Origin: an uncultured Pelagibacteraceae bacterium
Lineage (GTDB): Bacteria; Pseudomonadota; Alphaproteobacteria; Pelagibacterales; Pelagibacteraceae
NCBI GenBank assembly: GCA_902594675.1
Contig: CACJNE010000007.1
Location: 1-64,000, forward strand
Reading direction: 5' to 3'
Length of the DNA: 64,000 nt
Position 1 is the stretch's first letter, and each line of letters starts with the position of its first letter. Below, in pieces: positions 1 to 64,000 of the stretch. The position numbers and the translations under genes are program-made. Under the pieces are notes generated by a model. It was not told where the DNA came from and searched no databases. It worked only from the letters and a program-made list of their open reading frames with translations.

Positions 1-1
1 T

Positions 2-430
2 TTTCCAATCCTAAAAAAATATTATTACAACCAATCTGATAAAGTTGCATATGTGGTTGAAAATAATAAAAGAAAAAAAATTAATACAAATAAAAAAGTA
101 AAATATAAAGATTTGAAATTAGCAGCAGGATTACATGGAGCAATTTCATTAAATAAACAAAAAAAAATTACTAAATTTTTAAATTTAATGCAATTTCCTT
201 GTTCCGATGCCCTGTCCTATGCACAGGTTTGTGAAGGTAAGCTTGATGTTGTATTTCAATGCAGTAATAAAATTTGGGATATTCATCCCTTAATACCTAT
301 TATCAAAGCATCAGGTGGAATTGTTTCTACAATTGATAATAGAGATGCAAAATATGCAGGTAATATTCTTGCATCGTCAAATAAAAATATTCATATTAAA
401 ATTCAGAGTTTATTAAAACCAATAGCCTAA
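2..430 (+). CDS. Inositol monophosphatase family protein, C-terminal part (5' end outside window)
   Basis: The reading frame is open from the first bases of the window, so this is the 3' part of a longer gene; the GTG at 53 is internal. The C-terminal half carries the family's second metal-site region: a PCSDALSYAQVCEGKLD stretch, then WDIHPLIPIIKASGG, matching the WDxAAgxxivxeAGG signature of inositol monophosphatase/histidinol-phosphatase (HisN)/CysQ enzymes. These Mg-dependent phosphatases act in the cytoplasm. Which substrate applies (histidinol-P, inositol-P or PAP) cannot be told from this fragment. The next gene begins 2 bases after the stop, suggesting co-transcription. A second member of the family lies at 62901-63677. 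Confidence 0.8.
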   Translation, partial: FPILKKYYYNQSDKVAYVVENNKRKKINTNKKVKYKDLKLAAGLHGAISLNKQKKITKFLNLMQFPCSDALSYAQVCEGKLDVVFQCSNKIWDIHPLIPIIKASGGIVSTIDNRDAKYAGNILASSNKNIHIKIQSLLKPIA

Positions 431-432
431 AG

Positions 433-1164
433 ATGGAAATTATTGTTCTTCAACACATTAAAATTGAAGATCCTGGTTATATAAAAGATTTGATGATTAA
501 AGATGGGGTAAACTTAACCACGATCGAGCTAGATGAAGGAGAGAAAATACCAAATGATCTAAAAAAATTTGATGCAATGTTTTGTATGGGAGGCCCAATG
601 GATACATGGATGGAGGAAGAATATCCATGGTTAGTTGAAGAAAAAAATAAAATTAAAGAATTTGTTGTTAATTTAGAAAAACCTTATTTAGGGTTTTGTC
701 TTGGGTGTCAATTACTCGGAGAAGTGATAGGCGGAAGTGTTGTTAGAACAAAAAATCCCGAAATAGGAATGTTGGATATAAGTTTCTCTGAAAAAAAAGA
801 AAATGATACTCTATTTTCAGGATTTCCAGAAAAGTTAACATCATTACAATGGCATTCTTATGAGGTTCAAAATTTAGAAAATAACAAGGATGTTACACAT
901 ATTGCATCATCGGAAGAAACGAAATACCAAATATTTAGGTATAAAAATCATGCTTATGGTATCCAATTTCATATTGAAATAAAGGATACAACTGTAAATG
1001 ATTGGGGGTGTGTACCAGAGTATAAAATGGCTTTGGAAAAGCAATTAGGTGAAGGAGCGCTCGAAAAGTTTGATTATGAGGCAAAAAAAAATATGCAAAA
1101 AATGAATAATTATTCAAAAATTTTGTATACCAAGTTCAAAAATGAGATCATTCCTAACAACTAA
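433..1164 (+). CDS. Class I glutamine amidotransferase domain protein
   Basis: A free-standing 243-residue class I glutamine amidotransferase. The nucleophile elbow GFCLGCQ puts the catalytic cysteine at residue 89; the His and Glu of the triad are H180 and E182 in YGIQFHIEI. The oxyanion/glutamine-side region CMGGPMD is near residue 51. Such lone domains hydrolyse glutamine or gamma-glutamyl compounds or deliver ammonia to a partner. Substrate is not predictable here; some relatives act on gamma-glutamyl-polyamines, others are annotated as GMP-synthase-like. It is not GuaA because no ATP-pyrophosphatase domain follows. It starts 2 bases after the phosphatase-family gene and precedes the peptide transporter operon. 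Confidence 0.85.
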   Translation: MEIIVLQHIKIEDPGYIKDLMIKDGVNLTTIELDEGEKIPNDLKKFDAMFCMGGPMDTWMEEEYPWLVEEKNKIKEFVVNLEKPYLGFCLGCQLLGEVIGGSVVRTKNPEIGMLDISFSEKKENDTLFSGFPEKLTSLQWHSYEVQNLENNKDVTHIASSEETKYQIFRYKNHAYGIQFHIEIKDTTVNDWGCVPEYKMALEKQLGEGALEKFDYEAKKNMQKMNNYSKILYTKFKNEIIPNN

Positions 1165-1234
1165 AGCAATTATTTTGCACTTGTAGTTATCCCATTAATC
1201 AGGTTTAATTTATTTGTAATAATTAGGAGGAAAA

Positions 1235-2797
1235 ATGAAATTTAAAAATTTTATTAAAATTTTCTTTGCAATTTTATTTGTTTTTGTATCAACAAATTCA
1301 TACGCGAAAACAATTAAATGGTCTATGCAGGGTGACAGTTTAACTTTGGATCCTCATGCACAAAATGAAGGTCCTACCACTCAAGTTTCAAGACAAGTTT
1401 ATGAGGCGCTTGTAACAAGAGGTTTAGATATGAGTATTGAACCTCAACTTGCTACTGATTGGAAAACAACAGATCCAAATACATGGATATTTAATTTAAG
1501 AAAAGACGTAAAATTTTCTGATGGTAGTAATATGACAGCGAAAGATGTTGTATTTAGTATATTAAGAGCAAAACAGCCTACATCAGATTTTAAAGAGTAC
1601 ATTAGTACAATTTCAGATGTTAAAGAAATTGATAATTATACCGTGCAGATTAGTACCAGCAAACCAAATCCAATTCTTTTAAACCAGTTATCAAATATAT
1701 TTATAATGTCTAAAAAATGGTCTATTGATTTTGGAGCTACAGTTTCACAAAACTGGGATGGTGGAGAAGAAACATTCTCAGCGACTAATGCAATGGGAAC
1801 TGGACCATTTAAAATTACTTTAAGAGAGCCAAATACTAAGACAGTATTTGAGAGAAATAGTAATTGGTGGGGTTCGATGAAAGATAATAGTGTTACTGAA
1901 ATACACTTATTACCAATTAAAAACTCAGCTACAAGAGTTGCAGCATTATTATCTGGTGAAGTTGATTTAGTTACTGATGCACCAGTTCAAGACTTGGCTA
2001 GAATTGGAAATTCTTCAGATCATGAAGTAGTTAGTACTGCTCAAATGCGTACAATCTTTTTAGGTATGGACCAAGCAGCAGATAAACTAAGATCTGGAAA
2101 TACTGGAGACAATCCATTTAAGAAAAAAGAAGTAAGACAAGCTCTATATCAAGCAATAGATATTGAGGCGATAAAGAAAAAAGTAATGAGAGGCCTTAGT
2201 GAACCTGCAGGAATTATAACTTTTCCAGGTGTAAATGGATATACAAAAGAGTTAGATAAAAGATTACCTTATGATGTTGATGCAGCTAAAAAATTATTAG
2301 CAGATGCAGGATATCCTAAAGGTTTTGATGTTGAGTTAAGATGCCCTAACGATAGATATGTTAATGACGAAGCAATTTGTACAGCTGTTGTTGGTATGTT
2401 AGGCAAAATCGGCGTCAATGTTAATTTATTTGCTCAAACAAAAAGTAAGCACTTTAAGGAATTAAAAGAAGATAAAGGTGATTTCTATATGTTAGGTTGG
2501 GGAGTTCCAACTTTGGATAGTCACTACGTATTCCATTACTTATACGAGTCTGGTGCTAGCTGGAATAAAGTAAACTTTAGTAACAGCGAAGTTGATGCTG
2601 CAATTAGAGTTATGGAAGGCGAAGTTGATTTGGATAAAAGAAATGCTGCTATTGCAAATGCTTGGAAAATTGTAAAAGACGATATCTCGTATCTTCCTCT
2701 ACATCACCAAGTAATTTCTTGGGCAACTAAAAAAAATGTAGATGTTCCAATTAGACCGAATAATGAACCATTATTCCGTTTTGCAAGTTTTAAATAA
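1235..2797 (+). CDS. Peptide/nickel-type ABC transporter substrate-binding protein (SBP family 5)
   Basis: A 520-residue periplasmic binding protein of the DppA/OppA family. Residues 1-24 are a signal peptide ending in NSYA before KTIKW. The body has family-5 landmarks: the LDPHAQNEG start of the mature domain, the LRKDVKFSDG motif near residue 89 and the DPNTWIFNL region. A strong AGGAGG ribosome site lies 6 bases before ATG 1235. It would capture di-/oligopeptides or a related solute for the permeases DppB/DppC-like and the fused ATPase immediately downstream. Exact ligand is unknown. A hairpin separates it from the permease genes. Confidence 0.93.
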   Translation: MKFKNFIKIFFAILFVFVSTNSYAKTIKWSMQGDSLTLDPHAQNEGPTTQVSRQVYEALVTRGLDMSIEPQLATDWKTTDPNTWIFNLRKDVKFSDGSNMTAKDVVFSILRAKQPTSDFKEYISTISDVKEIDNYTVQISTSKPNPILLNQLSNIFIMSKKWSIDFGATVSQNWDGGEETFSATNAMGTGPFKITLREPNTKTVFERNSNWWGSMKDNSVTEIHLLPIKNSATRVAALLSGEVDLVTDAPVQDLARIGNSSDHEVVSTAQMRTIFLGMDQAADKLRSGNTGDNPFKKKEVRQALYQAIDIEAIKKKVMRGLSEPAGIITFPGVNGYTKELDKRLPYDVDAAKKLLADAGYPKGFDVELRCPNDRYVNDEAICTAVVGMLGKIGVNVNLFAQTKSKHFKELKEDKGDFYMLGWGVPTLDSHYVFHYLYESGASWNKVNFSNSEVDAAIRVMEGEVDLDKRNAAIANAWKIVKDDISYLPLHHQVISWATKKNVDVPIRPNNEPLFRFASFK

Positions 2798-2809
2798 ATA
2801 ACTTTCTTT

Positions 2810-2839
2810 ACAAGCCCTTTAATTAAATAAAGGGCTTGT
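2810..2839 (+). terminator. Hairpin between binding-protein and permease genes
   Basis: Perfect 11-bp inverted repeat (acaagcccttt / aaagggcttgt) with an 8-base loop, 12 bases after the stop of the binding-protein gene. The sequence after it is A/T-rich but has no long T run, so it may act as partial terminator or as a 3' stabiliser of the binding-protein message. Confidence 0.75.
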
Positions 2840-2859
2840 AATTGTAAAAATTTCTTAAA

Positions 2860-3843
2860 TTGATTAATTATTTTTTCAAACGTCTGATTCAATCTGTAAT
2901 AGTGATGCTCGTCGTATCATTTGTTTCATTTTCCTTATTTAATTTTGTGGGAGATCCAATTAACAACATGGTTGGTGAAGAAACTTCAGATGAAGAAAGA
3001 GCTGAATTAAGAGAAACACTTGGATTAACCGACCCTATACATATTCAATTTTCAAGATTCGTAGTTAACGCTTCTAAGGGAGAGTTTGGAATTTCATACC
3101 AACTTAGAAGACCGGTTTCAGAATTAATAATTGAAAGACTGCCAGCAACTATTGAGCTAGTTCTAATTTCTGCATTAATTGCATTAGTTTCTGGTACTTT
3201 ATTAGGGGTTTATACGGGTATTAACAGAAAAGGTTTTTTGAGTGACTTTATATTAGCAGTGTCTCTTCTAGGGGTATCTCTTCCAACATTTGTGATTGGA
3301 ATACTATTCATTTATCTTTTTGCAGTGATACTAGGAGTACTTCCATCTTTTGGAAGAGGAGAAGTGATAGATCTAGGTTTTTGGTCAACAGGACTTCTAA
3401 CAATTTCAGGATTGAAAGCAATCATACTCCCATCTGTAACATTAAGCCTTTTTCAAATGACTTATATAATTAGATTGGTAAGAGCAGAGATGATGGAAAT
3501 CTTACAAACTGATTATATAAAGTTTGCAAGAGCAAGGGGAATAAGTGAAAAAAGTATAAATTATAAACATGCATTAAAAAATGGATTAATTCCCGTAATT
3601 ACTATTGCTGGAATAAATATTGGAACTTTGGTAGCTTTTTCAATTATTACTGAAACAGTATTTCAATGGCCTGGTATGGGTTTTCTTTTTATTCAAGCAG
3701 TCCAATTTGTAGATATTCCAATAATGTCAGCTTATTTGGTTTTTATAGCTTTTGTTTTTGTAATGATAAATTTTATAGTAGATATTTTGTATTATTTTAT
3801 TGATCCAAGAATAAGAGTTAAAGGAGATGTTACTAGTGGATAA
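2860..3843 (+). CDS. Dipeptide-type ABC transporter permease, DppB family
   Basis: A 327-residue inner-membrane permease of the DppB/OppB family. The N-terminus MINYFFKRLIQSVIVML is the usual cytoplasmic start plus first membrane helix. Further helices follow, and the ABC-ATPase coupling (EAA) loop RARGISEKSINYKHALKNG lies near residue 225. It opens on a TTG codon; the position matches the expected family N-terminus and no better start exists, though the ribosome site is weak. It forms the channel with the DppC-like protein encoded next, with which it overlaps by 8 bases. Confidence 0.92.
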   Translation: MINYFFKRLIQSVIVMLVVSFVSFSLFNFVGDPINNMVGEETSDEERAELRETLGLTDPIHIQFSRFVVNASKGEFGISYQLRRPVSELIIERLPATIELVLISALIALVSGTLLGVYTGINRKGFLSDFILAVSLLGVSLPTFVIGILFIYLFAVILGVLPSFGRGEVIDLGFWSTGLLTISGLKAIILPSVTLSLFQMTYIIRLVRAEMMEILQTDYIKFARARGISEKSINYKHALKNGLIPVITIAGINIGTLVAFSIITETVFQWPGMGFLFIQAVQFVDIPIMSAYLVFIAFVFVMINFIVDILYYFIDPRIRVKGDVTSG

Positions 3844-4765
3844 TAGAACATTAAATTCTTGGGAAAAATTCAAGGATAGTGATATTTACTTTAGTTTTAT
3901 AAAATCCCCAACTGCAATTGTATCTTCGATAATACTATTTATAATTTTCTTCTGCTCTTTTTTTGTTGAATTTGTTACCCCACATAATCCATTTGATCCA
4001 GCATCACTATCATTAATGGAAGCATTCACACCTCCATCATGGACAGATGAAGGTATGGCAAAGTTTATTTTAGGTACAGATGGACAAGGAAGAGATATGC
4101 TCTCCACTATACTTTATGGTTCACGAATTTCATTAATAGTTGGATTTTCAGCAATTATTTTCAGTCTAATTCTAGGTGTTTCACTAGGTCTAACTGCAGG
4201 ATACTTTGGTGGAAAATATGAAATGATAGTTATGAGATTAACCGATGTTCAGTTGACTGTACCTAGTATATTGATGGCTTTATTAGTAGATGGAATTGCA
4301 AGAGGTATCATTTCAAGAGAAATGCACGATGAGATGGCAATTTATGTTTTAATTTTTGCTATAGGAATTTCAGAGTGGCCTCAATTTGCAAGAGTTTCTC
4401 GTGCAGCAACCTTAGTAGAAAAAAATAAAGATTATGTTTCAGCTTCATCCATTATAGGAGTTTCAAATTTACTGATAATGTTTAAACATATTTTACCAAA
4501 TATTATGAGACCTGTTCTAGTTATAGGAACTATTGGTCTGGCACTTGCAATAATAGCCGAGTCAACATTGAGTTTTTTAGGAGTAGGAGTTCCTCCAACA
4601 ACACCATCTTTAGGTACATTAATTAGATTAGGAAATGACTTTTTATTTTCAGGTGAGTGGTGGATAACTTTTTTTCCAGCAATATTTTTAGTTATTCTTG
4701 CATTCTCAATTAATTTATTAGGAGATTGGATGAGAGACACACTTAATCCAAAGCTTAAAAAATGA
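3836..4765 (+). CDS. Dipeptide-type ABC transporter permease, DppC family
   Basis: Second permease subunit, DppC/OppC family, with the typical early helix (SPTAIVSSIILFIIFFC) and the LGTDGQGRDMLS motif characteristic of this subfamily. The coupling loop around SASSIIGVSNLL lies near residue 200. I prefer the GTG at 3836 (309 residues) over the ATG at 3827 because the AAGGAG ribosome site at 3821-3826 touches the ATG but sits 9 bases before the GTG. The gene overlaps the end of dppB-like by 8 bases and shares ATGA with the ATPase gene, so translation is likely coupled. Confidence 0.9.
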   Translation: MDNRTLNSWEKFKDSDIYFSFIKSPTAIVSSIILFIIFFCSFFVEFVTPHNPFDPASLSLMEAFTPPSWTDEGMAKFILGTDGQGRDMLSTILYGSRISLIVGFSAIIFSLILGVSLGLTAGYFGGKYEMIVMRLTDVQLTVPSILMALLVDGIARGIISREMHDEMAIYVLIFAIGISEWPQFARVSRAATLVEKNKDYVSASSIIGVSNLLIMFKHILPNIMRPVLVIGTIGLALAIIAESTLSFLGVGVPPTTPSLGTLIRLGNDFLFSGEWWITFFPAIFLVILAFSINLLGDWMRDTLNPKLKK

Positions 4766-6444
4766 CCTTTTTAAAAATAAATAACTTAAGCATTGACTAC
4801 AAAATGAGGAAAGAAACGGTTAATGCAGCTAAAAATATAAATATAGAAATTAATAAAGGTGAAATAGTTGGATTAGTTGGGGAGTCTGGGTCGGGTAAAA
4901 GCACTGTTGCTAACGCTATAGTAAATTTGATTGATGAACCAGGTAAAATTTCAAATGGATCAATATTTATGGGTGACACTAATATAAGTGAAAATCAAGA
5001 AACTATCGTTCAATACAGAGGAAAAAAAATAGGATTAATATTCCAAGATCCACAAACTTCTTTAAATCCAATTCTTACTGTTGGAGAACAGCTCATTGAA
5101 ACAATACAAACTCATTTAAATATAAATACAGATGAGGCAAAAAATAGAGCAATCAATTTATTAAAAGAGGTGGGTATAAAAGATGCAGAGAAAAGATTTA
5201 GCAATTATCCTCATCAATTTTCTGGAGGTATGAGACAAAGAGTTGTTATTTCTCTAGCTTTGTGTTGTGAACCAGAATTATTAATTGCAGACGAACCAAC
5301 CACAGCACTGGATGTTTCTATACAATCTCAAATTCTTGAATTAATAAAAAGGTTAACAAAGGAGAGAAATTTAGCAGTCATACTTATAACTCATGATATG
5401 GGCGTAATTGCAGAAACTACAGATAGAGTTGCTGTAATGAAAAATGGAGATTTGGTAGAGATTGGTCCAACAAAGCAAGTTTTAGTAGAACCAAAAAAAA
5501 AATATACAAAAAGTCTAGTTAGCTCAGTACCACCAACAAATAAAAAAATATTAAGGTTTACAATTATTGAAAAAGAGAATTTAAATAATCAAAATAATAA
5601 TATCAAAATATTAAACAGATGGTCTAAAAAAAGTATTGTAGATCAAAACTTAGTTAAAATTCAAAATTTGAGTAAATCTTTCGATGATAGTTTTTTTACA
5701 GAAAATACAAAAAATTCAGTAATGGCAGTAGATGATGTTTCTTTTGATATTAAGGAAGGTAAATCATTTGGTCTAGTTGGTGAGAGTGGTAGTGGTAAAA
5801 CTACTATAGCAAAAATGGTAGTGAATTTATTTAAACCAAGTTCTGGGGATATATTTTTTGACAATGTAAATGTTACTAAGATCAAAAAAAATAAAGATTT
5901 ATTAAAATTTAGAAGACAAATTCAAATGATATTTCAGGATCCATTTTCTTCATTAAATGGAAGACTAAAAGTAAATGAAATTATTGCAGAACCTATTAAA
6001 CTTCATAATCCAGATATAAAATCTAGTGATTTAGATAGTTATATTCATGATTTATTAGAGTCTGTTGAATTAACTCAACAGTCTGCAATCAGATATCCCC
6101 ATGAATTTTCAGGGGGTCAAAGACAAAGAATATCAATAGCAAGGGCACTAGCAACCCAACCAAGACTTCTTGTGTGCGATGAACCTACATCAGCATTAGA
6201 CGTGAGTATTCAAGCTCAAATATTAAACTTACTAAAAGATCTTCAAGAACAGTTAAATCTCACAATTTTATTTATAAGCCATGATTTACCAGTTGTAAGA
6301 CAAATGTGTGATAAAATAGCTGTGCTTAAAGATGGGAAATTATGTGAAGTGTCAGAAACAGAAGAGTTGTTTAAAAATCCTAAACATAATTATACTAAAG
6401 AACTACTAAAATTAATGCCAAAAATTGAGTCAATTTATAACTAA
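4762..6444 (+). CDS. Fused peptide ABC transporter ATP-binding protein (DppD-DppF type)
   Basis: A 560-residue protein with two complete ABC ATPase domains. Domain 1: Walker A GESGSGKS at 40-47, signature FSGGMRQR near 153 and a DEPTTALD Walker B. Domain 2: Walker A GESGSGKT near 340, signature FSGGQRQR near 449 and DEPTSALD. A short oligopeptide-ABC C-terminal segment (PPTNKK region) and a linker of about 60 residues rich in N/K join them. In E. coli these are two proteins, DppD and DppF; here one chain powers the transporter. Start overlaps the dppC-like stop (ATGA). Confidence 0.93.
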   Translation: MTFLKINNLSIDYKMRKETVNAAKNINIEINKGEIVGLVGESGSGKSTVANAIVNLIDEPGKISNGSIFMGDTNISENQETIVQYRGKKIGLIFQDPQTSLNPILTVGEQLIETIQTHLNINTDEAKNRAINLLKEVGIKDAEKRFSNYPHQFSGGMRQRVVISLALCCEPELLIADEPTTALDVSIQSQILELIKRLTKERNLAVILITHDMGVIAETTDRVAVMKNGDLVEIGPTKQVLVEPKKKYTKSLVSSVPPTNKKILRFTIIEKENLNNQNNNIKILNRWSKKSIVDQNLVKIQNLSKSFDDSFFTENTKNSVMAVDDVSFDIKEGKSFGLVGESGSGKTTIAKMVVNLFKPSSGDIFFDNVNVTKIKKNKDLLKFRRQIQMIFQDPFSSLNGRLKVNEIIAEPIKLHNPDIKSSDLDSYIHDLLESVELTQQSAIRYPHEFSGGQRQRISIARALATQPRLLVCDEPTSALDVSIQAQILNLLKDLQEQLNLTILFISHDLPVVRQMCDKIAVLKDGKLCEVSETEELFKNPKHNYTKELLKLMPKIESIYN

Positions 6445-6456
6445 AAGGAGAAAACC

Positions 6457-6849
6457 ATGACAATATTTAAAAAAATTTCTGAAAACGAAGCTACTGGAAA
6501 AGTAAAAGAAATTTTTGAAGAAATAAAAGAAGCAAGACAAATAACTGAAATTCCGAATTTTTGGAAAACAATGGCTAATAGTCCAGATACATTAGAAAGA
6601 ACTTGGAGATCATTACAACAAGTAATGGGAAAAGGTGAATTAGACCCTGCTGTAAAGGAACTTATTTATGTTGCAGTTTCAATTACTAACAATTGTGAAT
6701 ATTGTATTAAATCTCATTCTCTAGCTGCCAGAAAAAAAGGTGCGACAGATGGAATGATTAACGAAATGATCGCAATTGTAGGAATGGCTAACGAAACAAA
6801 TCGTTTAGTTGAAGGTTATCAAGTAGAAGTAGACGACTTTTTAAAATAA
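6457..6849 (+). CDS. AhpD/carboxymuconolactone decarboxylase-family protein
   Basis: A 130-residue all-helical protein with the AhpD-like redox signature: CEYC at residues 80-83 followed by His87 (CxxC-x3-H). Family members are trimeric or hexameric thiol peroxidase/disulfide reductase proteins, or decarboxylases when the cysteines are missing; both cysteines are present here, so a peroxidase-type role is favoured. A good AAGGAG ribosome site precedes ATG 6457. It follows the peptide transporter genes by 12 bases and is followed 1 base later by the DUF952 gene, so it may be part of the same transcript. Confidence 0.85.
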   Translation: MTIFKKISENEATGKVKEIFEEIKEARQITEIPNFWKTMANSPDTLERTWRSLQQVMGKGELDPAVKELIYVAVSITNNCEYCIKSHSLAARKKGATDGMINEMIAIVGMANETNRLVEGYQVEVDDFLK

Positions 6850-6850
6850 A

Positions 6851-7195
6851 ATGAATTTTGATTTTATTTACAAGATATGTACAAAATCTGAGTGGAGTGA
6901 GGCAAAACAAAATAATGTTTTTAAAGGCACTGCATTAGATTTAAAAGATGGTTATATCCATTTTTCAGATAAAGATCAGGTCAAGCAAACACTAAATAAG
7001 TTTTATATTAATCAAACTAATTTAATAATTCTTAAAGTTGATGCTCTAAAATTAAAAAATCTAGTTTGGGAGCAATCGACGGATGGCAACATGTTTCCAC
7101 ATTTATACTCAGATCTAGATTTAGATTTTGTAGTTAAAGAATATATTATTGATTTAAAAGATGATGGTAAGCATAATCTGCCAGATGAACTTTAA
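6851..7195 (+). CDS. DUF952 family protein
   Basis: A 114-residue cytoplasmic protein matching the DUF952 pattern: an N-terminal FIYKICTKSEW, then GYIHFSDKDQV and a distal E-x-FPHLY segment with a final DGKHNLP. The fold is related to the ADP-ribosyl transferase-like/RNA 2'-phosphotransferase group, but no activity is established for the family. The gene starts 1 base after the AhpD-like stop. The end faces the convergent SMR gene, with only 3 bases between stops. Confidence 0.75.
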   Translation: MNFDFIYKICTKSEWSEAKQNNVFKGTALDLKDGYIHFSDKDQVKQTLNKFYINQTNLIILKVDALKLKNLVWEQSTDGNMFPHLYSDLDLDFVVKEYIIDLKDDGKHNLPDEL

Positions 7196-7198
7196 TAG

Positions 7199-7534
7199 TT
7201 AATTTGATTTTCCAACTAAATTAACAATTAAAACTCCAGATATAATTAATATTAGACCTATAATTGTAAAAAAGTCCGGAATTTGGTTAAATTTATAAAT
7301 ACCAACAACTGAAGTAGCTATTATACATAAGCCTGCAAATGAAGCATAAGTTACGCCAACAGGAATAGTTTTCATAACTAAAGAAAGCGTATACATGCAA
7401 GCAACTATTGTTATTGCTGTAAAGACACTTGGTAAAAATATTGTAAAACCATTTGCAGCTTTGGCAAAACCATTTGATGCTGTACCAAGGGCAACTGCAA
7501 TAATTAAAATTATATAAGCAGTAAAATTACTCAT
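7199..7534 (-). CDS. Small multidrug resistance (SMR)-like protein lacking the membrane glutamate
   Basis: A 111-residue protein with four predicted membrane helices and the SMR layout (GT motif in helix 1, SxxAG in helix 3, ISGVLIVNL in helix 4). Aligning the GT of helix 1 with EmrE puts Val at position 14, where the essential proton/substrate-coupling Glu sits in EmrE. EmrE Trp63 is replaced by Phe. A paralog at 35748-36083 also lacks the Glu. Drug/proton antiport is therefore doubtful; it may pair with another subunit, flip a lipid-like substrate or have another role. Last gene of the minus-strand small-protein chain. Confidence 0.8.
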   Translation of the reverse strand: MSNFTAYIILIIAVALGTASNGFAKAANGFTIFLPSVFTAITIVACMYTLSLVMKTIPVGVTYASFAGLCIIATSVVGIYKFNQIPDFFTIIGLILIISGVLIVNLVGKSN

Positions 7535-7582
7535 AATTAAAGAATAATATATCCTTAATTAATATCTACAAACTTTTCTAAT

Positions 7583-8080
7583 TTATTTAATTGTTATAGG
7601 ACCGACCATTCCACTTTCGTAGTGACCAGGAATGTTACATGCCATTTCTAAAGAAATATCTTTTGAAAACTTCCAAATAATTTCTCCTGATTTATTTGGT
7701 TCTAACATTACACTATTTGCGTGTTTGTGGCCCAATGAATGATCTTTTTTAGACATTTCTTTCATCTTTTTATGATCAATTCGGTCGCCTAAAAGAATAT
7801 CGTGTTCAATTAATCTTGCCATTTCGGGTTGGTGATCTATATGCATCTTTTTAGTTCCAATATTATATTCATGCACCAGTTCACCTAGATTTTTAACAAT
7901 TATTTTTACTGTTTCACCTTTTTTAACTTGAATTGAACTTGGCTCATAATAATTGTCATACATCTTTACTTCTATTACTCTTGTAACATCATTTGGATCA
8001 CCCTTAGACCCAATCATCTTCATTGAAGCTGCATTTGAATTAAAGGCGATAAAAATAAATAAAAGTATTAGTTTTTTCAT
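7583..8080 (-). CDS. Exported cupredoxin-like copper protein with His-rich insertion
   Basis: A 165-residue exported protein: signal peptide about 1-18, then a cupredoxin fold with copper ligands visible as H70 (HEYNIG), C148, H153 and M158 (CNIPGHYESGM). Between the first ligand and the Cys loop is an insertion (about 76-120) holding H80, H83, H93, H103, H114, H118, H120 and several Met, which could store or sense copper. Family relatives include periplasmic copper-binding proteins near cytochrome oxidase or copper-resistance genes. Its ATG overlaps the stop of the upstream NTF2-like gene (TAATG), tying it to that operon. Confidence 0.85.
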   Translation of the reverse strand: MKKLILLFIFIAFNSNAASMKMIGSKGDPNDVTRVIEVKMYDNYYEPSSIQVKKGETVKIIVKNLGELVHEYNIGTKKMHIDHQPEMARLIEHDILLGDRIDHKKMKEMSKKDHSLGHKHANSVMLEPNKSGEIIWKFSKDISLEMACNIPGHYESGMVGPITIK

Positions 8081-8400
8081 TATTTAGGCATTGGTGTTGC
8101 GCCAGTCTCTAAACTCATGATTTTTCCATTATCATATTTATAGACTGCCATTACTGCTTCTGTATTTCCGTCATCAAATGTTACAAATGCGTGGTGTACA
8201 CCAACTTCATCATTTTCATATACAACTCGTGTATCTCTTTGATTAATATCACCACTCATCGCCCATTTGATCACTTCAGCTTTACCTAAAGTATTTCCTG
8301 ATTTATGCATTGTGAATTTAAAGTCATCATGCAAAAGCTCATTCATAGCTGCTTCATCTTTATTTTTTAATGCAGCACTGTATTTTTCTAATATTGACAT
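8080..8400 (-). CDS. NTF2-like/SnoaL-like small protein
   Basis: A 106-residue predicted NTF2-like protein (MSILEKYSAAL... LHDDFKF...LETGATPMPK). It is a paralog of the protein at 10178-10504: both start MSILEK, have a HDD(F/Y)K core, an ENDE(V/I)G stretch and end LETGAT-x-x-PK. The ATG at 8400 is chosen over an upstream start at 8424 because AAGGAG lies 6 bases before it and the longer form would run into the previous gene. Catalytic function cannot be assigned; the fold binds small hydrophobic ligands or acts as isomerase/hydrolase. Confidence 0.8.
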   Translation of the reverse strand: MSILEKYSAALKNKDEAAMNELLHDDFKFTMHKSGNTLGKAEVIKWAMSGDINQRDTRVVYENDEVGVHHAFVTFDDGNTEAVMAVYKYDNGKIMSLETGATPMPK

Positions 8401-8410
8401 TTTATCTCCT

Positions 8411-8698
8411 TTATACTCCTTCAACTATTATTCCATTAGTATCTGCGTTATCTAATCGAATTTGTTTTATTGGTTTATATTCTTCAGAATTATACCATTC
8501 TTTCGCTTTCTCGTAACTTGGAAATTTTATCACAACTGTCCTTGGATGCTGCCATGACCCTTCAATAGTCTCGCTGCTACCACCTCTTACAAGATACTCC
8601 CCACCAAATTTTTCTGCAGTGGGTTTAACTTTGTCTATGTATTCCTTATAATTTTCAGGATTGTTAACATTAAGGTTAAAGATCGCATAACCACTCAT
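8411..8698 (-). CDS. DUF1330 family protein
   Basis: A 95-residue dimeric alpha+beta-barrel-type protein: MSGYAIFNLNVNNPENYKEY, then GGEYLVRGG and FPSYEKAKEWYNSEEYKP(I) with the RxxxxxxxxGIIVEG end, which is the DUF1330 pattern. No reaction is established for the family; the fold is shared with heme-binding and monooxygenase ferredoxin-like barrels. It lies 2 bases from the GYD-like gene and 10 bases from the NTF2-like gene within a same-strand chain. Confidence 0.85.
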   Translation of the reverse strand: MSGYAIFNLNVNNPENYKEYIDKVKPTAEKFGGEYLVRGGSSETIEGSWQHPRTVVIKFPSYEKAKEWYNSEEYKPIKQIRLDNADTNGIIVEGV

Positions 8699-8700
8699 AA

Positions 8701-9024
8701 TTATTCTCCTGGTTTAATAACAGACTTTGTGGCATCTGCAGCATTTTGAAAAGCTTTATTGTAGTCAATAACTTCATGTACCATCAAATCATCCATTAGT
8801 CCTGAATTTTTAAAAGCAATCTTCAAGGCTAGTGCTTGTTCATAATCTCCTTCTACACATGAGATAACATCAAATCTACCTCTTACCCATTCATAGCTGA
8901 TCAATTTTAAACCAGCAGCCTCGGTAACTTTCTTAGTCGATGCATATCTATCCGCAGAAGGATCATTTTGCATTCTTTTCATTAATTCTGCACTTATTTT
9001 GCCAATCAAATAAAATCTTGCCAT
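8701..9024 (-). CDS. GYD-domain-like small protein
   Basis: A 107-residue protein resembling GYD-domain proteins: MARFYLIGKIS strand, a helix with RYASTKKVTEAAG, then a GRFDVISCVEGD segment standing where the family has G-x-YD. I start it at ATG 9024; a TTG start at 9036 would overlap the preceding gene by 11 bases. The family is a ferredoxin-like barrel of unknown activity. It belongs to the same tightly packed minus-strand chain as its DUF1330 neighbour. Confidence 0.7.
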   Translation of the reverse strand: MARFYLIGKISAELMKRMQNDPSADRYASTKKVTEAAGLKLISYEWVRGRFDVISCVEGDYEQALALKIAFKNSGLMDDLMVHEVIDYNKAFQNAADATKSVIKPGE

Positions 9025-9025
9025 A

Positions 9026-9316
9026 TTACATTTCAACTTTCGTTAAATCCCAAGCAGTCATTTTGATAACACATTCATCGTAAATTTCTTTTCCAACTGG
9101 ATGTGTACCAGATATTAGTTCTTTCATTTTTTCCATATTATGAACAAATACCTTAAACATTACGCCACTTTTATCTGGCTTTACTGCTCCTATAGTTTTT
9201 TCTGGATGAGCTGCAGATTTTCTCACACTCATACCTTCATCTGATTGCATCCATCCCATAAATTTTTCAAGCTTTCCTTCTTTCAAATCTACGATTACTA
9301 ACACTTCTTTTTCCAT
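9026..9316 (-). CDS. Small hypothetical protein, probable alpha+beta barrel
   Basis: A 96-residue cytoplasmic protein (MEKEVLVIVDL..., ending WDLTKVEM). I do not recognise a named family. The order strand-helix-strand-strand-helix-strand (VLVIVDL, LEKFMGWM, TIGAVKP, VMFKVFV, MEKMKELI, CVIKMTAW) fits a dimeric ferredoxin-like barrel, as do its neighbours. An AAGGAG ribosome site precedes the ATG. The stop is 1 base from the next gene's ATG, indicating translational coupling. Confidence 0.65.
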   Translation of the reverse strand: MEKEVLVIVDLKEGKLEKFMGWMQSDEGMSVRKSAAHPEKTIGAVKPDKSGVMFKVFVHNMEKMKELISGTHPVGKEIYDECVIKMTAWDLTKVEM

Positions 9317-9360
9317 ATTTTTCTCCTTTTTTTGTATGATATTTTAATTCAATTAAATGA

Positions 9361-9789
9361 TTATTCAATTGTTTCAATGGTTGTTCCAGGAAAAGCATAT
9401 CCAACTTGATATGTGAATAACATCGTCTGAAATTCTTGTATTTCAGACCATTTTGAACCAAGTTGTTGATGATTTGCAAATCCAGCAGGATTTTCATAAA
9501 ATTCATTTAATACATAGAAAATATTACCAGTTGTCCCTTGTGATGGGTCACCAGCATTTTTCCACTCAGGACCTTTCATGATTGAATATGAGTTTAGTTT
9601 TTTTTCACCTGTTAATGGATGTGTTTCTTTCATCCATTTTGCATGTTTCATAAGCATTTCCTCAACTTTTGCTGCATCAGCCATAGGCACTTTAAGAGTT
9701 ATTGAAAAACCGTTTGCATTTGCATGACCATCGGCAAAAGAGTTTGTTGTGAACAGACTTAATATTAAAATTAAAAAAATTTTTTTCAT
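9361..9789 (-). CDS. Exported small protein of the dimeric alpha+beta-barrel type
   Basis: A 142-residue protein with a clear signal peptide (MKKIFLILILSLFTTNSFA, cleavage before DGHANA). The mature part has strand FSITLKVPM, helix AKVEEMLMKHAKWMKETHP, a strand FYVLNEFYENPAGFANHQQ and a terminal helix, like antibiotic-biosynthesis-monooxygenase (ABM) barrels, but I cannot place it in a named family. It is the only exported member of the small-protein chain besides the terminal cupredoxin, suggesting that part of the pathway acts in the periplasm. Confidence 0.65.
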   Translation of the reverse strand: MKKIFLILILSLFTTNSFADGHANANGFSITLKVPMADAAKVEEMLMKHAKWMKETHPLTGEKKLNSYSIMKGPEWKNAGDPSQGTTGNIFYVLNEFYENPAGFANHQQLGSKWSEIQEFQTMLFTYQVGYAFPGTTIETIE

Positions 9790-9816
9790 TTATTTACATC
9801 CTTTTTTTTTATTTAT

Positions 9817-10086
9817 CTAATCTGAGCAAACACTCATTACTGTTGTCTCTTGTTTATGTCCAGATTCCGCAATTACTTTAGCATTCTCTGGGCTCTGCAT
9901 AAATTTTTGCATAGTGTCTGCTGCTGGTGTTTCCATAACAATATGTACCTTATTTGGATTTTCTAATTCATTACCAACATAAATCGTTTTGATACCTGCC
10001 GCTTCTCTTGGGCCAGAATGTTCATCAAACATTTTTTTCCAGTGAGCCCAGTCTTTTACTTCAAAGTTACCAACCATTTTTACCAT
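9817..10086 (-). CDS. DUF3764-like small protein
   Basis: An 89-residue protein beginning MVKMVGNFEVKDWAHWKKMF with HSGPREAAGI and a C-terminal MSVCSD. It resembles DUF3764-type ferredoxin-like barrels, although I am not certain of the family. I choose ATG 10086 because a GGGGGGAA ribosome-site-like stretch precedes it; a longer frame to 10143 exists but runs across a separate 21-codon ORF in another frame whose stop is 1 base before this ATG. That geometry suggests translation of this gene is coupled to the short ORF. Confidence 0.6.
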   Translation of the reverse strand: MVKMVGNFEVKDWAHWKKMFDEHSGPREAAGIKTIYVGNELENPNKVHIVMETPAADTMQKFMQSPENAKVIAESGHKQETTVMSVCSD

Positions 10087-10087
10087 T

Positions 10088-10153
10088 TTATTCCCCCCAA
10101 ACCCCAGCAAATTCATATACTTTATCAAAAGCTTTAAACTCAATGCTGGCCAT
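10088..10153 (-). CDS. Possible 21-residue leader or relic ORF
   Basis: A 21-codon ORF (MASIEFKAFDKVYEFAGVWGE) preceded by a strong AAGGAG site and ending 1 base before the ATG of the DUF3764-like gene. It is absent from standard length cut-offs. It could be a leader peptide that sets translation of the next gene, or the surviving N-terminus of a frameshifted longer protein. The ribosome site here is better than those of several neighbouring genes, which is the main reason to list it. Confidence 0.45.
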   Translation of the reverse strand: MASIEFKAFDKVYEFAGVWGE

Positions 10154-10177
10154 ATTAACTCCTTTGTAAGTTTATAG

Positions 10178-10504
10178 TTATTTTGGTATTTTTGTTGCTC
10201 CAGTTTCTAATTCAATGATTTTACCGTCTTTAAACTTCCAACAGCACATCAAAGCTTCTGTATTTCCATCTTGATAAGTAACATATGAATGATCAAAACC
10301 AATTTCATCATTTTCAAAAAGGATCCTGTATTTTGCAGGACTCATCATACCTTTACTTACGGCTTCAACCATACCTGCCTTACCCATATGCACATATTCT
10401 CCTTTAAGATGGGAAAACATTTTGTAGTCATCGTGCACCAGCTCACCAGCTGCTGCACCATCTTTTTCCATGATTGCTTTATTAAGTTTTTCTAAAATTG
10501 ACAT
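10178..10504 (-). CDS. NTF2-like/SnoaL-like small protein (paralog)
   Basis: A 108-residue NTF2-like protein, paralogous to the one at 8080-8400: same N-terminal MSILEK, a HDDYK core, ENDEIGFDHSYVTYQDGNTEALM and the LETGAT-x-IPK end. The duplication with divergence suggests two related but not identical substrates or a heterodimer. ATG 10504 lies 8 bases after the stop of the upstream SnoaL-like gene. Confidence 0.8.
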   Translation of the reverse strand: MSILEKLNKAIMEKDGAAAGELVHDDYKMFSHLKGEYVHMGKAGMVEAVSKGMMSPAKYRILFENDEIGFDHSYVTYQDGNTEALMCCWKFKDGKIIELETGATKIPK

Positions 10505-10512
10505 ATTGTTCC

Positions 10513-10896
10513 TTACTTCTTCATTGCATTGAACATGCTAAGCGTATCATCAAAAGTCATCATAACTTTAGTTTTTCCCTCATCACTTACTTCAAAATAG
10601 TGACCAAACATAGTATCCATGTTATCCGCAGTTGCATGAACTCTTGCAAAAACTTTATTTCCTTCACTTATCATATCTAAAACTTTTAAATGGAAATTTG
10701 GCCAAGTAGCTGGGATTTTAGACATTGCAGCCATCATAGCTTGTTTTCCTTTGTGAACTCCAGAAAGTGGATGTACACCTTCTTTACCTGGAAAAGTCCA
10801 AACGATTTCATCATCGATCATATCGTTAAAAAATGTTTCCATATCTCCAGAACCAAAAAGTTCATATGCTTTTTTAGTTTGTTCTTTTACGTCCAT
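10513..10896 (-). CDS. SnoaL-like (NTF2-fold) protein
   Basis: A 127-residue protein with SnoaL/ketosteroid-isomerase-like landmarks: N-terminal helix VKEQTKKAYELFGSGDMETFFNDMIDDEIVWTFPG, then HPLSGVHKGKQAM and a FDDTLSMFN end. Such proteins are cyclases, isomerases, epoxide hydrolases or ligand binders. First gene of the minus-strand small-protein chain, with an AAGGAG ribosome site. A TATAAT-like -10 element is present on the minus strand at 10938-10933, 37 bases upstream of the start; no convincing -35 is seen. Confidence 0.8.
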   Translation of the reverse strand: MDVKEQTKKAYELFGSGDMETFFNDMIDDEIVWTFPGKEGVHPLSGVHKGKQAMMAAMSKIPATWPNFHLKVLDMISEGNKVFARVHATADNMDTMFGHYFEVSDEGKTKVMMTFDDTLSMFNAMKK

Positions 10897-10932
10897 AGTT
10901 TCTCCTTTAAATTAATTGACATATTAGAGTTT

Positions 10933-10938
10933 ATTATA
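10933..10938 (-). promoter_or_regulatory. Candidate -10 element for the small-protein operon
   Basis: TATAAT on the minus strand, 37 bases before the SnoaL-like ATG. In such A/T-rich DNA a single hexamer is weak evidence and no -35 box is apparent at 16-18 bases spacing. Confidence 0.3.
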
Positions 10939-10981
10939 AGATAGAAATGTAATGAATTTATTACAGTACTGCTATGCGTGA

Positions 10982-11977
10982 TTATATCCAGTGAGGATAG
11001 GGAAGACCTTTTTCTTGTAAAAAAGATTTATTAAACATCTTTGAGTTGTATTTATCAGATTTATCACAGAGAATTGTCACAATTGTTTTACCTGGACCTA
11101 AAAGTTTACCCAATCTTATTGCTCCAGCAATGTTTACTCCACAACTTGTCCCTAAACTTAAACCTTCCTTTTCAATTAAATCAAATAAAACAGGCAAAGA
11201 CTCATGATCACTTATTGAAAATGCTCCATCAATTTTTGCTTTAGCAAAATTTGCAGTAACTCTACTAGATCCAATACCTTCAGTTATTGAACCACCTTCA
11301 CTCTTTAATTCACCATTTTCAATGTAACTATAAAGAGAGGAACCTGTTGGATCCGATAAATATATTTTAATATCTTTATTTTTTTCTTTTAAAAAACTAC
11401 TTACTCCAGCGATAGTCCCTCCAGTTCCAGAGGAACAAACAAATCCATCAACCTTTCCATCAGTTTGTTCCCATATTTCGGGTCCAGTGGTTTCGTAATG
11501 TCCCTTCATGTTTGCGGTATTGTCAAATTGATTAGCCCATACTACGCCATGATTATTACTACTTTTTAATTCATCAGCTAAACGACCAGCATACTTAACA
11601 AAATTATTTTCATCTTTGTATGGTTTTGGTGGTACCAATCTTAAATCGGCTCCAATATTTCTTAATAAATCTTTTTTTTCTTGTGTTTGATTGTCATTCA
11701 TTACAATAATTGTTTTATATCCAATAGAATTTCCTAATAAACACAAACCAATACCCGTATTTCCAGCAGTTCCTTCAACAATTATTCCACCTTTTGTAAT
11801 TAATTTTTTTTCCTCAGCATCTCTAATTAATGCTAAAGCTGCTCTGTCTTTTACTGATCCACCTGGATTTTGATATTCTGCTTTTCCATAAATGTTACAT
11901 CCAGTAATCTCAGATGCCATTTTCAATTTTATTAGTTGAGTATTCCCAATACTTTCTAAAAAATTATTTTTAATCAT
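10982..11977 (-). CDS. cysK: Cysteine synthase family protein (O-acetylserine sulfhydrylase)
   Basis: A 331-residue PLP enzyme that makes cysteine from O-acetylserine and sulfide. PLP lysine is K43 in NPGGSVKDRAA; the phosphate/asparagine loop is EGTAGNTG (68-75), where the usual PTSGNTG serine is Ala, a variant typical of one cysK-like subfamily. GSSGTGGT-type (SSGTGGT) PLP-phosphate loop is present mid-protein. C-terminus ends PYPHWI. It lies 4 bases downstream of the serine acetyltransferase gene, so both steps of cysteine synthesis are in one unit. Cystathionine beta-synthase is a less likely alternative. Confidence 0.9.
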   Translation of the reverse strand: MIKNNFLESIGNTQLIKLKMASEITGCNIYGKAEYQNPGGSVKDRAALALIRDAEEKKLITKGGIIVEGTAGNTGIGLCLLGNSIGYKTIIVMNDNQTQEKKDLLRNIGADLRLVPPKPYKDENNFVKYAGRLADELKSSNNHGVVWANQFDNTANMKGHYETTGPEIWEQTDGKVDGFVCSSGTGGTIAGVSSFLKEKNKDIKIYLSDPTGSSLYSYIENGELKSEGGSITEGIGSSRVTANFAKAKIDGAFSISDHESLPVLFDLIEKEGLSLGTSCGVNIAGAIRLGKLLGPGKTIVTILCDKSDKYNSKMFNKSFLQEKGLPYPHWI

Positions 11978-11981
11978 TAAA

Positions 11982-12560
11982 TTATCTTTTTTCTGTTTTA
12001 GTCTCTTCAGTTACTGCGTAAGGTTTAAATTCTTCACTAGAAGTTCCAATATTTCTTGCAGGTATGCCAACCATTACCGCATTATCTGGAACATTATTAG
12101 TAACAACAGCATTAGCTCCGATCTTTGCATTTTTTCCAACCACAACTGGCCCAAGTATCTGAGCACCCGAACCAACAACTACATTTTCTTTTAATGTAGG
12201 ATGTCTTTTAATATTTCTTTGATCATCTGAATTAATACTCGGTGATATACCTCCTAATGTTGCCATATGGTAAATAGTTACATTATCACCTATATCTGAA
12301 GTTTCGCCAATTACCACTCCCATACCATGATCAATAAAAAGATTTTTGCCAATCTTTGCGTTTGGATGAATTTCAATACCAGTTAAAAATCTTGAAAATT
12401 GAGAAATTATTCTTGCAACGAGATGAAATTTTGCTACTGCAAAAAAGTTTGCAATTCTATGGAAGAATACTGCTTTTACTCCAGGATAAGTAAGTATTAA
12501 ACTTATCTTTGAATTAGCTGCTGGATCTCTTTTAATTATAGACTCTAAAAAATCATTCAT
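11982..12560 (-). CDS. cysE: Serine O-acetyltransferase, short form
   Basis: A 192-residue left-handed beta-helix acetyltransferase. It makes O-acetylserine from serine and acetyl-CoA. The conserved block [40 protein letters not shown] is followed by [24 protein letters not shown]. The protein lacks the long N-terminal helical domain of the E. coli enzyme (about 270 residues), as in other short bacterial/plant-like forms. Immediately upstream of cysK. The catalytic His-Asp pair is within the beta-helix (IDHG and the HMATLGG loop). Confidence 0.92.
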
Positions 12561-12588
12561 AAATGTTTAAGATAAATTTTAAATTAAA

Positions 12589-12699
12589 CTACTTATTACA
12601 ACAGCAGTTTTCTGATGATGGTTTGCAATCACAATTTTTACAAACACATCTATCACAAGAACAGTTCTTACATTTGCAGTGTGAATTATTGCATGACAT
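12589..12699 (-). CDS. Metallothionein-like cysteine-rich peptide
   Basis: A 36-residue ORF (ATG 12699 to TAG 12589) with 12 cysteines at positions 3, 8, 10, 13, 15, 18, 20, 23, 25, 32, 33 and 34. These form repeated CxC and CxxC units (CKC, CSC, CVC, CDC) and a terminal CCC, with one His at position 7. This is a typical layout for a small metal-thiolate cluster protein, although I cannot match it to a named metallothionein family. The ribosome site is weak. It lies between cysE and the persulfide dioxygenase gene on the same strand, so thiol supply and metal or sulfide handling are neighbours. Too short for usual gene callers. Confidence 0.75.
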   Translation of the reverse strand: MSCNNSHCKCKNCSCDRCVCKNCDCKPSSENCCCNK

Positions 12700-12753
12700 A
12701 AGTCTTATATAATTATTAATTTTTTAAAAACAACACTTTTATAAAGCTTGATT

Positions 12754-13446
12754 TTAAAGTTCTTTGAGCGTCAAACCCTTTAAATTAGCTGGAACTGCAA
12801 CATCCATCATTTTTGGATTTGCAAGATTAAGATTGTCCATTATTTCTGCATATTCCTCTTTCGAGCTTACTTGAAGTCTTGGATTGTTATTCTTTTCGTT
12901 ACCTATTGTTGAATTTTTTTTTCCATTATAATCGTGGGCAGGGTACACAAGTGTTTCTTCAGGAAGTTTTAACAATTTACCAAATAATGACTCATAAGCC
13001 TGATGAGCACTGCCATTTTGAAAGTCAGTTCTACCTGTTCCATTAATTAAAAGAGTATCCCCTGTAAAAACTCTATCTTTCATAAGATAGCTATAAGAAC
13101 AGTCAGTATGACCAGGGGTGTAAATAGCTTTAAGGTTAATATTTTCAATACTCACATTTTCTTCATCTTTTAATTTAATATCAATAACTTCAGATTTAGA
13201 ATTCTCACCCATTATACGAGTACAATTTGTTCTTTTGTTTAATTCGTTTAATCCAGTTACATGATCTGCATGAATATGTGTATCTATTACCTTAACCAAT
13301 TTTAGATCTAAATTTTCTAAATATTTAATATATTCATCAGAATGTTCAATCACAGGGTCAATGATTAATGCTTCTCTCCCTTTACCACTCGATATAATAT
13401 AAGTATAGGTTGATGATTTTTGATCAAATAGTTGATTAAATATCAT
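12754..13446 (-). CDS. ETHE1-type persulfide dioxygenase (metallo-beta-lactamase fold)
   Basis: A 230-residue metallo-beta-lactamase-fold protein. The metal motif THIHADH gives H57, H59, D61, H62; H113 (TPGHTDCS) and D130 (FTGDTLL) complete the site. The GTGRTDFQNG segment is diagnostic of ETHE1-like enzymes, which use one iron bound by the equivalents of H57, H113 and D130. These enzymes oxidise glutathione persulfide to sulfite. Glyoxalase II is less likely because of RTDFQ. The neighbours (cysK, cysE) support a sulfur role. Divergent from the peroxiredoxin gene. Confidence 0.88.
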   Translation of the reverse strand: MIFNQLFDQKSSTYTYIISSGKGREALIIDPVIEHSDEYIKYLENLDLKLVKVIDTHIHADHVTGLNELNKRTNCTRIMGENSKSEVIDIKLKDEENVSIENINLKAIYTPGHTDCSYSYLMKDRVFTGDTLLINGTGRTDFQNGSAHQAYESLFGKLLKLPEETLVYPAHDYNGKKNSTIGNEKNNNPRLQVSSKEEYAEIMDNLNLANPKMMDVAVPANLKGLTLKEL

Positions 13447-13524
13447 TCTTTAAGATTATTAAAATTTGCATACCAAATCAATCTTGATTATAATTATTCT
13501 AAATAATAATTAAGGAGAGACTAT

Positions 13525-14184
13525 ATGCTTAAAATAAACAGTATGTGTCCAGATTTTCAATGCAAAACTACTGAGGGAGATATTTCTTTTCATGAGTGGC
13601 TTGGAGATAGTTGGGGCGTTTTATTTTCTCACCCAAAAGATTTTACACCAGTTTGTACAACAGAATTAGGTTCATTAGGACAGATGAAAGCTGAGTTTGA
13701 TGCAAGAAATGTAAAAGTTATTGGATTAAGTGTTGATGGGGTAGAGGATCATAAAAAATGGTTGAATGATATTAAAGATGTATCTGGAACAATGCCAGAT
13801 TATCCTATAATCGCTGACGAAGATTTAAAAGTTGCAAAACTTTTTAATATGTTAGAAGCCGATGCAGGGACAACATCAATGGGTCGAACTGCAGTTGATA
13901 ATGAGACTGTAAGAACTATTTTTGTGGTAAGACCTGATAAAAGAATTGGTCTTTATTTAACTTATCCTATGGCAACAGGTAGAAATTTCCATGAAATTTT
14001 AAGAGCCATAGATTCAATGCAACTGACCGCTAAACATAAAGTTGCAACTCCAGCTAATTGGAAAAAAGGTGAAGATGTAGTTATTCTTCCAGAAGTTAAA
14101 GATGAAGAGGCTAAGAAAATTTATCCAGATGGTTGGGAAACAGTTAAACCATATTTAAGAAAAGTACCTGACCCTTCTAAATAA
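13525..14184 (+). CDS. 1-Cys peroxiredoxin (Prx6-type)
   Basis: A 219-residue peroxiredoxin that reduces hydrogen peroxide or lipid hydroperoxides. The active site is SHPKDFTPVCTTELG with peroxidatic Cys44; the only other cysteines are C8 and C13 near the N-terminus, and no C-terminal resolving cysteine exists, hence the 1-Cys class. The long C-terminal domain (about 160-219) typical of Prx6 is present. A good AAGGAG site precedes the ATG. Followed by a hairpin terminator shared with the convergent racemase gene. Confidence 0.93.
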   Translation: MLKINSMCPDFQCKTTEGDISFHEWLGDSWGVLFSHPKDFTPVCTTELGSLGQMKAEFDARNVKVIGLSVDGVEDHKKWLNDIKDVSGTMPDYPIIADEDLKVAKLFNMLEADAGTTSMGRTAVDNETVRTIFVVRPDKRIGLYLTYPMATGRNFHEILRAIDSMQLTAKHKVATPANWKKGEDVVILPEVKDEEAKKIYPDGWETVKPYLRKVPDPSK

Positions 14185-14201
14185 AGGGTTGAAAAAGATA
14201 C

Positions 14202-14244
14202 AATAATCTCAGTTTTAGTTAATAAATACTGAAACTGGGTTATT
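14202..14244. terminator. Bidirectional hairpin terminator between convergent genes
   Basis: Inverted repeat aataatctcagtttta / actgaaactgggttatt with G-U pairs and an A/T-rich loop, followed on the plus strand by gttttttt. It covers the stop codon of the minus-strand racemase gene, so it can serve both directions. Confidence 0.75.
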
Positions 14245-14947
14245 GTTTTTTTAACTTTTTATATTTTTTCATTGAGACATTTGCTACGAGAAGATTTGGA
14301 TCTACAAACACTTTAGATTGTTTAATTTTTTTAAAAGATTTATAAGCAAATATTGCAATAGGCAACTCTGTACAACCTAAAATAATTTTCTTACATTTGA
14401 TTTTCATAAGATAATTTACTGCTGGCCTAATTGCTTTCTCAGCTTCTTTTATTTTACCCATTTTGACAAATTTAATTGATTTATTTACTGATGATTTTTG
14501 AAGACTGGAAGTTGGACTTACTAAATAAAAACTTTTGTCAAAATATTTATTATAAACTTTAGTATTCAATGTAGCTTCGGTGGATAATATACCTATTTTG
14601 GAGTTTTTTTTACAACTTTTTAGGGTATCTAAGTATACTTCTTTAGGCATACTAAGAATTGGAATTTTAATTTTTTTACTTAGATCATCATACCAGTAGT
14701 GAGCAGTATTGCATGGTATTACAATAAATTTGCAACCATTTTTTTGTAATTTCTTACAACCTTCAACCAAAGCATTTAAAACATTGTAATATTTTTTTAT
14801 GTTTTCTGGTCGTTTAGGTGTATTAGATTTATTGTATAAAACAAACATTGGGTAGTCTTGATCTAGTTTACCTCTATTTATTTTAGCAAGTTTATTGCAA
14901 AAATCTAAACCAGCTTGTGTCCCCATTCCTCCAAGAATACCAATCAT
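14240..14947 (-). CDS. Aspartate/glutamate racemase family protein
   Basis: A 235-residue PLP-independent racemase-family protein. The first catalytic cysteine is C79 in IPCNTAH, the second lies in the LGCTELP motif near residue 190; both are intact. The N-terminus IGILGGMGTQAG is the family's phosphate/carboxylate loop. Aspartate racemase is favoured over MurI because of the GGMG start and CTELP motif, but substrate is uncertain. Convergent with the peroxiredoxin gene; separated by 59 bases from the divergent alpha/beta hydrolase. Confidence 0.85.
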   Translation of the reverse strand: MIGILGGMGTQAGLDFCNKLAKINRGKLDQDYPMFVLYNKSNTPKRPENIKKYYNVLNALVEGCKKLQKNGCKFIVIPCNTAHYWYDDLSKKIKIPILSMPKEVYLDTLKSCKKNSKIGILSTEATLNTKVYNKYFDKSFYLVSPTSSLQKSSVNKSIKFVKMGKIKEAEKAIRPAVNYLMKIKCKKIILGCTELPIAIFAYKSFKKIKQSKVFVDPNLLVANVSMKKYKKLKKQ

Positions 14948-15006
14948 AATATTTTTTGAATTTTGTTTTAAAAGTTACATTATACAACTATATTTTAAAA
15001 ATAATT

Positions 15007-15765
15007 ATGCAAGAAATTTATACAGATGATATTGGATCAGGATTTCCACTGATTTTAGTACATGGATACCTTGGGTCTTCAGAAATGTGGAAATTTCAAA
15101 AAAATTATTTATGTAAAAATTTTAGAGTTATTTCTCCAGCTTTACCAGGCTTTGGCGAAAGTCATAAAGCAAAATCTTTAAACAGTATAAATTTAATGGC
15201 AAAATTCATTATTGAGGAAATTGATAAAAAGAAAATAGAAAAATTTAATTTAATGGGTCACTCAATGGGAGGGATGATAGTCCAAGAAATTGCCAAAATA
15301 TGTGGTGAAAGAATAAATAAATTAATTTGTTTTGCAACTGGACCTATTGGTGACATTCCAGGTAGATTTGAACCTATAAATACCTCTATTAAAAAACTAA
15401 GAGAAGAGGGGATAAAACAACAAGTAAAAAGAATACCACCAAAATGGTTTGTCGACGGAGATAAAGCAAAAAATTATTATTTGTGTAAAAATGCAATAGA
15501 ACATATATCTGAAGAAACAGCTCACAATGCATTAGTTGCAATGAGAGACTGGAATGGACTAGAAAATTTAAAAGATATTAAAAATGAAACTCTAGTAATA
15601 TGGGGTGATCAAGATAGATCCTATAATTTTGATCAGGTTTCTTTGCTGACCAATAATATTCCAAATTGCGAAATTGAAATATTTAAAAATTGCTGTCATA
15701 ACGTACATCTTGAGGAGCCAGAAAAGTTTAATAAAACTGTGCAGAATTTTTTGAATAAAACTTGA
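15007..15765 (+). CDS. Alpha/beta hydrolase
   Basis: A 252-residue hydrolase. HGYLGSSEMW is the oxyanion-hole region, GHSMGG the nucleophile elbow (Ser86), WGDQDRS carries the acid and CCHNVHLEEP the His. I start at ATG 15007 (MQEIYTDDIGSG) rather than the frame's earlier ATG at 14956, because the family's first beta strand begins here and the upstream residues look like A/T-rich noise. Substrate unknown; similar proteins act on esters, lactones or C-C bonds. Ends 113 bases before proX. Confidence 0.85.
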   Translation: MQEIYTDDIGSGFPLILVHGYLGSSEMWKFQKNYLCKNFRVISPALPGFGESHKAKSLNSINLMAKFIIEEIDKKKIEKFNLMGHSMGGMIVQEIAKICGERINKLICFATGPIGDIPGRFEPINTSIKKLREEGIKQQVKRIPPKWFVDGDKAKNYYLCKNAIEHISEETAHNALVAMRDWNGLENLKDIKNETLVIWGDQDRSYNFDQVSLLTNNIPNCEIEIFKNCCHNVHLEEPEKFNKTVQNFLNKT

Positions 15766-15878
15766 TCATTTTAGGTTTTTGCATATCTGGATTAACATTT
15801 TTCAATACTGTAATCATTGACTCTAAAATTAAAAAAAAGTTTAATTCAGTTTATAAATTAAATAAACCTGAGGAAAAT

Positions 15879-16841
15879 ATGAATATAATTAAAAAGATAC
15901 TTGTTGCCGGGATAATTTCACTATTTTTACCAGCTTCAAGTTTTGCTGAAAAAGTAAAAATTGGTGATCCAGGATGGACTGGCGCTACTGCAATTGCAAA
16001 TTTACTTGCAGCAGTTGTTATAGATAAAATGGGTGGTGAAGCAGAATTAGTGCCAGGAAATAACACTGCTATCTATGGAGCAATTGATAGAAGTAAAGGT
16101 GAGATTGAAGTACATCCTGATATATGGCTTCCAAACCAAGAAGCATACACAAATGATCTAGTACCAAAAGGAACTTTAAAATTAAGTAAAAATCCTTACG
16201 AGGGTAACCAAGGATATTGTGTATCTCAACAATTTGCAAAAAAAATGAATATCACTGCAATAGAAGATTTGGGTAGACCAGAAGTTGTCAAAGCAATGGA
16301 TAGTGATGGAAATGGCAAAGGTGAATTTTGGATTGGTGCAGATGGATGGGCTTCAGCTAATGTTAACCAAGTAAAATTAAGAGATTATAAATTATATGAT
16401 GCTGGAATTGAACCTATCAGAGCAGCAGAAGCAGTTAAAAATGCTAGAGTTCTCGACTCTATTAAAAAAGGTGAGGGTTATGCATTTTATTGCTACAAAC
16501 CGCATGCAATTTGGGGTATGGCAGACGTTGTTATGCTTGAAGAACCAGCATATGATCCAGCAAAATATAAAATGATCCAACCTAAAGCTGATGCTGACTG
16601 GTATCAAAAATCATATGTTGCTTCAAAGGATGCTTTGAAACAAATTCAAATTGGATGGGGTACATCTCTTGAGAGTAAATCTCCAGCAATTGTAGAATTT
16701 TTCAAAAATTTCCAAATAACAGCAGATGATGTTTCTTGGATGGCATACGAAGTTTCTGTGCAAAAAAGAGATCCAGGAGAAGTTGCTAGAGATTGGATGT
16801 CTAAAAATAAATCAACAGTTGACGGCTGGTTAGGTTTATAA
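15879..16841 (+). CDS. proX: Glycine betaine/proline-type ABC transporter substrate-binding protein
   Basis: A 320-residue periplasmic binding protein of the OpuAC/ProX family. Start ATG 15879 has a GAGGAAAA site and is followed directly by a signal peptide (MNIIKKILVAGIISLFLPASSFA). The frame is open further upstream to 15762 but that extension would bury the signal peptide. Aromatic residues in WTGATAIANLL, IWLPNQ and WGMADV could form the quaternary-amine cage. Followed by a strong hairpin and then proV and proW. Role: uptake of betaines or related osmolytes/C1 donors. Confidence 0.92.
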   Translation: MNIIKKILVAGIISLFLPASSFAEKVKIGDPGWTGATAIANLLAAVVIDKMGGEAELVPGNNTAIYGAIDRSKGEIEVHPDIWLPNQEAYTNDLVPKGTLKLSKNPYEGNQGYCVSQQFAKKMNITAIEDLGRPEVVKAMDSDGNGKGEFWIGADGWASANVNQVKLRDYKLYDAGIEPIRAAEAVKNARVLDSIKKGEGYAFYCYKPHAIWGMADVVMLEEPAYDPAKYKMIQPKADADWYQKSYVASKDALKQIQIGWGTSLESKSPAIVEFFKNFQITADDVSWMAYEVSVQKRDPGEVARDWMSKNKSTVDGWLGL

Positions 16842-16862
16842 TTTAGTAATAAAAATTAAATT

Positions 16863-16887
16863 ACCTGGCGACCGTTGGTTGCCAGGT
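16863..16887 (+). terminator. Hairpin between proX and proV
   Basis: 11-bp stem (acctggcgacc / ggttgccaggt, one G-U) with a 3-base loop, 21 bases after the proX stop, followed by atcattttcattcatttt. Likely partial terminator or mRNA stabiliser that favours proX expression. Confidence 0.8.
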
Positions 16888-16921
16888 ATCATTTTCATTC
16901 ATTTTAAGTTAAAATATTTTC

Positions 16922-17974
16922 ATGGAAGCAGCTATACAAATTCAAAATGTCTGGAAAATATTTGGTAATACATCACAAGATGCATTAGATGCAATCCAAA
17001 ATAAAAAAATTTCAAAACAAGAAGCATTAGAGAAATATAATTCTGTAATTGGTGTTTCGGATGTTTCGTTTGATGTCAATAAGGGTGAAATATTTTGTGT
17101 AATGGGTTTGTCTGGAAGTGGAAAATCAACACTAGTTAGACACATTAATAGATTATTAGAACCAACATCTGGAAAAATATTAATAAATAATCAGGACGTA
17201 ATGCAATTTAATAAGGAAAACCTTCAAGAATTAAGAAACAAAAAAATTGGTATGGTTTTTCAAAATTTTGCATTAATGCCTCACAGATCAGTTTTAGATA
17301 ATATAGCTATGCCTTTGGAAATTAGAGGTGTTAGCAAAAATGATAGATTAGATGCTGCAAATAACATTTTAAACATTGTCGAATTACAAGGATGGGGAAA
17401 TAAATATGCTCATGAATTATCTGGAGGAATGCAGCAAAGAGTAGGTCTGGCTAGAGCATTAGCAGCAGATCCAGAATTTCTTTTGATGGATGAACCTTTC
17501 AGTGCTTTAGATCCGTTAATTAGACGACAACTTCAAAGTGAATTTATAAAACTTTCAAAGCAAATGAAAAAAACAACTGTATTTATAACTCACGATTTAG
17601 ATGAGGCGGTAAGAGTAGGTCACAGAATAGCTATAATGAGAGATGGAGAAGTAGTACAAATTGGAACACCAGAGGAAATAGTAGTAAATCCATCTGATGA
17701 GTATGTTGCAGATTTTGTAAAAGGAATTTCAAGATTAAAAGTCGTTCAGGCTAAGACAATTATGCAATCTATTGAAGAATATAAGAAAAATTTTGGAGAT
17801 AATTTAAGCAATAATGAGAAAGTTAATGAAAACGACATATTAAGCAAACTTATTGAAACTTCAGTAACAGAAGATAAACCAATAATAGTTACAAATAATG
17901 ACAACTTAGAAGTTGGTATAATTACACAATCAGATTTGCTGAAAGCAGTTGTTGAGGGGAATGACAGTGAGTAA
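16922..17974 (+). CDS. proV: Glycine betaine ABC transporter ATP-binding protein
   Basis: A 350-residue ATPase of the ProV/OpuAA type: an N-terminal helical leader (about 1-40) before the ABC domain, Walker A GLSGSGKST near 62-70, signature LSGGMQQR, Walker B LLMDEPFSALDP. The C-terminal region contains one degenerate CBS-like segment (PIIVTNNDNLEVGIITQSDLLKAV), shorter than the two CBS repeats of E. coli ProV; such domains can sense ionic strength. Overlaps proW at the 3' end. Confidence 0.92.
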   Translation: MEAAIQIQNVWKIFGNTSQDALDAIQNKKISKQEALEKYNSVIGVSDVSFDVNKGEIFCVMGLSGSGKSTLVRHINRLLEPTSGKILINNQDVMQFNKENLQELRNKKIGMVFQNFALMPHRSVLDNIAMPLEIRGVSKNDRLDAANNILNIVELQGWGNKYAHELSGGMQQRVGLARALAADPEFLLMDEPFSALDPLIRRQLQSEFIKLSKQMKKTTVFITHDLDEAVRVGHRIAIMRDGEVVQIGTPEEIVVNPSDEYVADFVKGISRLKVVQAKTIMQSIEEYKKNFGDNLSNNEKVNENDILSKLIETSVTEDKPIIVTNNDNLEVGIITQSDLLKAVVEGNDSE

Positions 17975-19469
17975 AGAAATTAAAAATTTATCTAGATCTG
18001 AATTAATTAAAAATTTTGTGATTTCTAATCCAGATTACTACATTGATGAATTTAAAAAAATTGGAAGCAAACCCTCTTATTCTTTTTCTTTTAATTTATT
18101 TGCCGCATTATTTGGACCAATGTGGTTTGGATTAAGAAATATTTGGAATTATGCGCTAGCATTTTTAATAATCGAAACATTTGCTGTTGTTCAAATAATT
18201 AGAGGCTTATTTGGAAACATTACTAAAGACGCCTTAGAAAAAATTGATAAAATTCAATCAACTATTGATTTTAGATACAAACAATTAGAGGCTGCAAAAG
18301 AAAACAATCCAGATAAAGTCGAAGTCTACGAGAGGGCAATTAAATCACTTGAAGACGCAATGAAGGAATATGTAGTTGATGTTCAGCAAATCGAAGCTTC
18401 AGCAATATGGATTACTATTTCAGGAATTGTATTATTAATTTTTGTAAAATTTATTCAAGGAATATTAGCAAATACAGTTTTAGAAAAAAGATACTCTGAA
18501 TGGTTATCAAATAAATCGATTAGTCCTGGAATGAAAACAAAAAATTATTTTTTAAGTATTGGTTTTACTATAATTATTATGTTTTTTTCAGTAATTCATT
18601 ATAGCTTTCCAGGTTTCTTCTCAATAATGAATGATTTTCCTACACATCCAGAAATAAGACTCACCTCTATTAAATGGGTTGAAACAATTTTTGATTACGC
18701 AGTAATAAAAGGAGATGCAGTATTTACCGCAATAACAATTGGAATTAGATCTGTTCTTGATTTTTTAGAACTTTTATTTGTCAAAACACCTTGGATTGTG
18801 ATTATAACTACCATTGTAGTTTTAACTGCTTTATCAGCAGGCATTAGGACTGCAATATACTCTGCAGGATTTTTAGCTTACATGGGTTTTTTGGGATTTT
18901 GGGTTAAAGCAATGACAACACTTGCCTTACTGGGAACTGCTGCAATTTTAAGTATTGTTATTGGAATACCTCTAGGAATTTATTGTGCAAGACGTCAAAG
19001 ATTTTATTCAATGATCAGACCAATAATGGATTTTATGCAAACAATGCCTGCATTTGTATTTATGATTCCCGTCATTGCATTTTTTGGAACAGGGAAGGTC
19101 GCAGCAGTAATCATTACAATGATTTTTGGAGGAACACCTGTCGTGAGACTTACAGTATTAGGCTTAAGAGGAGTTCCTGAAACTATTAGAGAGGCAGCAA
19201 TAGCTTACGGTGCATCTAAATGGTATCTTCTTAGAAAAGTAGATTTACCGCTTGCAACACCATCAATACTTGCTGGTGTAAATCAAACTGTAATGTTAAG
19301 TTTAGCAATGGTTGTTGTGGCTTCACTTATTGGAGCAAAAGGTTTAGGACAGGACGTACTCGAGGCACTTCAATATGCAAATGTTGGACAGGGAATTTTA
19401 GCTGGTGTTGCAATATTATTTGTTGCATTAATATTAGATAGAGTAGTTCAAGGTAAGAAAAGAGTATAA
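17967..19469 (+). CDS. proW: Glycine betaine ABC transporter permease with extended N-terminal domain
   Basis: A 500-residue permease. The C-terminal half (about 290-500) is a typical ProW channel with the coupling loop REAAIAYGASKWYLLRKVDLPLA. The N-terminal half is unusual: residues 38-85 (FNLFAALFGPMWFGLRNIW plus a helix) resemble the DUF2628 membrane motif, followed by a charged coiled-coil-like stretch (about 90-145) and further helices. GTG 17967 is chosen because GAGGGG at 17954-17959 is 7 bases away; the ATG at 17961 is too close. Overlaps proV by 8 bases. Confidence 0.88.
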   Translation: MSKEIKNLSRSELIKNFVISNPDYYIDEFKKIGSKPSYSFSFNLFAALFGPMWFGLRNIWNYALAFLIIETFAVVQIIRGLFGNITKDALEKIDKIQSTIDFRYKQLEAAKENNPDKVEVYERAIKSLEDAMKEYVVDVQQIEASAIWITISGIVLLIFVKFIQGILANTVLEKRYSEWLSNKSISPGMKTKNYFLSIGFTIIIMFFSVIHYSFPGFFSIMNDFPTHPEIRLTSIKWVETIFDYAVIKGDAVFTAITIGIRSVLDFLELLFVKTPWIVIITTIVVLTALSAGIRTAIYSAGFLAYMGFLGFWVKAMTTLALLGTAAILSIVIGIPLGIYCARRQRFYSMIRPIMDFMQTMPAFVFMIPVIAFFGTGKVAAVIITMIFGGTPVVRLTVLGLRGVPETIREAAIAYGASKWYLLRKVDLPLATPSILAGVNQTVMLSLAMVVVASLIGAKGLGQDVLEALQYANVGQGILAGVAILFVALILDRVVQGKKRV

Positions 19470-19476
19470 TACCTTA

Positions 19477-20646
19477 ATGAACAAAAATGTATGGTTGTTA
19501 TTTGCTAGCAATGCATTTGCATTCTCTGTTGCACCTGTAACTGTTTTTTTAAGTGGAATTATTGGAACTAGTATCAGTCCAATAAAATCTCTTTCAACAT
19601 TACCTATGTCATTATCAATTGTTGGTACAGCTATTTTTATTATAGCTGCCTCTAAAATTATGAGTATTACAGGAAGAAAAAAAGGTTTTATATTTTCATC
19701 TATAACAACTTCATTATTTGCACTATTAGCAGCATATTCTGTATTAAAGCAAAATTTTATTCTGTATTCATTTTCTTGTTTTTGTCTTGGATTTGGAATG
19801 GCTTTTGCTCATCAGTATCGTTTTGCTGCAGCGGAAAGTGTTGACAAAAAACAAGCACCAAAAGCTATTTCACTATTACTTTTTGCGGGGATTTTGTCAG
19901 CTTTACTGGGTCCAAATTTAGCAAATTTTGGAAAAAATATTATTTCAGAGGGATTGTATGTCGGCTCTTATCTTTGTTTATCTTTATTAACTTTATCATC
20001 TATTATTTTTTTAATTTTTTATAAAGAAAACAAAATAATTAATAATAAGAAAAATTTAAAAGGAAGATCAGTTTTAGAATTGATGTCTCAACCAAGATTT
20101 TTACAGGCATTAGTCTCGTCATCATTCGCTTACGCAGTTATGTCTTTTTTAATGACTGCTACTCCTATTAGTATGCATATTCATGATAATATGTCTTTAA
20201 ATAATACAAGTTTTGTAATTCAATTACATATCATAAGCATGTTTTTGCCAGCATTAATTACTGGGAATTTAATTAAAAAATATGGGCATAGTAAAATTAT
20301 GTATTTTGGTGTCTTATTTTTTATATTTACAATTATACTTAGTTACTTCGATCAAACAGTGATCAACTATCTTTTTTCATTAGTTTTTTTAGGCCTTGGG
20401 TGGAATTTTCTATTTATATCTGGAACAAGTTTATTAGTTTTAAATTATAAAGAAGAAGAAAGATTTAGAGCACAAGGATTTAATGATTTTATCGTCTTTT
20501 CAATTCAAGCTACAGCAAGTTTAACAGCGGGAATTGTTTTAAGTTTTACAAGTTGGAAAATAATGAACATATTGTGTATCCCATTTTTAATAATTATAAT
20601 TTTTACCACCTTTAGAGCTGACAGATTGTTAAATAAAAACAACTAA
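19477..20646 (+). CDS. Major facilitator superfamily transporter
   Basis: A 389-residue protein with about 12 membrane helices and the MFS loop 2-3 motif reduced to GRKKG (residues 67-71). The family resembles YcaD/efflux-type MFS proteins; no substrate can be read from sequence. It begins 7 bases after proW, so may be transcribed with the betaine transporter genes. Confidence 0.82.
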   Translation: MNKNVWLLFASNAFAFSVAPVTVFLSGIIGTSISPIKSLSTLPMSLSIVGTAIFIIAASKIMSITGRKKGFIFSSITTSLFALLAAYSVLKQNFILYSFSCFCLGFGMAFAHQYRFAAAESVDKKQAPKAISLLLFAGILSALLGPNLANFGKNIISEGLYVGSYLCLSLLTLSSIIFLIFYKENKIINNKKNLKGRSVLELMSQPRFLQALVSSSFAYAVMSFLMTATPISMHIHDNMSLNNTSFVIQLHIISMFLPALITGNLIKKYGHSKIMYFGVLFFIFTIILSYFDQTVINYLFSLVFLGLGWNFLFISGTSLLVLNYKEEERFRAQGFNDFIVFSIQATASLTAGIVLSFTSWKIMNILCIPFLIIIIFTTFRADRLLNKNN

Positions 20647-20711
20647 AGACGTGTCAACTTGTTACACCACATAGTTATTGTTTATTGACTTTAAAAGAAT
20701 ATATCACCGCT

Positions 20712-21155
20712 ATGACTAGATATAATAAATTAATAAGTTCATTTATAATATTAATCAGTATATTTTTTACGAATATAGCTTTAGGTGCGGATGTTACAGT
20801 GGAAATGCTTAACAGGCTTGATAAAGAATCAAATGTTTTTGAGCCTAAAATAGTAAGAGTTAACCCTGGAGATACAGTCCTTTGGAAGGCAACAGATAAA
20901 GGACATAATGTTGAATTCATAAAAAAAGGTGTGCCAGAAGGCGTTGGTAAGTTTAAATCAAAGTTCAATAAAGATGTCGAATATAAATTCGAGGTCCCAG
21001 GTATTTATGCTTACTGGTGTACACCACACAAAAATATGGGAATGATTGGTTTTGTGGTTGTTGGAGACGATAAATCAAACCTTGATGCTATTAAAAAACT
21101 TAGATTTTCATCTAAATCTAAAAAATTAGCACCAGGTTTAATAGACCAACTATAA
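20712..21155 (+). CDS. Pseudoazurin (blue copper protein)
   Basis: A 147-residue exported cupredoxin. Signal peptide about 1-25 (ending NIALGA). Type-1 copper ligands: H65 in KGHNVEF, C103, H106 and M111 in YWCTPHKNMGM, exactly the pseudoazurin pattern. It carries electrons in the periplasm, for example to cytochrome oxidase or reductases. ATG 20712 is used since the upstream TTG start at 20685 would add residues before the signal peptide. The last 6 bases overlap the convergent HAD-like gene. Confidence 0.9.
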   Translation: MTRYNKLISSFIILISIFFTNIALGADVTVEMLNRLDKESNVFEPKIVRVNPGDTVLWKATDKGHNVEFIKKGVPEGVGKFKSKFNKDVEYKFEVPGIYAYWCTPHKNMGMIGFVVVGDDKSNLDAIKKLRFSSKSKKLAPGLIDQL

Positions 21156-21812
21156 ATCAGCAAATATTTTTGAGTTAAGCCGTCTAACTTTTATAAATGA
21201 ATCCTTGTACTTCCCGGAGCGGTGAAAATCGCCCGGGAATGCAATACATTTGAGTTTAGCTTTTTTAGCATATTTTAAACTGATCTCTGTGTCTTCAATT
21301 GCTAAACAATTTTTATTTGAAAGTTTTAATTTTTTTAGACAATGTAAGTAAATATCTGTCTTGTTGTTAAAGTTTTTTATAATTTTGTCATGTCCGATGT
21401 AATCAAAATCTCTTTTTTTTATATATTTATTTAATGATATAAATACTGCATCAACATTATTTTTTGTAGTAGAGGTTACAAAGCCAATTTTTAATTTATT
21501 TTTTTTACAATATTTGATAACATCAATTACTCCAGCACGTGGCTTTAATTTATTCTTTTTTAAAAAATTATTAAAAATTAAAGTTTTTAAATTCCTAATT
21601 TTTTTTGCATTAACTAACGTTTTTTTCTCTAGACTAAATTTTTTTACTCTTTTTTCTCCGCCAGATTTTTTTAACATAGATTGATACAATACTTTACTCC
21701 AATGCCATTTTAATCCTGAGATTTTAAAAGCTAAATTAAAGCAATTTCTTTGAATATTGGATGTTTCAACTATTGTACCAATAGAACCAAATAATAAGGC
21801 TTTAATTGCCAT
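21150..21812 (-). CDS. HAD-superfamily CbbY-like protein lacking both catalytic aspartates
   Basis: A 220-residue protein with the CbbY/phosphoglycolate-phosphatase layout (cap region KWHWSKVLYQSMLKKSGG; motif II TS in FVTSTTK; motif IV AIEDTEISLKYAKKA with intact ED). Motif I is LLFGSIGT: the nucleophile Asp (position 9) is Gly and the acid/base Asp (position 11) is Ile. Phosphatase chemistry by the usual route is not possible. It overlaps the ABC permease gene (TAATG) and ends the transporter operon. Could be a binding/regulatory pseudoenzyme or use different chemistry. Confidence 0.8.
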   Translation of the reverse strand: MAIKALLFGSIGTIVETSNIQRNCFNLAFKISGLKWHWSKVLYQSMLKKSGGEKRVKKFSLEKKTLVNAKKIRNLKTLIFNNFLKKNKLKPRAGVIDVIKYCKKNKLKIGFVTSTTKNNVDAVFISLNKYIKKRDFDYIGHDKIIKNFNNKTDIYLHCLKKLKLSNKNCLAIEDTEISLKYAKKAKLKCIAFPGDFHRSGKYKDSFIKVRRLNSKIFADL

Positions 21813-22693
21813 TATCCTTTAACAGCACCAGTAGTTAAGCCACTTATTACTTGTCTTTGAAAAAACATGACTAACATAAATAATGGTGCGGTTGCTGACA
21901 CAACTGCTGAAACAGCCCACATTAAATTACCTTCGTGTTGATTTGTACCAAGATAACTTTGAATTTTTGGGACCATTGTGTGGTTTTCTTGATTTAATAA
22001 TAATGCAGTAACTGTAAAGTCATTATAAGCCAACATTAGACTAAACAAACCAGCTGTAATAACTCCAGGCCACATTACGGGCATGATTATATACCTAAAT
22101 GCTTGAAAATATGAGCAACCATCAATTAAAGCACTTTCATCTAATTCTTTAGGTACGGTTTTAAAAAAAGAATAAAGTAGCCATAAAGTAAAAGGTTGAT
22201 TTATTGCAACTAAAACCACAATTGTGGTTGGTAAAATTCCCCAAATCTGTAATTCAAAAAATGGAAAAAGATATCCTGATACTAATGTTATATGTGGCAT
22301 TGCTCTAAAAATTAATGCTGCGATTAATATCCAAAAAGCATATCTTTCAGTAGATCTAGATAAAGCATAAGCACCTAAAGTTCCTAAAAAAAGTGATATA
22401 GAGACAACAAATACTGTTACTATTATCGTATTTCTCGATGCTTTCCAAAATTCACCTTCAGTCCAGGCTTCAGAATATGCTTTTGAAGTAAATTGACCTC
22501 CTGTTTCTAATAACGTATTAAATGCTGAGATCGCATACCACCAATCAGCTCTAGAAAAAAAATCTGCTCTTACTTTAAATGATCCCCAAAAAGTCCAAAT
22601 GAATGGAAAGCATGCAATTAATAACCATATTATTATAAAAGTCGTGTTAAATGTTCTAAGGGCATTTGATCTTTTGTCTAAACCATATTCCAT
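21812..22693 (-). CDS. Sugar-type ABC transporter permease (MalG/UgpE family)
   Basis: A 293-residue CUT1-type permease: first helix IIWLLIACFPFIWTFWGSFK, coupling loop ELDESALIDGCSYFQAFRYIIMPVMWPG, and the final helix ending in GLTTGAVKG, which is the classical MalG tail. Pairs with the MalF-like permease upstream (TAATG overlap). The ATPase is probably the UgpC-like protein at 29240-30289, encoded in the divergent half of the cluster. Confidence 0.92.
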   Translation of the reverse strand: MEYGLDKRSNALRTFNTTFIIIWLLIACFPFIWTFWGSFKVRADFFSRADWWYAISAFNTLLETGGQFTSKAYSEAWTEGEFWKASRNTIIVTVFVVSISLFLGTLGAYALSRSTERYAFWILIAALIFRAMPHITLVSGYLFPFFELQIWGILPTTIVVLVAINQPFTLWLLYSFFKTVPKELDESALIDGCSYFQAFRYIIMPVMWPGVITAGLFSLMLAYNDFTVTALLLNQENHTMVPKIQSYLGTNQHEGNLMWAVSAVVSATAPLFMLVMFFQRQVISGLTTGAVKG

Positions 22694-23721
22694 TATCTTG
22701 CCGTCCTAAATTCTTTCCAAGTCCTAATTAATACTGGTGCTAACAATATAGCTATACCGATAATAGTCATCATAGAAGTTGCTGCTGCAGAACCAAATAA
22801 GATTACTTCTTCATTGACTAAATTATCATATATTAACCATGATAAAGATTGAGCACTTCCTTCAGCGCTAAAACCAATTATTGGCTCAAAGACTCTAAAA
22901 TTGTCCATTAATGATATTAAAGCTACAAAAGTAACAACCGGATAAATATGTGGTAACACAATATGTCTAATTCTTTGGTATCTTGACGCTCCATCGATAA
23001 TTGCTGCCTCAACAGGTTCTTGAGGTACTGTTTGTAATGCAGCATAAAAAACTACAAAAGCAAAAGGAGAATGATGCCAAATTCCATAGATAATTATCGT
23101 TATCCATGTAAGCGTTCTAGATGATTTTAAAGATAGATATGGATCTTCCATCATTAATTGTAAATTTGCACCAATAATACCTTCTGCATCAATCATCCAA
23201 AATAAAACAAGAGATCCTACTAATGGAGTAACTATCATTGGTAATATTGTACCAAATATTAATGGGCCTCTTATTTTTCTAGATATTGCATTTAAACTTA
23301 ACGCTATTATGAAACCTAGTAATAAAACATTGGGAGTTACAAACAAACAATATGTTAAAGTAAATAAAAGGGCTTTATAAAAAGGTAAATTTGTAACTTG
23401 ATTGATAAATTCTCCAAAGGTGTCAGTTTCTTTCCAAAAATCTGATATTTGCTCAATAGCTAAGTGATTTCTATCTATATAAGTACCAAATCCGTTAAAT
23501 TTACCCAAAGGTTTTTCATCTCTTAATATGGATGTTGCTTCTTGATCAACAACTATCGAAACTGTACAGCCAAAAGGATCGCATTTCTTAACTTCTTTTA
23601 CTACTTGATCATGTTGGGCATAAAAAGATTGGATACCAGTAGATATTATTGGCAAACCAATAAACAAAATCATTGCCAAACCAGTTGGCAAGAAAAACCA
23701 GAAAAAAGTTTTATTTGGCAT
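22693..23721 (-). CDS. Sugar-type ABC transporter permease (MalF/UgpA family)
   Basis: A 342-residue CUT1-type permease with a periplasmic loop of about 95 residues after helix 1, containing two cysteines (KKCDPFGCTV) that could form a disulfide. The coupling loop is EPVEAAIIDGASRYQRIRHIVLPHIYP. Its ATG follows the binding-protein stop by 42 bases, with a perfect hairpin between. Confidence 0.9.
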   Translation of the reverse strand: MPNKTFFWFFLPTGLAMILFIGLPIISTGIQSFYAQHDQVVKEVKKCDPFGCTVSIVVDQEATSILRDEKPLGKFNGFGTYIDRNHLAIEQISDFWKETDTFGEFINQVTNLPFYKALLFTLTYCLFVTPNVLLLGFIIALSLNAISRKIRGPLIFGTILPMIVTPLVGSLVLFWMIDAEGIIGANLQLMMEDPYLSLKSSRTLTWITIIIYGIWHHSPFAFVVFYAALQTVPQEPVEAAIIDGASRYQRIRHIVLPHIYPVVTFVALISLMDNFRVFEPIIGFSAEGSAQSLSWLIYDNLVNEEVILFGSAAATSMMTIIGIAILLAPVLIRTWKEFRTAR

Positions 23722-23728
23722 TTAAAAT

Positions 23729-23753
23729 TAAGTGGGGATTAAATCCCCACTTA
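23729..23753 (-). terminator. Hairpin between sugar-type binding-protein and permease genes
   Basis: Perfect 10-bp inverted repeat (taagtgggga / tccccactta) with a 5-base loop, 10 bases after the binding-protein stop on the minus strand. No long T run follows, so partial termination or message stabilisation is likely. Confidence 0.75.
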
Positions 23754-23763
23754 AATATTTATT

Positions 23764-24990
23764 TTATAGAAAGCCTTGTTCTTTAGCTTTACTTATGTAA
23801 GCAGCTTCAACATCTTTCAATGCTTGTTCTGCAGACTCTTTACCTTGTAAGAACTCAACTATTTCACTTCCTAATGCACCATGCATTAAACCCATTTGTG
23901 GTAACATCGGGTAAGGTTTTGCTCCCATTTTTACAGCTTCAATCACACCAATAGATTTTGGTCCTGGCACAAAACCTTCAACTAACCAAACAGCTTGGTC
24001 AGCTGCATCTGCAACCATTTTTTTATTTGAAGCAGCATGAGCTAGAGCTATAAAAGTTGCTTCTGCATCACTGTCAGATCTATTTTTTGCTAAAGTAAAT
24101 CCATCCCACCATAATGTAGCTGCTGGAATATTTCCTCCACCAACAGTTGCCGGTCCAGTTAATTTAGTTGCTGCAGTAATTTTTGCATCACCTTCGTCAT
24201 CTAATAAAGTTCCAGATCTTGATGCCCATAATGTCATCAGAGCAACTTTACCAGATTCCCACTCAACTTTAATTGCTTCACTATCGTGAGTAAGATAATC
24301 CGGGTTACTTAAACTTGCTAACTTTTTAAGCATATTCAGTGTAGCCACACCTTTTGCATTATTGATATTTGGTTCAGCAGTTCCAGCTTTAAAGAATTCA
24401 CCACCATGACCAATGAACATGTTTACAAATTCTTCAGCTAAATTCCATCCAGCTTTATACGCAGCTGCATACGGATGTTGCATTTTACCTGATGCTCTTA
24501 TTTTTTCAGATGCAGCAACAACTTCTTCGTAAGTTTTAGGTACAGGTATACCTAATTCTTTTAAAACATCTTCTCTGTAATACAAATGTTGAGTGTTTGC
24601 CATAAAAGCAACAGCCATTACTTTTCCATCAATTGTTATTAATTGGGAGTCTTGTATTCCTTTTCCATATTTTTTAACTAGATCATCCATAGGTCTAATT
24701 AAATCTTGATTCATTAAAGGAACAATCGAACTATTAGCTGCAATTCTTGCTGAAAATTCAGAAGGGTTTGCAGTTAAAGCTGGAACAGCAATTTTGTTGT
24801 GTTCTGATGAGTGAGTAACTTTAAAATCTGCACTTCCTTTACATCCTTTAGCTGTTTCTACAAATGTTCTTAATGCTGGAAAATCATTTGCTAAAATATT
24901 TATTGAACCACTTGGTTTACTGCAATGCCCATCAGCATATGCTGTTGTTCCAAAAAGCACGAACAATAAGGTTAATAGTATTTTTCTCAT
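23764..24990 (-). CDS. Sugar-type ABC transporter substrate-binding protein (SBP family 1)
   Basis: A 408-residue periplasmic binding protein with signal peptide MRKILLTLLFVLFGTTAYA followed by DGHCSK. Family-1 landmarks include LYYREDVLKELGIPVPKTYEEV and ALMTLWASRSG. Ligand unknown: the flanking genes (SnoaL-like, cupin, MetE-like) are not a normal sugar catabolic set, so the substrate may be a polyol, glycoside or other oxygenated small molecule. Confidence 0.9.
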   Translation of the reverse strand: MRKILLTLLFVLFGTTAYADGHCSKPSGSINILANDFPALRTFVETAKGCKGSADFKVTHSSEHNKIAVPALTANPSEFSARIAANSSIVPLMNQDLIRPMDDLVKKYGKGIQDSQLITIDGKVMAVAFMANTQHLYYREDVLKELGIPVPKTYEEVVAASEKIRASGKMQHPYAAAYKAGWNLAEEFVNMFIGHGGEFFKAGTAEPNINNAKGVATLNMLKKLASLSNPDYLTHDSEAIKVEWESGKVALMTLWASRSGTLLDDEGDAKITAATKLTGPATVGGGNIPAATLWWDGFTLAKNRSDSDAEATFIALAHAASNKKMVADAADQAVWLVEGFVPGPKSIGVIEAVKMGAKPYPMLPQMGLMHGALGSEIVEFLQGKESAEQALKDVEAAYISKAKEQGFL

Positions 24991-25067
24991 ATTTTCTCTC
25001 TTTTTTGGTTGTTTATAATTATTCTAATAAAACTATATATTTAAGAATTATTTAATAAAAGAGATTT

Positions 25068-26195
25068 TTAAATCACTTTTGACGCAAGTCCTGATCCAAT
25101 CACAAGTGACTCAAGTTTTTTATAAACTATATTCTCATCAACATTTCCAAATCCGGCAAATGTGCTAAATCCACAATCAGTACCGGCCATTAATTGGTTA
25201 GGATCTATTACTTTAGAAAAGGCTAAAATTCTATGTTTTACGACATCTGGATGTTCAATAAAATTGCTCGTTGACTCTATTACTCCTGGAATAATAATTT
25301 TATCTTTTGGTAGTTTTATATTTTCAAATACTTCCCATTCATGAGCATGCCTAGGGTTAGCAGACTCTATCAAATACATATTTATGTTGGCTTTAAAAGC
25401 TATCTCAATAATTTTATTTAACTCAATATCGTGAATGTGAGGTCCCTCATAATTTCCCCAACAAATATGCATTCTTACTTTAGTTGGATCAATATTTTCT
25501 AATGACTTATTTAAAACCTCGACATGTTTGTTTGCTCTTTCTAAAAAATTTTCCTCTGAAATGTCTTTATAAATCATATGCCTTGATAAAGCGAGGTCAG
25601 GGCAATCGATCTGAAGAGAAAGACCACTATCAATAATTTTTTCATATTCAAATTTCATAATATCTGAAAGCTTTTCTAAATATTCATTATCATTTTTATA
25701 AAATTTATTAGGTAGAAAATTACAAATAACTCCTGGTGATGGAGAATTCATAAACCCGTCACTATGAGAATTTTTATTTAATGCATCTTTAAAATTAATA
25801 ATATCTTTATTAATTGAAACATTATCTTTTAATTTTAATTCACTTGTGCAACATGGCCTTTTATATGTCGGGGTTCCACCAGATTGTACAAGTTTTTTTT
25901 TAAAAGATGGAAAATCATCCAAGTCTTTTGGAGCTTTTCTTTCACTTTCTCCTGAAAAACCTTCAACTCTATCTTTAATATATGTTGCATAACTAATTTT
26001 TGACATTTCTCCATCACTTATTATATCAATTCCTGTATCAATCTGTTTTTTTACAACTTCTAAAACATTATTTCTTACAACTTCGTCAAATTTTTTTATG
26101 CTTATTTCTTCTTTATTATCTTTCGAGGCTAAAAGACTTGATAGTTCATTTGATCTGGGTAGGCTTCCGACATGTGTGGTTTTTATTTTAACCAT
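25068..26195 (-). CDS. MetE C-terminal-domain-like methyltransferase
   Basis: A 375-residue protein of the cobalamin-independent methionine synthase (UROD/MetE-like) family: TTHVGSLPRS at the N-terminus, SDGEMSK, a central QIDCPDLALSRH, RMHICWGNYEGPH and GTDCGFSTFAG near the C-terminus. His and Cys in HICWGN and the Cys of TDCGF match the Zn-binding H-x-C and distal Cys of MetE. It lacks the folate-binding N-terminal half, so it may use a different methyl donor or substrate. Overlaps the double-SnoaL gene by 8 bases. Confidence 0.85.
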   Translation of the reverse strand: MVKIKTTHVGSLPRSNELSSLLASKDNKEEISIKKFDEVVRNNVLEVVKKQIDTGIDIISDGEMSKISYATYIKDRVEGFSGESERKAPKDLDDFPSFKKKLVQSGGTPTYKRPCCTSELKLKDNVSINKDIINFKDALNKNSHSDGFMNSPSPGVICNFLPNKFYKNDNEYLEKLSDIMKFEYEKIIDSGLSLQIDCPDLALSRHMIYKDISEENFLERANKHVEVLNKSLENIDPTKVRMHICWGNYEGPHIHDIELNKIIEIAFKANINMYLIESANPRHAHEWEVFENIKLPKDKIIIPGVIESTSNFIEHPDVVKHRILAFSKVIDPNQLMAGTDCGFSTFAGFGNVDENIVYKKLESLVIGSGLASKVI

Positions 26196-27156
26196 GATTT
26201 AATAAAATTTGTTTCCATATAGCAACTTCATCAAACAATACCCACTCCCTTATAATAGAGTTGGAGTAAAATTCCGCATGATTAATTCCCATTATAAATA
26301 TTTTTTTATTTGAAGCTTTATCATAATCCATGCTGTCGTTACTGTGAGTACCTTCTAAAAACCATCTAACTGATATTCTTGGGTTTTGACCTGCTTCCTC
26401 TAAAAAACCTACATGTTCTATAGTAAATTTTATGTTTGAAAATATTGCTTTTAGAGAATTCCATTTTTCTTTAATATCGTCTCTTCCATGGCCAATTTTA
26501 TTTCCAGGCCAAAAAATATTAGCAGCTCTATCATATCCTTCAAATTTATGGTCATAATTAAAAATATTTTTAAGTATCTTTGTATATTTTTCTGCTTTTG
26601 ATCCTTTTTTATAAGTCTCAGCTTCATAATTTGAACTTTTATCAGTTTCATGATCGAATAACTTGGATGCAGTTGAAATTCCCCCTTCACTTTCAATTAT
26701 TTTCTTTGCAAATTCTTTTGGAGAGTAACCAATCTGTCTTACCATCGCTCCTTGATCTCTAACAATCCACTCGTCATAAACTTGATTTTCTTTACATGCA
26801 CAATCAGCAATTACTCTGTAATAAATATCTTTTCCACTAGGCTTCCCATAAAAACCATCACCAAGGTGTGTTCCTTTACTTAATATTCTATGTGAAGAGT
26901 GATATCCAATTTCGTCATTACCATTCCAAATAACATCCTCACCTAACAATTGTCTGTTAGGAAATTCTTTTAAAGTTGCATATGTTGCGTCTATAACTGG
27001 TTTATTGCCATAAGTAACTCCAAATGGTGATCTTACTGATATATCTTTTGTATAAAATTTACCAATAGACTCAACATCTTTACTTTCCCAAATCTGCTCA
27101 GTTATTTTTAATATATAGTCAGGAAAGTCTTTGTATTTCTTATCAAAACCTTTCAT
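26188..27156 (-). CDS. Double SnoaL-like domain protein
   Basis: A 322-residue protein with two NTF2/SnoaL-like halves: about 1-150 (YTKDISVRSPFGVTYGNKPV, YHSSHR, EWIVRDQGAMVRQIG) and about 170-322 (GYDRAANIFWPGNKIGHGRDDIKEKW, VGFLEEAG, EWVLFDEVAIWKQI). Polyketide-cyclase-like proteins of this size occur in uncharacterised catabolic clusters. ATG 27156 is chosen because it overlaps the cupin stop as TAATG; the earlier TTG at 27174 lies inside the cupin gene. Related in layout to the divergent protein at 28153. Confidence 0.82.
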   Translation of the reverse strand: MKGFDKKYKDFPDYILKITEQIWESKDVESIGKFYTKDISVRSPFGVTYGNKPVIDATYATLKEFPNRQLLGEDVIWNGNDEIGYHSSHRILSKGTHLGDGFYGKPSGKDIYYRVIADCACKENQVYDEWIVRDQGAMVRQIGYSPKEFAKKIIESEGGISTASKLFDHETDKSSNYEAETYKKGSKAEKYTKILKNIFNYDHKFEGYDRAANIFWPGNKIGHGRDDIKEKWNSLKAIFSNIKFTIEHVGFLEEAGQNPRISVRWFLEGTHSNDSMDYDKASNKKIFIMGINHAEFYSNSIIREWVLFDEVAIWKQILLNHG

Positions 27157-28100
27157 TATATTTGTGATACACAATTAAGAAGTGACTCATTTTTTTCGTC
27201 AATTTTAATATTAATGTTAGATCCAACTGGAACTGAAAATGTATCTTTATAATCTAATTCAATGGAAGAATTATCCGTTTCAATGTTCCATTTACCTTTT
27301 TGTGAAAAAAAAATTGTAGGTTTATCAAATTTTAAATTTTCTACTCTTCCTATTGTAGATTTAAAAGTGCTTAAGCTAAATCCAGTATCTTGTTTTATAA
27401 TTGGCGTTATTGATTTGTTTTGAAAGTTGTTACCTAAAATATGTGAAATTTTAACATTATTTCCAATACTGCTTTCATTTTCAAGTCTCTTGTAAGTTTC
27501 GCATATATTTTTTTGTAATTGTTCTAGCTTATAATTATCAAATTTTATAATTTCATCCTTTGATATTGGGTCAAGTAATTTTCTACCATTTGGAATTTCT
27601 TGACTGTTTAAATCAATCAAAGAATTATCATCTAATAGTGCCATACCAGTTTGTTTTGCTCTTTTAAGAACCTCAGGTATCCATGTTACAATTCCAGGAT
27701 CATCTCCACCAAGAACAACAAAAATAAAACCCTCCTGTTCTCCTACATTTTCAAATGCTCTAAACATATTTGTTGGCATAGATATAATATCGCCTGGATT
27801 TAATATTGTCTCATCTTCACCTTTAGAACCCCAATAAAACCTCCATTTACCTGAATAAATTATGAATACTTCGGCAGTCAAATGGCTATGAAGTCCAGAA
27901 CCATTTAAGGGTTTTGCAGAAACAGCACCCAAGTTAAATCCATGTGGTTCTGATATTTTTATTGATTGATTTGTATCTTCAGCAACACCTGGTCCTAAAA
28001 TAGAATAATTTTTTCTCTCTTTATGACCTTTCAATTTACCTTCAACAAAGGGTAAAGTACTAGGAGTTAAGTCCTCAAATTTAGCAAGTCTAATATTCAT
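27156..28100 (-). CDS. Cupin-domain protein (bicupin-like)
   Basis: A 314-residue protein. The first cupin (about 50-140) has GSGLHSHLTAEVFIIYSGKWRFYWG, with His and Glu metal ligands, and GDIISMPTNMFRAFENVG. A second, degenerate cupin (about 230-310) lacks clear metal ligands. Such proteins may be dioxygenases, isomerases or binding proteins. First gene of the minus-strand half of the cluster; a -10-like TATAAT (28115-28110) and a palindrome sit just upstream. Confidence 0.83.
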   Translation of the reverse strand: MNIRLAKFEDLTPSTLPFVEGKLKGHKERKNYSILGPGVAEDTNQSIKISEPHGFNLGAVSAKPLNGSGLHSHLTAEVFIIYSGKWRFYWGSKGEDETILNPGDIISMPTNMFRAFENVGEQEGFIFVVLGGDDPGIVTWIPEVLKRAKQTGMALLDDNSLIDLNSQEIPNGRKLLDPISKDEIIKFDNYKLEQLQKNICETYKRLENESSIGNNVKISHILGNNFQNKSITPIIKQDTGFSLSTFKSTIGRVENLKFDKPTIFFSQKGKWNIETDNSSIELDYKDTFSVPVGSNINIKIDEKNESLLNCVSQI

Positions 28101-28114
28101 ATTTTTTTAATTAT

Positions 28115-28136
28115 AATATTGTGATACACGAATATT
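28115..28136. promoter_or_regulatory. Palindromic operator candidate between divergent halves of the SnoaL/cupin cluster
   Basis: Imperfect palindrome AATATT-GTG-ATA-CAC-G-AATATT in the 52-base divergent gap. It touches a TATAAT (minus strand, 28115-28110), so a bound regulator could control both directions. No regulator gene is encoded in the cluster itself. Confidence 0.5.
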
Positions 28137-28152
28137 TCCAATAAATAAATAT

Positions 28153-29238
28153 ATGCAAATAGAGCAATTTGATACAGGACTTAAAACCAAAACAAATATT
28201 AAAGATATTGTTCTTTCACCAGAACAAAATTTTCGAAATAAAAATTTAATTAGAAGATATTTAAATCAAATTGTAAATTTAGGATTAAAAGAAATAGATC
28301 AAAGTTTAGATAAGGCTTTTATAAACGACGTAAAGGTCAATTGTTTTCATCCATTAAATGAATTTACTGGAATAAAAAATTTAAAAGACAAACTATGGAT
28401 ACCATTGTTAGAAGCCTTCCCAGATTTAGAAAGAAGAGAAAATATAGTAGTAGGGGGAGCTTTTAGGGATAAAATTTTAGTAGGATCATATTCAACCCTA
28501 TCTGGATACTTTAAAAAGACATGGTTAGGAATTAAACCAAATTTTAATATGATAAATCTCAGATGTTGTGAAATACATGAACTTAAAGAAGATAAGATAG
28601 TAGAAAGCCATATTTTAATTGATGTAATAGATTTCTTAAGACAATGTGGTATTTTTCAAATCAATCCATCAAGAGGATCTGAAGGAGCCTGGTTACCTCC
28701 AATAAACACTGATGGTGTAAATTTTTTTGAAAAAGATATTAAAATTTCAAATTCGAGTTTGAAACAAGCCCTGGAAATGAATAGAAGTCTTAATTTAAAA
28801 CCTGAAATAGAGAACCTATCTGATGAAGAATTAAAAAAAAGATTAATAGATCATCCTCAAAGAGATTATTGGCATGATAAAATGATATGGTATGGACCAT
28901 GTGGGATTGGCACCTCAAGATCTTTAGAGGGTTTTATTGATATGCACCAGCTACCATTTAGAAAATCATTCACTGAAAGAGATTATTTCAAACTTGGTCA
29001 TTATTGTGAAATAGGAGATGGTAAATTTTCTTTATGTGCTGGTTGGAATAGTTTAGAGGCTTATTATGGTTCAAATGATTGGTTAGGATTTACAGCAAAT
29101 AATCAAAAACTAACAATGAGAGTTATGGATTTTTATCACCATGATGAAGGAAAAATTCGTGAAAATTGGGTACCAATTGATATACTTCATATTTTAAAAC
29201 AAATAGGCATAGAAATTTTGGAAAAAGTTAAAAGTTGA
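28153..29238 (+). CDS. Double SnoaL-like domain protein
   Basis: A 361-residue protein with two NTF2/SnoaL-like parts: about 30-170 (NQIVNLGLKEIDQSLDKAF, LEAFPDLERRENIVVGG, VESHILIDVIDFLRQCGI) and about 230-361 (DKMIWYGPCGIGTSRSLEGF, HYCEIGDGKFSLCAGWNS, ENWVPIDILHILKQIGI). The repeated end pattern (Dhxx-D/hhhQhG) resembles SnoaL-like polyketide cyclases. Function unknown. Starts the plus-strand half of the cluster and is 1 base from the ATPase gene. Confidence 0.82.
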   Translation: MQIEQFDTGLKTKTNIKDIVLSPEQNFRNKNLIRRYLNQIVNLGLKEIDQSLDKAFINDVKVNCFHPLNEFTGIKNLKDKLWIPLLEAFPDLERRENIVVGGAFRDKILVGSYSTLSGYFKKTWLGIKPNFNMINLRCCEIHELKEDKIVESHILIDVIDFLRQCGIFQINPSRGSEGAWLPPINTDGVNFFEKDIKISNSSLKQALEMNRSLNLKPEIENLSDEELKKRLIDHPQRDYWHDKMIWYGPCGIGTSRSLEGFIDMHQLPFRKSFTERDYFKLGHYCEIGDGKFSLCAGWNSLEAYYGSNDWLGFTANNQKLTMRVMDFYHHDEGKIRENWVPIDILHILKQIGIEILEKVKS

Positions 29239-29239
29239 A

Positions 29240-30289
29240 ATGGCAAATATAAAATTCACAGGCGTTCATAAATCTTTTGGATCAAACAAGATTATAACTG
29301 ATTTTAACCTTATGGGAAAAGATGATGAATTTCTTGTATTAGTTGGTCCATCTGGCTGTGGAAAGTCAACTTTATTAAGAATGATAGCAGGTTTAGAAAA
29401 AATTGATGAGGGCGAAATATTTATAAATGATCAAAAAATTAATGATTTTCATCCTTCAAAAAGACAAACTGCAATGGTATTTCAATCTTATGCTCTTTAT
29501 CCACACATGAATGTTTATGAGAACATGTCATTTGGACTGAAGATTGAAAAGAAATCTAAAGAAGAAATTGAAACAAAAGTTATGCAAGCAGCTAAAATTT
29601 TAAAAATTGAGGAATTGCTTGAAAGAAAACCCAAGCAGTTATCTGGAGGCCAGAGACAAAGAGTTGCCATTGGACGTGCAATTACCCGAAATCCTAAAAT
29701 ATTTTTATTTGATGAGCCTTTATCTAATTTGGATGCAGCTTTAAGAGCTGAGATGAGAGTAGAAATTTCAAAGCTTCATAACCAAATCAAAACCAATATG
29801 ATTTATGTTACCCATGATCAAGTAGAAGCAATGACTTTAGCTGATAGAATTGTAATATTAAATCTTGGAAATATAGAGCAAGTCGGAACACCTGATGAAA
29901 TTTACAATAATCCATCAAATATTTTTGTTGCTCAATTTATTGGAACACCAAAAATGAATATTTTACCATTAAATAATGAAAATATTATTTCTGATAATAA
30001 AATTAACTTCTTAGGCAACGAAATTACCTTTGAAAAAATTAAGTTTGATAAAAGTAAATATTTTATTGGAATAAGACCCGAACATTTTAATGTATCAAGT
30101 GAATCTAAATTTAAGTTCAAACCTAAAATTGAATTAGTAGAAAATTTAGGAAATGAAAAGATAGTTTATATGAGTAATGATAATTTAGAGCTGAGTGCAA
30201 AAATTTCTAGTCAAATTGATTTTCAAAATGAGCTTAAATTTGATACTAAAGATATTTTTATATTTGATGAAAACGGAAGTAGAATTTAA
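29240..30289 (+). CDS. Sugar-type ABC transporter ATP-binding protein (MalK/UgpC family)
   Basis: A 349-residue ATPase: Walker A GPSGCGKS near 37-44, MVFQSYALYPHM Q-loop, signature LSGGQRQR, Walker B FLFDEPLSNLD and H-loop THDQVEAMTLADR. The C-terminal 110 residues form the OB-fold regulatory region usual in CUT1 ATPases. It lacks adjacent permeases on its strand, so it most likely energises the MalF/MalG-like pair across the divergent promoter. Confidence 0.92.
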   Translation: MANIKFTGVHKSFGSNKIITDFNLMGKDDEFLVLVGPSGCGKSTLLRMIAGLEKIDEGEIFINDQKINDFHPSKRQTAMVFQSYALYPHMNVYENMSFGLKIEKKSKEEIETKVMQAAKILKIEELLERKPKQLSGGQRQRVAIGRAITRNPKIFLFDEPLSNLDAALRAEMRVEISKLHNQIKTNMIYVTHDQVEAMTLADRIVILNLGNIEQVGTPDEIYNNPSNIFVAQFIGTPKMNILPLNNENIISDNKINFLGNEITFEKIKFDKSKYFIGIRPEHFNVSSESKFKFKPKIELVENLGNEKIVYMSNDNLELSAKISSQIDFQNELKFDTKDIFIFDENGSRI

Positions 30290-30322
30290 ACTTCCTTGAT
30301 AAATATTTACAATTAACTCAAA

Positions 30323-31222
30323 ATGAATTGGATTATAGTCACAATCATCGCTGCTTTTTTTCAAAATTTAAGATCGTCATTTCAGAAAAAAATTAACAAA
30401 GATGTTTCTACAATTGCTTCAACGTATGTAAGATTTTCGTTTGCTCTACCTTTAGCTTTACTATTATTTTTTTTTTATTTTAGAGAATTCTCAATTATTA
30501 AAGAAATACTTATTCAACCAGGTTTTTTAATCAATGTTACATTAGCATCAATTTTTCAAGTTATATTTACATTCGTTTTACTCTACCTTTTTAAATTTTC
30601 AAATTTTGTAGTAGGTACTTCACTTAGTAAGACTGAAGTTGTACAAGTTGCTTTATTTGAATATTTAATACTTAGTGAAAAACTAAATATAATAGGAATA
30701 AGTGGAATTATAATTTCAACTCTGGGAGTAATTATTTTATCTTTAAAAAACTTAAAATTTTTTTTTCAAAATATTTTTTCTAAAACTACATTAATCGGAT
30801 TAATCTCAGGTTTATTTTTGGCTTTGAGTATTGTTTATTTTAGATCTGCAGCGCTATCTTTAAAAAATTTTGAGTCAAATTTTGAAAAAGTCATATCAAC
30901 ACTACTTTTTGGACTTTTAATTCCTACAATAATCTTAACAATTTATCTCATAATATTTGAAAAAAAAGAATTTAGAAAACTCTATAATGATAAATATGAT
31001 TGTATGCTAATCGGCTTAGGTGGTTTTTTTGCATCTTTATCATGGTTTTATGCATTCACATTAATTCAAGCATCATTTGTCAGAGCAGTTGGACAAATTG
31101 AATTATTATTTAGTTATTTTTCTTCAAGATATTTTTTTAAGGAAAAAGTAAAAGTGATGGAAATAATAGGTATTTTAATTTTCGTCCTAGGTGTAACACT
31201 TTTGTTATTTTCAAGAGTTTAA
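30323..31222 (+). CDS. EamA/DMT-family transporter
   Basis: A 299-residue protein with about ten membrane helices and two EamA repeats (GTSLSKTEVVQVALFEYLILSEKLN in the first, VGQIELLFSYFSSRYFFKEKV in the second). Family members export amino acids or metabolites. It follows the ATPase gene by 33 bases and could be part of that transcript. Convergent with the HisD-family gene; a small palindrome (31216-31229) covers the junction. Confidence 0.85.
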   Translation: MNWIIVTIIAAFFQNLRSSFQKKINKDVSTIASTYVRFSFALPLALLLFFFYFREFSIIKEILIQPGFLINVTLASIFQVIFTFVLLYLFKFSNFVVGTSLSKTEVVQVALFEYLILSEKLNIIGISGIIISTLGVIILSLKNLKFFFQNIFSKTTLIGLISGLFLALSIVYFRSAALSLKNFESNFEKVISTLLFGLLIPTIILTIYLIIFEKKEFRKLYNDKYDCMLIGLGGFFASLSWFYAFTLIQASFVRAVGQIELLFSYFSSRYFFKEKVKVMEIIGILIFVLGVTLLLFSRV

Positions 31223-31227
31223 TTAAA

Positions 31228-32514
31228 CTAATTTTGAAATCCGTACTTCCTTAGCCTCACATCTCCAGTTCTTGCATGAGCCTCCATACCTTCGTACCTT
31301 GAAATTCTTGCACATGCTGCACCCACTTCTTTTGTAGACTCTTTTGTCATTCTTTGAAAACTCAATGTTTTAATAAATTTTCCAACAAACAAACCACCGG
31401 TATATTTTCCTGCACCTTTGGTAGGTAAAATATGGTTTGTACCAGAACATTTGTCACCATAAGCAACTGTAGTCTCTTCTCCAATAAATAATGAGCCATA
31501 ATTCTTTAATCTGTCATGGAACCATTTAAGATTTTTAGTTTGAATTTCTAAATGCTCAGGGGCATACTCATCACTTATTTTTGCCATTTCTTCATCCGTA
31601 TCGCAAAGAATAACTTCACCATAGTCTCTCCAAGCGGCACCAGAGTTTTCTCTTGGTAAATCTGGCAGATCCGCAATAAGCTCTGGCACTCTTTGCATTA
31701 CATATTCAGCAAGTTTTTTACTAGTCGTAAATAGCCAAGCTGGAGAATTGTATCCATGCTCTGCTTGTCCAACTAAATCAAAAGCAACTAATTCTGGATC
31801 AGCTGTATCGTCAGCTATCACAGCGATTTCTGTAGGACCTGCAAATAAATCAATCCCAACTTTTCCAAACAGAATTCTTTTTGACTCTGCAACAAATTGA
31901 TTACCTGGGCCTACTAGCATATCTGCAGGCGCGTTTCCAAAAAGACCATAAGTCATTGCGGCAATAGCTTGCACACCACCTAAGTTCATTATTACATCTG
32001 CGCCACATAAATCCGCAGTATAGACTATCGCAGGATGTACACCCACACCTGGTTTTGGAGAACTACAAACAATAATATTTTTTACACCAGCTACCTTTGC
32101 TGTTGTTACACTCATCACAGCTGATGCTATGTGTGCATATCTTCCTGCAGGAACATAACAACCTGCAGTATTAACTGGAATTAATTTTTGCCCAGCATAT
32201 AAGCCATCTGATAACTCTACTTCAAAATCCTGACCATAGTTTTTTAATTGTGCTTCAGCAAATTTTCTTACTCTTTCATGAGAAAATTGAATATCATCTT
32301 TAGTCTTAGGATCTAAATTTTTTTTAATTTCTTCAATTTTTTCTCTCGTAACAATTACTTCACCTTCATATTTATCAAATTTTTTTGATAGTTCGATACA
32401 TCCCTCTTCTTTAGTTTTTTCAATATCTTTAAGAATATTTTCAACAATCTCTCTAGTTTTTGTATCGTCAGTTGATGAAGTTTTTGGTGATTTTTTCAAG
32501 TAATTTATTGCCAT
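31228..32514 (-). CDS. Histidinol dehydrogenase-family enzyme, HpsN-like (probable sulfopropanediol dehydrogenase)
   Basis: A 428-residue NAD/Zn dehydrogenase of the HisD family. Zn and catalytic motifs are intact: GQAEHG, YAPEHLE with the Glu-His pair, YGDKCSGTNH and MEAHARTGDVRL. The RYEGMEAHARTGDVRLRKYG tail is more like HpsN, the dehydrogenase that oxidises 2,3-dihydroxypropane-sulfonate to sulfolactate, than like biosynthetic HisD. The setting also favours catabolism: it is followed upstream by phosphate acetyltransferase and not by other his genes. HisD proper is the main alternative. Confidence 0.75.
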   Translation of the reverse strand: MAINYLKKSPKTSSTDDTKTREIVENILKDIEKTKEEGCIELSKKFDKYEGEVIVTREKIEEIKKNLDPKTKDDIQFSHERVRKFAEAQLKNYGQDFEVELSDGLYAGQKLIPVNTAGCYVPAGRYAHIASAVMSVTTAKVAGVKNIIVCSSPKPGVGVHPAIVYTADLCGADVIMNLGGVQAIAAMTYGLFGNAPADMLVGPGNQFVAESKRILFGKVGIDLFAGPTEIAVIADDTADPELVAFDLVGQAEHGYNSPAWLFTTSKKLAEYVMQRVPELIADLPDLPRENSGAAWRDYGEVILCDTDEEMAKISDEYAPEHLEIQTKNLKWFHDRLKNYGSLFIGEETTVAYGDKCSGTNHILPTKGAGKYTGGLFVGKFIKTLSFQRMTKESTKEVGAACARISRYEGMEAHARTGDVRLRKYGFQN

Positions 32515-32556
32515 ATTTAAATCCTAATTTAATTATTATTTTTTTTCAATATTCAT

Positions 32557-33468
32557 TTAATCTAAAGCTACCACAGCTGCAGCAATTGAGGCTAGTCTTG
32601 CTGTCGCATCATCTGATCTACTTGTTATTACAACAGGGACTTTACCACCAACAACTACACCAGCTGCACAAGCTCCCATAAAATATATCATCATCTTTAC
32701 TAAAGCGTTTCCAGCCTCTACATTTGGAACTAATAAAACATCTGCATCTCCTGCGACTACATTTTTAATTCCTTTTATAGTTGCCGATTTTTTAGAAACA
32801 CTATTATCAAATGCTAGAGGGCCAAATATATCTGCGTTAAAATTTTCTTTGCTAGCTAATCTGCAAATTTCCTTGGCATCAATTGAACTTTGCATGCTAT
32901 CTAACACTTCCTCTGTGGCTGACAAAATAGAAACTTTAGGTCTTGCAATTTTTATTCTGTGACAAAAATCAATAACATTTTTTAAAATATGCATTTTTGT
33001 TTTGACATTAGGATTAACATTTAATGCACCATCAGTAATTATTAGAGGATCGTCTTCTTTATCCAATGTCATATGCCAAATATGGCTTAATCTTGTTTTT
33101 CCTATTAAGTTATATTTTCTTAACAAAACTTCTTTCATTAATACATCAGTATGTATATGACCTTTGACTATAATCTTCACATCACCATCGCCTGCTAGTT
33201 TGGCAGCAACTTTGGCAGTATTATTTTCACTTGGTTCATGAACAATTTCATAATCAGAAATATCAAATTTTAATTCTTCAGCTATCTTTTTAATTTCTCC
33301 CTCATCACCGATCAAAACAGGAACTATTAATTTTTCTTTAACGGCATCCATAACAGAGAGCATTGGTAGTTCCTTACCAGCATTCACAATTGCAGCTTTA
33401 ATTCCTCTCTTTTGATGAGCAATATCTAATAAATTAAGTGGACAAACCGTTGATTTATCTGAAAGCAT
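32557..33468 (-). CDS. Phosphate acetyltransferase/butyryltransferase family
   Basis: A 303-residue PTA_PTB protein: PVLIGDEGEI, VKGHIHTDVLMKEVL, DGALNVNPN and the final VPNVEAGNALVKMM...GAVVGGKVPVV-type (GVVVGGKVPVV) region. It interconverts acyl-CoA and acyl-phosphate. In sulfonate degraders Pta converts the acetyl phosphate made by sulfoacetaldehyde acetyltransferase (Xsc) to acetyl-CoA, which would fit the nearby sulfonate-type genes, although xsc is not in this window. Likely co-transcribed with the HpsN-like gene, 42 bases away. Confidence 0.87.
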   Translation of the reverse strand: MLSDKSTVCPLNLLDIAHQKRGIKAAIVNAGKELPMLSVMDAVKEKLIVPVLIGDEGEIKKIAEELKFDISDYEIVHEPSENNTAKVAAKLAGDGDVKIIVKGHIHTDVLMKEVLLRKYNLIGKTRLSHIWHMTLDKEDDPLIITDGALNVNPNVKTKMHILKNVIDFCHRIKIARPKVSILSATEEVLDSMQSSIDAKEICRLASKENFNADIFGPLAFDNSVSKKSATIKGIKNVVAGDADVLLVPNVEAGNALVKMMIYFMGACAAGVVVGGKVPVVITSRSDDATARLASIAAAVVALD

Positions 33469-33531
33469 TAAATTTATATATACTAAAATGATTAAAAAAC
33501 TAATATAACAATTATAGTATAAGGATAAAAA

Positions 33532-34380
33532 GTGGAAATAGTTACAAAAATAGCTCCAATCGCTTTAGCACTTATAATGTTAGGTCTAGGGTTAGGTCTA
33601 ACTGGACGAGACTTTTTAAGGGTAATAAATAATCCTAAAGACTTTGTAATAGGATTTTTCTGCCAACTGCTACTTTTGCCGATAGTTGCTTATATTTTAA
33701 TATTAATATTAAATTTGCCTGTTGAGATTGCATTAGGCATTATGATTATTGCTGCTGCACCAGGGGGCGTTACTACAAATGTTATGACCAAATTTGCAAA
33801 TGGAGATGTGGCTTTGTCCATCTCATTAACTGCAATAATTAGTTTAATTAGCATAATTTCAGTACCATTTATTGTTTTAAAATCAGCTGATTTACTTGGT
33901 GTTACTAATATCTCAGCAGATATTACTATGACAGCAATTACACTTAAGATGGCATTGGTTGTTACTGTGCCAGTAATTTTAGGCATGATTATTAGAAAAT
34001 TTGCAGATAATTTAATTTCCTCAAATCTTTCGATTGTTAATAAAATAACAACAGTTTTGTTCGTTATTGTATTTGCTGCAATTTGGATTGAAGAAAGAGA
34101 AAATATCTTTAATTACTTAAAACAAGCAGGCTTTGCAGTATTAGTATTGAATGTTGTGATGATGATACTTGCTTATTATATAGCCAAATTCTTTGCAACC
34201 GGAATGAAGCAAAGAAAATGTATTGCGATAGAATGTGGTTTACAAAATGGAACTTTGGCAGTGTTTGTAGCAACACAAATGTTTAATGATATTGCTTATA
34301 TGATACCAACAGCAGCATATGCTCTTATAATGTACTTAACTGGCTTCGCTTTAATTTTTATACTTCGAAGAGCTAATTAA
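33532..34380 (+). CDS. Bile acid:sodium symporter (BASS)-family transporter
   Basis: A 282-residue protein with about nine or ten membrane helices. The MLGLGLGLTGRDFLRV start, AAPGGVTTNVMTKFANGDVALSISLTAI and ECGLQNGTLAVFVA segments are the BASS/SBF landmarks including both crossover regions with Na-site residues. It opens on GTG with AAGGA 7 bases before. Bacterial members move organic acids. Divergent from pta, suggesting uptake or efflux of an acid handled by that operon. Confidence 0.87.
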   Translation: MEIVTKIAPIALALIMLGLGLGLTGRDFLRVINNPKDFVIGFFCQLLLLPIVAYILILILNLPVEIALGIMIIAAAPGGVTTNVMTKFANGDVALSISLTAIISLISIISVPFIVLKSADLLGVTNISADITMTAITLKMALVVTVPVILGMIIRKFADNLISSNLSIVNKITTVLFVIVFAAIWIEERENIFNYLKQAGFAVLVLNVVMMILAYYIAKFFATGMKQRKCIAIECGLQNGTLAVFVATQMFNDIAYMIPTAAYALIMYLTGFALIFILRRAN

Positions 34381-34391
34381 TTTTTACTTTT

Positions 34392-35324
34392 TCAAAATAT
34401 TTTACAAACTAAATCCGACAAAGAAGATATATTTTGTTCTTGAATTTTAATAGTATCGCTTAATGCTTGATCCTTCATATTTATAGTGAATTGTTTTTTT
34501 TTATTAACGCTAATATATTTATTTTTTAACAAATAATTCAATTTTCTTACAACTGTAGGTCTTGGAATATGAGTTATCTCAGAAATTGACATAGTATTTA
34601 CCCCACCTTCTTCAACATTGACCATATCTTTCTCCCATTCTGAAAAATTTAAACCAACACCCTCATAAGATTTATTTACTATTGAGTGACATGTTATAAC
34701 CATGCCTACTGAATAAATTTCAAGATCTCCTAATTGCTTTTTCCATCTTAAGGTTAAAGTAAAAATAAAGATATAAAAATAGTACCAACAATATGAAAAG
34801 TTATCCTTTAAATGCTCTGATACTTCGTCGACATTTAAAGATTTGTCTATTAAATTTTCTATTTTCAATATTTCAGAAATTTTTGATAACAATACGCTCA
34901 AATTTTTAAGAGTATTTTTAGGTTGTACCAGTCTATAAGCCGATCTATCTATATAAATTTTTTTTCCAATTTTTTGAAGAACGTTTAGTTTTTCAAGGTC
35001 GAGAATTTTTCGTCTAGTACTTTCCTTTGGAATATTTAAACTTTTTGATATTTCAATTATATTAATTCGATCTAATTCCAAAGATTTATCAAACATAAAA
35101 AAATTATCATAGCTCTCTATTTTTTTAATTTGTGTGTAGTGCTCAAAATCTTTATTTATTAGATAAAGAATTATTCTGTACTTATCTATATCGTTAAAAA
35201 CTTCATATGAAGAATTCATCCATTCAGATATTAATTTGTAGTACGTTGGGGCAAGTTTTTCAAAATTTCCTGTGATTAATTTTTGAATATTTTTTTTTAT
35301 TAGATTATTAAGGATTTTAGTCAT
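34392..35324 (-). CDS. Double winged-helix transcriptional regulator
   Basis: A 310-residue protein without a clear effector-binding domain. Two winged-helix units are visible: about 85-130 (NIIEISKSLNIPKESTRRKILDLEKLNVLQKIG) and about 245-285 (TMSISEITHIPRPTVVRKLNYLLKNKYISV). Both have the MarR/IclR-like recognition-helix spacing; the middle part is helical. I do not know a named family. Two direct 32-bp-spaced repeats lie 30-93 bases upstream of its start (35354-35417), which fits autoregulation. Related motifs precede the TRAP and Tau-like genes. Confidence 0.75.
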   Translation of the reverse strand: MTKILNNLIKKNIQKLITGNFEKLAPTYYKLISEWMNSSYEVFNDIDKYRIILYLINKDFEHYTQIKKIESYDNFFMFDKSLELDRINIIEISKSLNIPKESTRRKILDLEKLNVLQKIGKKIYIDRSAYRLVQPKNTLKNLSVLLSKISEILKIENLIDKSLNVDEVSEHLKDNFSYCWYYFYIFIFTLTLRWKKQLGDLEIYSVGMVITCHSIVNKSYEGVGLNFSEWEKDMVNVEEGGVNTMSISEITHIPRPTVVRKLNYLLKNKYISVNKKKQFTINMKDQALSDTIKIQEQNISSLSDLVCKIF

Positions 35325-35353
35325 TTTTACAGATATCCATTCTATTATTTTAA

Positions 35354-35417
35354 ACCCAAAATGGACATAAAATTAATTGTGTACAACCCATTTTGGACAC
35401 AGAATTAATTTTTACAA
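35354..35417. promoter_or_regulatory. Tandem operator-like repeats upstream of the regulator
   Basis: Two direct copies with a 32-base period. Copy 1 (35354-35385) reads ACCCAAAATGGACA then taaaattaatt...tgtaca; copy 2 (35386-35417) reads ACCCATTTTGGACA then cagaattaatt...tacaa. The 32-base spacing is about three helical turns, placing both on the same DNA face. Cores have the form ACCCA-W4-GGACA, and similar cores recur upstream of dctP and tauA/tpa. Confidence 0.65.
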
Positions 35418-35444
35418 ATTAAACATGTGTTTAAATAAAACCAT

Positions 35445-35657
35445 ATGAGTTATAATAGAGATAGTAGAGCATCTGATATTGAAATTTCTTCTCAATTAAC
35501 AGGTGACGTAAATATTGATACCCCTCAAAAAGTAAATATCAGTGCTCTCAAACTCAGAATTATTCAAAAAGAAAAAAAAGAAACTTTAAAGAATAGAATT
35601 TTCATTTTAACGTTATTCATAGTTCTAGGCACTATTGGATACTTTGTGTCTAATTAA
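35445..35657 (+). CDS. Small single-pass membrane protein, hypothetical
   Basis: A 70-residue protein: polar N-terminus (about 1-45) and one C-terminal membrane helix (FILTLFIVLGTIGYFV), so tail-anchored. No family recognised. No clear ribosome site. It shares its upstream region, including the 32-bp repeats, with the divergent regulator and precedes the second SMR-like gene by 90 bases. Confidence 0.55.
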   Translation: MSYNRDSRASDIEISSQLTGDVNIDTPQKVNISALKLRIIQKEKKETLKNRIFILTLFIVLGTIGYFVSN

Positions 35658-35747
35658 GTCTTTTTAGGTTCATAACTTAAATTAAATTCAAGTACTTAAA
35701 GGCATATCAACTGTTGTAATAAATAATAATTAGTAAATAATAAAGTA

Positions 35748-36083
35748 ATGAAACCATTTACTGGATATCTAATATTAGCTTTAGGAATAACCACAGGAAT
35801 AGCAGCAAATAGTTTTGCAAAAATTTCTGAAGGATTTACAAAACTAACCCCTACAATTGCTTGCTTACTGTTAATGACTGTAACGATGTTTTCTTTAGCA
35901 AAAGCAATGTCTGTAATACCTGTTGCTTTTAGTTACTCTACTTATAGTGGTTTAACAGTAGCAGGAGTAGTAATCTTTGGCATGTTAAAATACAATCAAG
36001 TTCCTAACATGTATGGTTTTATTGGAATTTGTCTGATCGTGACAGGAGTTATAATGGTAAATTATTTAGGGCGCGCTGGCTAA
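35748..36083 (+). CDS. SMR-like protein lacking the membrane glutamate (paralog)
   Basis: A 111-residue four-helix protein, paralogous to 7199-7534 (shared NGF/NSFAK in helix 1, K-x-NQ(I/V)P before helix 4, final VNxxG). Aligning helix 1 with EmrE puts Ile at position 14 in place of the essential Glu, and Tyr replaces Trp63. Either a non-antiport role or a partner-dependent transporter is likely. It ends 8 bases from the convergent Ldh2-family gene. Confidence 0.8.
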   Translation: MKPFTGYLILALGITTGIAANSFAKISEGFTKLTPTIACLLLMTVTMFSLAKAMSVIPVAFSYSTYSGLTVAGVVIFGMLKYNQVPNMYGFIGICLIVTGVIMVNYLGRAG

Positions 36084-36091
36084 AATTTTTA

Positions 36092-37096
36092 CTATTTCAG
36101 AAGAGTTTGAATATCTTCTTTTATATTTTCTGGTATTTTTATTTCAGATTTTAAATTTTTTTTAAATCTTCTTAATTTATTTTCTCCAGGGTATAATATT
36201 TCTTTTAGTCCTTTTAGTTTAGGAAGTTTCTTTATTCTTTTAATATTTTCTTTAATTCTTTTTTTAAAATTTGATTGAAATAAATTTGCTTTCATTACTA
36301 TAAATAAATGACCAATATTTTGTGGTCCAGAAAAATCGTCGAATGGATCTTTTACTTTTCCACCATGATTACCCCCAGTATAAACTCCACTTAAAATATC
36401 AACCATCCATGCAAGACCAGAACCTCTAAATCCTGCAATAGGAAGTTGAACGCCCTCAAGAGCTTTCATGGCATTAGTGGTAGGGTTACCAAATCTATCT
36501 AAGGCAACACCTTCAGGTATTTTTGAATTTGTTCTTGATGCAACTCTTATTTTTCCTCTATTGATCATTGAAACAGATGTATCTAATATGAATGGTGCTT
36601 TTGATCCTGTTGGTGATCCAAAACAAATTGGGTTTGTACCAAATAAAGATTTGATCGCTCCATGCGGAGCTATAGCAGGTGGTGCATTAGTAAATACTAA
36701 GGCTATCATATTTTTTTTTACAGCTTGTTCTGCGTAATATCCTGACATGCCGTAATGACCACTGTTTTTAACAGCCACAAGTCCTATTCCAGTTTTTTTG
36801 GCATTTTTTATAGCTTTTTTTATAGCGGTATCAGCAGCAACAAATCCAATGCTGTCATCAGCATTTATATGAGCCACAGATTTAGAAATATTTTTTATTT
36901 TTATTTTAGGTTTAGGGTTAATTAATTTATGATTTATACGGTCACAGTACATTTTTAGTCTTGATAACCCATGTGTAGGAGCTCCAACTAATTCAGCATT
37001 AATTATTGCATCTGCACATATTTTTGAATGACTTCTCGAGAGTTTATATTTCCTGAATATTTCAACAATGATTTTTTTTAATTTATTTTTTTCCAT
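36092..37096 (-). CDS. Ldh2/malate dehydrogenase-family oxidoreductase (sulfolactate dehydrogenase candidate)
   Basis: A 334-residue NAD(P)-dependent 2-hydroxyacid dehydrogenase of the Ldh2 (MDH2) family: HGLSRLKMYCDRI, VAVKNSGHYGMSGYYAEQA with catalytic His, LFGTNPICFGSPTG and ILDTSVS. The family includes malate, ureidoglycolate and (R)-sulfolactate (ComC) dehydrogenases. In this island sulfolactate is a reasonable substrate guess but not shown by sequence. Overlaps the epoxide hydrolase gene by 19 bases. Confidence 0.82.
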   Translation of the reverse strand: MEKNKLKKIIVEIFRKYKLSRSHSKICADAIINAELVGAPTHGLSRLKMYCDRINHKLINPKPKIKIKNISKSVAHINADDSIGFVAADTAIKKAIKNAKKTGIGLVAVKNSGHYGMSGYYAEQAVKKNMIALVFTNAPPAIAPHGAIKSLFGTNPICFGSPTGSKAPFILDTSVSMINRGKIRVASRTNSKIPEGVALDRFGNPTTNAMKALEGVQLPIAGFRGSGLAWMVDILSGVYTGGNHGGKVKDPFDDFSGPQNIGHLFIVMKANLFQSNFKKRIKENIKRIKKLPKLKGLKEILYPGENKLRRFKKNLKSEIKIPENIKEDIQTLLK

Positions 37097-38250
37097 TTTA
37101 CGTTTTTTAAATCTTTATTAAAAAATGAAAGTATATCGCTCACTAAAAAATCTGGTTCCTCCAAAGCTGCAAAATGACCACCGTTGGGAAACTTCTTCCA
37201 TCTTTTTATATTAAAAATTCTATTCACATATGATTTAGGAGGCCACTCAAGCATTTCTTTTGGAAAAATTGCTATTGCTGTTGGTACATTTATTTTTTTA
37301 AAATTTTTTGGAAAAGATCTTCCACCTTCTTTTCTTCTACCAAAATATATCCAACTAGCAGTGTTAAAACTTTTTGTTATTATATAAATCATTATATTTG
37401 ATAAAAGTTCGTCCTTTGAGAATGTCTTTTCTATCTTACCCATTTTAAGATCAGACCAACCATGAAATTTTTCCAAAATCCATGCTGCTGTACCTACAGG
37501 ACTATCTATCATTGCATAAGACAAGGTTTGAGGCTTTGTAGCTTGTTGAGTTCTATATCCCTCTTGCATAATTTGATCAAAGTTAAATTTTTTCTCCCAT
37601 TTTTTTTCTTTACTATTTTTTGGTCCTTTTGGATGTCTAAGTGGTAAGCAATTAATATGTATTCCTTTACAATTCTTTGAGCTATCAAGACCGATCCATC
37701 CGGCAATAGTTGCTCCCCAATCACCACCTTGTACAAAATAATTTTTATAGCCTAAATTTTTAACCATAAACTTATTTAAAATTTTTCCAATTTTTCTTGG
37801 ACCTAAAGCTTTTTTGATTTGAGATGAAAAGCCAAATCCTGGTAAAGAGGGAGCAATTATATCAAATCCATCTTCAATTTTTCCTCCATATTTTTCTGGG
37901 TGAGCAAGTCTAGGAATGATATCTAAAAATTCTGTTATGCTTCCTGGCCATCCATGTAAAAGTAATAATGGTCTAGAATTAGGATTTTTACTTTTTTCAA
38001 AAATGAAATGCAAGTTAATCTCGTCAACTTTAGTTTTATAATTTTTAAATGAATTGATTTTGTTTTCAAATTTTTTCCAATTATACTTTGTAACCCAGTA
38101 TTTCGATATACTCTTTAGAAAATTTAAGTTGGTTCCATACTCCCAACCATTCATATTTTGAACATCACTCCATGGAAACTTTCTTACTTTTTTATAAATG
38201 TCGTTAAGTGTGCTTTTAGGCACACTTATTTTGTACTGTTTGATCATCAA
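37078..38250 (-). CDS. Epoxide hydrolase (EHN-type alpha/beta hydrolase)
   Basis: A 390-residue protein like microsomal-type epoxide hydrolases: an N-terminal EHN lid (about 1-110), LLLHGWPGSITEFLDIIP oxyanion region, nucleophile Asp in VQGGDWGATIAGWIG, and the His in PNGGHFAALEEP. It hydrolyses epoxides to diols. Ends next to Ldh2 and starts 1 base after the aldehyde dehydrogenase stop, forming a three-gene unit (ALDH, epoxide hydrolase, Ldh2) that reads like diol/aldehyde/hydroxyacid oxidation. Confidence 0.87.
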   Translation of the reverse strand: MMIKQYKISVPKSTLNDIYKKVRKFPWSDVQNMNGWEYGTNLNFLKSISKYWVTKYNWKKFENKINSFKNYKTKVDEINLHFIFEKSKNPNSRPLLLLHGWPGSITEFLDIIPRLAHPEKYGGKIEDGFDIIAPSLPGFGFSSQIKKALGPRKIGKILNKFMVKNLGYKNYFVQGGDWGATIAGWIGLDSSKNCKGIHINCLPLRHPKGPKNSKEKKWEKKFNFDQIMQEGYRTQQATKPQTLSYAMIDSPVGTAAWILEKFHGWSDLKMGKIEKTFSKDELLSNIMIYIITKSFNTASWIYFGRRKEGGRSFPKNFKKINVPTAIAIFPKEMLEWPPKSYVNRIFNIKRWKKFPNGGHFAALEEPDFLVSDILSFFNKDLKNVKWKKIN

Positions 38251-39738
38251 TTAATTATGACTTATCCAAATTGTTTTTGTTTGAAGAAACGAATTAAGAG
38301 CCTCAGTACCTTGATCTCTACTTAGTGAGCCTGATTGTTTATAGCCTCCAAATGGAGTTTTAATATCTCCTTCAGAAAAAGTGTTTACTGATACAGTTCC
38401 ACAAGGCAAACTTTTAGCTAAATGAAACGCTCTATTAATGTCTTGTGTAAATACACTAGCATGCAATCCATATTTCGAATTACTGGCAATTTTCAAAGCT
38501 TCCTCGTCATTTTTAACTGTCAAAACACCAAGCACTGGTCCAAATATTTCCTCTTGAGCGATAGTCATATTTTCTTTTAATCCATCAAATAAGGTTGGTT
38601 TTGCATAAAAACCTTTTTGGTTTTTACTTGAAATTCCCCCAGATAAAAGTTTTGCTCCTTCATTTATACCTCTTTGGATGTATCCATCAACAGTTTGTAA
38701 ATGCCCTTTTGAAATCATAGATCCCATATTCGATTTTAAATCTAACGGATCTCCTACTTTTAGTTTTTTTACTTTTTTTATAACTTTGTCTAAAAATTCG
38801 TCTTTTACTTTTTTATGTACTATCTGTCTCATATTTGCTGAACAGTTTTGTCCACCGTTCCAAAATGCAGAATTCATAGCATTATCAATTAGATCATCTG
38901 TAATTTTAGCATCTTCTAAAACTATAAATGGACTTTTTCCTCCCATCTCTAATGCGACAGGTTTTAAATTACTTTCACTTGAGTATTTTAAGAAATAGCC
39001 ACCCACTTCAGTTGATCCTGTAAAAGAAACTGCATCAACATCTTTGTGTCTACCTAGAGCCTCTCCAACATCGCCATAACCTGGAAGCACATTTAAAACA
39101 CCATCTGGTATTCCAGCTTCTTTTCCAATTTGAGCAACTCTAATTGCTGTAAGTGGTGTATCTTCTGCTGGCTTAATTATCACCGAGCAACCTGCTGCAA
39201 GAGCTGGCGCCATCTTCCAGACAGCCATCATTAAAGGAAAGTTCCAAGGAACAATTCCAGCAACAACTCCTATTGGCTCTTTAACAATTAGACTTGTAAT
39301 GGATGGTTCAGTTGGACCAACTTTCCCAAATACTTTATCAATTAATTCTCCATACCATTGAAAATGCATTGGTGCATCATTTGCAACTTCATTAATGCAG
39401 TCTGCGATAAGTTTACCAGTATCTATACATTCTAAAACTGAATTTTCATCACCATGTCTTCGAAGTAGTTCAGCAAATTTTAACAAAACTTCTTTTCTAT
39501 GTTCAGGTGAACTCTTAGACCAAACTCCACTATTGAAAGCTTTTCTTGAAACTTTAACCGCTAAATCAACATCTTTATGATTACATTTTGCTACAGCACA
39601 AAGTTTTTTACCTGTTGCAGGATTGATAGTTTCGAACTTCTTTCCGTCAATTGCGTTTACATATTTTCCATTAATGAATGCTCTTCCTTCAAATTTGAGT
39701 TTATTGGCTATTGATTTATATTTATTACCTGAGCTCAT
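38251..39738 (-). CDS. Aldehyde dehydrogenase (PuuC-like)
   Basis: A 495-residue NAD(P)-dependent aldehyde dehydrogenase. GIVPWNFPLMMAVWKMAPALAAG, SFTGSTEVGG, LEMGGKSP with the general base Glu, and NGGQNCSA with the nucleophile Cys are all intact. The C-terminus SVNTFSEGDIKTPFGGYKQSG...TIWI is closest to PuuC-type (gamma-glutamyl-aminobutyraldehyde) enzymes, but subfamily assignment does not prove substrate. First gene of the three-gene minus unit, divergent from the TRAP operon. Confidence 0.9.
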   Translation of the reverse strand: MSSGNKYKSIANKLKFEGRAFINGKYVNAIDGKKFETINPATGKKLCAVAKCNHKDVDLAVKVSRKAFNSGVWSKSSPEHRKEVLLKFAELLRRHGDENSVLECIDTGKLIADCINEVANDAPMHFQWYGELIDKVFGKVGPTEPSITSLIVKEPIGVVAGIVPWNFPLMMAVWKMAPALAAGCSVIIKPAEDTPLTAIRVAQIGKEAGIPDGVLNVLPGYGDVGEALGRHKDVDAVSFTGSTEVGGYFLKYSSESNLKPVALEMGGKSPFIVLEDAKITDDLIDNAMNSAFWNGGQNCSANMRQIVHKKVKDEFLDKVIKKVKKLKVGDPLDLKSNMGSMISKGHLQTVDGYIQRGINEGAKLLSGGISSKNQKGFYAKPTLFDGLKENMTIAQEEIFGPVLGVLTVKNDEEALKIASNSKYGLHASVFTQDINRAFHLAKSLPCGTVSVNTFSEGDIKTPFGGYKQSGSLSRDQGTEALNSFLQTKTIWISHN

Positions 39739-39948
39739 AAATTTCTTCCTATAAATTTAATTTTATTTAATTTCTTAATTTTAAATCTAAGGCACCTTTA
39801 GACTAAAATAAATAGATTAACCAATAATAATTAATACAACTTTTGATTGCAACCCATTTTGATAATAAAATTTTCTTTTTTGTTTTACTTCGCTCTCGAT
39901 TTGAATTTAAATATCGATAATTTAATTAAATTATAGGAGATAAATTAT
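39739..39948. other. 210-base divergent intergenic region with candidate operator
   Basis: Separates the aldehyde dehydrogenase unit (minus) from the TRAP operon (plus). It holds the AACCCATTTTG site at 39850-39863 and is otherwise A/T-rich, with no ORF or RNA gene recognised. AGGAGAT just before ATG 39949 is the ribosome site. Confidence 0.6.
39850..39863 (+). promoter_or_regulatory. Operator-like site upstream of the TRAP operon
   Basis: CAACCCATTTTGAT, sharing the 12 bases CAACCCATTTTG with the second repeat upstream of the regulator (35385 on). The GGACA tail is not kept (GATAA), so it is the weakest member of the set. Confidence 0.45.
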
Positions 39949-40989
39949 ATGTTTATTAAAAAAATTTGTAAGACATTACTCACAAGTTTTGCGATTGCAT
40001 TTTTTGCCCAAGCTGCTTATGCAGAGATAACTCTAAAGCTTGGTACTACAGGTAGATTGGGTATGCCAATTGGTGACGCAATAGATCAGGCGTTAATACC
40101 AGCAATGGAGAAAGCATCTGGAGGTAAAATGAAAATTGAACCTCATTATCAAAGAAGCTTATGCGCAGAGCAAAAATGTGGTGAACAAGCCAACCAAGGA
40201 CTGATTGCTTTGTGGACTAGCTCTACTGCAAACTATGGTAACTTTGGACCAGAGTTAGCAATTTTCGATTTACCATTTATTTTCAAATCACTTGAAGATG
40301 CTAAAAGAATATCTGATGAATGGTTAGCTGAAAGACAGTGTAAACTTGCTCTTGAAAATGCTGGTCATATTTGCCTTTCTGTATATTCAAGTGGTGGATT
40401 TAGACAGCTTGGAAATGCAACTAAACCAGTTCATGAACCTGATGATATGAAGGGATTGAAATGGCGTACTACTAAGAGTCCAGTTGAGTTCATGCTAGTT
40501 AAAAACTGGGGTGCTACTCCAACACCTTATGACTGGAGTCAATTATACCAAGGTCTTCAATCAGGTGTAGTAGAAGGACAGTATGTTGCAAGTCCATGGC
40601 AGCACGTAGCAAAACTTCATGAAGTTGCAAAGTATTTCACTGAAATCGGAGGAATGTGGTCTGGAAATATTTTAGCAATGGATGCTAAGCAATATAATGC
40701 ATTGACTGATCAACAAAGAAAATGGTTACACGAAGCAGCTGATGCTTATGGGGAGAAAGTAAACGAGTTAGATAACGCTTGGATCAAGAATGGAGAAGAT
40801 GCAATTAAAGCATCTGCTAAAGAGTGGTATGTTCCAACAGAAGCGGAAATGACTAAGTGGAGAGCAGGAGCAATAGGTGCCTGGTTAGACGCTAAGGGTA
40901 CTTTTGAACCTGAAGTAGCTAAAAGAGTACTTCTAGAACAAGGTATGGATGGATTTGTAGCACAGTTAGAAGCAGCTGGAGCTCTATAA
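39949..40989 (+). CDS. dctP: TRAP transporter substrate-binding protein (DctP family)
   Basis: A 346-residue periplasmic binding protein. Signal peptide about 1-25 (ending QAAYA). The carboxylate-contact Arg region lies in KGLKWRTTKSPVEF and the WSQLYQGLQSGVVEGQ motif is typical of DctP. It captures an organic acid or sulfonate for the DctMQ channel. Arg codons are mostly AGA, like the rest of the genome and unlike the two permease genes after it. A 14-bp hairpin separates it from dctM. Confidence 0.93.
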   Translation: MFIKKICKTLLTSFAIAFFAQAAYAEITLKLGTTGRLGMPIGDAIDQALIPAMEKASGGKMKIEPHYQRSLCAEQKCGEQANQGLIALWTSSTANYGNFGPELAIFDLPFIFKSLEDAKRISDEWLAERQCKLALENAGHICLSVYSSGGFRQLGNATKPVHEPDDMKGLKWRTTKSPVEFMLVKNWGATPTPYDWSQLYQGLQSGVVEGQYVASPWQHVAKLHEVAKYFTEIGGMWSGNILAMDAKQYNALTDQQRKWLHEAADAYGEKVNELDNAWIKNGEDAIKASAKEWYVPTEAEMTKWRAGAIGAWLDAKGTFEPEVAKRVLLEQGMDGFVAQLEAAGAL

Positions 40990-41013
40990 ATCATTCAAAA
41001 AAAAAACTAAGTG

Positions 41014-41050
41014 AAGACCATCTAGTTCAATTTAAGAATTAGGTGGTCTT
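41014..41050 (+). terminator. Hairpin between dctP and dctM
   Basis: 14-bp stem (aagaccatctagtt / aattaggtggtctt, with G-U pairs) and 9-base loop, 24 bases after the dctP stop; a short T/A-rich tail follows. Likely partial terminator or mRNA stabiliser for the dctP message. Confidence 0.75.
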
Positions 41051-41082
41051 TACCTAAAACAAGTCAAAACTTATAAATATTT

Positions 41083-42366
41083 ATGGAAAGTATTATTTTA
41101 CTCGTAGTACTCCTTTTTCTAATTTTATTAGGAGCTCCAATTGGTTTTATATTAATACTGATACCATTTGTTTATATTCTACTAACAGATGCTGTTCCTC
41201 TTGTTTTAATTCCTAGTCAAATGTTTACTGCTATTGACTCGGTTCCATTGACTGCGATTGCATTCTTTATGTTAACGGGTGAATTAATGACAAGTGCAAC
41301 AATCACTGACCGTTTAGTTGCTTTGAGTAGAGCGTTAATTGGGCGTATACGAGGTGGGTTGGCTCAAGTAAATGTACTTGTGAGTATGTTTTTTGCTGGT
41401 ATGAATGGTTCTGTCGTAGCAGATACAGCTACAGTAGGAGCTTTAGTTTTACCTGCAATGAAGAGAGCAGGTTATCCTGCTGCATTTTCAGCTGCAGTTA
41501 CAGGAGTAAGTTCCACTATAGGAGGAATTATTCCACCTAGTATCATGATGATTGTGCTTGCTAATGCAACTGAGATTTCGATTGCATCTTTATTTGCAGC
41601 TGGAATTGTTCCAGGCATCTTGATTGGTGTTGTGATAATGGTAATCAATCATTACTTCGCAGTTAAACATAACTTTGAGCGAAGCGATGAACCTTTCTCG
41701 GTGCGTCGAGCTGGTAAAGAATTATACCGATCTTCATTCGCCCTTTTAATACCTCTAGTTTTAGTGGGTTCAGTAATGGGAGGCGTAGCATCTGTTGTTG
41801 AGGCAGGAGCCATCACTGCTTTGGTTGCTTTATTTACAGGTGTATTTGTTTATCGAACTATCAAGTGGAAAGATTGTACTGGTGCTTTTCGTCGGGCATT
41901 CCGTAATTCAGCAATGGTTTTTATTATAATAGCTGCCTCAGGACCCTTTAGTTGGTTACTTACTTCTCTTGGAGCAATTGGTGACCTTGAAACCTGGCTT
42001 TTAGGATTAGCAGACTCTCCTATATTGTTTATTTTGGCTTTGATATTATTCATCTTTCTTCTTGGAACCGTAATGGACTCAGCTGTTAACATTATCATTG
42101 TTGGTCCAGTATTAGTAAATGTTATGTCTCAAGCCGGCTTTCCAGAGGTGCAAGCAGCAATGGTTGTAATAGTTGGCTTCTTAATTGGATCAGTAACACC
42201 ACCAGTTGGTGTTGCCTACTTTACATCTGCAACAATAGCACAAGTCCGTCTTGAAAAAGTTGCAGTAGCGTTAATTCCTTATTTGATTGGATTATTTTTA
42301 CTTTTATTTTTTATTCTTATTGTACCAGAATTAACAATGTTTCTTCCTAATTTATTGAGCAATTAA
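41083..42366 (+). CDS. dctM: TRAP transporter large permease (DctM)
   Basis: A 427-residue channel protein with about 12 helices; FFAGMNGSVVADTATVGALVLPAM, GGIIPPSIMMIV and GSVTPPVGVAYF are DctM hallmarks. Unlike neighbouring genes, 12 of its 14 arginines use CGN codons (2 AGA), so base use suggests recent acquisition or a different origin from dctP. Gene order dctP-dctM-dctQ is reversed from the common P-Q-M order. Confidence 0.93.
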   Translation: MESIILLVVLLFLILLGAPIGFILILIPFVYILLTDAVPLVLIPSQMFTAIDSVPLTAIAFFMLTGELMTSATITDRLVALSRALIGRIRGGLAQVNVLVSMFFAGMNGSVVADTATVGALVLPAMKRAGYPAAFSAAVTGVSSTIGGIIPPSIMMIVLANATEISIASLFAAGIVPGILIGVVIMVINHYFAVKHNFERSDEPFSVRRAGKELYRSSFALLIPLVLVGSVMGGVASVVEAGAITALVALFTGVFVYRTIKWKDCTGAFRRAFRNSAMVFIIIAASGPFSWLLTSLGAIGDLETWLLGLADSPILFILALILFIFLLGTVMDSAVNIIIVGPVLVNVMSQAGFPEVQAAMVVIVGFLIGSVTPPVGVAYFTSATIAQVRLEKVAVALIPYLIGLFLLLFFILIVPELTMFLPNLLSN

Positions 42367-42370
42367 TGAA

Positions 42371-42880
42371 ATGTTAAAATTTTTGAACAGTATTGATCGT
42401 TTTATCCATCGGATGTTGGAAGCTATGTGCTCACTCTTGTTGGCTGCTATGGTTGCTTTCACTCTTTATAATGTAACTATGCGATATGTTTTTAACAACC
42501 CTCCAGTTTGGGGGGACTTGCTAACTGTGTTAAGTAATATTTGGTTAATGTTTATAGCACTTTCTTTAACAGCAAGAGATAATGAACATGTAGCTTTAAA
42601 TTTAATTTATGAAAAATTACCTGAGAGAGTTTCTTTATATATCCGCCAGTTCTGGAAAATTATGATTATGATAATTGGTGTAGTTTTAATTATTTATGGA
42701 ATTGAACTTGTAGAGGGTATGAGAGGGAAGTACTGGGAAATGTGGTATTTTGAAATTAGTATGCAAGGTATTGAGTTCAAACCAAATTATATGCCCAAAA
42801 AATATGCAGTTGCTATCCTACCATTAGCTGGGTTCTTGACCACCATTGGTGCCGCTATTGGTTTTTTCAAAAAGGTTTAG
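42371..42880 (+). CDS. dctQ: TRAP transporter small permease (DctQ)
   Basis: A 169-residue four-helix protein of the DctQ family (NVTMRYVFNNPPVWGDLLTVLSNIWLMF). It partners DctM in the membrane. Four of seven arginines use CGN codons, again unlike the surrounding genes. The ATG lies 4 bases after the dctM stop. Its stop codon falls in a 15-bp tandem duplication (42866-42895). Confidence 0.9.
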   Translation: MLKFLNSIDRFIHRMLEAMCSLLLAAMVAFTLYNVTMRYVFNNPPVWGDLLTVLSNIWLMFIALSLTARDNEHVALNLIYEKLPERVSLYIRQFWKIMIMIIGVVLIIYGIELVEGMRGKYWEMWYFEISMQGIEFKPNYMPKKYAVAILPLAGFLTTIGAAIGFFKKV

Positions 42881-42895
42881 TTCAAAAAGGTTTAT
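42866..42895. repeat. 15-bp tandem duplication at the dctQ end
   Basis: TTCAAAAAGGTTTAG followed directly by TTCAAAAAGGTTTAT. The first copy encodes the last residues and stop of dctQ; the second lies in the gap before the convergent permease gene. It may be replication slippage or mark a recombination junction at the edge of the odd-codon dctMQ segment. Confidence 0.8.
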
Positions 42896-42897
42896 TT

Positions 42898-44823
42898 TTA
42901 GCCTTTGCCTCTCCAAGGTATTGTTTTATCTATTATTTTTCTTAAAGTTACATCAAACAATAAACCAAGCATACCCATTATAAATATTGTTATCCAAATT
43001 ACTTCATACTGAAAATATTTTTTCGCAACATTTTCAACAAAACCAATACCCGTTGTTCCAGCTAAAAATTCTGCTGCAACTAAAGTTCCCCAACACATTC
43101 CTACAGCAACTCTTATTCCGGTAAGAATTTCAGGTAAAGAATTTGGAAATATAACATGTCTAAGTATTTGTCTTTTTGATGCTCCAAGTGAATGTGCAGC
43201 ATGAATTTTAGAAAGTTGTGTCCCAGATGCTCCTGCTCTAGCTGATATAATCATAATTGATAATGAAACCATAAATAACAAAAATACTTTACCTGTATTA
43301 TCAATTCCAAGAACAGAAATGATTAAAGGTGCCCACGCTAATGGTGGTACAGGTCTATACAGTTCGATTAGAGGATCAAAGAAACCTTTGGCAAATCTAT
43401 TTAATCCCATGAATAAACCCAATGGCACTCCAATAATTATTCCAAACACTAATCCTAAAAATACTCTTAAGAAAGAGTCCCAGATATGACCATAAGGAAC
43501 AGGTATCTTAAATAATTTAAAATCACCTGTTACAATTTTTAATACTTTTCCTTTAAAGTTTTCTTTAACAATACCTTCGCTTGTGTGAACAGGATATTCT
43601 CCAGGTAAAATATCAGCAATCCAATCTGGTAAAATAAATCCAATAATTGAGCTTACATCTATCATTTCTATCCAAAGAAGAGGGATATTTTTGTAGCCTA
43701 CGCTTGGATTAGACATTAATATAAATTTATTAAATGTATCTGAAGGTTTAGGAAGCCATCTTCCTGATCCTTGTTCTGAGCAACTTGGTCCACTAGCAAC
43801 AATTGTTCCAGCTGGAAATAAAAGAATATCAATTAATCTTAAGCCAGCTTGCTCACTTTCCTGGAGGTTATCAAATTCAATAATTGCATTTTGCATTTCA
43901 TTTAGAGCATTCGGTGGATAAATACTTGCAAACTCTATTCTTCTTGCAATTTTGACAATATTTTTTGCATAATCAGAGGCAATTTCTTCAGAGTCATTTA
44001 GATTTTTCCTATAAGCTTTGACCTCATCTTTTAATTGTTTTATAGAATTTTTGAATTGTGGATTGTGATTTCTCAATTTAAAAAATTTATCATTAATGAT
44101 TTTAAGTTCTTCAGCTGCTGCTTGAAATTTCAATCCTTTCGCTGTTTCAGCAACAAATGGGACTTCTATAGTATTTTCTATTGATCCTGTTCCAGATCTT
44201 ACTGTAATTATACCCCATTCACCCTGTTCTGAAATTGCTTTAAGTCTATCATTTTTTTGATCATTAGTTTCAAATGGATAATCTTTTTTTTTAAAATTAG
44301 AACTTAAAAGTCTTATTTCTTTAGTCATCTCATCAATTTTTATTTTTGTATTCATTTCAATTAAATCTTCATTTGTTAAAAGAGGAATTAATTGTTTAGT
44401 CTTGTTTATAAATCCAACTAAAATTGTTTTCTGCTGACTATTTAAATCTTTAGAATTCTGTATTTCAGATGTAATTTTTTTTAGATTTTTGTTCTCGATT
44501 TTAATAATTGATGTACTTTTAAATTCTCTTTCTTCGATAGGAAATTGATATTTTAATCCTAATAATGATTCATTAATTTTTGCAACTTGACATAATTCAT
44601 TTGCAGATTTTGGATAAAAACCTTTTGCAATATCCCATGAATAATAAAGCCAAACTAATAATATTGCAGCACTACCAACAATAACCCAATGTGTTCCTCC
44701 TTTTGCTCTTTCTGGATTACCAAATACCGCATCAACTTTTTCAGTTTGAATAAGTCTTCTGCCATAAAGTATACATCCAATAATAGATACAAAAATTAGT
44801 ATTGTTACTATTTGAGTTAACAT
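42898..44823 (-). CDS. Taurine/nitrate-type ABC transporter permease with large extra N-terminal domain
   Basis: A 641-residue permease; TauC/SsuC relatives are about 250-280. The C-terminal 250 residues are the normal channel (DSFLRVFLGLVFG, coupling loop AAHSLGASKRQILRHVIFPNSLPE). Before it lie two helices (1-22, about 48-66) and about 300 residues predicted to face the periplasm. That part is rich in charged helices (about 90-320) and followed by a SGPSCSEQGSGRWLPKPSDT segment. The extra domain may help dock the binding protein or sense substrate. Starts next to the ATPase gene with no gap. Confidence 0.85.
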   Translation of the reverse strand: MLTQIVTILIFVSIIGCILYGRRLIQTEKVDAVFGNPERAKGGTHWVIVGSAAILLVWLYYSWDIAKGFYPKSANELCQVAKINESLLGLKYQFPIEEREFKSTSIIKIENKNLKKITSEIQNSKDLNSQQKTILVGFINKTKQLIPLLTNEDLIEMNTKIKIDEMTKEIRLLSSNFKKKDYPFETNDQKNDRLKAISEQGEWGIITVRSGTGSIENTIEVPFVAETAKGLKFQAAAEELKIINDKFFKLRNHNPQFKNSIKQLKDEVKAYRKNLNDSEEIASDYAKNIVKIARRIEFASIYPPNALNEMQNAIIEFDNLQESEQAGLRLIDILLFPAGTIVASGPSCSEQGSGRWLPKPSDTFNKFILMSNPSVGYKNIPLLWIEMIDVSSIIGFILPDWIADILPGEYPVHTSEGIVKENFKGKVLKIVTGDFKLFKIPVPYGHIWDSFLRVFLGLVFGIIIGVPLGLFMGLNRFAKGFFDPLIELYRPVPPLAWAPLIISVLGIDNTGKVFLLFMVSLSIMIISARAGASGTQLSKIHAAHSLGASKRQILRHVIFPNSLPEILTGIRVAVGMCWGTLVAAEFLAGTTGIGFVENVAKKYFQYEVIWITIFIMGMLGLLFDVTLRKIIDKTIPWRGKG

Positions 44824-45621
44824 TTAATTTTCTTTTCCCATTATTTCTTCTTCCATGTTCCAAATCATAGATAATATTTCTTCACGCTTAGATGAAAATT
44901 CTTTATTCTTTTTAATTTCTCTTAAATCCTCTTTTAAACCCATTTCTGCAAAAGGAAGATTATACTCTTTATGTATCCTTCCTGGTCTTGGAGCCATTAC
45001 ATATAGTCTTTCACCAAGCAGTAATGCCTCCTCTACTGAGTGAGTAATTAAAATAATTGTTTTTCCTGTTTCTTTCCAAATTTTAAGAACTAAAGATTGC
45101 ATTTTTTCTCTTGTTAAAGCATCAAGAGCACCCAATGGTTCATCCATTAATATTAAATCTGGATCGTTTATAAGACATCTTGCAAGTGCAACTCTCTGCT
45201 GCATTCCTCCTGATAATTGATATGTAGGAGTATTGCCAAAACCTTTTAATCCAACTATTTCTAACCATTCATCAACTTTTTTAGCTGTTTTAATTGGATC
45301 TTCTTTTTTCATTCTAAGTCCAAAATCAACATTTTCAGCAACCGTTAACCATTCAAATAAAGCTCCTTGTTGAAATACCATCCCTCTTTCTACACCAGGA
45401 CCATTAATTTCATTTCCACCAAGAACAATAGAGCCAGATGTTGGTCTTAAAAATCCTGCTGCTATATTTAAAAGTGTAGTTTTCCCACATCCTGAAGGTC
45501 CTAGGACTGTAAGTAGTTCACCTTTTTTAAGAGTGAAACTCACATCTTTTAATGCATGAACAGTTTCTCCCTTAGGTGTTTTAAAGATCATATTTAGATC
45601 TTGAGAAACTAAATCACTCAT
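44824..45621 (-). CDS. Taurine/nitrate-type ABC transporter ATP-binding protein
   Basis: A 265-residue TauB/SsuB-type ATPase: Walker A GPSGCGKTT, Q-loop VFQQGALFEWLTV (the FEW(L) motif is typical of the nitrate/sulfonate/taurine family), signature LSGGMQQR and Walker B ILMDEPLGALD. Energises the permease encoded immediately downstream. Confidence 0.92.
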   Translation of the reverse strand: MSDLVSQDLNMIFKTPKGETVHALKDVSFTLKKGELLTVLGPSGCGKTTLLNIAAGFLRPTSGSIVLGGNEINGPGVERGMVFQQGALFEWLTVAENVDFGLRMKKEDPIKTAKKVDEWLEIVGLKGFGNTPTYQLSGGMQQRVALARCLINDPDLILMDEPLGALDALTREKMQSLVLKIWKETGKTIILITHSVEEALLLGERLYVMAPRPGRIHKEYNLPFAEMGLKEDLREIKKNKEFSSKREEILSMIWNMEEEIMGKEN

Positions 45622-45654
45622 AAGATAACTTTATATAAAAATTTTATTAAAAAA

Positions 45655-45684
45655 AATAGGCGCTAATTTTGGTTAGCGCCTATT
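45655..45684 (-). terminator. Rho-independent terminator-like hairpin after the tauA-like gene
   Basis: Perfect 12-bp stem (aataggcgctaa / ttagcgcctatt), 6-base loop, followed on the minus strand by a run of seven T. Located between the binding-protein gene and the ATPase gene, so most transcripts may stop here and only some reach the ATPase and permease. Confidence 0.88.
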
Positions 45685-45704
45685 AAATATTTTTACTCTT
45701 TAAA

Positions 45705-46646
45705 TTATAAAGGTAAGAAACTTGTATCTACATTTCCACCTGGAGTTCCCATTCCTTTTAAGAATGCATCAAGGTTTCCACTTTCCATAGATTGTTTAGT
45801 TTCTTCTGGAGTTAAGAATTTAAATCCACTTAAAGTTTCTTTCATATCTGCAACTTTCATTTCAGAAGCTTTAGACATAGCATTCATATCACTCTTACCT
45901 GCTCTGTATCTGTCATTTGCTTCATGAGTTACTTCTATAAAAGTTCTTAACATTCCAGGATTTTCCTTCATAAATTTATCAGTTACTGAAGTAATATCTA
46001 TTCCTAGAATTCCAGCTGCTCTTGCTTCATCTACTGTTAGTAGTCTTGAACCTACAGCGACTGCTGCTTTAATAGAGTTACCACCAAATAAACATGCCAT
46101 TACAACATCACCACTTACTAATGCAGCAGCTCCTTCTTCAGGATCCATTTGAATTATATCCATTTTACTTCTGTCAGCTCCAACTACTTTCATACTTTCA
46201 TCAAATACATATTCAGCCATTGTTCCTAATGGAACTGCAACTTTTTTACCTTCTAATTCAGTTGCATTAGCCTTTGTAATTCCAGAAGCGTTAGATGTAA
46301 CACAAGTAGTTCCGCCCATTCCGTATTCCATAGCAATATCAACTAACTTGATAGGTGCATTAGATTTTACAGCATTAATAAAAGGCACTAGACCTTGTGA
46401 ATAAGATATATCAATGTCTCCTGCTAGCATTGCATCTGTCATTGCCCCACCATTTGTGAAGTTTGTCCATTTTACTGGAACTCCAAGAGCTTTAGCAAAA
46501 TTCTTTTTTTGCATGTCCTCTAGATTTGGGCTAGGCCATTCTAGAAAGTATGCAACTCTAACTTCATTTGCAGCAGCATTAGCAGCTGATATTGATAGGT
46601 TAAGAGCAAATAAACTTCCTAAAATAAAACTAATTATTTTCTTCAT
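45705..46646 (-). CDS. Taurine/nitrate-type ABC transporter substrate-binding protein
   Basis: A 313-residue periplasmic binding protein with signal peptide MKKIISFILGSLFALNLSISAANA. The VAYFLEWPSPN, SQGLVPFINAV and KVAVPLGTMAEY segments match TauA/SsuA-type proteins. Taurine or a similar amino-sulfonate is the favoured ligand because the divergent genes encode a taurine:pyruvate-type aminotransferase and alanine dehydrogenase; sequence alone does not prove it. Confidence 0.85.
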   Translation of the reverse strand: MKKIISFILGSLFALNLSISAANAAANEVRVAYFLEWPSPNLEDMQKKNFAKALGVPVKWTNFTNGGAMTDAMLAGDIDISYSQGLVPFINAVKSNAPIKLVDIAMEYGMGGTTCVTSNASGITKANATELEGKKVAVPLGTMAEYVFDESMKVVGADRSKMDIIQMDPEEGAAALVSGDVVMACLFGGNSIKAAVAVGSRLLTVDEARAAGILGIDITSVTDKFMKENPGMLRTFIEVTHEANDRYRAGKSDMNAMSKASEMKVADMKETLSGFKFLTPEETKQSMESGNLDAFLKGMGTPGGNVDTSFLPL

Positions 46647-46874
46647 TTTATCTCCTTAATTAAATTTAATTAGGGTTATTTAAGTTCAATTTTGAATATA
46701 AGTAAATGAATTTTGTAGGCATCATAATCACATGTAAATTAAGATGTCTAAAATGGGTTCAATTCTAGGTTGTATTTGATATAACTTGTTACATATTAAA
46801 TGTGCGCATTAATTATTTTCTATTTTTTTAAATTAGTCTATGAGAGAGTATAATTAACTTTTTTTAAAATATTT
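46647..46874. other. 228-base divergent promoter region
   Basis: Between tauA-like and aminotransferase genes. It contains the operator-like site 46745-46759 and a TATAAT at 46849-46854 (plus strand), 20 bases before the aminotransferase ATG. No ORF or structured RNA seen. AGGAGAT precedes the tauA-like start on the minus strand. Confidence 0.6.
46745..46759 (-). promoter_or_regulatory. Operator-like site between tau-like and aminotransferase genes
   Basis: On the minus strand AACCCATTTTAGACA, matching 14 of 15 positions of AACCCATTTTGGACA found at 35385-35399. It lies 99 bases from the tauA-like start and 116 bases from the aminotransferase start. Confidence 0.55.
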
Positions 46875-48218
46875 ATGAGCTCTGAAAAACCACAAATACC
46901 AAATTCACTTAATGAACATTGGATGCCATTCTCTTCAAATAGAGACTTTAAAGCAAATCCAAGATTAATTGTAGAGGCAAAAGGAGTTTATTTAAAAAAT
47001 CATCAAGGACAAACTCAAATAGATGCAAGTTCGGGTTTATTTTGTAACCCATTAGGCCATGGTAGAGAGGAAATAATTGAGGCTATAACAAAACAATTAA
47101 GAACTGTTGATTACGCTCAACCCTTTCAACAGGGCTTCGGAGGTTCATTTGAACTTGCTACAAGAATTTCAAAACATACACCGGGAAATTTAAATAGAAT
47201 TTTTTATACTATTTGTGGTTCAACTGCTGTTGAAACGGCAATTAAAATTTCAGTTGCTTATCATAAGGCTAGAGGTGAAGGGCAAAGATTTAGATTTGTG
47301 GGAAGAGAAAGAGCTTACCATGGTATGAACATTGGAGCTACCTCAGTTGGCGGAATGATTAATAATGTAAAAACTTTTGCAAGTGTTTTAATGCCAGGAG
47401 TTGTTCACATGAGACACACACATTTACCTGAACATAAATTTGTTTCTGGTCAACCAGAAACTGGAGCCGAGATAGCTGAAGATCTTGAGAGAATTTGTAC
47501 TAACTTTGGATCTGAAAACATTGCTGCATGTATCGTTGAACCGATTGCAGGGTCAACTGGAACACTTGTTCCTCCAAAAGGATACTTACAAAGATTAAGA
47601 GAGATTTGTGATAAGCATGGAATTCTTTTAATTTTTGATGAAGTAATTACAGGGTGGGGAAGAACAGGTTCTCCATTCGCATCTCAAGAATACGGAGTAA
47701 CACCTGACATAATTACTATGGCTAAGGCTACAACAAATGGAATTAGTCCTTTAGGAGCAGTTGCTTGCAAGGAAGAAATTTATGATACAGTAATGGATGG
47801 GTCACCAAAAGGTTCAATTGAACTATTTCATGGTTATACTTATTCTGGGATACCTGTTTCTGTTGCAGCAGGATTGGCAGTTCAAGACATTTTCGAGAAA
47901 GAAGATATATTTAATAGAGCTAAAAACTTAGCTCCTTATTTCCAAGAAGGTTTAATGTCTTTAAAAGATATTGATGTAGTAGATAATATAAGAGGATATG
48001 GAATGATGGGTGGAATTGATATTAAAATGGACAAAAAACCAGGAGCAGCAGGATTTACTTGTTTTAAACATTGTTATGAAGCTGGTGTCAATTTTAAAGC
48101 AACTGGGGACTGTTTAATAATTGCTCCTATGTTCATTTGTGAAAAGAAACATATTGATGAAATAATCAATAAACTTAGAACAGGAATTACGAATTATTCT
48201 AAAAGTAAAAAAAACTAA
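46875..48218 (+). CDS. Class III aminotransferase, taurine:pyruvate aminotransferase type
   Basis: A 447-residue PLP enzyme. FDEVITGWGRTG has the Asp that contacts the PLP ring nitrogen and MAKATTNGISPLGAV the Schiff-base Lys. The long N-terminus (LNEHWMPFSSNRDF) is typical of the omega-amino acid:pyruvate/taurine:pyruvate group. Tpa converts taurine and pyruvate to sulfoacetaldehyde and alanine. The pairing with an alanine dehydrogenase 9 bases downstream, which regenerates pyruvate, and with a TauABC-like transporter across the divergent promoter supports taurine (or beta-alanine/hypotaurine). Confidence 0.82.
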   Translation: MSSEKPQIPNSLNEHWMPFSSNRDFKANPRLIVEAKGVYLKNHQGQTQIDASSGLFCNPLGHGREEIIEAITKQLRTVDYAQPFQQGFGGSFELATRISKHTPGNLNRIFYTICGSTAVETAIKISVAYHKARGEGQRFRFVGRERAYHGMNIGATSVGGMINNVKTFASVLMPGVVHMRHTHLPEHKFVSGQPETGAEIAEDLERICTNFGSENIAACIVEPIAGSTGTLVPPKGYLQRLREICDKHGILLIFDEVITGWGRTGSPFASQEYGVTPDIITMAKATTNGISPLGAVACKEEIYDTVMDGSPKGSIELFHGYTYSGIPVSVAAGLAVQDIFEKEDIFNRAKNLAPYFQEGLMSLKDIDVVDNIRGYGMMGGIDIKMDKKPGAAGFTCFKHCYEAGVNFKATGDCLIIAPMFICEKKHIDEIINKLRTGITNYSKSKKN

Positions 48219-48227
48219 CTCACTTAT

Positions 48228-49343
48228 ATGAAAATAGGTGTTCCAAAGGAAATAAAACCTCAAGAAAATAGAATCGGCCTAACTCCTGAAAGCGTTAAAA
48301 GTTTAACTGCCAATGGTCATGAAATCTTAGTTGAAAATAATGGAGGATATGAAGCAGGTTTTGAAAATGATCAATACAAGTCTGCTGGAGCAAAAATAGT
48401 TAACCAAGCAGAGGATATATTTAATGATGCAGATGTAATTGTGAAAGTTAAAGAACCCCTTTCAAATGAAGTAAAAATGATTAGGGAAAATCAAATAGTT
48501 TTTACCTACCTACATTTAGCAGCAGCAAAAGAATTAACTAAAGGATTAGTAGATTCAAAAGCAGTTTGTATAGCTTATGAAACTGTTACAGATAATAATG
48601 GAAGACTTCCTTTATTGGCACCAATGAGTGCTGTTGCTGGTAGAATGTCAGTACAAGCAGGCGCACATTGTTTAGAAAAAAATCAAAAGGGTAGAGGGAT
48701 ATTATTAGGTGGCGCTCCTGGAGGCGATCCAGCAGAGGTTGTTATACTTGGTGGAGGTGTAGTTGGTGAAAATGCTGCAATCATTGCAACTGGAATGAGA
48801 GCAAAAGTGCATGTTGTTGATAAATCAGAGGCAAGATTAAAACAATTGACTGAAATGTTTGGTGATAAAATTATTCCTCAATTAAGTGATAAGACAGACT
48901 TAGAAAAATTAATTTCCCAATGTGATCTTTTAGTTGGAGGAGTTTTAATTCCAGGTGCGGAAGCTCCTAAATTAGTTTCTAAGAAAATGATAAAAAATAT
49001 GAAACGTGGGTCTGTAATAGTTGATGTCGCAATTGACCAAGGAGGATGTGTTGAAACAAGTAAACCTACAACACACGCAGAACCAACTTACATTGTTGAT
49101 GATATTGTGCATTATTGTGTAGCAAACATGCCGGGTGGAGTTCCAAGAACTTCAACTTTAGCATTAAATAAAGCAACTTTACCCTTCTTAACAAAACTTG
49201 CGAATGACGGGTATCATAAAGCACTAAAAGACGATCATAATTTTTTAGCTGGACTAAATGTTCATAAAGGACAAGTTACCTATAAAGCGGTTGCAGATGT
49301 TTTTGGCTATGATTATTTAACTGCTAAAGAAGCATTAAATTAA
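48228..49343 (+). CDS. ald: Alanine dehydrogenase
   Basis: A 371-residue NAD-dependent enzyme: MKIGVPKEIKPQENRIGLTPE, VKVKEPL with the substrate Lys, TYLHLAA with the catalytic His, VVILGGGVVGENAA Rossmann loop and HYCVANMPGGVPRTST. It oxidises alanine to pyruvate and ammonia. Next to the aminotransferase it would recycle pyruvate and release ammonium. Ends with a 4-base overlap with the convergent tesA-like gene. Confidence 0.93.
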   Translation: MKIGVPKEIKPQENRIGLTPESVKSLTANGHEILVENNGGYEAGFENDQYKSAGAKIVNQAEDIFNDADVIVKVKEPLSNEVKMIRENQIVFTYLHLAAAKELTKGLVDSKAVCIAYETVTDNNGRLPLLAPMSAVAGRMSVQAGAHCLEKNQKGRGILLGGAPGGDPAEVVILGGGVVGENAAIIATGMRAKVHVVDKSEARLKQLTEMFGDKIIPQLSDKTDLEKLISQCDLLVGGVLIPGAEAPKLVSKKMIKNMKRGSVIVDVAIDQGGCVETSKPTTHAEPTYIVDDIVHYCVANMPGGVPRTSTLALNKATLPFLTKLANDGYHKALKDDHNFLAGLNVHKGQVTYKAVADVFGYDYLTAKEALN

Positions 49344-49951
49344 TTTAGAATATTAACTAATTTTTCCTCTATATTTTTGCTTATTATAATGACACCTTTT
49401 TCATTAGGATGCATTCCATCATCTAAATTTAGATCAGGATTTAAAGCAACTCCATCTAGCAAAAAAGGTATAAAATCTAAATCATATTTGATGGATAATC
49501 TTTTAAAAATTTTATCAAATTCATTTTTATAATCATCTCCATGACTATCAGGTGCTATCATTCCAGCAATAACTATTTGAATTTTTTTATTTAATATTTT
49601 TATTATAATATCTTCCAAGTTTTTTTCAGTTTCATTTGGACTAATTCCTCGCAACATATCATTTGCGCCAAGGCCTAATAAAATTATATCTATATTCTTT
49701 TCACTAATTGTCCAAGCTATTCTATTTAAACCTCCAGCAGATGTATCTCCTGATACACTTGCATTGATGACATTTACTTTTAAGCCTTTTTTATTTAAAT
49801 TTTTCTCAAGCACGTTCGATAAATGATATTTTTTATCCAATCCATAACCTGCCATAAGGCTATCACCAAATAAGACAACTTTGTAATCGGCTTTGGCTAC
49901 AAATGCTGGTATTAATAAAACAATTATTTTAATAATTAATTTTTTTATCAT
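49340..49951 (-). CDS. tesA: SGNH-hydrolase/arylesterase, TesA-like
   Basis: A 203-residue exported esterase: signal peptide about 1-21, then the SGNH blocks GDSLMAGYG (Ser), SGDTSAGG (Gly), GLGANDML (Asn) and DGMHPNEKG (Asp, His). It hydrolyses esters/thioesters in the periplasm. ATG 49951 is taken; its start codon lies inside CATG shared with the divergent ybbA ATG at 49950. The tesA/ybbA/ybbP arrangement is the same as in E. coli. Confidence 0.88.
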   Translation of the reverse strand: MIKKLIIKIIVLLIPAFVAKADYKVVLFGDSLMAGYGLDKKYHLSNVLEKNLNKKGLKVNVINASVSGDTSAGGLNRIAWTISEKNIDIILLGLGANDMLRGISPNETEKNLEDIIIKILNKKIQIVIAGMIAPDSHGDDYKNEFDKIFKRLSIKYDLDFIPFLLDGVALNPDLNLDDGMHPNEKGVIIISKNIEEKLVNILN

Positions 49952-50624
49952 GAGCAAACTTTTAAAATTATCTAATGTTAATTTAAATTATACCATAGAC
50001 AGTAAGTCTATAAATATTTTAAAAAATATTAGTTTCGATGTAGATTATAAAGAAACCATTTCAGTAGTTGGAGAAAGTGGTTCAGGCAAAACAAGTTTAA
50101 TCATGTTAATTGGAGGACTTGAAAAAGTATCGTCAGGAAATATTTTTTTTAGAGATTCAGAGTTGTCTAAAATGAATGAGGATGAAATTTCTGAAATTAG
50201 AAGAAAAAATATTGGAATAGTATTTCAATCCTTTTATTTAATACCAAATTACACTGCTCTTGAGAATGTAAGCCTATCTTTAGAAATAAATAAATTTGAT
50301 AATCCAAAATCGAAGGCAAAAGAAATTTTAGATAGGTTTGGTTTAAGTAATAGATTTAATAATTTTCCAAGTCAACTTTCAGGAGGAGAACAACAGAGAG
50401 TTGCCATTGCAAGATCTGTTGCAATGAAACCAGAGATTATTTTAGCAGATGAACCAACTGGCAACCTAGATAGTGAAAATACACACAAAATTTCTAATTT
50501 ACTTTTTAATTATATTGAAGATGAAAACGCCAGTTTAATAATGGTTACACACGACAATAATTTGGCCAATTTAACAAAAAGGAAAATCACTATTAAAGAT
50601 GGAGTAATAAGTGAAAATAAATGA
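49950..50624 (+). CDS. ybbA: ABC transporter ATP-binding protein, YbbA/LolD-like
   Basis: A 224-residue ATPase: Walker [10 protein letters not shown] near 40-48, [17 protein letters not shown], signature LSGGEQQR, Walker [12 protein letters not shown]. The LolD/YbbA subfamily powers MacB/FtsX-type permeases. ATG 49950 is used; the frame continues upstream only inside tesA. Partner is the ybbP gene, whose GTG start lies 14 bases before this stop. Confidence 0.9.
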
Positions 50625-53136
50625 TTTAAGTCTTTACTCTAGATATGCATTTCGTGATTTAACTAGAAGTTACTCAAAAATATTAAGCATCATAATTACT
50701 TTATTAATAAGCCTTTTTATACTTAGTGCTATCTTAACTATCGAGGACAGTTTAGAAAATGAACTTAACGAAAATTCAAAAGTTCTTTTAGGAGGCGATT
50801 TAGAAATTGATTATAATAATAAAGAAGGTGATAGAAGTTTAATCAATCAGGTCGAAAGTTTTTCTACAGTATCACAAATGGTTGAATTCAGCACAATGAT
50901 TTCAACAACAAAAAATAAAAATAATAAAACATCATTTACAAGAATAAAAGCAGTTGATCAAAATTACCCTTTGTATGGAGAAGTAATTTATGAACCAATT
51001 GGGTCATTAGAAAATTTAAACAAAATTGATAACACTATAATTGTAAACGAAAATATATTTAAGAACTTAGAACTCAAAATTAATGATATCGTAAAAGTTC
51101 AAAATAAAGAATTCAAAGTTATTGGTACCGTGAAAGTTCTACCAGATATTGGTGGAGCATTTGTTTTTGGTGATTTTGCCCTAACAGGAAAAAAAACATT
51201 AGATAATTTGGAATTAAATACTTTAGGAAGCTTCTTAAATTACGAATACAAAATCCGATTTGATGGTGACGAAAATAAAGATAATAAAATAAATAAAATT
51301 GTTAATATTTTTAAAAATGACAGTAAAGTAAAAATACGATATCCAGAAAACTCTGCTGGAGGCATTAAAAGAATTATCGATAATTTTTCACAATTTTTAT
51401 CATTGGTATCAATAAGTGCTATGCTTATTGCTGGAATAGGAATTGCAAATACTCTTCTTTCATTTATTAATCAAAAGAATTCATCAATTGCAGTTCAAAA
51501 ATCAATAGGAATTAATTCTGTGAATATTAAGACTATTTATTATTTACAATTATTTATAATTTTATTTTTTATTTCACTGATTGCCTATGGGTTAAGTTTT
51601 TTATTGGTGCCAATTGTAGATAAATATATATCAGATGGATTTGGATTAAATATTGAGGCCTCTTTTTCATTAACAAATTTATCAATAGTTTTTTTAGTGG
51701 GATTATTGGTAATAATTATATTTTCAATCCCAACTGTTAATTCTATTGACCAAATTAAAGCCTCAAGTTTGTTTAGAAATGTTTTTCAAAGTTTGCAGTT
51801 TAAGTATTCAAAAAAATCAATAATATTAAGTTTATTTCTACTAGCTATTTTAATTATTTTATTTGCATATAGGTCCTCTCTTCCATATTACAGCTTGATT
51901 TATTTTGCTTCTTTTTTTGTATGCCTAGCTATGTTTTTTTATGTTTCCCGTTTAATAATATTATTACTTAGGAACAATCTAACTAATCTTGGAATTTCAT
52001 CAAAAATAGCGGTTAAAAATATTACACAATCAAAAAGTATTACTCCAATAACTGTTATGTCTCTTGGATTAGGAATGACATTGCTGCTTACTTTAGCATT
52101 TGTGGGCTCTAATTTTAAAAGAGAAATAGCAAAATCAATTCCAGATATTGCTCCTGATTATTTCTTTTTAGGTATTCAAAATAATCAGAAAGATTTATTT
52201 CAAAAAGTCATTAATGAAACAGATGAAGATGCTGTAATAGAAATTGTTCCTATTGTGTCAGCTGGAATTGTTAAAATTAATGGAATAGACCCAAACACCT
52301 ATATATCAAATTCTAATGACAGCTATTGGGTAATTATGAACGATAGACGAGTTTCTTGGGTCGACACAATTCCAAAAGATAATCCAATTTTAGAGGGTAG
52401 TTGGTGGGACACTTCACAACCTAACAAATTACAAATTTCATTAGATAGCAAAGTCGCAAAAGACTTTGGAGTTAATATTGGTGACAAGTTTACACTAAGA
52501 ATTTATGGAAGAGAAATTGAAGGTGAAGTAGTTAATTTAAGATTGGTGAATTATCAAGATTTAAGTATTAACTTTGCAATGTTACTTAATCCACAATTCG
52601 CAAAAAATATTCCACATGAGTACCTTTCTACAATAAAATTTAAAAAAGCTGATAATTTCAATGAAGTAAATTTTTTAGATCAATTCCCAAGTGTATCAAT
52701 AATAAAAATTTCAGATTATTTGTCAAAAGTGACGGATGTACTTAATAAAGTATTTATCGCAGTAAGTATAATTTCAGCAGTCACTGTTATTATAGGCTTA
52801 GTTGTAATTTCAAGTGCAATTATTGTTCAAGGAAAAATTAAAACATTTCAAAATCTTATTTTCAAAATTTTAGGATTTTCAAAGAAAGAAATTATAATTT
52901 CTTCAATTATTGAATTCATTATATCTTTTTTGTCTATAATATTATTTTCTACTGTTTTTTCCGTAATAGCATCAAAGTTTATTATTGAAAATATATTTCA
53001 ACTCAACTGGTTATTTGAATTTGAGATATTTTTATATGTTATAATTGGTGTAGGTTTAACAACACTTGCTCTTATAATATTGACAAACTTAAAATATTTA
53101 AGTCCAAAAGTTTATCCACTTGTCAGAAACGAATAA
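50611..53136 (+). CDS. ybbP: FtsX/MacB-type permease, YbbP-like
   Basis: An 841-residue membrane protein with the YbbP plan: one N-terminal helix, a periplasmic domain (about 45-250), three helices (FtsX block near 265-380), a pair of helices (about 395-450), a second periplasmic region (about 500-690) and a terminal FtsX block of three helices. It starts on GTG and overlaps ybbA by 14 bases. E. coli relatives are linked to lipoprotein or envelope handling; substrate is not established. Confidence 0.88.
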   Translation: MKINDLSLYSRYAFRDLTRSYSKILSIIITLLISLFILSAILTIEDSLENELNENSKVLLGGDLEIDYNNKEGDRSLINQVESFSTVSQMVEFSTMISTTKNKNNKTSFTRIKAVDQNYPLYGEVIYEPIGSLENLNKIDNTIIVNENIFKNLELKINDIVKVQNKEFKVIGTVKVLPDIGGAFVFGDFALTGKKTLDNLELNTLGSFLNYEYKIRFDGDENKDNKINKIVNIFKNDSKVKIRYPENSAGGIKRIIDNFSQFLSLVSISAMLIAGIGIANTLLSFINQKNSSIAVQKSIGINSVNIKTIYYLQLFIILFFISLIAYGLSFLLVPIVDKYISDGFGLNIEASFSLTNLSIVFLVGLLVIIIFSIPTVNSIDQIKASSLFRNVFQSLQFKYSKKSIILSLFLLAILIILFAYRSSLPYYSLIYFASFFVCLAMFFYVSRLIILLLRNNLTNLGISSKIAVKNITQSKSITPITVMSLGLGMTLLLTLAFVGSNFKREIAKSIPDIAPDYFFLGIQNNQKDLFQKVINETDEDAVIEIVPIVSAGIVKINGIDPNTYISNSNDSYWVIMNDRRVSWVDTIPKDNPILEGSWWDTSQPNKLQISLDSKVAKDFGVNIGDKFTLRIYGREIEGEVVNLRLVNYQDLSINFAMLLNPQFAKNIPHEYLSTIKFKKADNFNEVNFLDQFPSVSIIKISDYLSKVTDVLNKVFIAVSIISAVTVIIGLVVISSAIIVQGKIKTFQNLIFKILGFSKKEIIISSIIEFIISFLSIILFSTVFSVIASKFIIENIFQLNWLFEFEIFLYVIIGVGLTTLALIILTNLKYLSPKVYPLVRNE

Positions 53137-53159
53137 TATTTGATAATTTTGATTATTTT

Positions 53160-53552
53160 TTAAATTGAAGCTTTCAAAGCCTCATAAATTAAATCTTCTG
53201 TAGTTTCGCCGATGCTTCTATAGACTTCTTTGCCATCCTTGAAAATTAATAGAGTAGTCTGATAAAGCACATTAAAAGCATCAGCAATATCTCTATTCAT
53301 TACATCAAATGAAAAATACTCAATATTATCAAATTTAATATCTGACAATTCACCTTCTTTTTTCGCTGTTTGTAATATTTTCATTTGTTTTGCACACGAT
53401 GAACAATATTCTATCCAAGAACTAATCACTATAACTTTTCCCTCTGTTTGAGCTTTATTAAACAATTCTTGGTCAAATGTTGTTTTCTTTTCCATTGCAT
53501 TTGCACTAGTTGCAAACGTACAAATCATAAGTATTAAAATTCTTTTAAACAT
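53160..53552 (-). CDS. Exported thioredoxin-like protein (DsbD C-terminal-domain type)
   Basis: A 130-residue protein: signal peptide about 1-19 (ATSANA), then a thioredoxin fold with active site WIEYCSSCAKQM (C50, C53). The CxxC centre SS is unlike the GP of thioredoxin; it resembles DsbD gamma-domain proteins that reduce periplasmic disulfides. Convergent with ybbP, 23 bases apart. Confidence 0.82.
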   Translation of the reverse strand: MFKRILILMICTFATSANAMEKKTTFDQELFNKAQTEGKVIVISSWIEYCSSCAKQMKILQTAKKEGELSDIKFDNIEYFSFDVMNRDIADAFNVLYQTTLLIFKDGKEVYRSIGETTEDLIYEALKASI

Positions 53553-53600
53553 CCTTTAATATTATGTATTCTAAAAATAAAAAAAATACTTTATATTGAC

Positions 53601-53663
53601 ACATGGGGTGCCATTATAGGCTGAGAAAAACCCAAAGAACCTGTCCGGTAATTCAGAAAGGGA
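53601..53663 (+). promoter_or_regulatory. TPP riboswitch (THI element)
   Basis: The conserved blocks are in order: TGGGGTGCC (53604 on), GGCTGAGA (53619-53626), ACCC, GAACCTGTCCGGTAAT (53637 on) and a closing AGGGA (53659-53663). The AGGGA is also the ribosome site, 3 bases before ATG 53667, so thiamine pyrophosphate binding would hide it and block translation. An A/T-rich tactttatattgaca stretch just upstream may hold the promoter -10. Confidence 0.92.
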
Positions 53664-53666
53664 ATA

Positions 53667-55097
53667 ATGGAACAAATAAATATCATTAATCAAACCTCAG
53701 CAATAATATTAACTTTAGCAATTAGTATTGTTTTTTTAATAATTGGTCTTCTTTACTCTAAAAAGTTTCAAGGACTAAATAATTATTTGGTTGCAAATAG
53801 ATCTGTTGGTACTTTTTCTTTAACAGCAAGTTTGGTCGCATCTGCTTTGGGGGCATGGATATTATTTGGTCCTGCATCTGCTGCTACATGGGGAGGTATA
53901 GGGGCAGTTATCGGATACTCTTTAGGAACAGCATTTCCTCTTTTCACCCTTATATACTTAGGTAAAAAATTTAGAGAGAAATACCCAAGAAGCAAATCTT
54001 TAATTGAAGTTATAAGGCTTAGATTTGGTTCACAATTATTTAAACTGATTTTATTTTTATCCATTTTTTATATGTCCATTTTTTTAATAGCAGAGGTGAC
54101 AGCTGTTTCTATATTAATCAATTATATATCTGGTACAGATCTATGGATAACAGCATCTATTGTGATAATTAGTTCTCTTATATATACTTTGTATGGTGGA
54201 TTACGAGCTTCAATATTTACAGATAATATTCAGTTTATAGTTTTTGGTTTACTTTTAATAATATCATTTTCGTATTTGATATCTTTAAACTCTAATGAGT
54301 TTGGCTTTGAATTTATCAAACAAAATAAACCTAATTTATTAAGCTTTAACTATTTGCCAAATTTTACTGCAGGTCTAACTTTTTTTATAGCTGTTGCAGC
54401 AACAAATCTTTTTCATCAAGGTAATTGGCAAAGAGTTTATGCAGCTAAAGACAATAAAGTTTTAAAAAGTAGTCTAATTTTTTCATTTTTAATCATTATA
54501 CCAATTGTATTTTTGATGGGATTTACAGGGTTAATTGCAACTTCTCAAAATTCAAATCTTATTCCTGATCTAGCATTTTTTTCTTTGCTACTTAAAGAAA
54601 ATGCTCTTTTTCTATCAATTATTATAATAATTTTAGCTATTTCATTAACAGTAAGCAGCATAGATACTTTGGTAAATGCTATTTCTAGTTTAATAATTGT
54701 TGATGGAAACAAAGTTATCAAATTCAAAGGTGATTATTTAAAATTATCTAAGCAAATAATAATATTAATCTCTTTAATTTCTTTTTTCGTTGCATCAAAA
54801 GGAATAAGTATTTTATATTTATTTTTACTGGCTGATTTATTTTGTTGTGCGGCTGTACTAAGTGTATTTTATAGTTTTTACTCCAAAAAATTTACTGAAA
54901 AAAATGCATATGTAGCTATTATTATTGGATTAATTGGAGGAATTCTTTTATTCCCAAGTCCTGACTTTTCAAAATCAATTCTGGTCGGAATAATATTGCC
55001 TATAGACTTTTTACCTTTATTTGTCTCTCAATCCTTGCTTTTTTGCTCATTTATTGTTGCTACTTTTTTACCTATTTTATCTTGGAGACTAAAATAA
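53667..55097 (+). CDS. thiV: Sodium:solute symporter, ThiV (probable thiamine-precursor transporter)
   Basis: A 476-residue SSS-family symporter with about 13 helices; SLVASALGAWILFGPASAATWGGIGAVIGYSLG contains the Na-site helix 1 region and GGLRASIFTDNIQF the family signature. It is directly controlled by the TPP riboswitch 3 bases upstream. In Pelagibacter a symporter with the same arrangement, ThiV, is proposed to import a thiamine precursor such as HMP, since these bacteria lack thiC. Identity rests on that known pairing. Confidence 0.9.
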   Translation: MEQINIINQTSAIILTLAISIVFLIIGLLYSKKFQGLNNYLVANRSVGTFSLTASLVASALGAWILFGPASAATWGGIGAVIGYSLGTAFPLFTLIYLGKKFREKYPRSKSLIEVIRLRFGSQLFKLILFLSIFYMSIFLIAEVTAVSILINYISGTDLWITASIVIISSLIYTLYGGLRASIFTDNIQFIVFGLLLIISFSYLISLNSNEFGFEFIKQNKPNLLSFNYLPNFTAGLTFFIAVAATNLFHQGNWQRVYAAKDNKVLKSSLIFSFLIIIPIVFLMGFTGLIATSQNSNLIPDLAFFSLLLKENALFLSIIIIILAISLTVSSIDTLVNAISSLIIVDGNKVIKFKGDYLKLSKQIIILISLISFFVASKGISILYLFLLADLFCCAAVLSVFYSFYSKKFTEKNAYVAIIIGLIGGILLFPSPDFSKSILVGIILPIDFLPLFVSQSLLFCSFIVATFLPILSWRLK

Positions 55098-55140
55098 ACC
55101 ATCATTTACATCTTGTTTATAAAAATATATTATAAAAGTA

Positions 55141-56247
55141 ATGAGTTTTATTTTGCCATTTATTGTATTGATCATTGTAGTTGTTTTTATTCATGAGTAT
55201 GGACATTACTATTTTGCAAAAAAATATGGTGTTGGAGTAACTGACTTTTCTATAGGTTTTGGAAAAGAATTATTTGGTTGGAATGATAAATCTGGAACAA
55301 GATGGAAAATTTGTTGGATACCCTTGGGTGGTTATGTTAAATTTTTTGGAGATCGAAATGTTTTTTCCCAGTCTGATCAAGAAGAACTTTTAAAAAAATA
55401 CAATAAAGAAGATCAAGAAAAGCTTTTTGTCACAAAACCGTTGTATCAAAGATCATTAATTGTTGCAGGTGGTCCAATTGCAAACTTTGTTTTAGCAATA
55501 TTTATTTTTTTATTCATATATATGTTTGCAGGAAAAGACTTTACCCCAGCAATTATCGATGAAGTTCAAAAAGACAGTCCTGCAGAAATTGCTGGAATGA
55601 AAAAAAAAGATGTAATACTTGAAATAGATAATAACAAAGTAGAGAGTATCCTTGACGTTTCTAAACTAATTTTAATGTCAACATCTGAAATTGTTGATTT
55701 TAAAGTTTCTAGATATGATCAAGAATTATTGTTAAAAGTAAAACCAAAAATTGTTGCTGGAGTTGATAACCTAGGAAACAAAATTAACAAAAGAATTATT
55801 GGAATAAAACTTAGTCCTTATAACAATGAAATAAACCATAAAAAATTAGGACCGGCTAAGGCATTAATTGAGTCTGTCAAAGAAGTTTATTTTGTGACTA
55901 CTTCATCTCTTAAATATATGGGCTCAATGATTACTGGCTCTGGAGATAGTTCTCAATTAGGAGGGCCTATTAGAATAGCTAAAATTTCAGGTCAAGTTGC
56001 AGAGTTTGGAATACTCCCATTTATTAGCATGATGGCTTATATTTCAATTAGTTTAGGTTTAATTAATCTATTTCCAATCCCACTTTTAGATGGTGGTCAC
56101 TTAATGTTTTACGCTTTCGAAAAAGTATTAGGAAAGCCGTTAAGCCAAAAAACACAGGAAGGTTTTTTTCGAATCGGAATGTTTTTATTGTTAACTTTGA
56201 TGTTTTTTGCGACTTTCAATGACCTTAAAGATTTAGGCTTATTTTAA
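55141..56247 (+). CDS. rseP: RIP metalloprotease RseP (site-2 protease)
   Basis: A 368-residue inner-membrane zinc protease. HEYGH at 18-22 is the metal/catalytic motif, LLDGGH near the end supplies the third ligand, GGPIANFVLA is the family loop and a single PDZ domain spans about 125-200 (E. coli has two). It cuts membrane-bound anti-sigma factors and leftover signal peptides. Four helices are predicted at the expected places. Confidence 0.93.
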   Translation: MSFILPFIVLIIVVVFIHEYGHYYFAKKYGVGVTDFSIGFGKELFGWNDKSGTRWKICWIPLGGYVKFFGDRNVFSQSDQEELLKKYNKEDQEKLFVTKPLYQRSLIVAGGPIANFVLAIFIFLFIYMFAGKDFTPAIIDEVQKDSPAEIAGMKKKDVILEIDNNKVESILDVSKLILMSTSEIVDFKVSRYDQELLLKVKPKIVAGVDNLGNKINKRIIGIKLSPYNNEINHKKLGPAKALIESVKEVYFVTTSSLKYMGSMITGSGDSSQLGGPIRIAKISGQVAEFGILPFISMMAYISISLGLINLFPIPLLDGGHLMFYAFEKVLGKPLSQKTQEGFFRIGMFLLLTLMFFATFNDLKDLGLF

Positions 56248-56398
56248 AGGTATTTTTGATAGATAAAAAAGCTAGATAAATCAACACTTATTTATAACTA
56301 TATGTTGTGCCAAAAATTATTTTAGACACAAAAAAAAAGCTTGAATTATCAATGATTTTGTTAAGTATATAAATATAACCTTTAAAACCGGAGCTAAA

Positions 56399-56674
56399 AT
56401 GAACAAAAAACAACTTGTAGCAAAACTAGCTGGGTCGTTAAATCAAAGCAAAGCTGATGCTGAGCGTACTTTTGATACAATTACCAACACTATTTTGGAT
56501 GCTTTAAAAGGCGACGATAATGTGAAAATTGCTGGTTTTGGAACATATAAAGTGGCTAAAAGAAAAGCCCGAATTGGTCGTAATCCAAGAACTGGAGAAC
56601 AAATCCAAATCGCTGCTTCTCAAAAGGTGAAGTTTTTACCTGCAAAAGCACTTAAAGAAGTTTTCAACAAATAA
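56399..56674 (+). CDS. hupB: HU-type histone-like DNA-binding protein
   Basis: A 91-residue HU protein: MNKKQLVAKLAG, GFGTYKVAKRKARIGRNPRTGEQIQIAA (DNA-binding arm with the conserved RNPRTG) and a final helix ending LKEVFNK. Dimeric nucleoid protein. Preceded by a 150-base gap that carries no other gene. Followed by a 13-bp hairpin. Confidence 0.95.
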   Translation: MNKKQLVAKLAGSLNQSKADAERTFDTITNTILDALKGDDNVKIAGFGTYKVAKRKARIGRNPRTGEQIQIAASQKVKFLPAKALKEVFNK

Positions 56675-56683
56675 ACTTTTTTT

Positions 56684-56725
56684 TAACAGCCTTTTTTAAG
56701 CTTAAAAACTTGAAAAAGGCTGTTA
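56684..56725 (+). terminator. Hairpin downstream of hupB
   Basis: 13-bp perfect stem (taacagccttttt / aaaaaggctgtta) with a 16-base A/T-rich loop starting 9 bases after the hupB stop. No T run follows on the plus strand, so it may be a weak terminator or a 3' stabiliser. Confidence 0.6.
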
Positions 56726-56820
56726 CCACATGCGCTTACTGCATACCTATTTTTCCTAACTATCATTAGTTTTTAATTTTATTAAATTTATAAGAACACC
56801 TTTAATTAAACGGAGGTGAA

Positions 56821-58122
56821 ATGGTTAAACTTTTAAAAAAACTGGTTGGTCCATTAGTAAGTTTATTTTTTTTACTAAATATGACTAGTGCTGGTTATGC
56901 TGAAACTACAGTTTCAGCTGAAGTAGGTTTCATATTCAATACATTTCTTTTCTTGGTCTGTGGTTTTCTAGTAATGTTTATGGCAGCTGGATTCGCCATG
57001 CTTGAATCAGGAATGGTAACATCAAAAAGTGTATCAGTAATATGTGCCAAAAATATTGGATTATTTTCAATAGCTGGAATTATGTTCTGGATGGTTGGAT
57101 ATAATTTAGCATACGGAATTCCAGAAGGTGGATACATTGGAAGCTTTACTCCATGGTCTGATGCAAGTTCAGTAGATACTGGATATGCAGATGGATCTGA
57201 TTGGTACTTCCAAATGGTATTCTGCGCAACAACAGTTTCAATTGTATCTGGAACATTAGCTGAAAGAATTAAATTATGGCCGTTCTTTTTATTTGCAGCT
57301 ATTCTTTCAGGTATTATTTATCCAATCGTTATGGGTTGGCAGTGGGGAGGTGGCTGGTTAGCAGCTGCTGGTTTCTCAGATTTTGCTGGCTCAACACTTG
57401 TTCACTCAACTGGAGGTGCAGCAGCATTAGCTGGAGCAATTCTTTTAGGAGCTAGAACTGGTAGATTTGATAAATCTGGAGCAGCTAAACCTATGAAGCC
57501 ATTTGCGGCGTCATCTGTACCATTGGTAACAGTTGGTGTATTTATTTTATGGCTAGGTTGGTTCGGATTTAATGGCGGATCACAATTAGCGATGGGAACA
57601 TTTGATGATGCAGTTGCTGTATCAAATATTTTCATTAATACAAATTTAGCAGCCTGTGGTGGTGTATTAGCAGCTGGAGCAGTTACTAGATTAATGGCAG
57701 GTAAAACTGACGTTATACAAATGCTTAACGGAGCAATTGGTGGTCTAGTAGCAATTACAGCTGAACCATTAATGCCTTCACCGCTAGCAGCAATTCTTAT
57801 AGGTGCAATTGGTGGACTAATAGTTGTCTTCGGAACTAAATTATTATTCTCACTTAAAATCGATGATGTAGTTGGAGCAATTCCAGCTCACCTATTCGCT
57901 GGAGTATGGGGTACACTAGCTGTTCCACTTACAAATGGCGATGCATCATTCGGTGCGCAACTTCTTGGAGTAATATCAATAAATGCATTTGTATTTATAG
58001 TTTCACTAATAGTTTGGGGAATTATGAAAGGTACAATGGGTATAAGATTGAGTAAAGAAGCAGAAAGACTTGGAACTGACGTTTCAGAGTCTGGCGTAAT
58101 TGCATACGCAATAAGAGACTAA
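56821..58122 (+). CDS. amtB: Ammonium transporter
   Basis: A 433-residue Amt protein. A signal-like N-terminus (ending SAGYA) precedes 11 helices. The pore motifs are visible: FQMVFCATTVSIVSGTLAER, DFAGSTLVHSTGG (first pore His) and AIPAHLFAGVWGTL (second pore His). GGAGGTG lies 3 bases before ATG 56821, one of the strongest ribosome sites in the window. Ends ...LGTDVSESGVIAYAIRD. A strong terminator and then a decayed copy of this 3' end follow. No glnK (PII) gene is adjacent. Confidence 0.95.
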   Translation: MVKLLKKLVGPLVSLFFLLNMTSAGYAETTVSAEVGFIFNTFLFLVCGFLVMFMAAGFAMLESGMVTSKSVSVICAKNIGLFSIAGIMFWMVGYNLAYGIPEGGYIGSFTPWSDASSVDTGYADGSDWYFQMVFCATTVSIVSGTLAERIKLWPFFLFAAILSGIIYPIVMGWQWGGGWLAAAGFSDFAGSTLVHSTGGAAALAGAILLGARTGRFDKSGAAKPMKPFAASSVPLVTVGVFILWLGWFGFNGGSQLAMGTFDDAVAVSNIFINTNLAACGGVLAAGAVTRLMAGKTDVIQMLNGAIGGLVAITAEPLMPSPLAAILIGAIGGLIVVFGTKLLFSLKIDDVVGAIPAHLFAGVWGTLAVPLTNGDASFGAQLLGVISINAFVFIVSLIVWGIMKGTMGIRLSKEAERLGTDVSESGVIAYAIRD

Positions 58123-58151
58123 AGAATAACTATCTCTCTCTCTATAGTTAG

Positions 58152-58176
58152 AAAAGGCCCCTTTTAGGGGCCTTTT
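58152..58176 (+). terminator. Rho-independent terminator of amtB
   Basis: Perfect 10-bp G/C-rich stem (aaaaggcccc / ggggcctttt), 5-base loop and T-tail. A smaller aactat-ctctctctc-atagtt hairpin lies just before it. Confidence 0.92.
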
Positions 58177-58231
58177 TCCATTTTAAATTTTCTTGTATTG
58201 TGTTTATAGTTTTTAAACAGACAATAAGCTT

Positions 58232-58309
58232 GAGAATTAGTAACAAGCTGAAAAACTTGGAACTTATAAAGCAGAAGTTGGTGTAGTGGCTTATTCGATA
58301 AAAGATTAA
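58232..58309 (+). pseudogene. Decayed remnant of a second amtB 3' end
   Basis: The frame from 58244 to TAA 58309 encodes QAEKLGTYKAEVGVVAYSIKD, matching the end of amtB (EAERLGTDVSESGVIAYAIRD, 58057-58122) at 12 of 21 positions with conservative changes elsewhere. Upstream, ATTAGTAA at 58236-58243 resembles the amtB codons for LSK with a deletion, and gives stops. Downstream, 58321-58342 (agaggctagaaatgccccttt) resembles a broken version of the amtB terminator. No start or ribosome site exists. Interpreted as the relic of a tandem amt duplicate. Confidence 0.8.
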
Positions 58310-58344
58310 CTAAATTTTGAAGAGGCTAGAAATGCCCCTTTAAA

Positions 58345-58788
58345 CTAGCAACTTTTTATAAAATCTAAAACCTCTGCTGCATGACCTGCAGCTCTCACAT
58401 TTGTCCACTTTTTAATAATTTTATTTTTTTCAATCACAAAAGTACTTCTAACAGTACCCATAAATTCTTTGCCCATAAATTTCTTTTTCGCCCATACTTT
58501 GTAGCTTTTAAGAGAAGTCTTATCTTCATCAGCTAACAACTCAAATTTTAATTTAAGTTGTTTGCTCCATTTCTGATGACTTTCTAAACTATCTTTTGAA
58601 ATTCCATAAATTGTGCAACCTAGTTTTTCAAATTTACTTAGAAGTTTATTAAAATCATTTGTTTCAATTGTACATCCACTTGTGTTGTCCTTTGGATAAA
58701 AATAGATAATGATATATTTCGATTTTACTTTATTTAATTGAACAGTTTTGCCTGATGTAGACATTAATTTAAAGTTTGGCGCTTTCAT
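58345..58788 (-). CDS. bcp: Thiol peroxidase, BCP/PrxQ type
   Basis: A 147-residue peroxiredoxin. YFYPKDNTSGCTIE carries the peroxidatic Cys39. The usual PrxQ resolving Cys five residues later is not present; C58 or a partner thiol may resolve. Reduces peroxides with thioredoxin. The ATG is 14 bases from the preceding minus gene's stop. Confidence 0.92.
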   Translation of the reverse strand: MKAPNFKLMSTSGKTVQLNKVKSKYIIIYFYPKDNTSGCTIETNDFNKLLSKFEKLGCTIYGISKDSLESHQKWSKQLKLKFELLADEDKTSLKSYKVWAKKKFMGKEFMGTVRSTFVIEKNKIIKKWTNVRAAGHAAEVLDFIKSC

Positions 58789-58802
58789 AATAATTTATAA
58801 TT

Positions 58803-59798
58803 TTACTTAATTTTTTCTAATATAAAATTAGAAACTTTATCCACAGTTAATTTTTTCATACCATTTCTATCTCTATTCCAAACATTATCCTCATAATTAT
58901 CAGGAGTAATTGCTATTATATTGCTATATTTAAGCTCACTAACCGGATCATTACAAATTAATCCAAAACTTTTGACACCAAGTGCTGCAGACATATTCAA
59001 CGGTCCAGAGTTATTGCCAACAAAAAATAGTGATTTTTTTAAAATAGCCATGATGTTAACTAAATTGTAATTAGAACAGTCAAAAAAATATTTATTTTTA
59101 GATAAATTTATTATTTTTGATGCCATTTTGTGATTTTTTTTATTGCATATTAAATAAATTTCATCAAATATGTTCTTGGCAGATAAAATATTTGCCAATT
59201 CAACAAATAATTCTTCATACCACATTTTAAAATCTTCACCTGAATCAATTCCAAATGAAATTATTCTTTTATTAATTTTTTTAACTTTAATATCAATATC
59301 ATCTCTTTCAAAATTTATTTTTAATTCAGGAATAGTATTATTAACCGGAATATTATTATAAAATAGAAACTTTTGTGATTGCTCAGAGTAGCTTAATCTC
59401 CAATCCTTTTTACTCAAAAAAGTATTACAGGTTAACCACTTTTTTTGATTGCCCAGCCCTGGTCCAATAATATTTTTTATACCTGCAAATCTTGCAGCAA
59501 TAGCCGGTCTACTAATTTTATCCAAAGCATATAAATGAGAAAAATCAGCTTTTTTTAGGTGTTTATAAAGTTTAAAAGCATCTATCCAATAGTAGATGTT
59601 TTTTCTGAAAGAATTATATTCAACTTTATCGATGTAACCTAAATCTTTTAAAATTTCTTTACCTTGAGTGCTTTCTCTAACTATCAAAATAATTTTTTTT
59701 TTATGATATGAACTGATAGCTTTTATGTAAGGTAGTTGCCAAATTAAGTCTCCCAACTTTGAATGTGAATAAACAATACAAATATTTTTATTTTTCAT
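58803..59798 (-). CDS. Glycosyltransferase family 9 (heptosyltransferase-like)
   Basis: A 331-residue protein with the GT9/GT-B plan: YSHSKLGDLIWQLPYIKAI at the N-terminus, ISFGIDSGEDFKMWYEE in the centre and the FVGNNSGPLNMSAALGVKSFGL acceptor/donor loop. GT9 enzymes transfer heptose or related sugars to lipopolysaccharide core. The typical catalytic loop Asp pattern (NDSGPMH) is NNSGPLN here, so activity details are uncertain. Confidence 0.82.
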   Translation of the reverse strand: MKNKNICIVYSHSKLGDLIWQLPYIKAISSYHKKKIILIVRESTQGKEILKDLGYIDKVEYNSFRKNIYYWIDAFKLYKHLKKADFSHLYALDKISRPAIAARFAGIKNIIGPGLGNQKKWLTCNTFLSKKDWRLSYSEQSQKFLFYNNIPVNNTIPELKINFERDDIDIKVKKINKRIISFGIDSGEDFKMWYEELFVELANILSAKNIFDEIYLICNKKNHKMASKIINLSKNKYFFDCSNYNLVNIMAILKKSLFFVGNNSGPLNMSAALGVKSFGLICNDPVSELKYSNIIAITPDNYEDNVWNRDRNGMKKLTVDKVSNFILEKIK

Positions 59799-59895
59799 GA
59801 ATATAATTCTTTGTTTTGAGGTTCATTATTGAGACATTTAAGCATTTGTCCAGTTTTTTATTGATAATGAGTTTTAAACAATTATTTTTTTAAAC

Positions 59896-61305
59896 ATGAT
59901 ATTAAATGTAAAAAAAATTTTATGGTTAATACTTACTATTTTTATTTTAATTACGTTAATTTTTGTTGTAATTAATACAAAAAAAAATTTAGATACCAAG
60001 TCAAATCAAATAGAATTTTTAGAAAAAAATTTAAATAAAAAGAAATCACAAATTAAAAATGTACATGAAAAACTTTTATCGAATAATATTAGTTTAGAAG
60101 ATATTGTGTTTTCAGAAGGTATAAAGTTTATACCGAAATCAAATTTAGATATTGAATTTAATTCAAACAAATATGTGCTATCAGAATTTAGTTCAGATGA
60201 TATCGTTTTTTCAAAACATCCATCTGCATCTAGCTCAGCATATATTGATATATATGAGGATGATTTATTTTTAGTAACAGCAACAGGACAAATAGCATTT
60301 ACTAATGCCAGTAATTTATTTTCAGATAAAATTAATATGATTTCGATTAAATCTAATATTAAAGATGTGATAGACTATCCAGAATTTTACAAATCTTCTC
60401 CTTTTGGTATTAAAGATATATTAATTGATAAAAACGAAATATATATTTCATATATCAAAGAGTTAAGTAAAGAGTGCTATAATACTAGTATTTTAGTCGG
60501 TAAAATTAATTTTGTAAAAATAAATTTTTCAGAATTTTTCTCTGATGATGAATGTATTAAAAAAAACGATAATTTTTTTAAAAAAAATAAGCACGATAAG
60601 TTAGTTCCTCACCAGGCTGGGGGAAGGATGATAGCTTTTAATAATCAAATTTTGCTCACTGTAGGCGAATATAGAAAGAGAGTCTTAGCACAAAGCCAAG
60701 ATTCATATTTTGGAAAGATTATATTAATTAATAAAAATTCAAAAAAATATGAAATTATTTCAAAGGGACATAGAAATCCTCAAGGATTATTTTTTAGTAA
60801 TCAAATCAATAAATTATTTTCTACAGAGCACGGTCCAGATGGAGGCGATGAGATAAATGTTGTCGATTTTGTAAATGTAAAGGATATTCCAAATTATGGT
60901 TGGCCAATTTCGTCTTATGGAAAACATTATTATGAAGAAAAAAATGATAGCAGGTTGGAGCAGTCTCCACTAGAAAAATCTCATAAAAAAAAAGGTTTTA
61001 TTGAACCTATAAAATATTTTGTTCCATCAGTTGGCATAAGTCAAATTATTGGATTGCCAAAGCAATTTACAAATACCAATAATTTACAGTTTATAGTAGG
61101 TACAATGGGTACAGCGAAAAAGATTAAAGAGGGAATGCTAAGTTTGTATTTTTTCGAATATAACAATTCAGAAAACAAAATAATTAATGAAAAATTAATA
61201 CCAATAAAATCTAGAGTAAGAGACATTAAGTATTTATCTAAATACAATTCAGTGGTAATGTTTCTAGAAACAAATAGTACAATTGGGGTATTAAAAAAGA
61301 AATAA
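59896..61305 (+). CDS. Membrane-anchored glucose/sorbosone dehydrogenase-like beta-propeller
   Basis: A 469-residue protein. Residues about 7-28 form a membrane helix, followed by a short coiled-coil (about 30-65), then a six-bladed propeller of the GSDH family: PHQAGGRMIAF, SKGHRNPQGLFF, FSTEHGPDGGDEIN and NYGWPISSYG. The GHRNPQG and EHGPDGGDEIN motifs are those of PQQ-dependent soluble aldose dehydrogenases. Substrate and PQQ use are unverified; the helix would tether it to the inner membrane facing the periplasm. Confidence 0.8.
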   Translation: MILNVKKILWLILTIFILITLIFVVINTKKNLDTKSNQIEFLEKNLNKKKSQIKNVHEKLLSNNISLEDIVFSEGIKFIPKSNLDIEFNSNKYVLSEFSSDDIVFSKHPSASSSAYIDIYEDDLFLVTATGQIAFTNASNLFSDKINMISIKSNIKDVIDYPEFYKSSPFGIKDILIDKNEIYISYIKELSKECYNTSILVGKINFVKINFSEFFSDDECIKKNDNFFKKNKHDKLVPHQAGGRMIAFNNQILLTVGEYRKRVLAQSQDSYFGKIILINKNSKKYEIISKGHRNPQGLFFSNQINKLFSTEHGPDGGDEINVVDFVNVKDIPNYGWPISSYGKHYYEEKNDSRLEQSPLEKSHKKKGFIEPIKYFVPSVGISQIIGLPKQFTNTNNLQFIVGTMGTAKKIKEGMLSLYFFEYNNSENKIINEKLIPIKSRVRDIKYLSKYNSVVMFLETNSTIGVLKKK

Positions 61306-61310
61306 ATAGT

Positions 61311-61697
61311 ATGAAAATTAAATCATCTATGGATCTTGTATCAGAGGCATTAGCTGAAATTAAAACTATATCTCCAGAAGAAGCGCTAGAAAAGATTAAT
61401 AGTAAAATTTGTAACTTAATTGATATCAGAGACATAAGAGAATTGGAAAGATTAGGAAGAGTAGAAAATTCATCTCATGTACCAAGAGGAATGTTAGAAT
61501 TTTGGATGGATCCTCAGAGTAAATATTTCAAAGATGGTAAAATTGAAATAGAGAAAGAAATGGTTTTATTTTGTGCTGGAGGATTGAGATCAGCATTAGC
61601 AGCTAAATCTTTAGAGGAAATGGGGTTTACTAATGTCTCTCATATAGAAGGTGGCTTCGCAGCAATGCAAAATTCTGGATTTAAAATTGTAAAATAA
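61311..61697 (+). CDS. Rhodanese-domain protein
   Basis: A 128-residue single-domain sulfurtransferase. NLIDIRDIRELERLGRVENSSHVPRG is the CH2-A region and VLFCAGGLRSALAAK the active-site loop with Cys88. Transfers sulfane sulfur in the cytoplasm. Starts 5 bases after the propeller gene, so likely the same transcript. Confidence 0.88.
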   Translation: MKIKSSMDLVSEALAEIKTISPEEALEKINSKICNLIDIRDIRELERLGRVENSSHVPRGMLEFWMDPQSKYFKDGKIEIEKEMVLFCAGGLRSALAAKSLEEMGFTNVSHIEGGFAAMQNSGFKIVK

Positions 61698-61705
61698 TCC
61701 TGAAG

Positions 61706-62179
61706 TTAATCTAATAAATTTATTCTCTTAGCGTAAAACATTCTAATAATCCAATAAATTACCAAACCAATTGGACCAATAAAGTAAGTTATAATTAATG
61801 GAATAAAAATCAAATATTTTGATATGAATAATTTTTGACTGTCTTTCATAATCCAAGCACCACAAAATAAATTTACAGCTAGAAAGTGTGTCCAAAACAT
61901 TATTAAAAAAGCTTCTGCCTCAAAGAGGTTTCTTAAATCGTATAAGCCAAGATATAAGGTAAAGTTATAATCAAAATCGTATCCAGAAATAAAAAAGTAG
62001 TAACCCAAATAGCAATATACAGATGATAATATTAAAAAAGGAACAACAGATGTTACTAGCAAACCACAAATTTTAGATTGTGGAAAAACAATTAAAATCA
62101 TCCAAAAAGGTATTACACCTATATTTAACCATAAATATATCATCTCTATGGTAAAAAAAGCTACAATTTGTTCAATCAT
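61706..62179 (-). CDS. ABA4-like (DUF4281) membrane protein
   Basis: A 157-residue protein with about four or five helices. LWLNIGVIPFWMILIVFP, the central SLxLxxLYDLRNLFEAEAFLIMFWTHFLAVNLFCGAWI and FIGPIGLVIYWIIR match the ABA4-like family. In plants ABA4 acts in neoxanthin formation; bacterial roles are unknown. Convergent with the rhodanese gene and divergent from recX, with 28 bases between starts. Confidence 0.7.
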   Translation of the reverse strand: MIEQIVAFFTIEMIYLWLNIGVIPFWMILIVFPQSKICGLLVTSVVPFLILSSVYCYLGYYFFISGYDFDYNFTLYLGLYDLRNLFEAEAFLIMFWTHFLAVNLFCGAWIMKDSQKLFISKYLIFIPLIITYFIGPIGLVIYWIIRMFYAKRINLLD

Positions 62180-62207
62180 AATATTTTATATTATATTAAA
62201 TAAGCAA

Positions 62208-62771
62208 ATGATTCCTATAAAAAATAAAAAAAAGTCATTAGAAGTTACTGTTGAGGAGATGACTAATTTTGCACTTAATTATGTTGAAAAATTCGCTCCG
62301 TCAAAACAACAATTGAGAACGTATTTGTTAAAAAAATATCTTACTTCAAGAACTCCAAACATAAAAAAAAATGATGTATCAAATTTAATCGATATTGTTC
62401 TTGAGGATCTTGAAAAATCAAAATTCATTAATGACAAATTTTATTCAGAGTCTAAAGCAAAAAGTTTAATACAAAGAGGATCCTCAATAAATAAGATAAG
62501 AAATTATTTAATCAACAAAGGTGTGGGTGAAAAATATATAAAAAATACAATCAATCAAATCAAAGATAAAAATGAGGACCAGGATTTTTTTTCAGCTATA
62601 AAAATTTGTAAAAAAAAAAGAATTGGACCATCAAGACAGGAGGACAATAGACCTTTATTTTATAAAAAAGACATAGGAGTATTAGCAAGGTCAGGTTTTG
62701 ACTTTGAAGTTTCAAGAAGAGTAATGGATCTAGATAAAGATGAGTATTTAAAAATTATAAATCTTCTTTAG
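62208..62771 (+). CDS. recX: Regulatory protein RecX
   Basis: A 187-residue protein of helical repeats typical of RecX: EMTNFALNYVEKFAPSKQQLRTYLLKKYL, LEDLEKSKFINDKFYSESKAKSLIQRGSSINKIRNYLINKGV and the SRRVMDL end. It modulates RecA filaments. ATG 62208 is used: the residues before it (from 62148) overlap the divergent ABA4-like gene and are not RecX-like. The 3' end overlaps the small minus-strand gene by 17 bases. Confidence 0.85.
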   Translation: MIPIKNKKKSLEVTVEEMTNFALNYVEKFAPSKQQLRTYLLKKYLTSRTPNIKKNDVSNLIDIVLEDLEKSKFINDKFYSESKAKSLIQRGSSINKIRNYLINKGVGEKYIKNTINQIKDKNEDQDFFSAIKICKKKRIGPSRQEDNRPLFYKKDIGVLARSGFDFEVSRRVMDLDKDEYLKIINLL

Positions 62772-62904
62772 ATTTTTTGTTTTTGTCCTCTAAATAATAC
62801 TGAATTTTATTTTTAATATAATTTTTTACCATGACAAAAACCACTAAGCCAAATATTGAAACTGATACAATGATTATTAAAATTATTCTTAATTGCTCGC
62901 TCAT
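62755..62904 (-). CDS. 49-residue single-pass membrane peptide
   Basis: An ORF from ATG 62904 to TAA 62755 encoding one membrane helix (about 5-25, LRIILIIIVSVSIFGLVVFVMV) and a charged C-terminus rich in Lys/Asp/Glu. The ATG shares ATGA with the stop of the upstream phosphatase-family gene, which strongly suggests real, coupled translation. Too short for common gene callers; no family recognised. Confidence 0.7.
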   Translation of the reverse strand: MSEQLRIILIIIVSVSIFGLVVFVMVKNYIKNKIQYYLEDKNKKSKEDL

Positions 62905-63677
62905 TTTAATTTATCGCTTCTTTTGATAATTAAACTAGGATTTTTAAAATCTTTTTTTCCATAAATAATTTCATTACCATCAAAATCCCTAATTATACCA
63001 CCTGCGTTTTCTAATATGGCATGTCCTGCAGCAATATCCCATTCACACGCTCTAGGTTCAGCAACATAACCATCAAATTCTCCTGTTGCAATCACGCAGA
63101 ATTTAAGCGAGCTCTTCATTTTTACATATTCTGTCACACCAATTTTTTTATGAATCATCTCAATTTCAGGTTTTAAAGTATTTGAGTATGAAACAACCTT
63201 TACCGAATTTAATGGTGTTAATTTTTTACAATCTAATTTGGTCTTTTTATTATTAGATAATTCAAATGATTTATCTTTTCCATAAGAATAAAACATCCTT
63301 TTTTTTGCTGGCACATTAATTAAACCTGCAACAGCTTTCCTATTTAATATCAACCCAGCATTTAAAGTAAATTCCTCTTTGTCGTTAATATAATCATAAG
63401 TCCCATCAATAGGATCGATGAGCCAAAAGTCTTTTAGATCATTTTTAGATTTGTTGTGCGAAGTCTCTTCAGAGACAATAGGAATTTCAGGTGTTAATTC
63501 TAATATTTTTTTTGTAAGAATCTTATTTACTTCAATATCACCATTACTAACTGGGGTATTATCAGATTTAAGCTCTTTTTTTAAACCTTGATTTCTTAGT
63601 TTTATAGAAAGATCTCCTGCAATTAAGAAGGTATCAATTAAATTTTCAATAATATTTTTTAATTTAGTTTCATCCAT
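62901..63677 (-). CDS. cysQ: Inositol monophosphatase family (CysQ-like 3'(2'),5'-bisphosphate nucleotidase)
   Basis: A 258-residue Mg-dependent phosphatase: EETSHN (metal Glu), FWLIDPIDGTYDYINDKEEFTLNAGLI (DPxDGT core), and ACEWDIAAGHAILENAGG (final metal Asp). The combination EExxxN...DPIDGT...EWDIAAGHAI fits CysQ, which removes phosphate from PAP produced in sulfate assimilation; inositol phosphatase is an alternative. ATG 63677 overlaps the DUF3553 gene by 8 bases; the longer frame to 63713 runs inside that gene. Confidence 0.88.
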   Translation of the reverse strand: MDETKLKNIIENLIDTFLIAGDLSIKLRNQGLKKELKSDNTPVSNGDIEVNKILTKKILELTPEIPIVSEETSHNKSKNDLKDFWLIDPIDGTYDYINDKEEFTLNAGLILNRKAVAGLINVPAKKRMFYSYGKDKSFELSNNKKTKLDCKKLTPLNSVKVVSYSNTLKPEIEMIHKKIGVTEYVKMKSSLKFCVIATGEFDGYVAEPRACEWDIAAGHAILENAGGIIRDFDGNEIIYGKKDFKNPSLIIKRSDKLK

Positions 63678-63846
63678 TATTTTCAATTCTCTCGAGCTCA
63701 ATATTATTTGCATTTATTACTTTTTTGCCAACATTTTCAAAGTTTACAGTTATTTTGTCTTTAATTATCGACTGAACCTGACCAATGCCCCAATTTTTAT
63801 TAGCAGGGTTAATAACTTTGTCACCTGGTTCAAAATCTAAAATCAT
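63670..63846 (-). CDS. DUF3553 family protein
   Basis: A 58-residue protein beginning [26 protein letters not shown] with [12 protein letters not shown], the DUF3553 pattern (an SH3-like/CarD-like small barrel). Function unknown. It overlaps the cysQ-like start by 8 bases and is divergent from mnmA, 41 bases away. Confidence 0.85.
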
Positions 63847-63887
63847 TTAATTTAACTTATAATAGAAATAAGTATAAATACCATCAA

Positions 63888-64000
63888 ATGAATTCAAAAA
63901 CTAACTCAATAGGGTTATTAAAAAAACCAACTGATACAACTGTTGTTGTAGCTATGTCTGGTGGTGTCGACTCATCAACTGTAGCAGGTATTATGAAAAA
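63888..64000 (+). CDS. mnmA: tRNA-specific 2-thiouridylase MnmA, N-terminal part
   Basis: The frame is open to the window edge (37 codons). After a short leader, [18 protein letters not shown] is the PP-loop (SGGVDSS) of MnmA, which adds sulfur to U34 of tRNAs for Lys, Glu and Gln. The fragment is too short to exclude other PP-loop ATPases completely, but the exact AMSGGVDSS is characteristic. Confidence 0.85.

Follow-up and report, generated by a model that had tools for sequence, protein, structure and literature searches.

The open reading frame at positions 12589-12699 of the 64,000-nucleotide stretch of DNA analyzed here (hereafter, the window) is a real, conserved gene encoding a cysteine-rich peptide. 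Our preferred reading, to which we assign a probability of about 0.4, is that it plays a dual role, combining a metallothionein-like peptide with a translation-responsive RNA hairpin that would limit the expression of cysE and cysK downstream. Comparison with relatives reveals selection on the coding sequence, a conserved locus, a conserved promoter position and a conserved hairpin over the end of the gene, with promoter and hairpin retained in shortened copies. The features referred to below are as follows.

12754..13446, minus strand: gene for an ETHE1-like persulfide dioxygenase (PDO) of the MBL fold (PDB 4ysb_A, E=3.6e-69; Pfam Lactamase_B)
12728..12733, minus strand: -35-like element TTGTTT, at -34 to -29 from the A of the peptide ATG
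12706..12711, minus strand: -10-like element TATATA, at -12 to -7 from the A of the peptide ATG
12589..12699, minus strand: cysteine-rich peptide ORF of 36 aa with 12 cysteines and a TAG stop at 12589-12591
12586..12610, minus strand: RNA hairpin with an 8-bp stem and a 9-nt loop, assessed by folding against synonymous-codon controls
12561..12588, minus strand: 28-nt junction separating the peptide stop from the start of cysE, inspected by eye alongside empty sites
11982..12560, minus strand: cysE, serine O-acetyltransferase (NCBIfam TIGR01172, 211.8 bits against a cut-off of 210.65)
10982..11977, minus strand: cysK-type cysteine synthase (NCBIfam NF007989, 514 bits against a cut-off of 387)

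Translation of the minus strand from 12699 to 12589 yields MSCNNSHCKCKNCSCDRCVCKNCDCKPSSENCCCNK followed by a stop, with the 12 cysteines in 36 residues that an earlier, sequence-only reading of this DNA had counted. That reading had also placed the frame on the strand of cysE and the persulfide dioxygenase, naming none; all three lie on the minus strand, and the plus strand across 12589-12699 is not open. The peptide lacks Phe, Tyr and Trp, and has a single Pro and no hydrophobic stretch. Its cysteine fraction (0.333) is the highest among the window's 206 ATG-initiated ORFs of 30 aa or longer, where the runner-up reaches 0.156, and lies beyond the top value (0.200) of 200 first-order Markov windows, in agreement with the earlier assertion that such a composition is unlikely by chance. 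A chance ORF or non-coding element, for which the very short length of the frame and its lack of a database family might speak, deserves practically no credence: it is refuted by the conservation, detailed below, of frame, locus, promoter and codon-level selection, together with the cysteine fraction.

The peptide is a member of a SAR11 family without annotation, in which lengths run from 36 to 44 aa and 11 cysteines are all but invariant. The sequence-only reading would have been refuted had close relatives conserved neither cysteines nor frame, and it withstood this check: a profile built on 37 rows detected full-length relatives in 42 of 201 genomes of the genus at E≤0.01, which preserve the frame and nearly all cysteine positions. 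A single-sequence search had matches in 40 of the 201 at E≤1, one of which (G112) is spurious. With an 18-row profile, relatives were found in 22 of 297 genomes of the family (genera g1, g3, g4 and g14; one weak match dropped) and in 26 of 247 genomes of the order, all of genus g1 (three weak matches dropped), whereas in the class and phylum draws the window's own genome was the sole match (1 of 289 and 1 of 319, respectively). Matches in G112, G254, G415, G118 and G080 and the second matches in G059 and G214, all with E above 0.008, were rejected as chance; dropped weak matches were partial or ran through stops, and that in G112 lacked the cysteine frame.

A pattern search of named genomes, fixing M1, C3, N5, C8, C10, C13, C18 and C20, matched at least 119 stretches. 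Among the matches listed, 111 are members of the SAR11 peptide family, 110 of them in SAR11-named records and one in a record named Polaribacter, presumably misbinned; the other eight of the 119 (L113, L125, L131, L139, L146, L170, L173 and L192) were set aside as non-family. The alignment script additionally required most of the cysteine frame and missed L048 and L122, the latter of which runs up to the end of its stretch; some loci represent one genome twice, and duplicates were removed by sequence. Since pattern and extraction script fix cysteine columns, conservation at these columns arises in part from the selection of members, and the single-sequence search, the 37-row profile and the 18-row alignment, in which 11 cysteines are invariant, constitute cleaner evidence than this pre-selected set. 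The five cysteine columns outside the pattern, namely the two of the CxC behind the variable loop and the three of the CCC, which the script loosely required, are kept in 123, 123, 122, 122 and 123 of the 123 non-redundant rows among the matches listed. Single cysteine substitutions occur in L006, L011, L012, L196 and L048 (Tyr at the first Cys).

Codon comparison indicates that the family is under protein-level selection. The pN/pS ratio is 0.00-0.03 at cysteine columns, a value that partly reflects how members were selected, and 0.34-0.35 at non-cysteine columns of close pairs, rising to 0.58-0.64 in distant, saturated pairs. There is no conserved His, the best column holding His in 38 of 123 rows among the matches listed, and some relatives carry one or two aromatic residues (Phe, Tyr or Trp), unlike the window peptide. 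One 44-aa member (L070, genome G025) has an extra inserted CxC and 13 cysteines. In the broad sense, metallothioneins are small proteins, about one-third cysteine, with CxC and CxxC motifs and few or no aromatic residues, and the window peptide has the size, cysteine content, motifs and lack of aromatics of this class. The cysteine framework, codon-level selection and the genus-wide profile search thus bear out the sequence-only reading in taking the frame for a genuine, conserved metallothionein-like coding gene; that reading overlooked the promoter position, the hairpin over the CCC codons and stop, and a possible role as leader of cysE-cysK.

The order of genes in the genus is PDO, peptide, cysE and cysK. 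The window PDO also resembles human ETHE1 (PDB match 4chl_A, E=2.3e-49), although its scores against NCBIfam models all fall below the respective cut-offs. Among the matches listed, 98 of the 111 family stretches are directly flanked by PDO on the upstream side and by cysE on the downstream side; in 11, a single neighbor is visible because the stretch ends on the other side, and two have cysE but no PDO. By coordinates, PDO and cysE are adjacent in 63 of the 201 genus genomes: 42 of these have the full gene between them, two have short versions with in-frame deletions, and 19 have an empty site (24-52 bp in the 11 that were read, the other eight being judged from coordinates). These 19 genomes do without the peptide, which weighs against a dual role. 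On a PDO and cysE tree of 126 rows, built by a quick method, presence and absence require at least four changes. The shortened versions encode 19 aa (genome G048, L066) and 21 aa (G149, L067), arose through internal deletions on separate branches of the tree, and retain the promoter, the N-terminus, the CCC and the hairpin.

In genus g4 (L060-L064), the peptide unit is located elsewhere, with a sarcosine/dimethylglycine-dehydrogenase-like gene and msrB as neighbors. The order in L060 is peptide, cysE and msrB, and cysE likewise follows the peptide in L061 and L062. In the g4 genomes G455 and G416, cysE is missing at the peptide site, was not found anywhere in the assemblies (75% and 80% complete, respectively), and the peptides keep all 11 cysteines and end 3 nt before msrB. 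The proximity of an ETHE1-like PDO as upstream neighbor in the genus might suggest that the peptide carries persulfide or sulfane sulfur in concert with this enzyme. We consider this very improbable, given that none of the five g4 loci with the peptide shows a PDO match within the surrounding 3 kb, and that PDO-family matches occur in 178 of the 201 genus genomes against 42 for the peptide.

Upstream of the gene, information content across 101 unique ATG-anchored regions among the matches listed reaches 1.4-1.9 bits at the TTG of positions -34 to -32 and 1.4-1.7 bits at columns -12 to -8 (TATAT). Given the usual promoter spacing, the position of the -35 and -10 elements would place the start of transcription on the ATG itself, from which we infer that the peptide mRNA may be leaderless. 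A simple hexamer search returned mixed spacings, and a promoter scanner found no excess; as these general scans did not single the promoter out, the argument rests on ATG-anchored conservation. Some empty sites (e.g. L074, L078 and L081) have a TATATA-type element before the cysE ATG and others (L071-L073 and L077) do not, whereas in filled sites the TATATA-type element precedes the peptide instead. By eye, no such element stands before the cysE ATG in the window junction (12561..12588), unlike in some of the empty-site relatives.

The second conserved feature is an RNA hairpin spanning the three consecutive Cys codons (12598-12606), the last two codons, the stop and 3 nt beyond. When the last nine codons and 14 nt were folded against synonymous-codon controls, the window hairpin had a z of -2.65, and of -2.53 (p=0.024) in a repeat; with six more downstream bases, these values became -1.69 and p=0.07. 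Over 90 unique family regions among the matches listed, the mean z is -1.78 and half have p<0.05, whereas 57 ends of other ORFs in the window average -0.38, with 14% below that threshold. A hairpin also lies over the stop codon of a peroxiredoxin gene in the window that faces a convergent racemase gene (13525-14184 and 14240-14947; z -1.76, p 0.07), and is possibly a terminator shared by the two.

Covariation was assessed on the 47 of 67 unique regions outside the 36-aa clade in which CCC and stop are separated by exactly two codons, leaving out the 20 with other endings and 14 regions of the 36-aa clade. In these 47 gap-free regions, 89.6% of core-helix cells are paired, against 83.3% in shuffles; the covariation score is 0.294, against 0.191 (sd 0.010) in shuffles and reached by none of 500; and 22 cells are changed on both sides, against 6.5. 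No slid register attains the pairing, covariation score or two-sided-cell values of the core helix. Two coarser measures discriminate less: the number of pairs with two-sided change (three) is attained by 100 of 500 shuffles and exceeded at slide +3 (four), and that of further pair types (11) is attained by 56 of 500 and equaled at slide +3. A 12-pair version of the helix scores 0.347 against 0.207, with coarser measures that are not distinctive (62 and 189 of 500), and RNAalifold predicts the inner helix unaided.

In one pair of the helix, the codon preceding CCC contributes its second base and the last codon its third. The states of this pair in the 47 regions are G-C in 24, C-G in 13, A-U in two, U-A in one and unpaired in seven, with at least six changes among standard pair states on the tree; counts of this sort are inflated by relatedness. 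The final residue of the peptide accordingly tends to follow the one ahead of CCC (Ser going with Asn, Thr with Lys). A covarying hairpin is present in many, but not all, SAR11 clades. In the 36-aa clade of the window itself, the hairpin lies in a shifted register, a few bases away, and there is almost no variation to test, and clades ending in CCCC-N and CCCC-N-D have z near zero and no significant hairpin. It survives in the shortened copies, with z -2.5 (p 0.017) and z -3.6 (p 0.002). The g4 loci with cysE have z -3.0, -3.4 and -1.7 (p 0.012, 0.005 and 0.074), whereas in the two g4 loci without cysE the hairpin is not detectable (z +0.2 and +0.1). The hairpin does not reach the cysE start, and folds of the whole junction, comprising the gene and the start of cysE, are mostly unremarkable in 14 loci (z -1.7 to +1.8), which locates the signal at the stop codon. 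Searches against Rfam returned two sub-threshold matches only.

Under the dual role that we favor, the ORF would be the first cistron of a cysE-cysK transcription unit, and its product would bind soft metal ions in metallothionein fashion through a thiolate cluster of 11-12 cysteines; the cysteine framework makes the buffering role for Zn, Cu or Cd put forward by the sequence-only reading plausible. At its end, the leaderless message would fold the three consecutive Cys codons and the stop into a hairpin. A ribosome well supplied with Cys-tRNA would complete the peptide and depart, the hairpin would form, and cysE-cysK would be held down through weak termination or uncoupling; ribosomes slowed on the Cys codons of the tail would keep the hairpin open, and cysE-cysK would be expressed. 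As a cysteine-hungry peptide and leader of cysE-cysK in one, the gene may thereby couple the synthesis of a metal-binding peptide to that of cysteine. Counting against this reading are the clades without a significant hairpin, the weaker covariation measures, the scarcity of T-runs after the stem and a hairpin that leaves the cysE start uncovered.

The principal competing explanation, which we regard as possible if somewhat improbable, is a free-standing metallothionein-like gene whose hairpin serves as its own terminator or 3' stabilizer, with cysE-cysK unregulated and expressed via read-through or from another start. This would account for the strict cysteine spacing and for the persistence of the 11-Cys peptide in g4 where cysE is missing, and stop hairpins are not unique to this gene, as indicated by the 14% of other window ORF ends that fold below p=0.05 and by the peroxiredoxin end. 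In one member (L028) the hairpin and its T-run are called terminator-like, but the window copy and L040 are not, and runs of at least four T after the stem occur in 22 of the 67 unique regions outside the 36-aa clade and are absent in the other 45, so that an intrinsic terminator is not general. Nor does a free-standing gene sit easily with a hairpin built on the CCC codons themselves, with its retention in shortened copies that have lost most of the cysteine framework, or with the window, where no cysE promoter of the kind present in some empty-site relatives is seen after the gene.

At the other extreme, the ORF might be purely a cysteine-responsive leader peptide, or attenuator, for cysE-cysK, with a functionless product. 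The position ahead of cysE-cysK, the leaderless-type promoter, the CCC beside the stop and the covarying hairpin all agree with such a role, and it is precisely promoter, CCC and hairpin that both shortened copies preserve. As befits an attenuator, a run of Cys codons lies close to the stop and cysE comes next, the exceptions being the two g4 genomes with msrB in its place, and in many clades there is an RNA structure able to respond to ribosome position. A leader alone is nevertheless unlikely, because it leaves the fixed CxC/CxxC spacing unexplained, and because non-cysteine residues are under moderate purifying selection (the pN/pS of 0.34-0.35 in close pairs) and two g4 genomes maintain all 11 cysteines with cysE missing at the site. 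The fixed spacing of 11 cysteines, which exceeds the needs of an attenuator, likewise counts against the leader part of the dual role.

Peptides with the same N-terminal framework occur beyond SAR11. The N-terminal cysteine pattern was found in 48 IMG/VR contigs (L205-L252; for instance on the plus strand at 3682 of L248 and on the minus strand of L232), in peptides of 20-62 aa; these came from the pattern scan, as a tblastn alignment scan of the viral contigs returned no relative. The framework M-x-C-x-N-x2-C-x-C-x2-C-x4-C-x-C is fixed by the search in the viral and archaeal peptides, but in 15 of 28 unique viral peptides it continues outside the pattern with x5-C-x-C, as in SAR11, and one viral peptide matches the SAR11 profile at 97.6% over 30 columns. 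By eye, the gene content of several of eight viral surroundings examined resembles that of marine T4-like phages. None of the 48 viral loci has a match to PDO, cysE, cysK or four other window neighbors (tblastn, E≤1e-5). Against annotated phages, tblastn gave one weak match for a phage peptide (E 10) and none for a peptide of the SAR11 family. Two archaeal contigs (L125 and L131; the record names are Halobacteriales archaeon and Marine Group IV archaeon) encode a nearly identical 51-aa peptide beside seemingly chromosomal genes and near an ORF resembling a doubled histone fold. In contrast to the SAR11 family, the phage and archaeal peptides have no CCC tail, and several have a Shine-Dalgarno-like AGGAG upstream.

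The gene following the peptide in L232 contains a NifU-like Fe-S scaffold domain (PF01106), and L210 has a weak Fe-S_biosyn (IscA-type) match about 600 bp downstream (E 0.049, below the Pfam cut-off). In L170, a Tenericutes MAG, a minus-strand ORF that opens some 196 bp ahead of position 6996, counted on the same strand, encodes a 126-aa protein, ferredoxin-like by eye, with the framework twice in its C-terminal half.

The homology of short, cysteine-rich peptides found by pattern is unprovable. The occurrence of the framework in marine phage and archaeal contigs, with viral loci that lack cys genes, favors a stand-alone metal-binding module, and so lends weight to the free-standing alternative; together with the missing CCC tail, it speaks against a pure leader. 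An extended form of the preferred reading, in which a mini-metallothionein and a cysteine- or metal-sensing leader act in cis, built from a module common to SAR11, marine T4-like phages and marine archaea and completed by a SAR11-specific CCC-stop hairpin, strikes us as possible if somewhat improbable.

SAR11 bacteria are among the most abundant in the ocean. A Pfam-profile survey is reported to have found few detoxification genes in Pelagibacter (PMC4161860). As the SAR11 peptide family matches no Pfam profile, surveys of this kind cannot see it. If the dual role holds, streamlined-genome cells would possess an unrecognized element for metal buffering and cysteine control, linking metal load, cysteine demand and cysteine supply in cis. 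The phage and archaeal peptides, in turn, suggest a wider marine family of mini-metallothioneins, easily overlooked at 20-62 aa.

The family finds no counterpart in the databases searched: the window peptide has no Pfam, NCBIfam, PHROGs or PDB family match, and none of 18 family members matches any Pfam family at E≤10. PDB profile matches (mucin and LDL receptor, E 0.12-7.8) and the PHROG match of one phage peptide (E 3.4) were dismissed as noise. A 26-aa Neurospora metallothionein used as a control also matches no Pfam family, which means that Pfam does not detect all short metallothioneins. The titles and abstract openings among the matches listed on metallothioneins in Pelagibacter, SAR11 or cyanophages, on cysE leaders and on leaderless SAR11 transcripts, a body from which subscription papers are mostly absent, contain no description of the family, and a similar body on cysteine-rich small proteins of marine phages, again mostly without subscription papers, gave no match. 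In a 2009 RNA screen of Pelagibacter (PMC2704228), the main text consulted names neither cysteine nor cysE.

Membership of the prokaryotic metallothionein family SmtA/BmtA (PF02069) was rejected, as neither Pfam nor hhalign gave a match, while an SmtA control matched at 4.5e-21. Like SmtA and BmtA, the SAR11 peptides are small and cysteine-rich, have CxC pairs and would probably form a soft-metal thiolate cluster; unlike them, they are 36-44 aa long (56 aa for the SmtA control), end in a CCC tail, and lack the zinc-finger part and any conserved His. SmtA typically has a zinc-finger-like fold with His ligands. With 11 cysteines, the SAR11 family has as many as the alpha domain of mammalian metallothionein, which binds four metals.

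Two leader systems offer parallels to the proposed regulation. CutF is described as a metal-binding leader with a stem-loop, a Sec signal and a proline-rich stalling end (PMC9973294). The SAR11 gene shares with CutF and CruR a short, putatively metal-binding peptide encoded upstream, and with CutF a stem-loop next to its end; it differs in having neither Sec signal nor proline-rich stalling end, in a stem-loop that stays off the downstream start, and in downstream genes that make cysteine rather than copper proteins. In mycobacteria, leaderless polycysteine short ORFs precede cysteine biosynthesis genes (Canestrari et al. 2020, as excerpted in PMC9094748, PMC9031893 and PMC13236596), and leaderless attenuation at Cys codons has a precedent in PMC9031893 and PMC9094748. 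The SAR11 gene resembles these ORFs in its predicted leaderless-type start, its run of Cys codons and its position as a short ORF ahead of cysteine genes, and departs from them in belonging to another phylum, in the metallothionein-like fixed spacing of its 11 cysteines, and in a hairpin built on the CCC codons and the stop.
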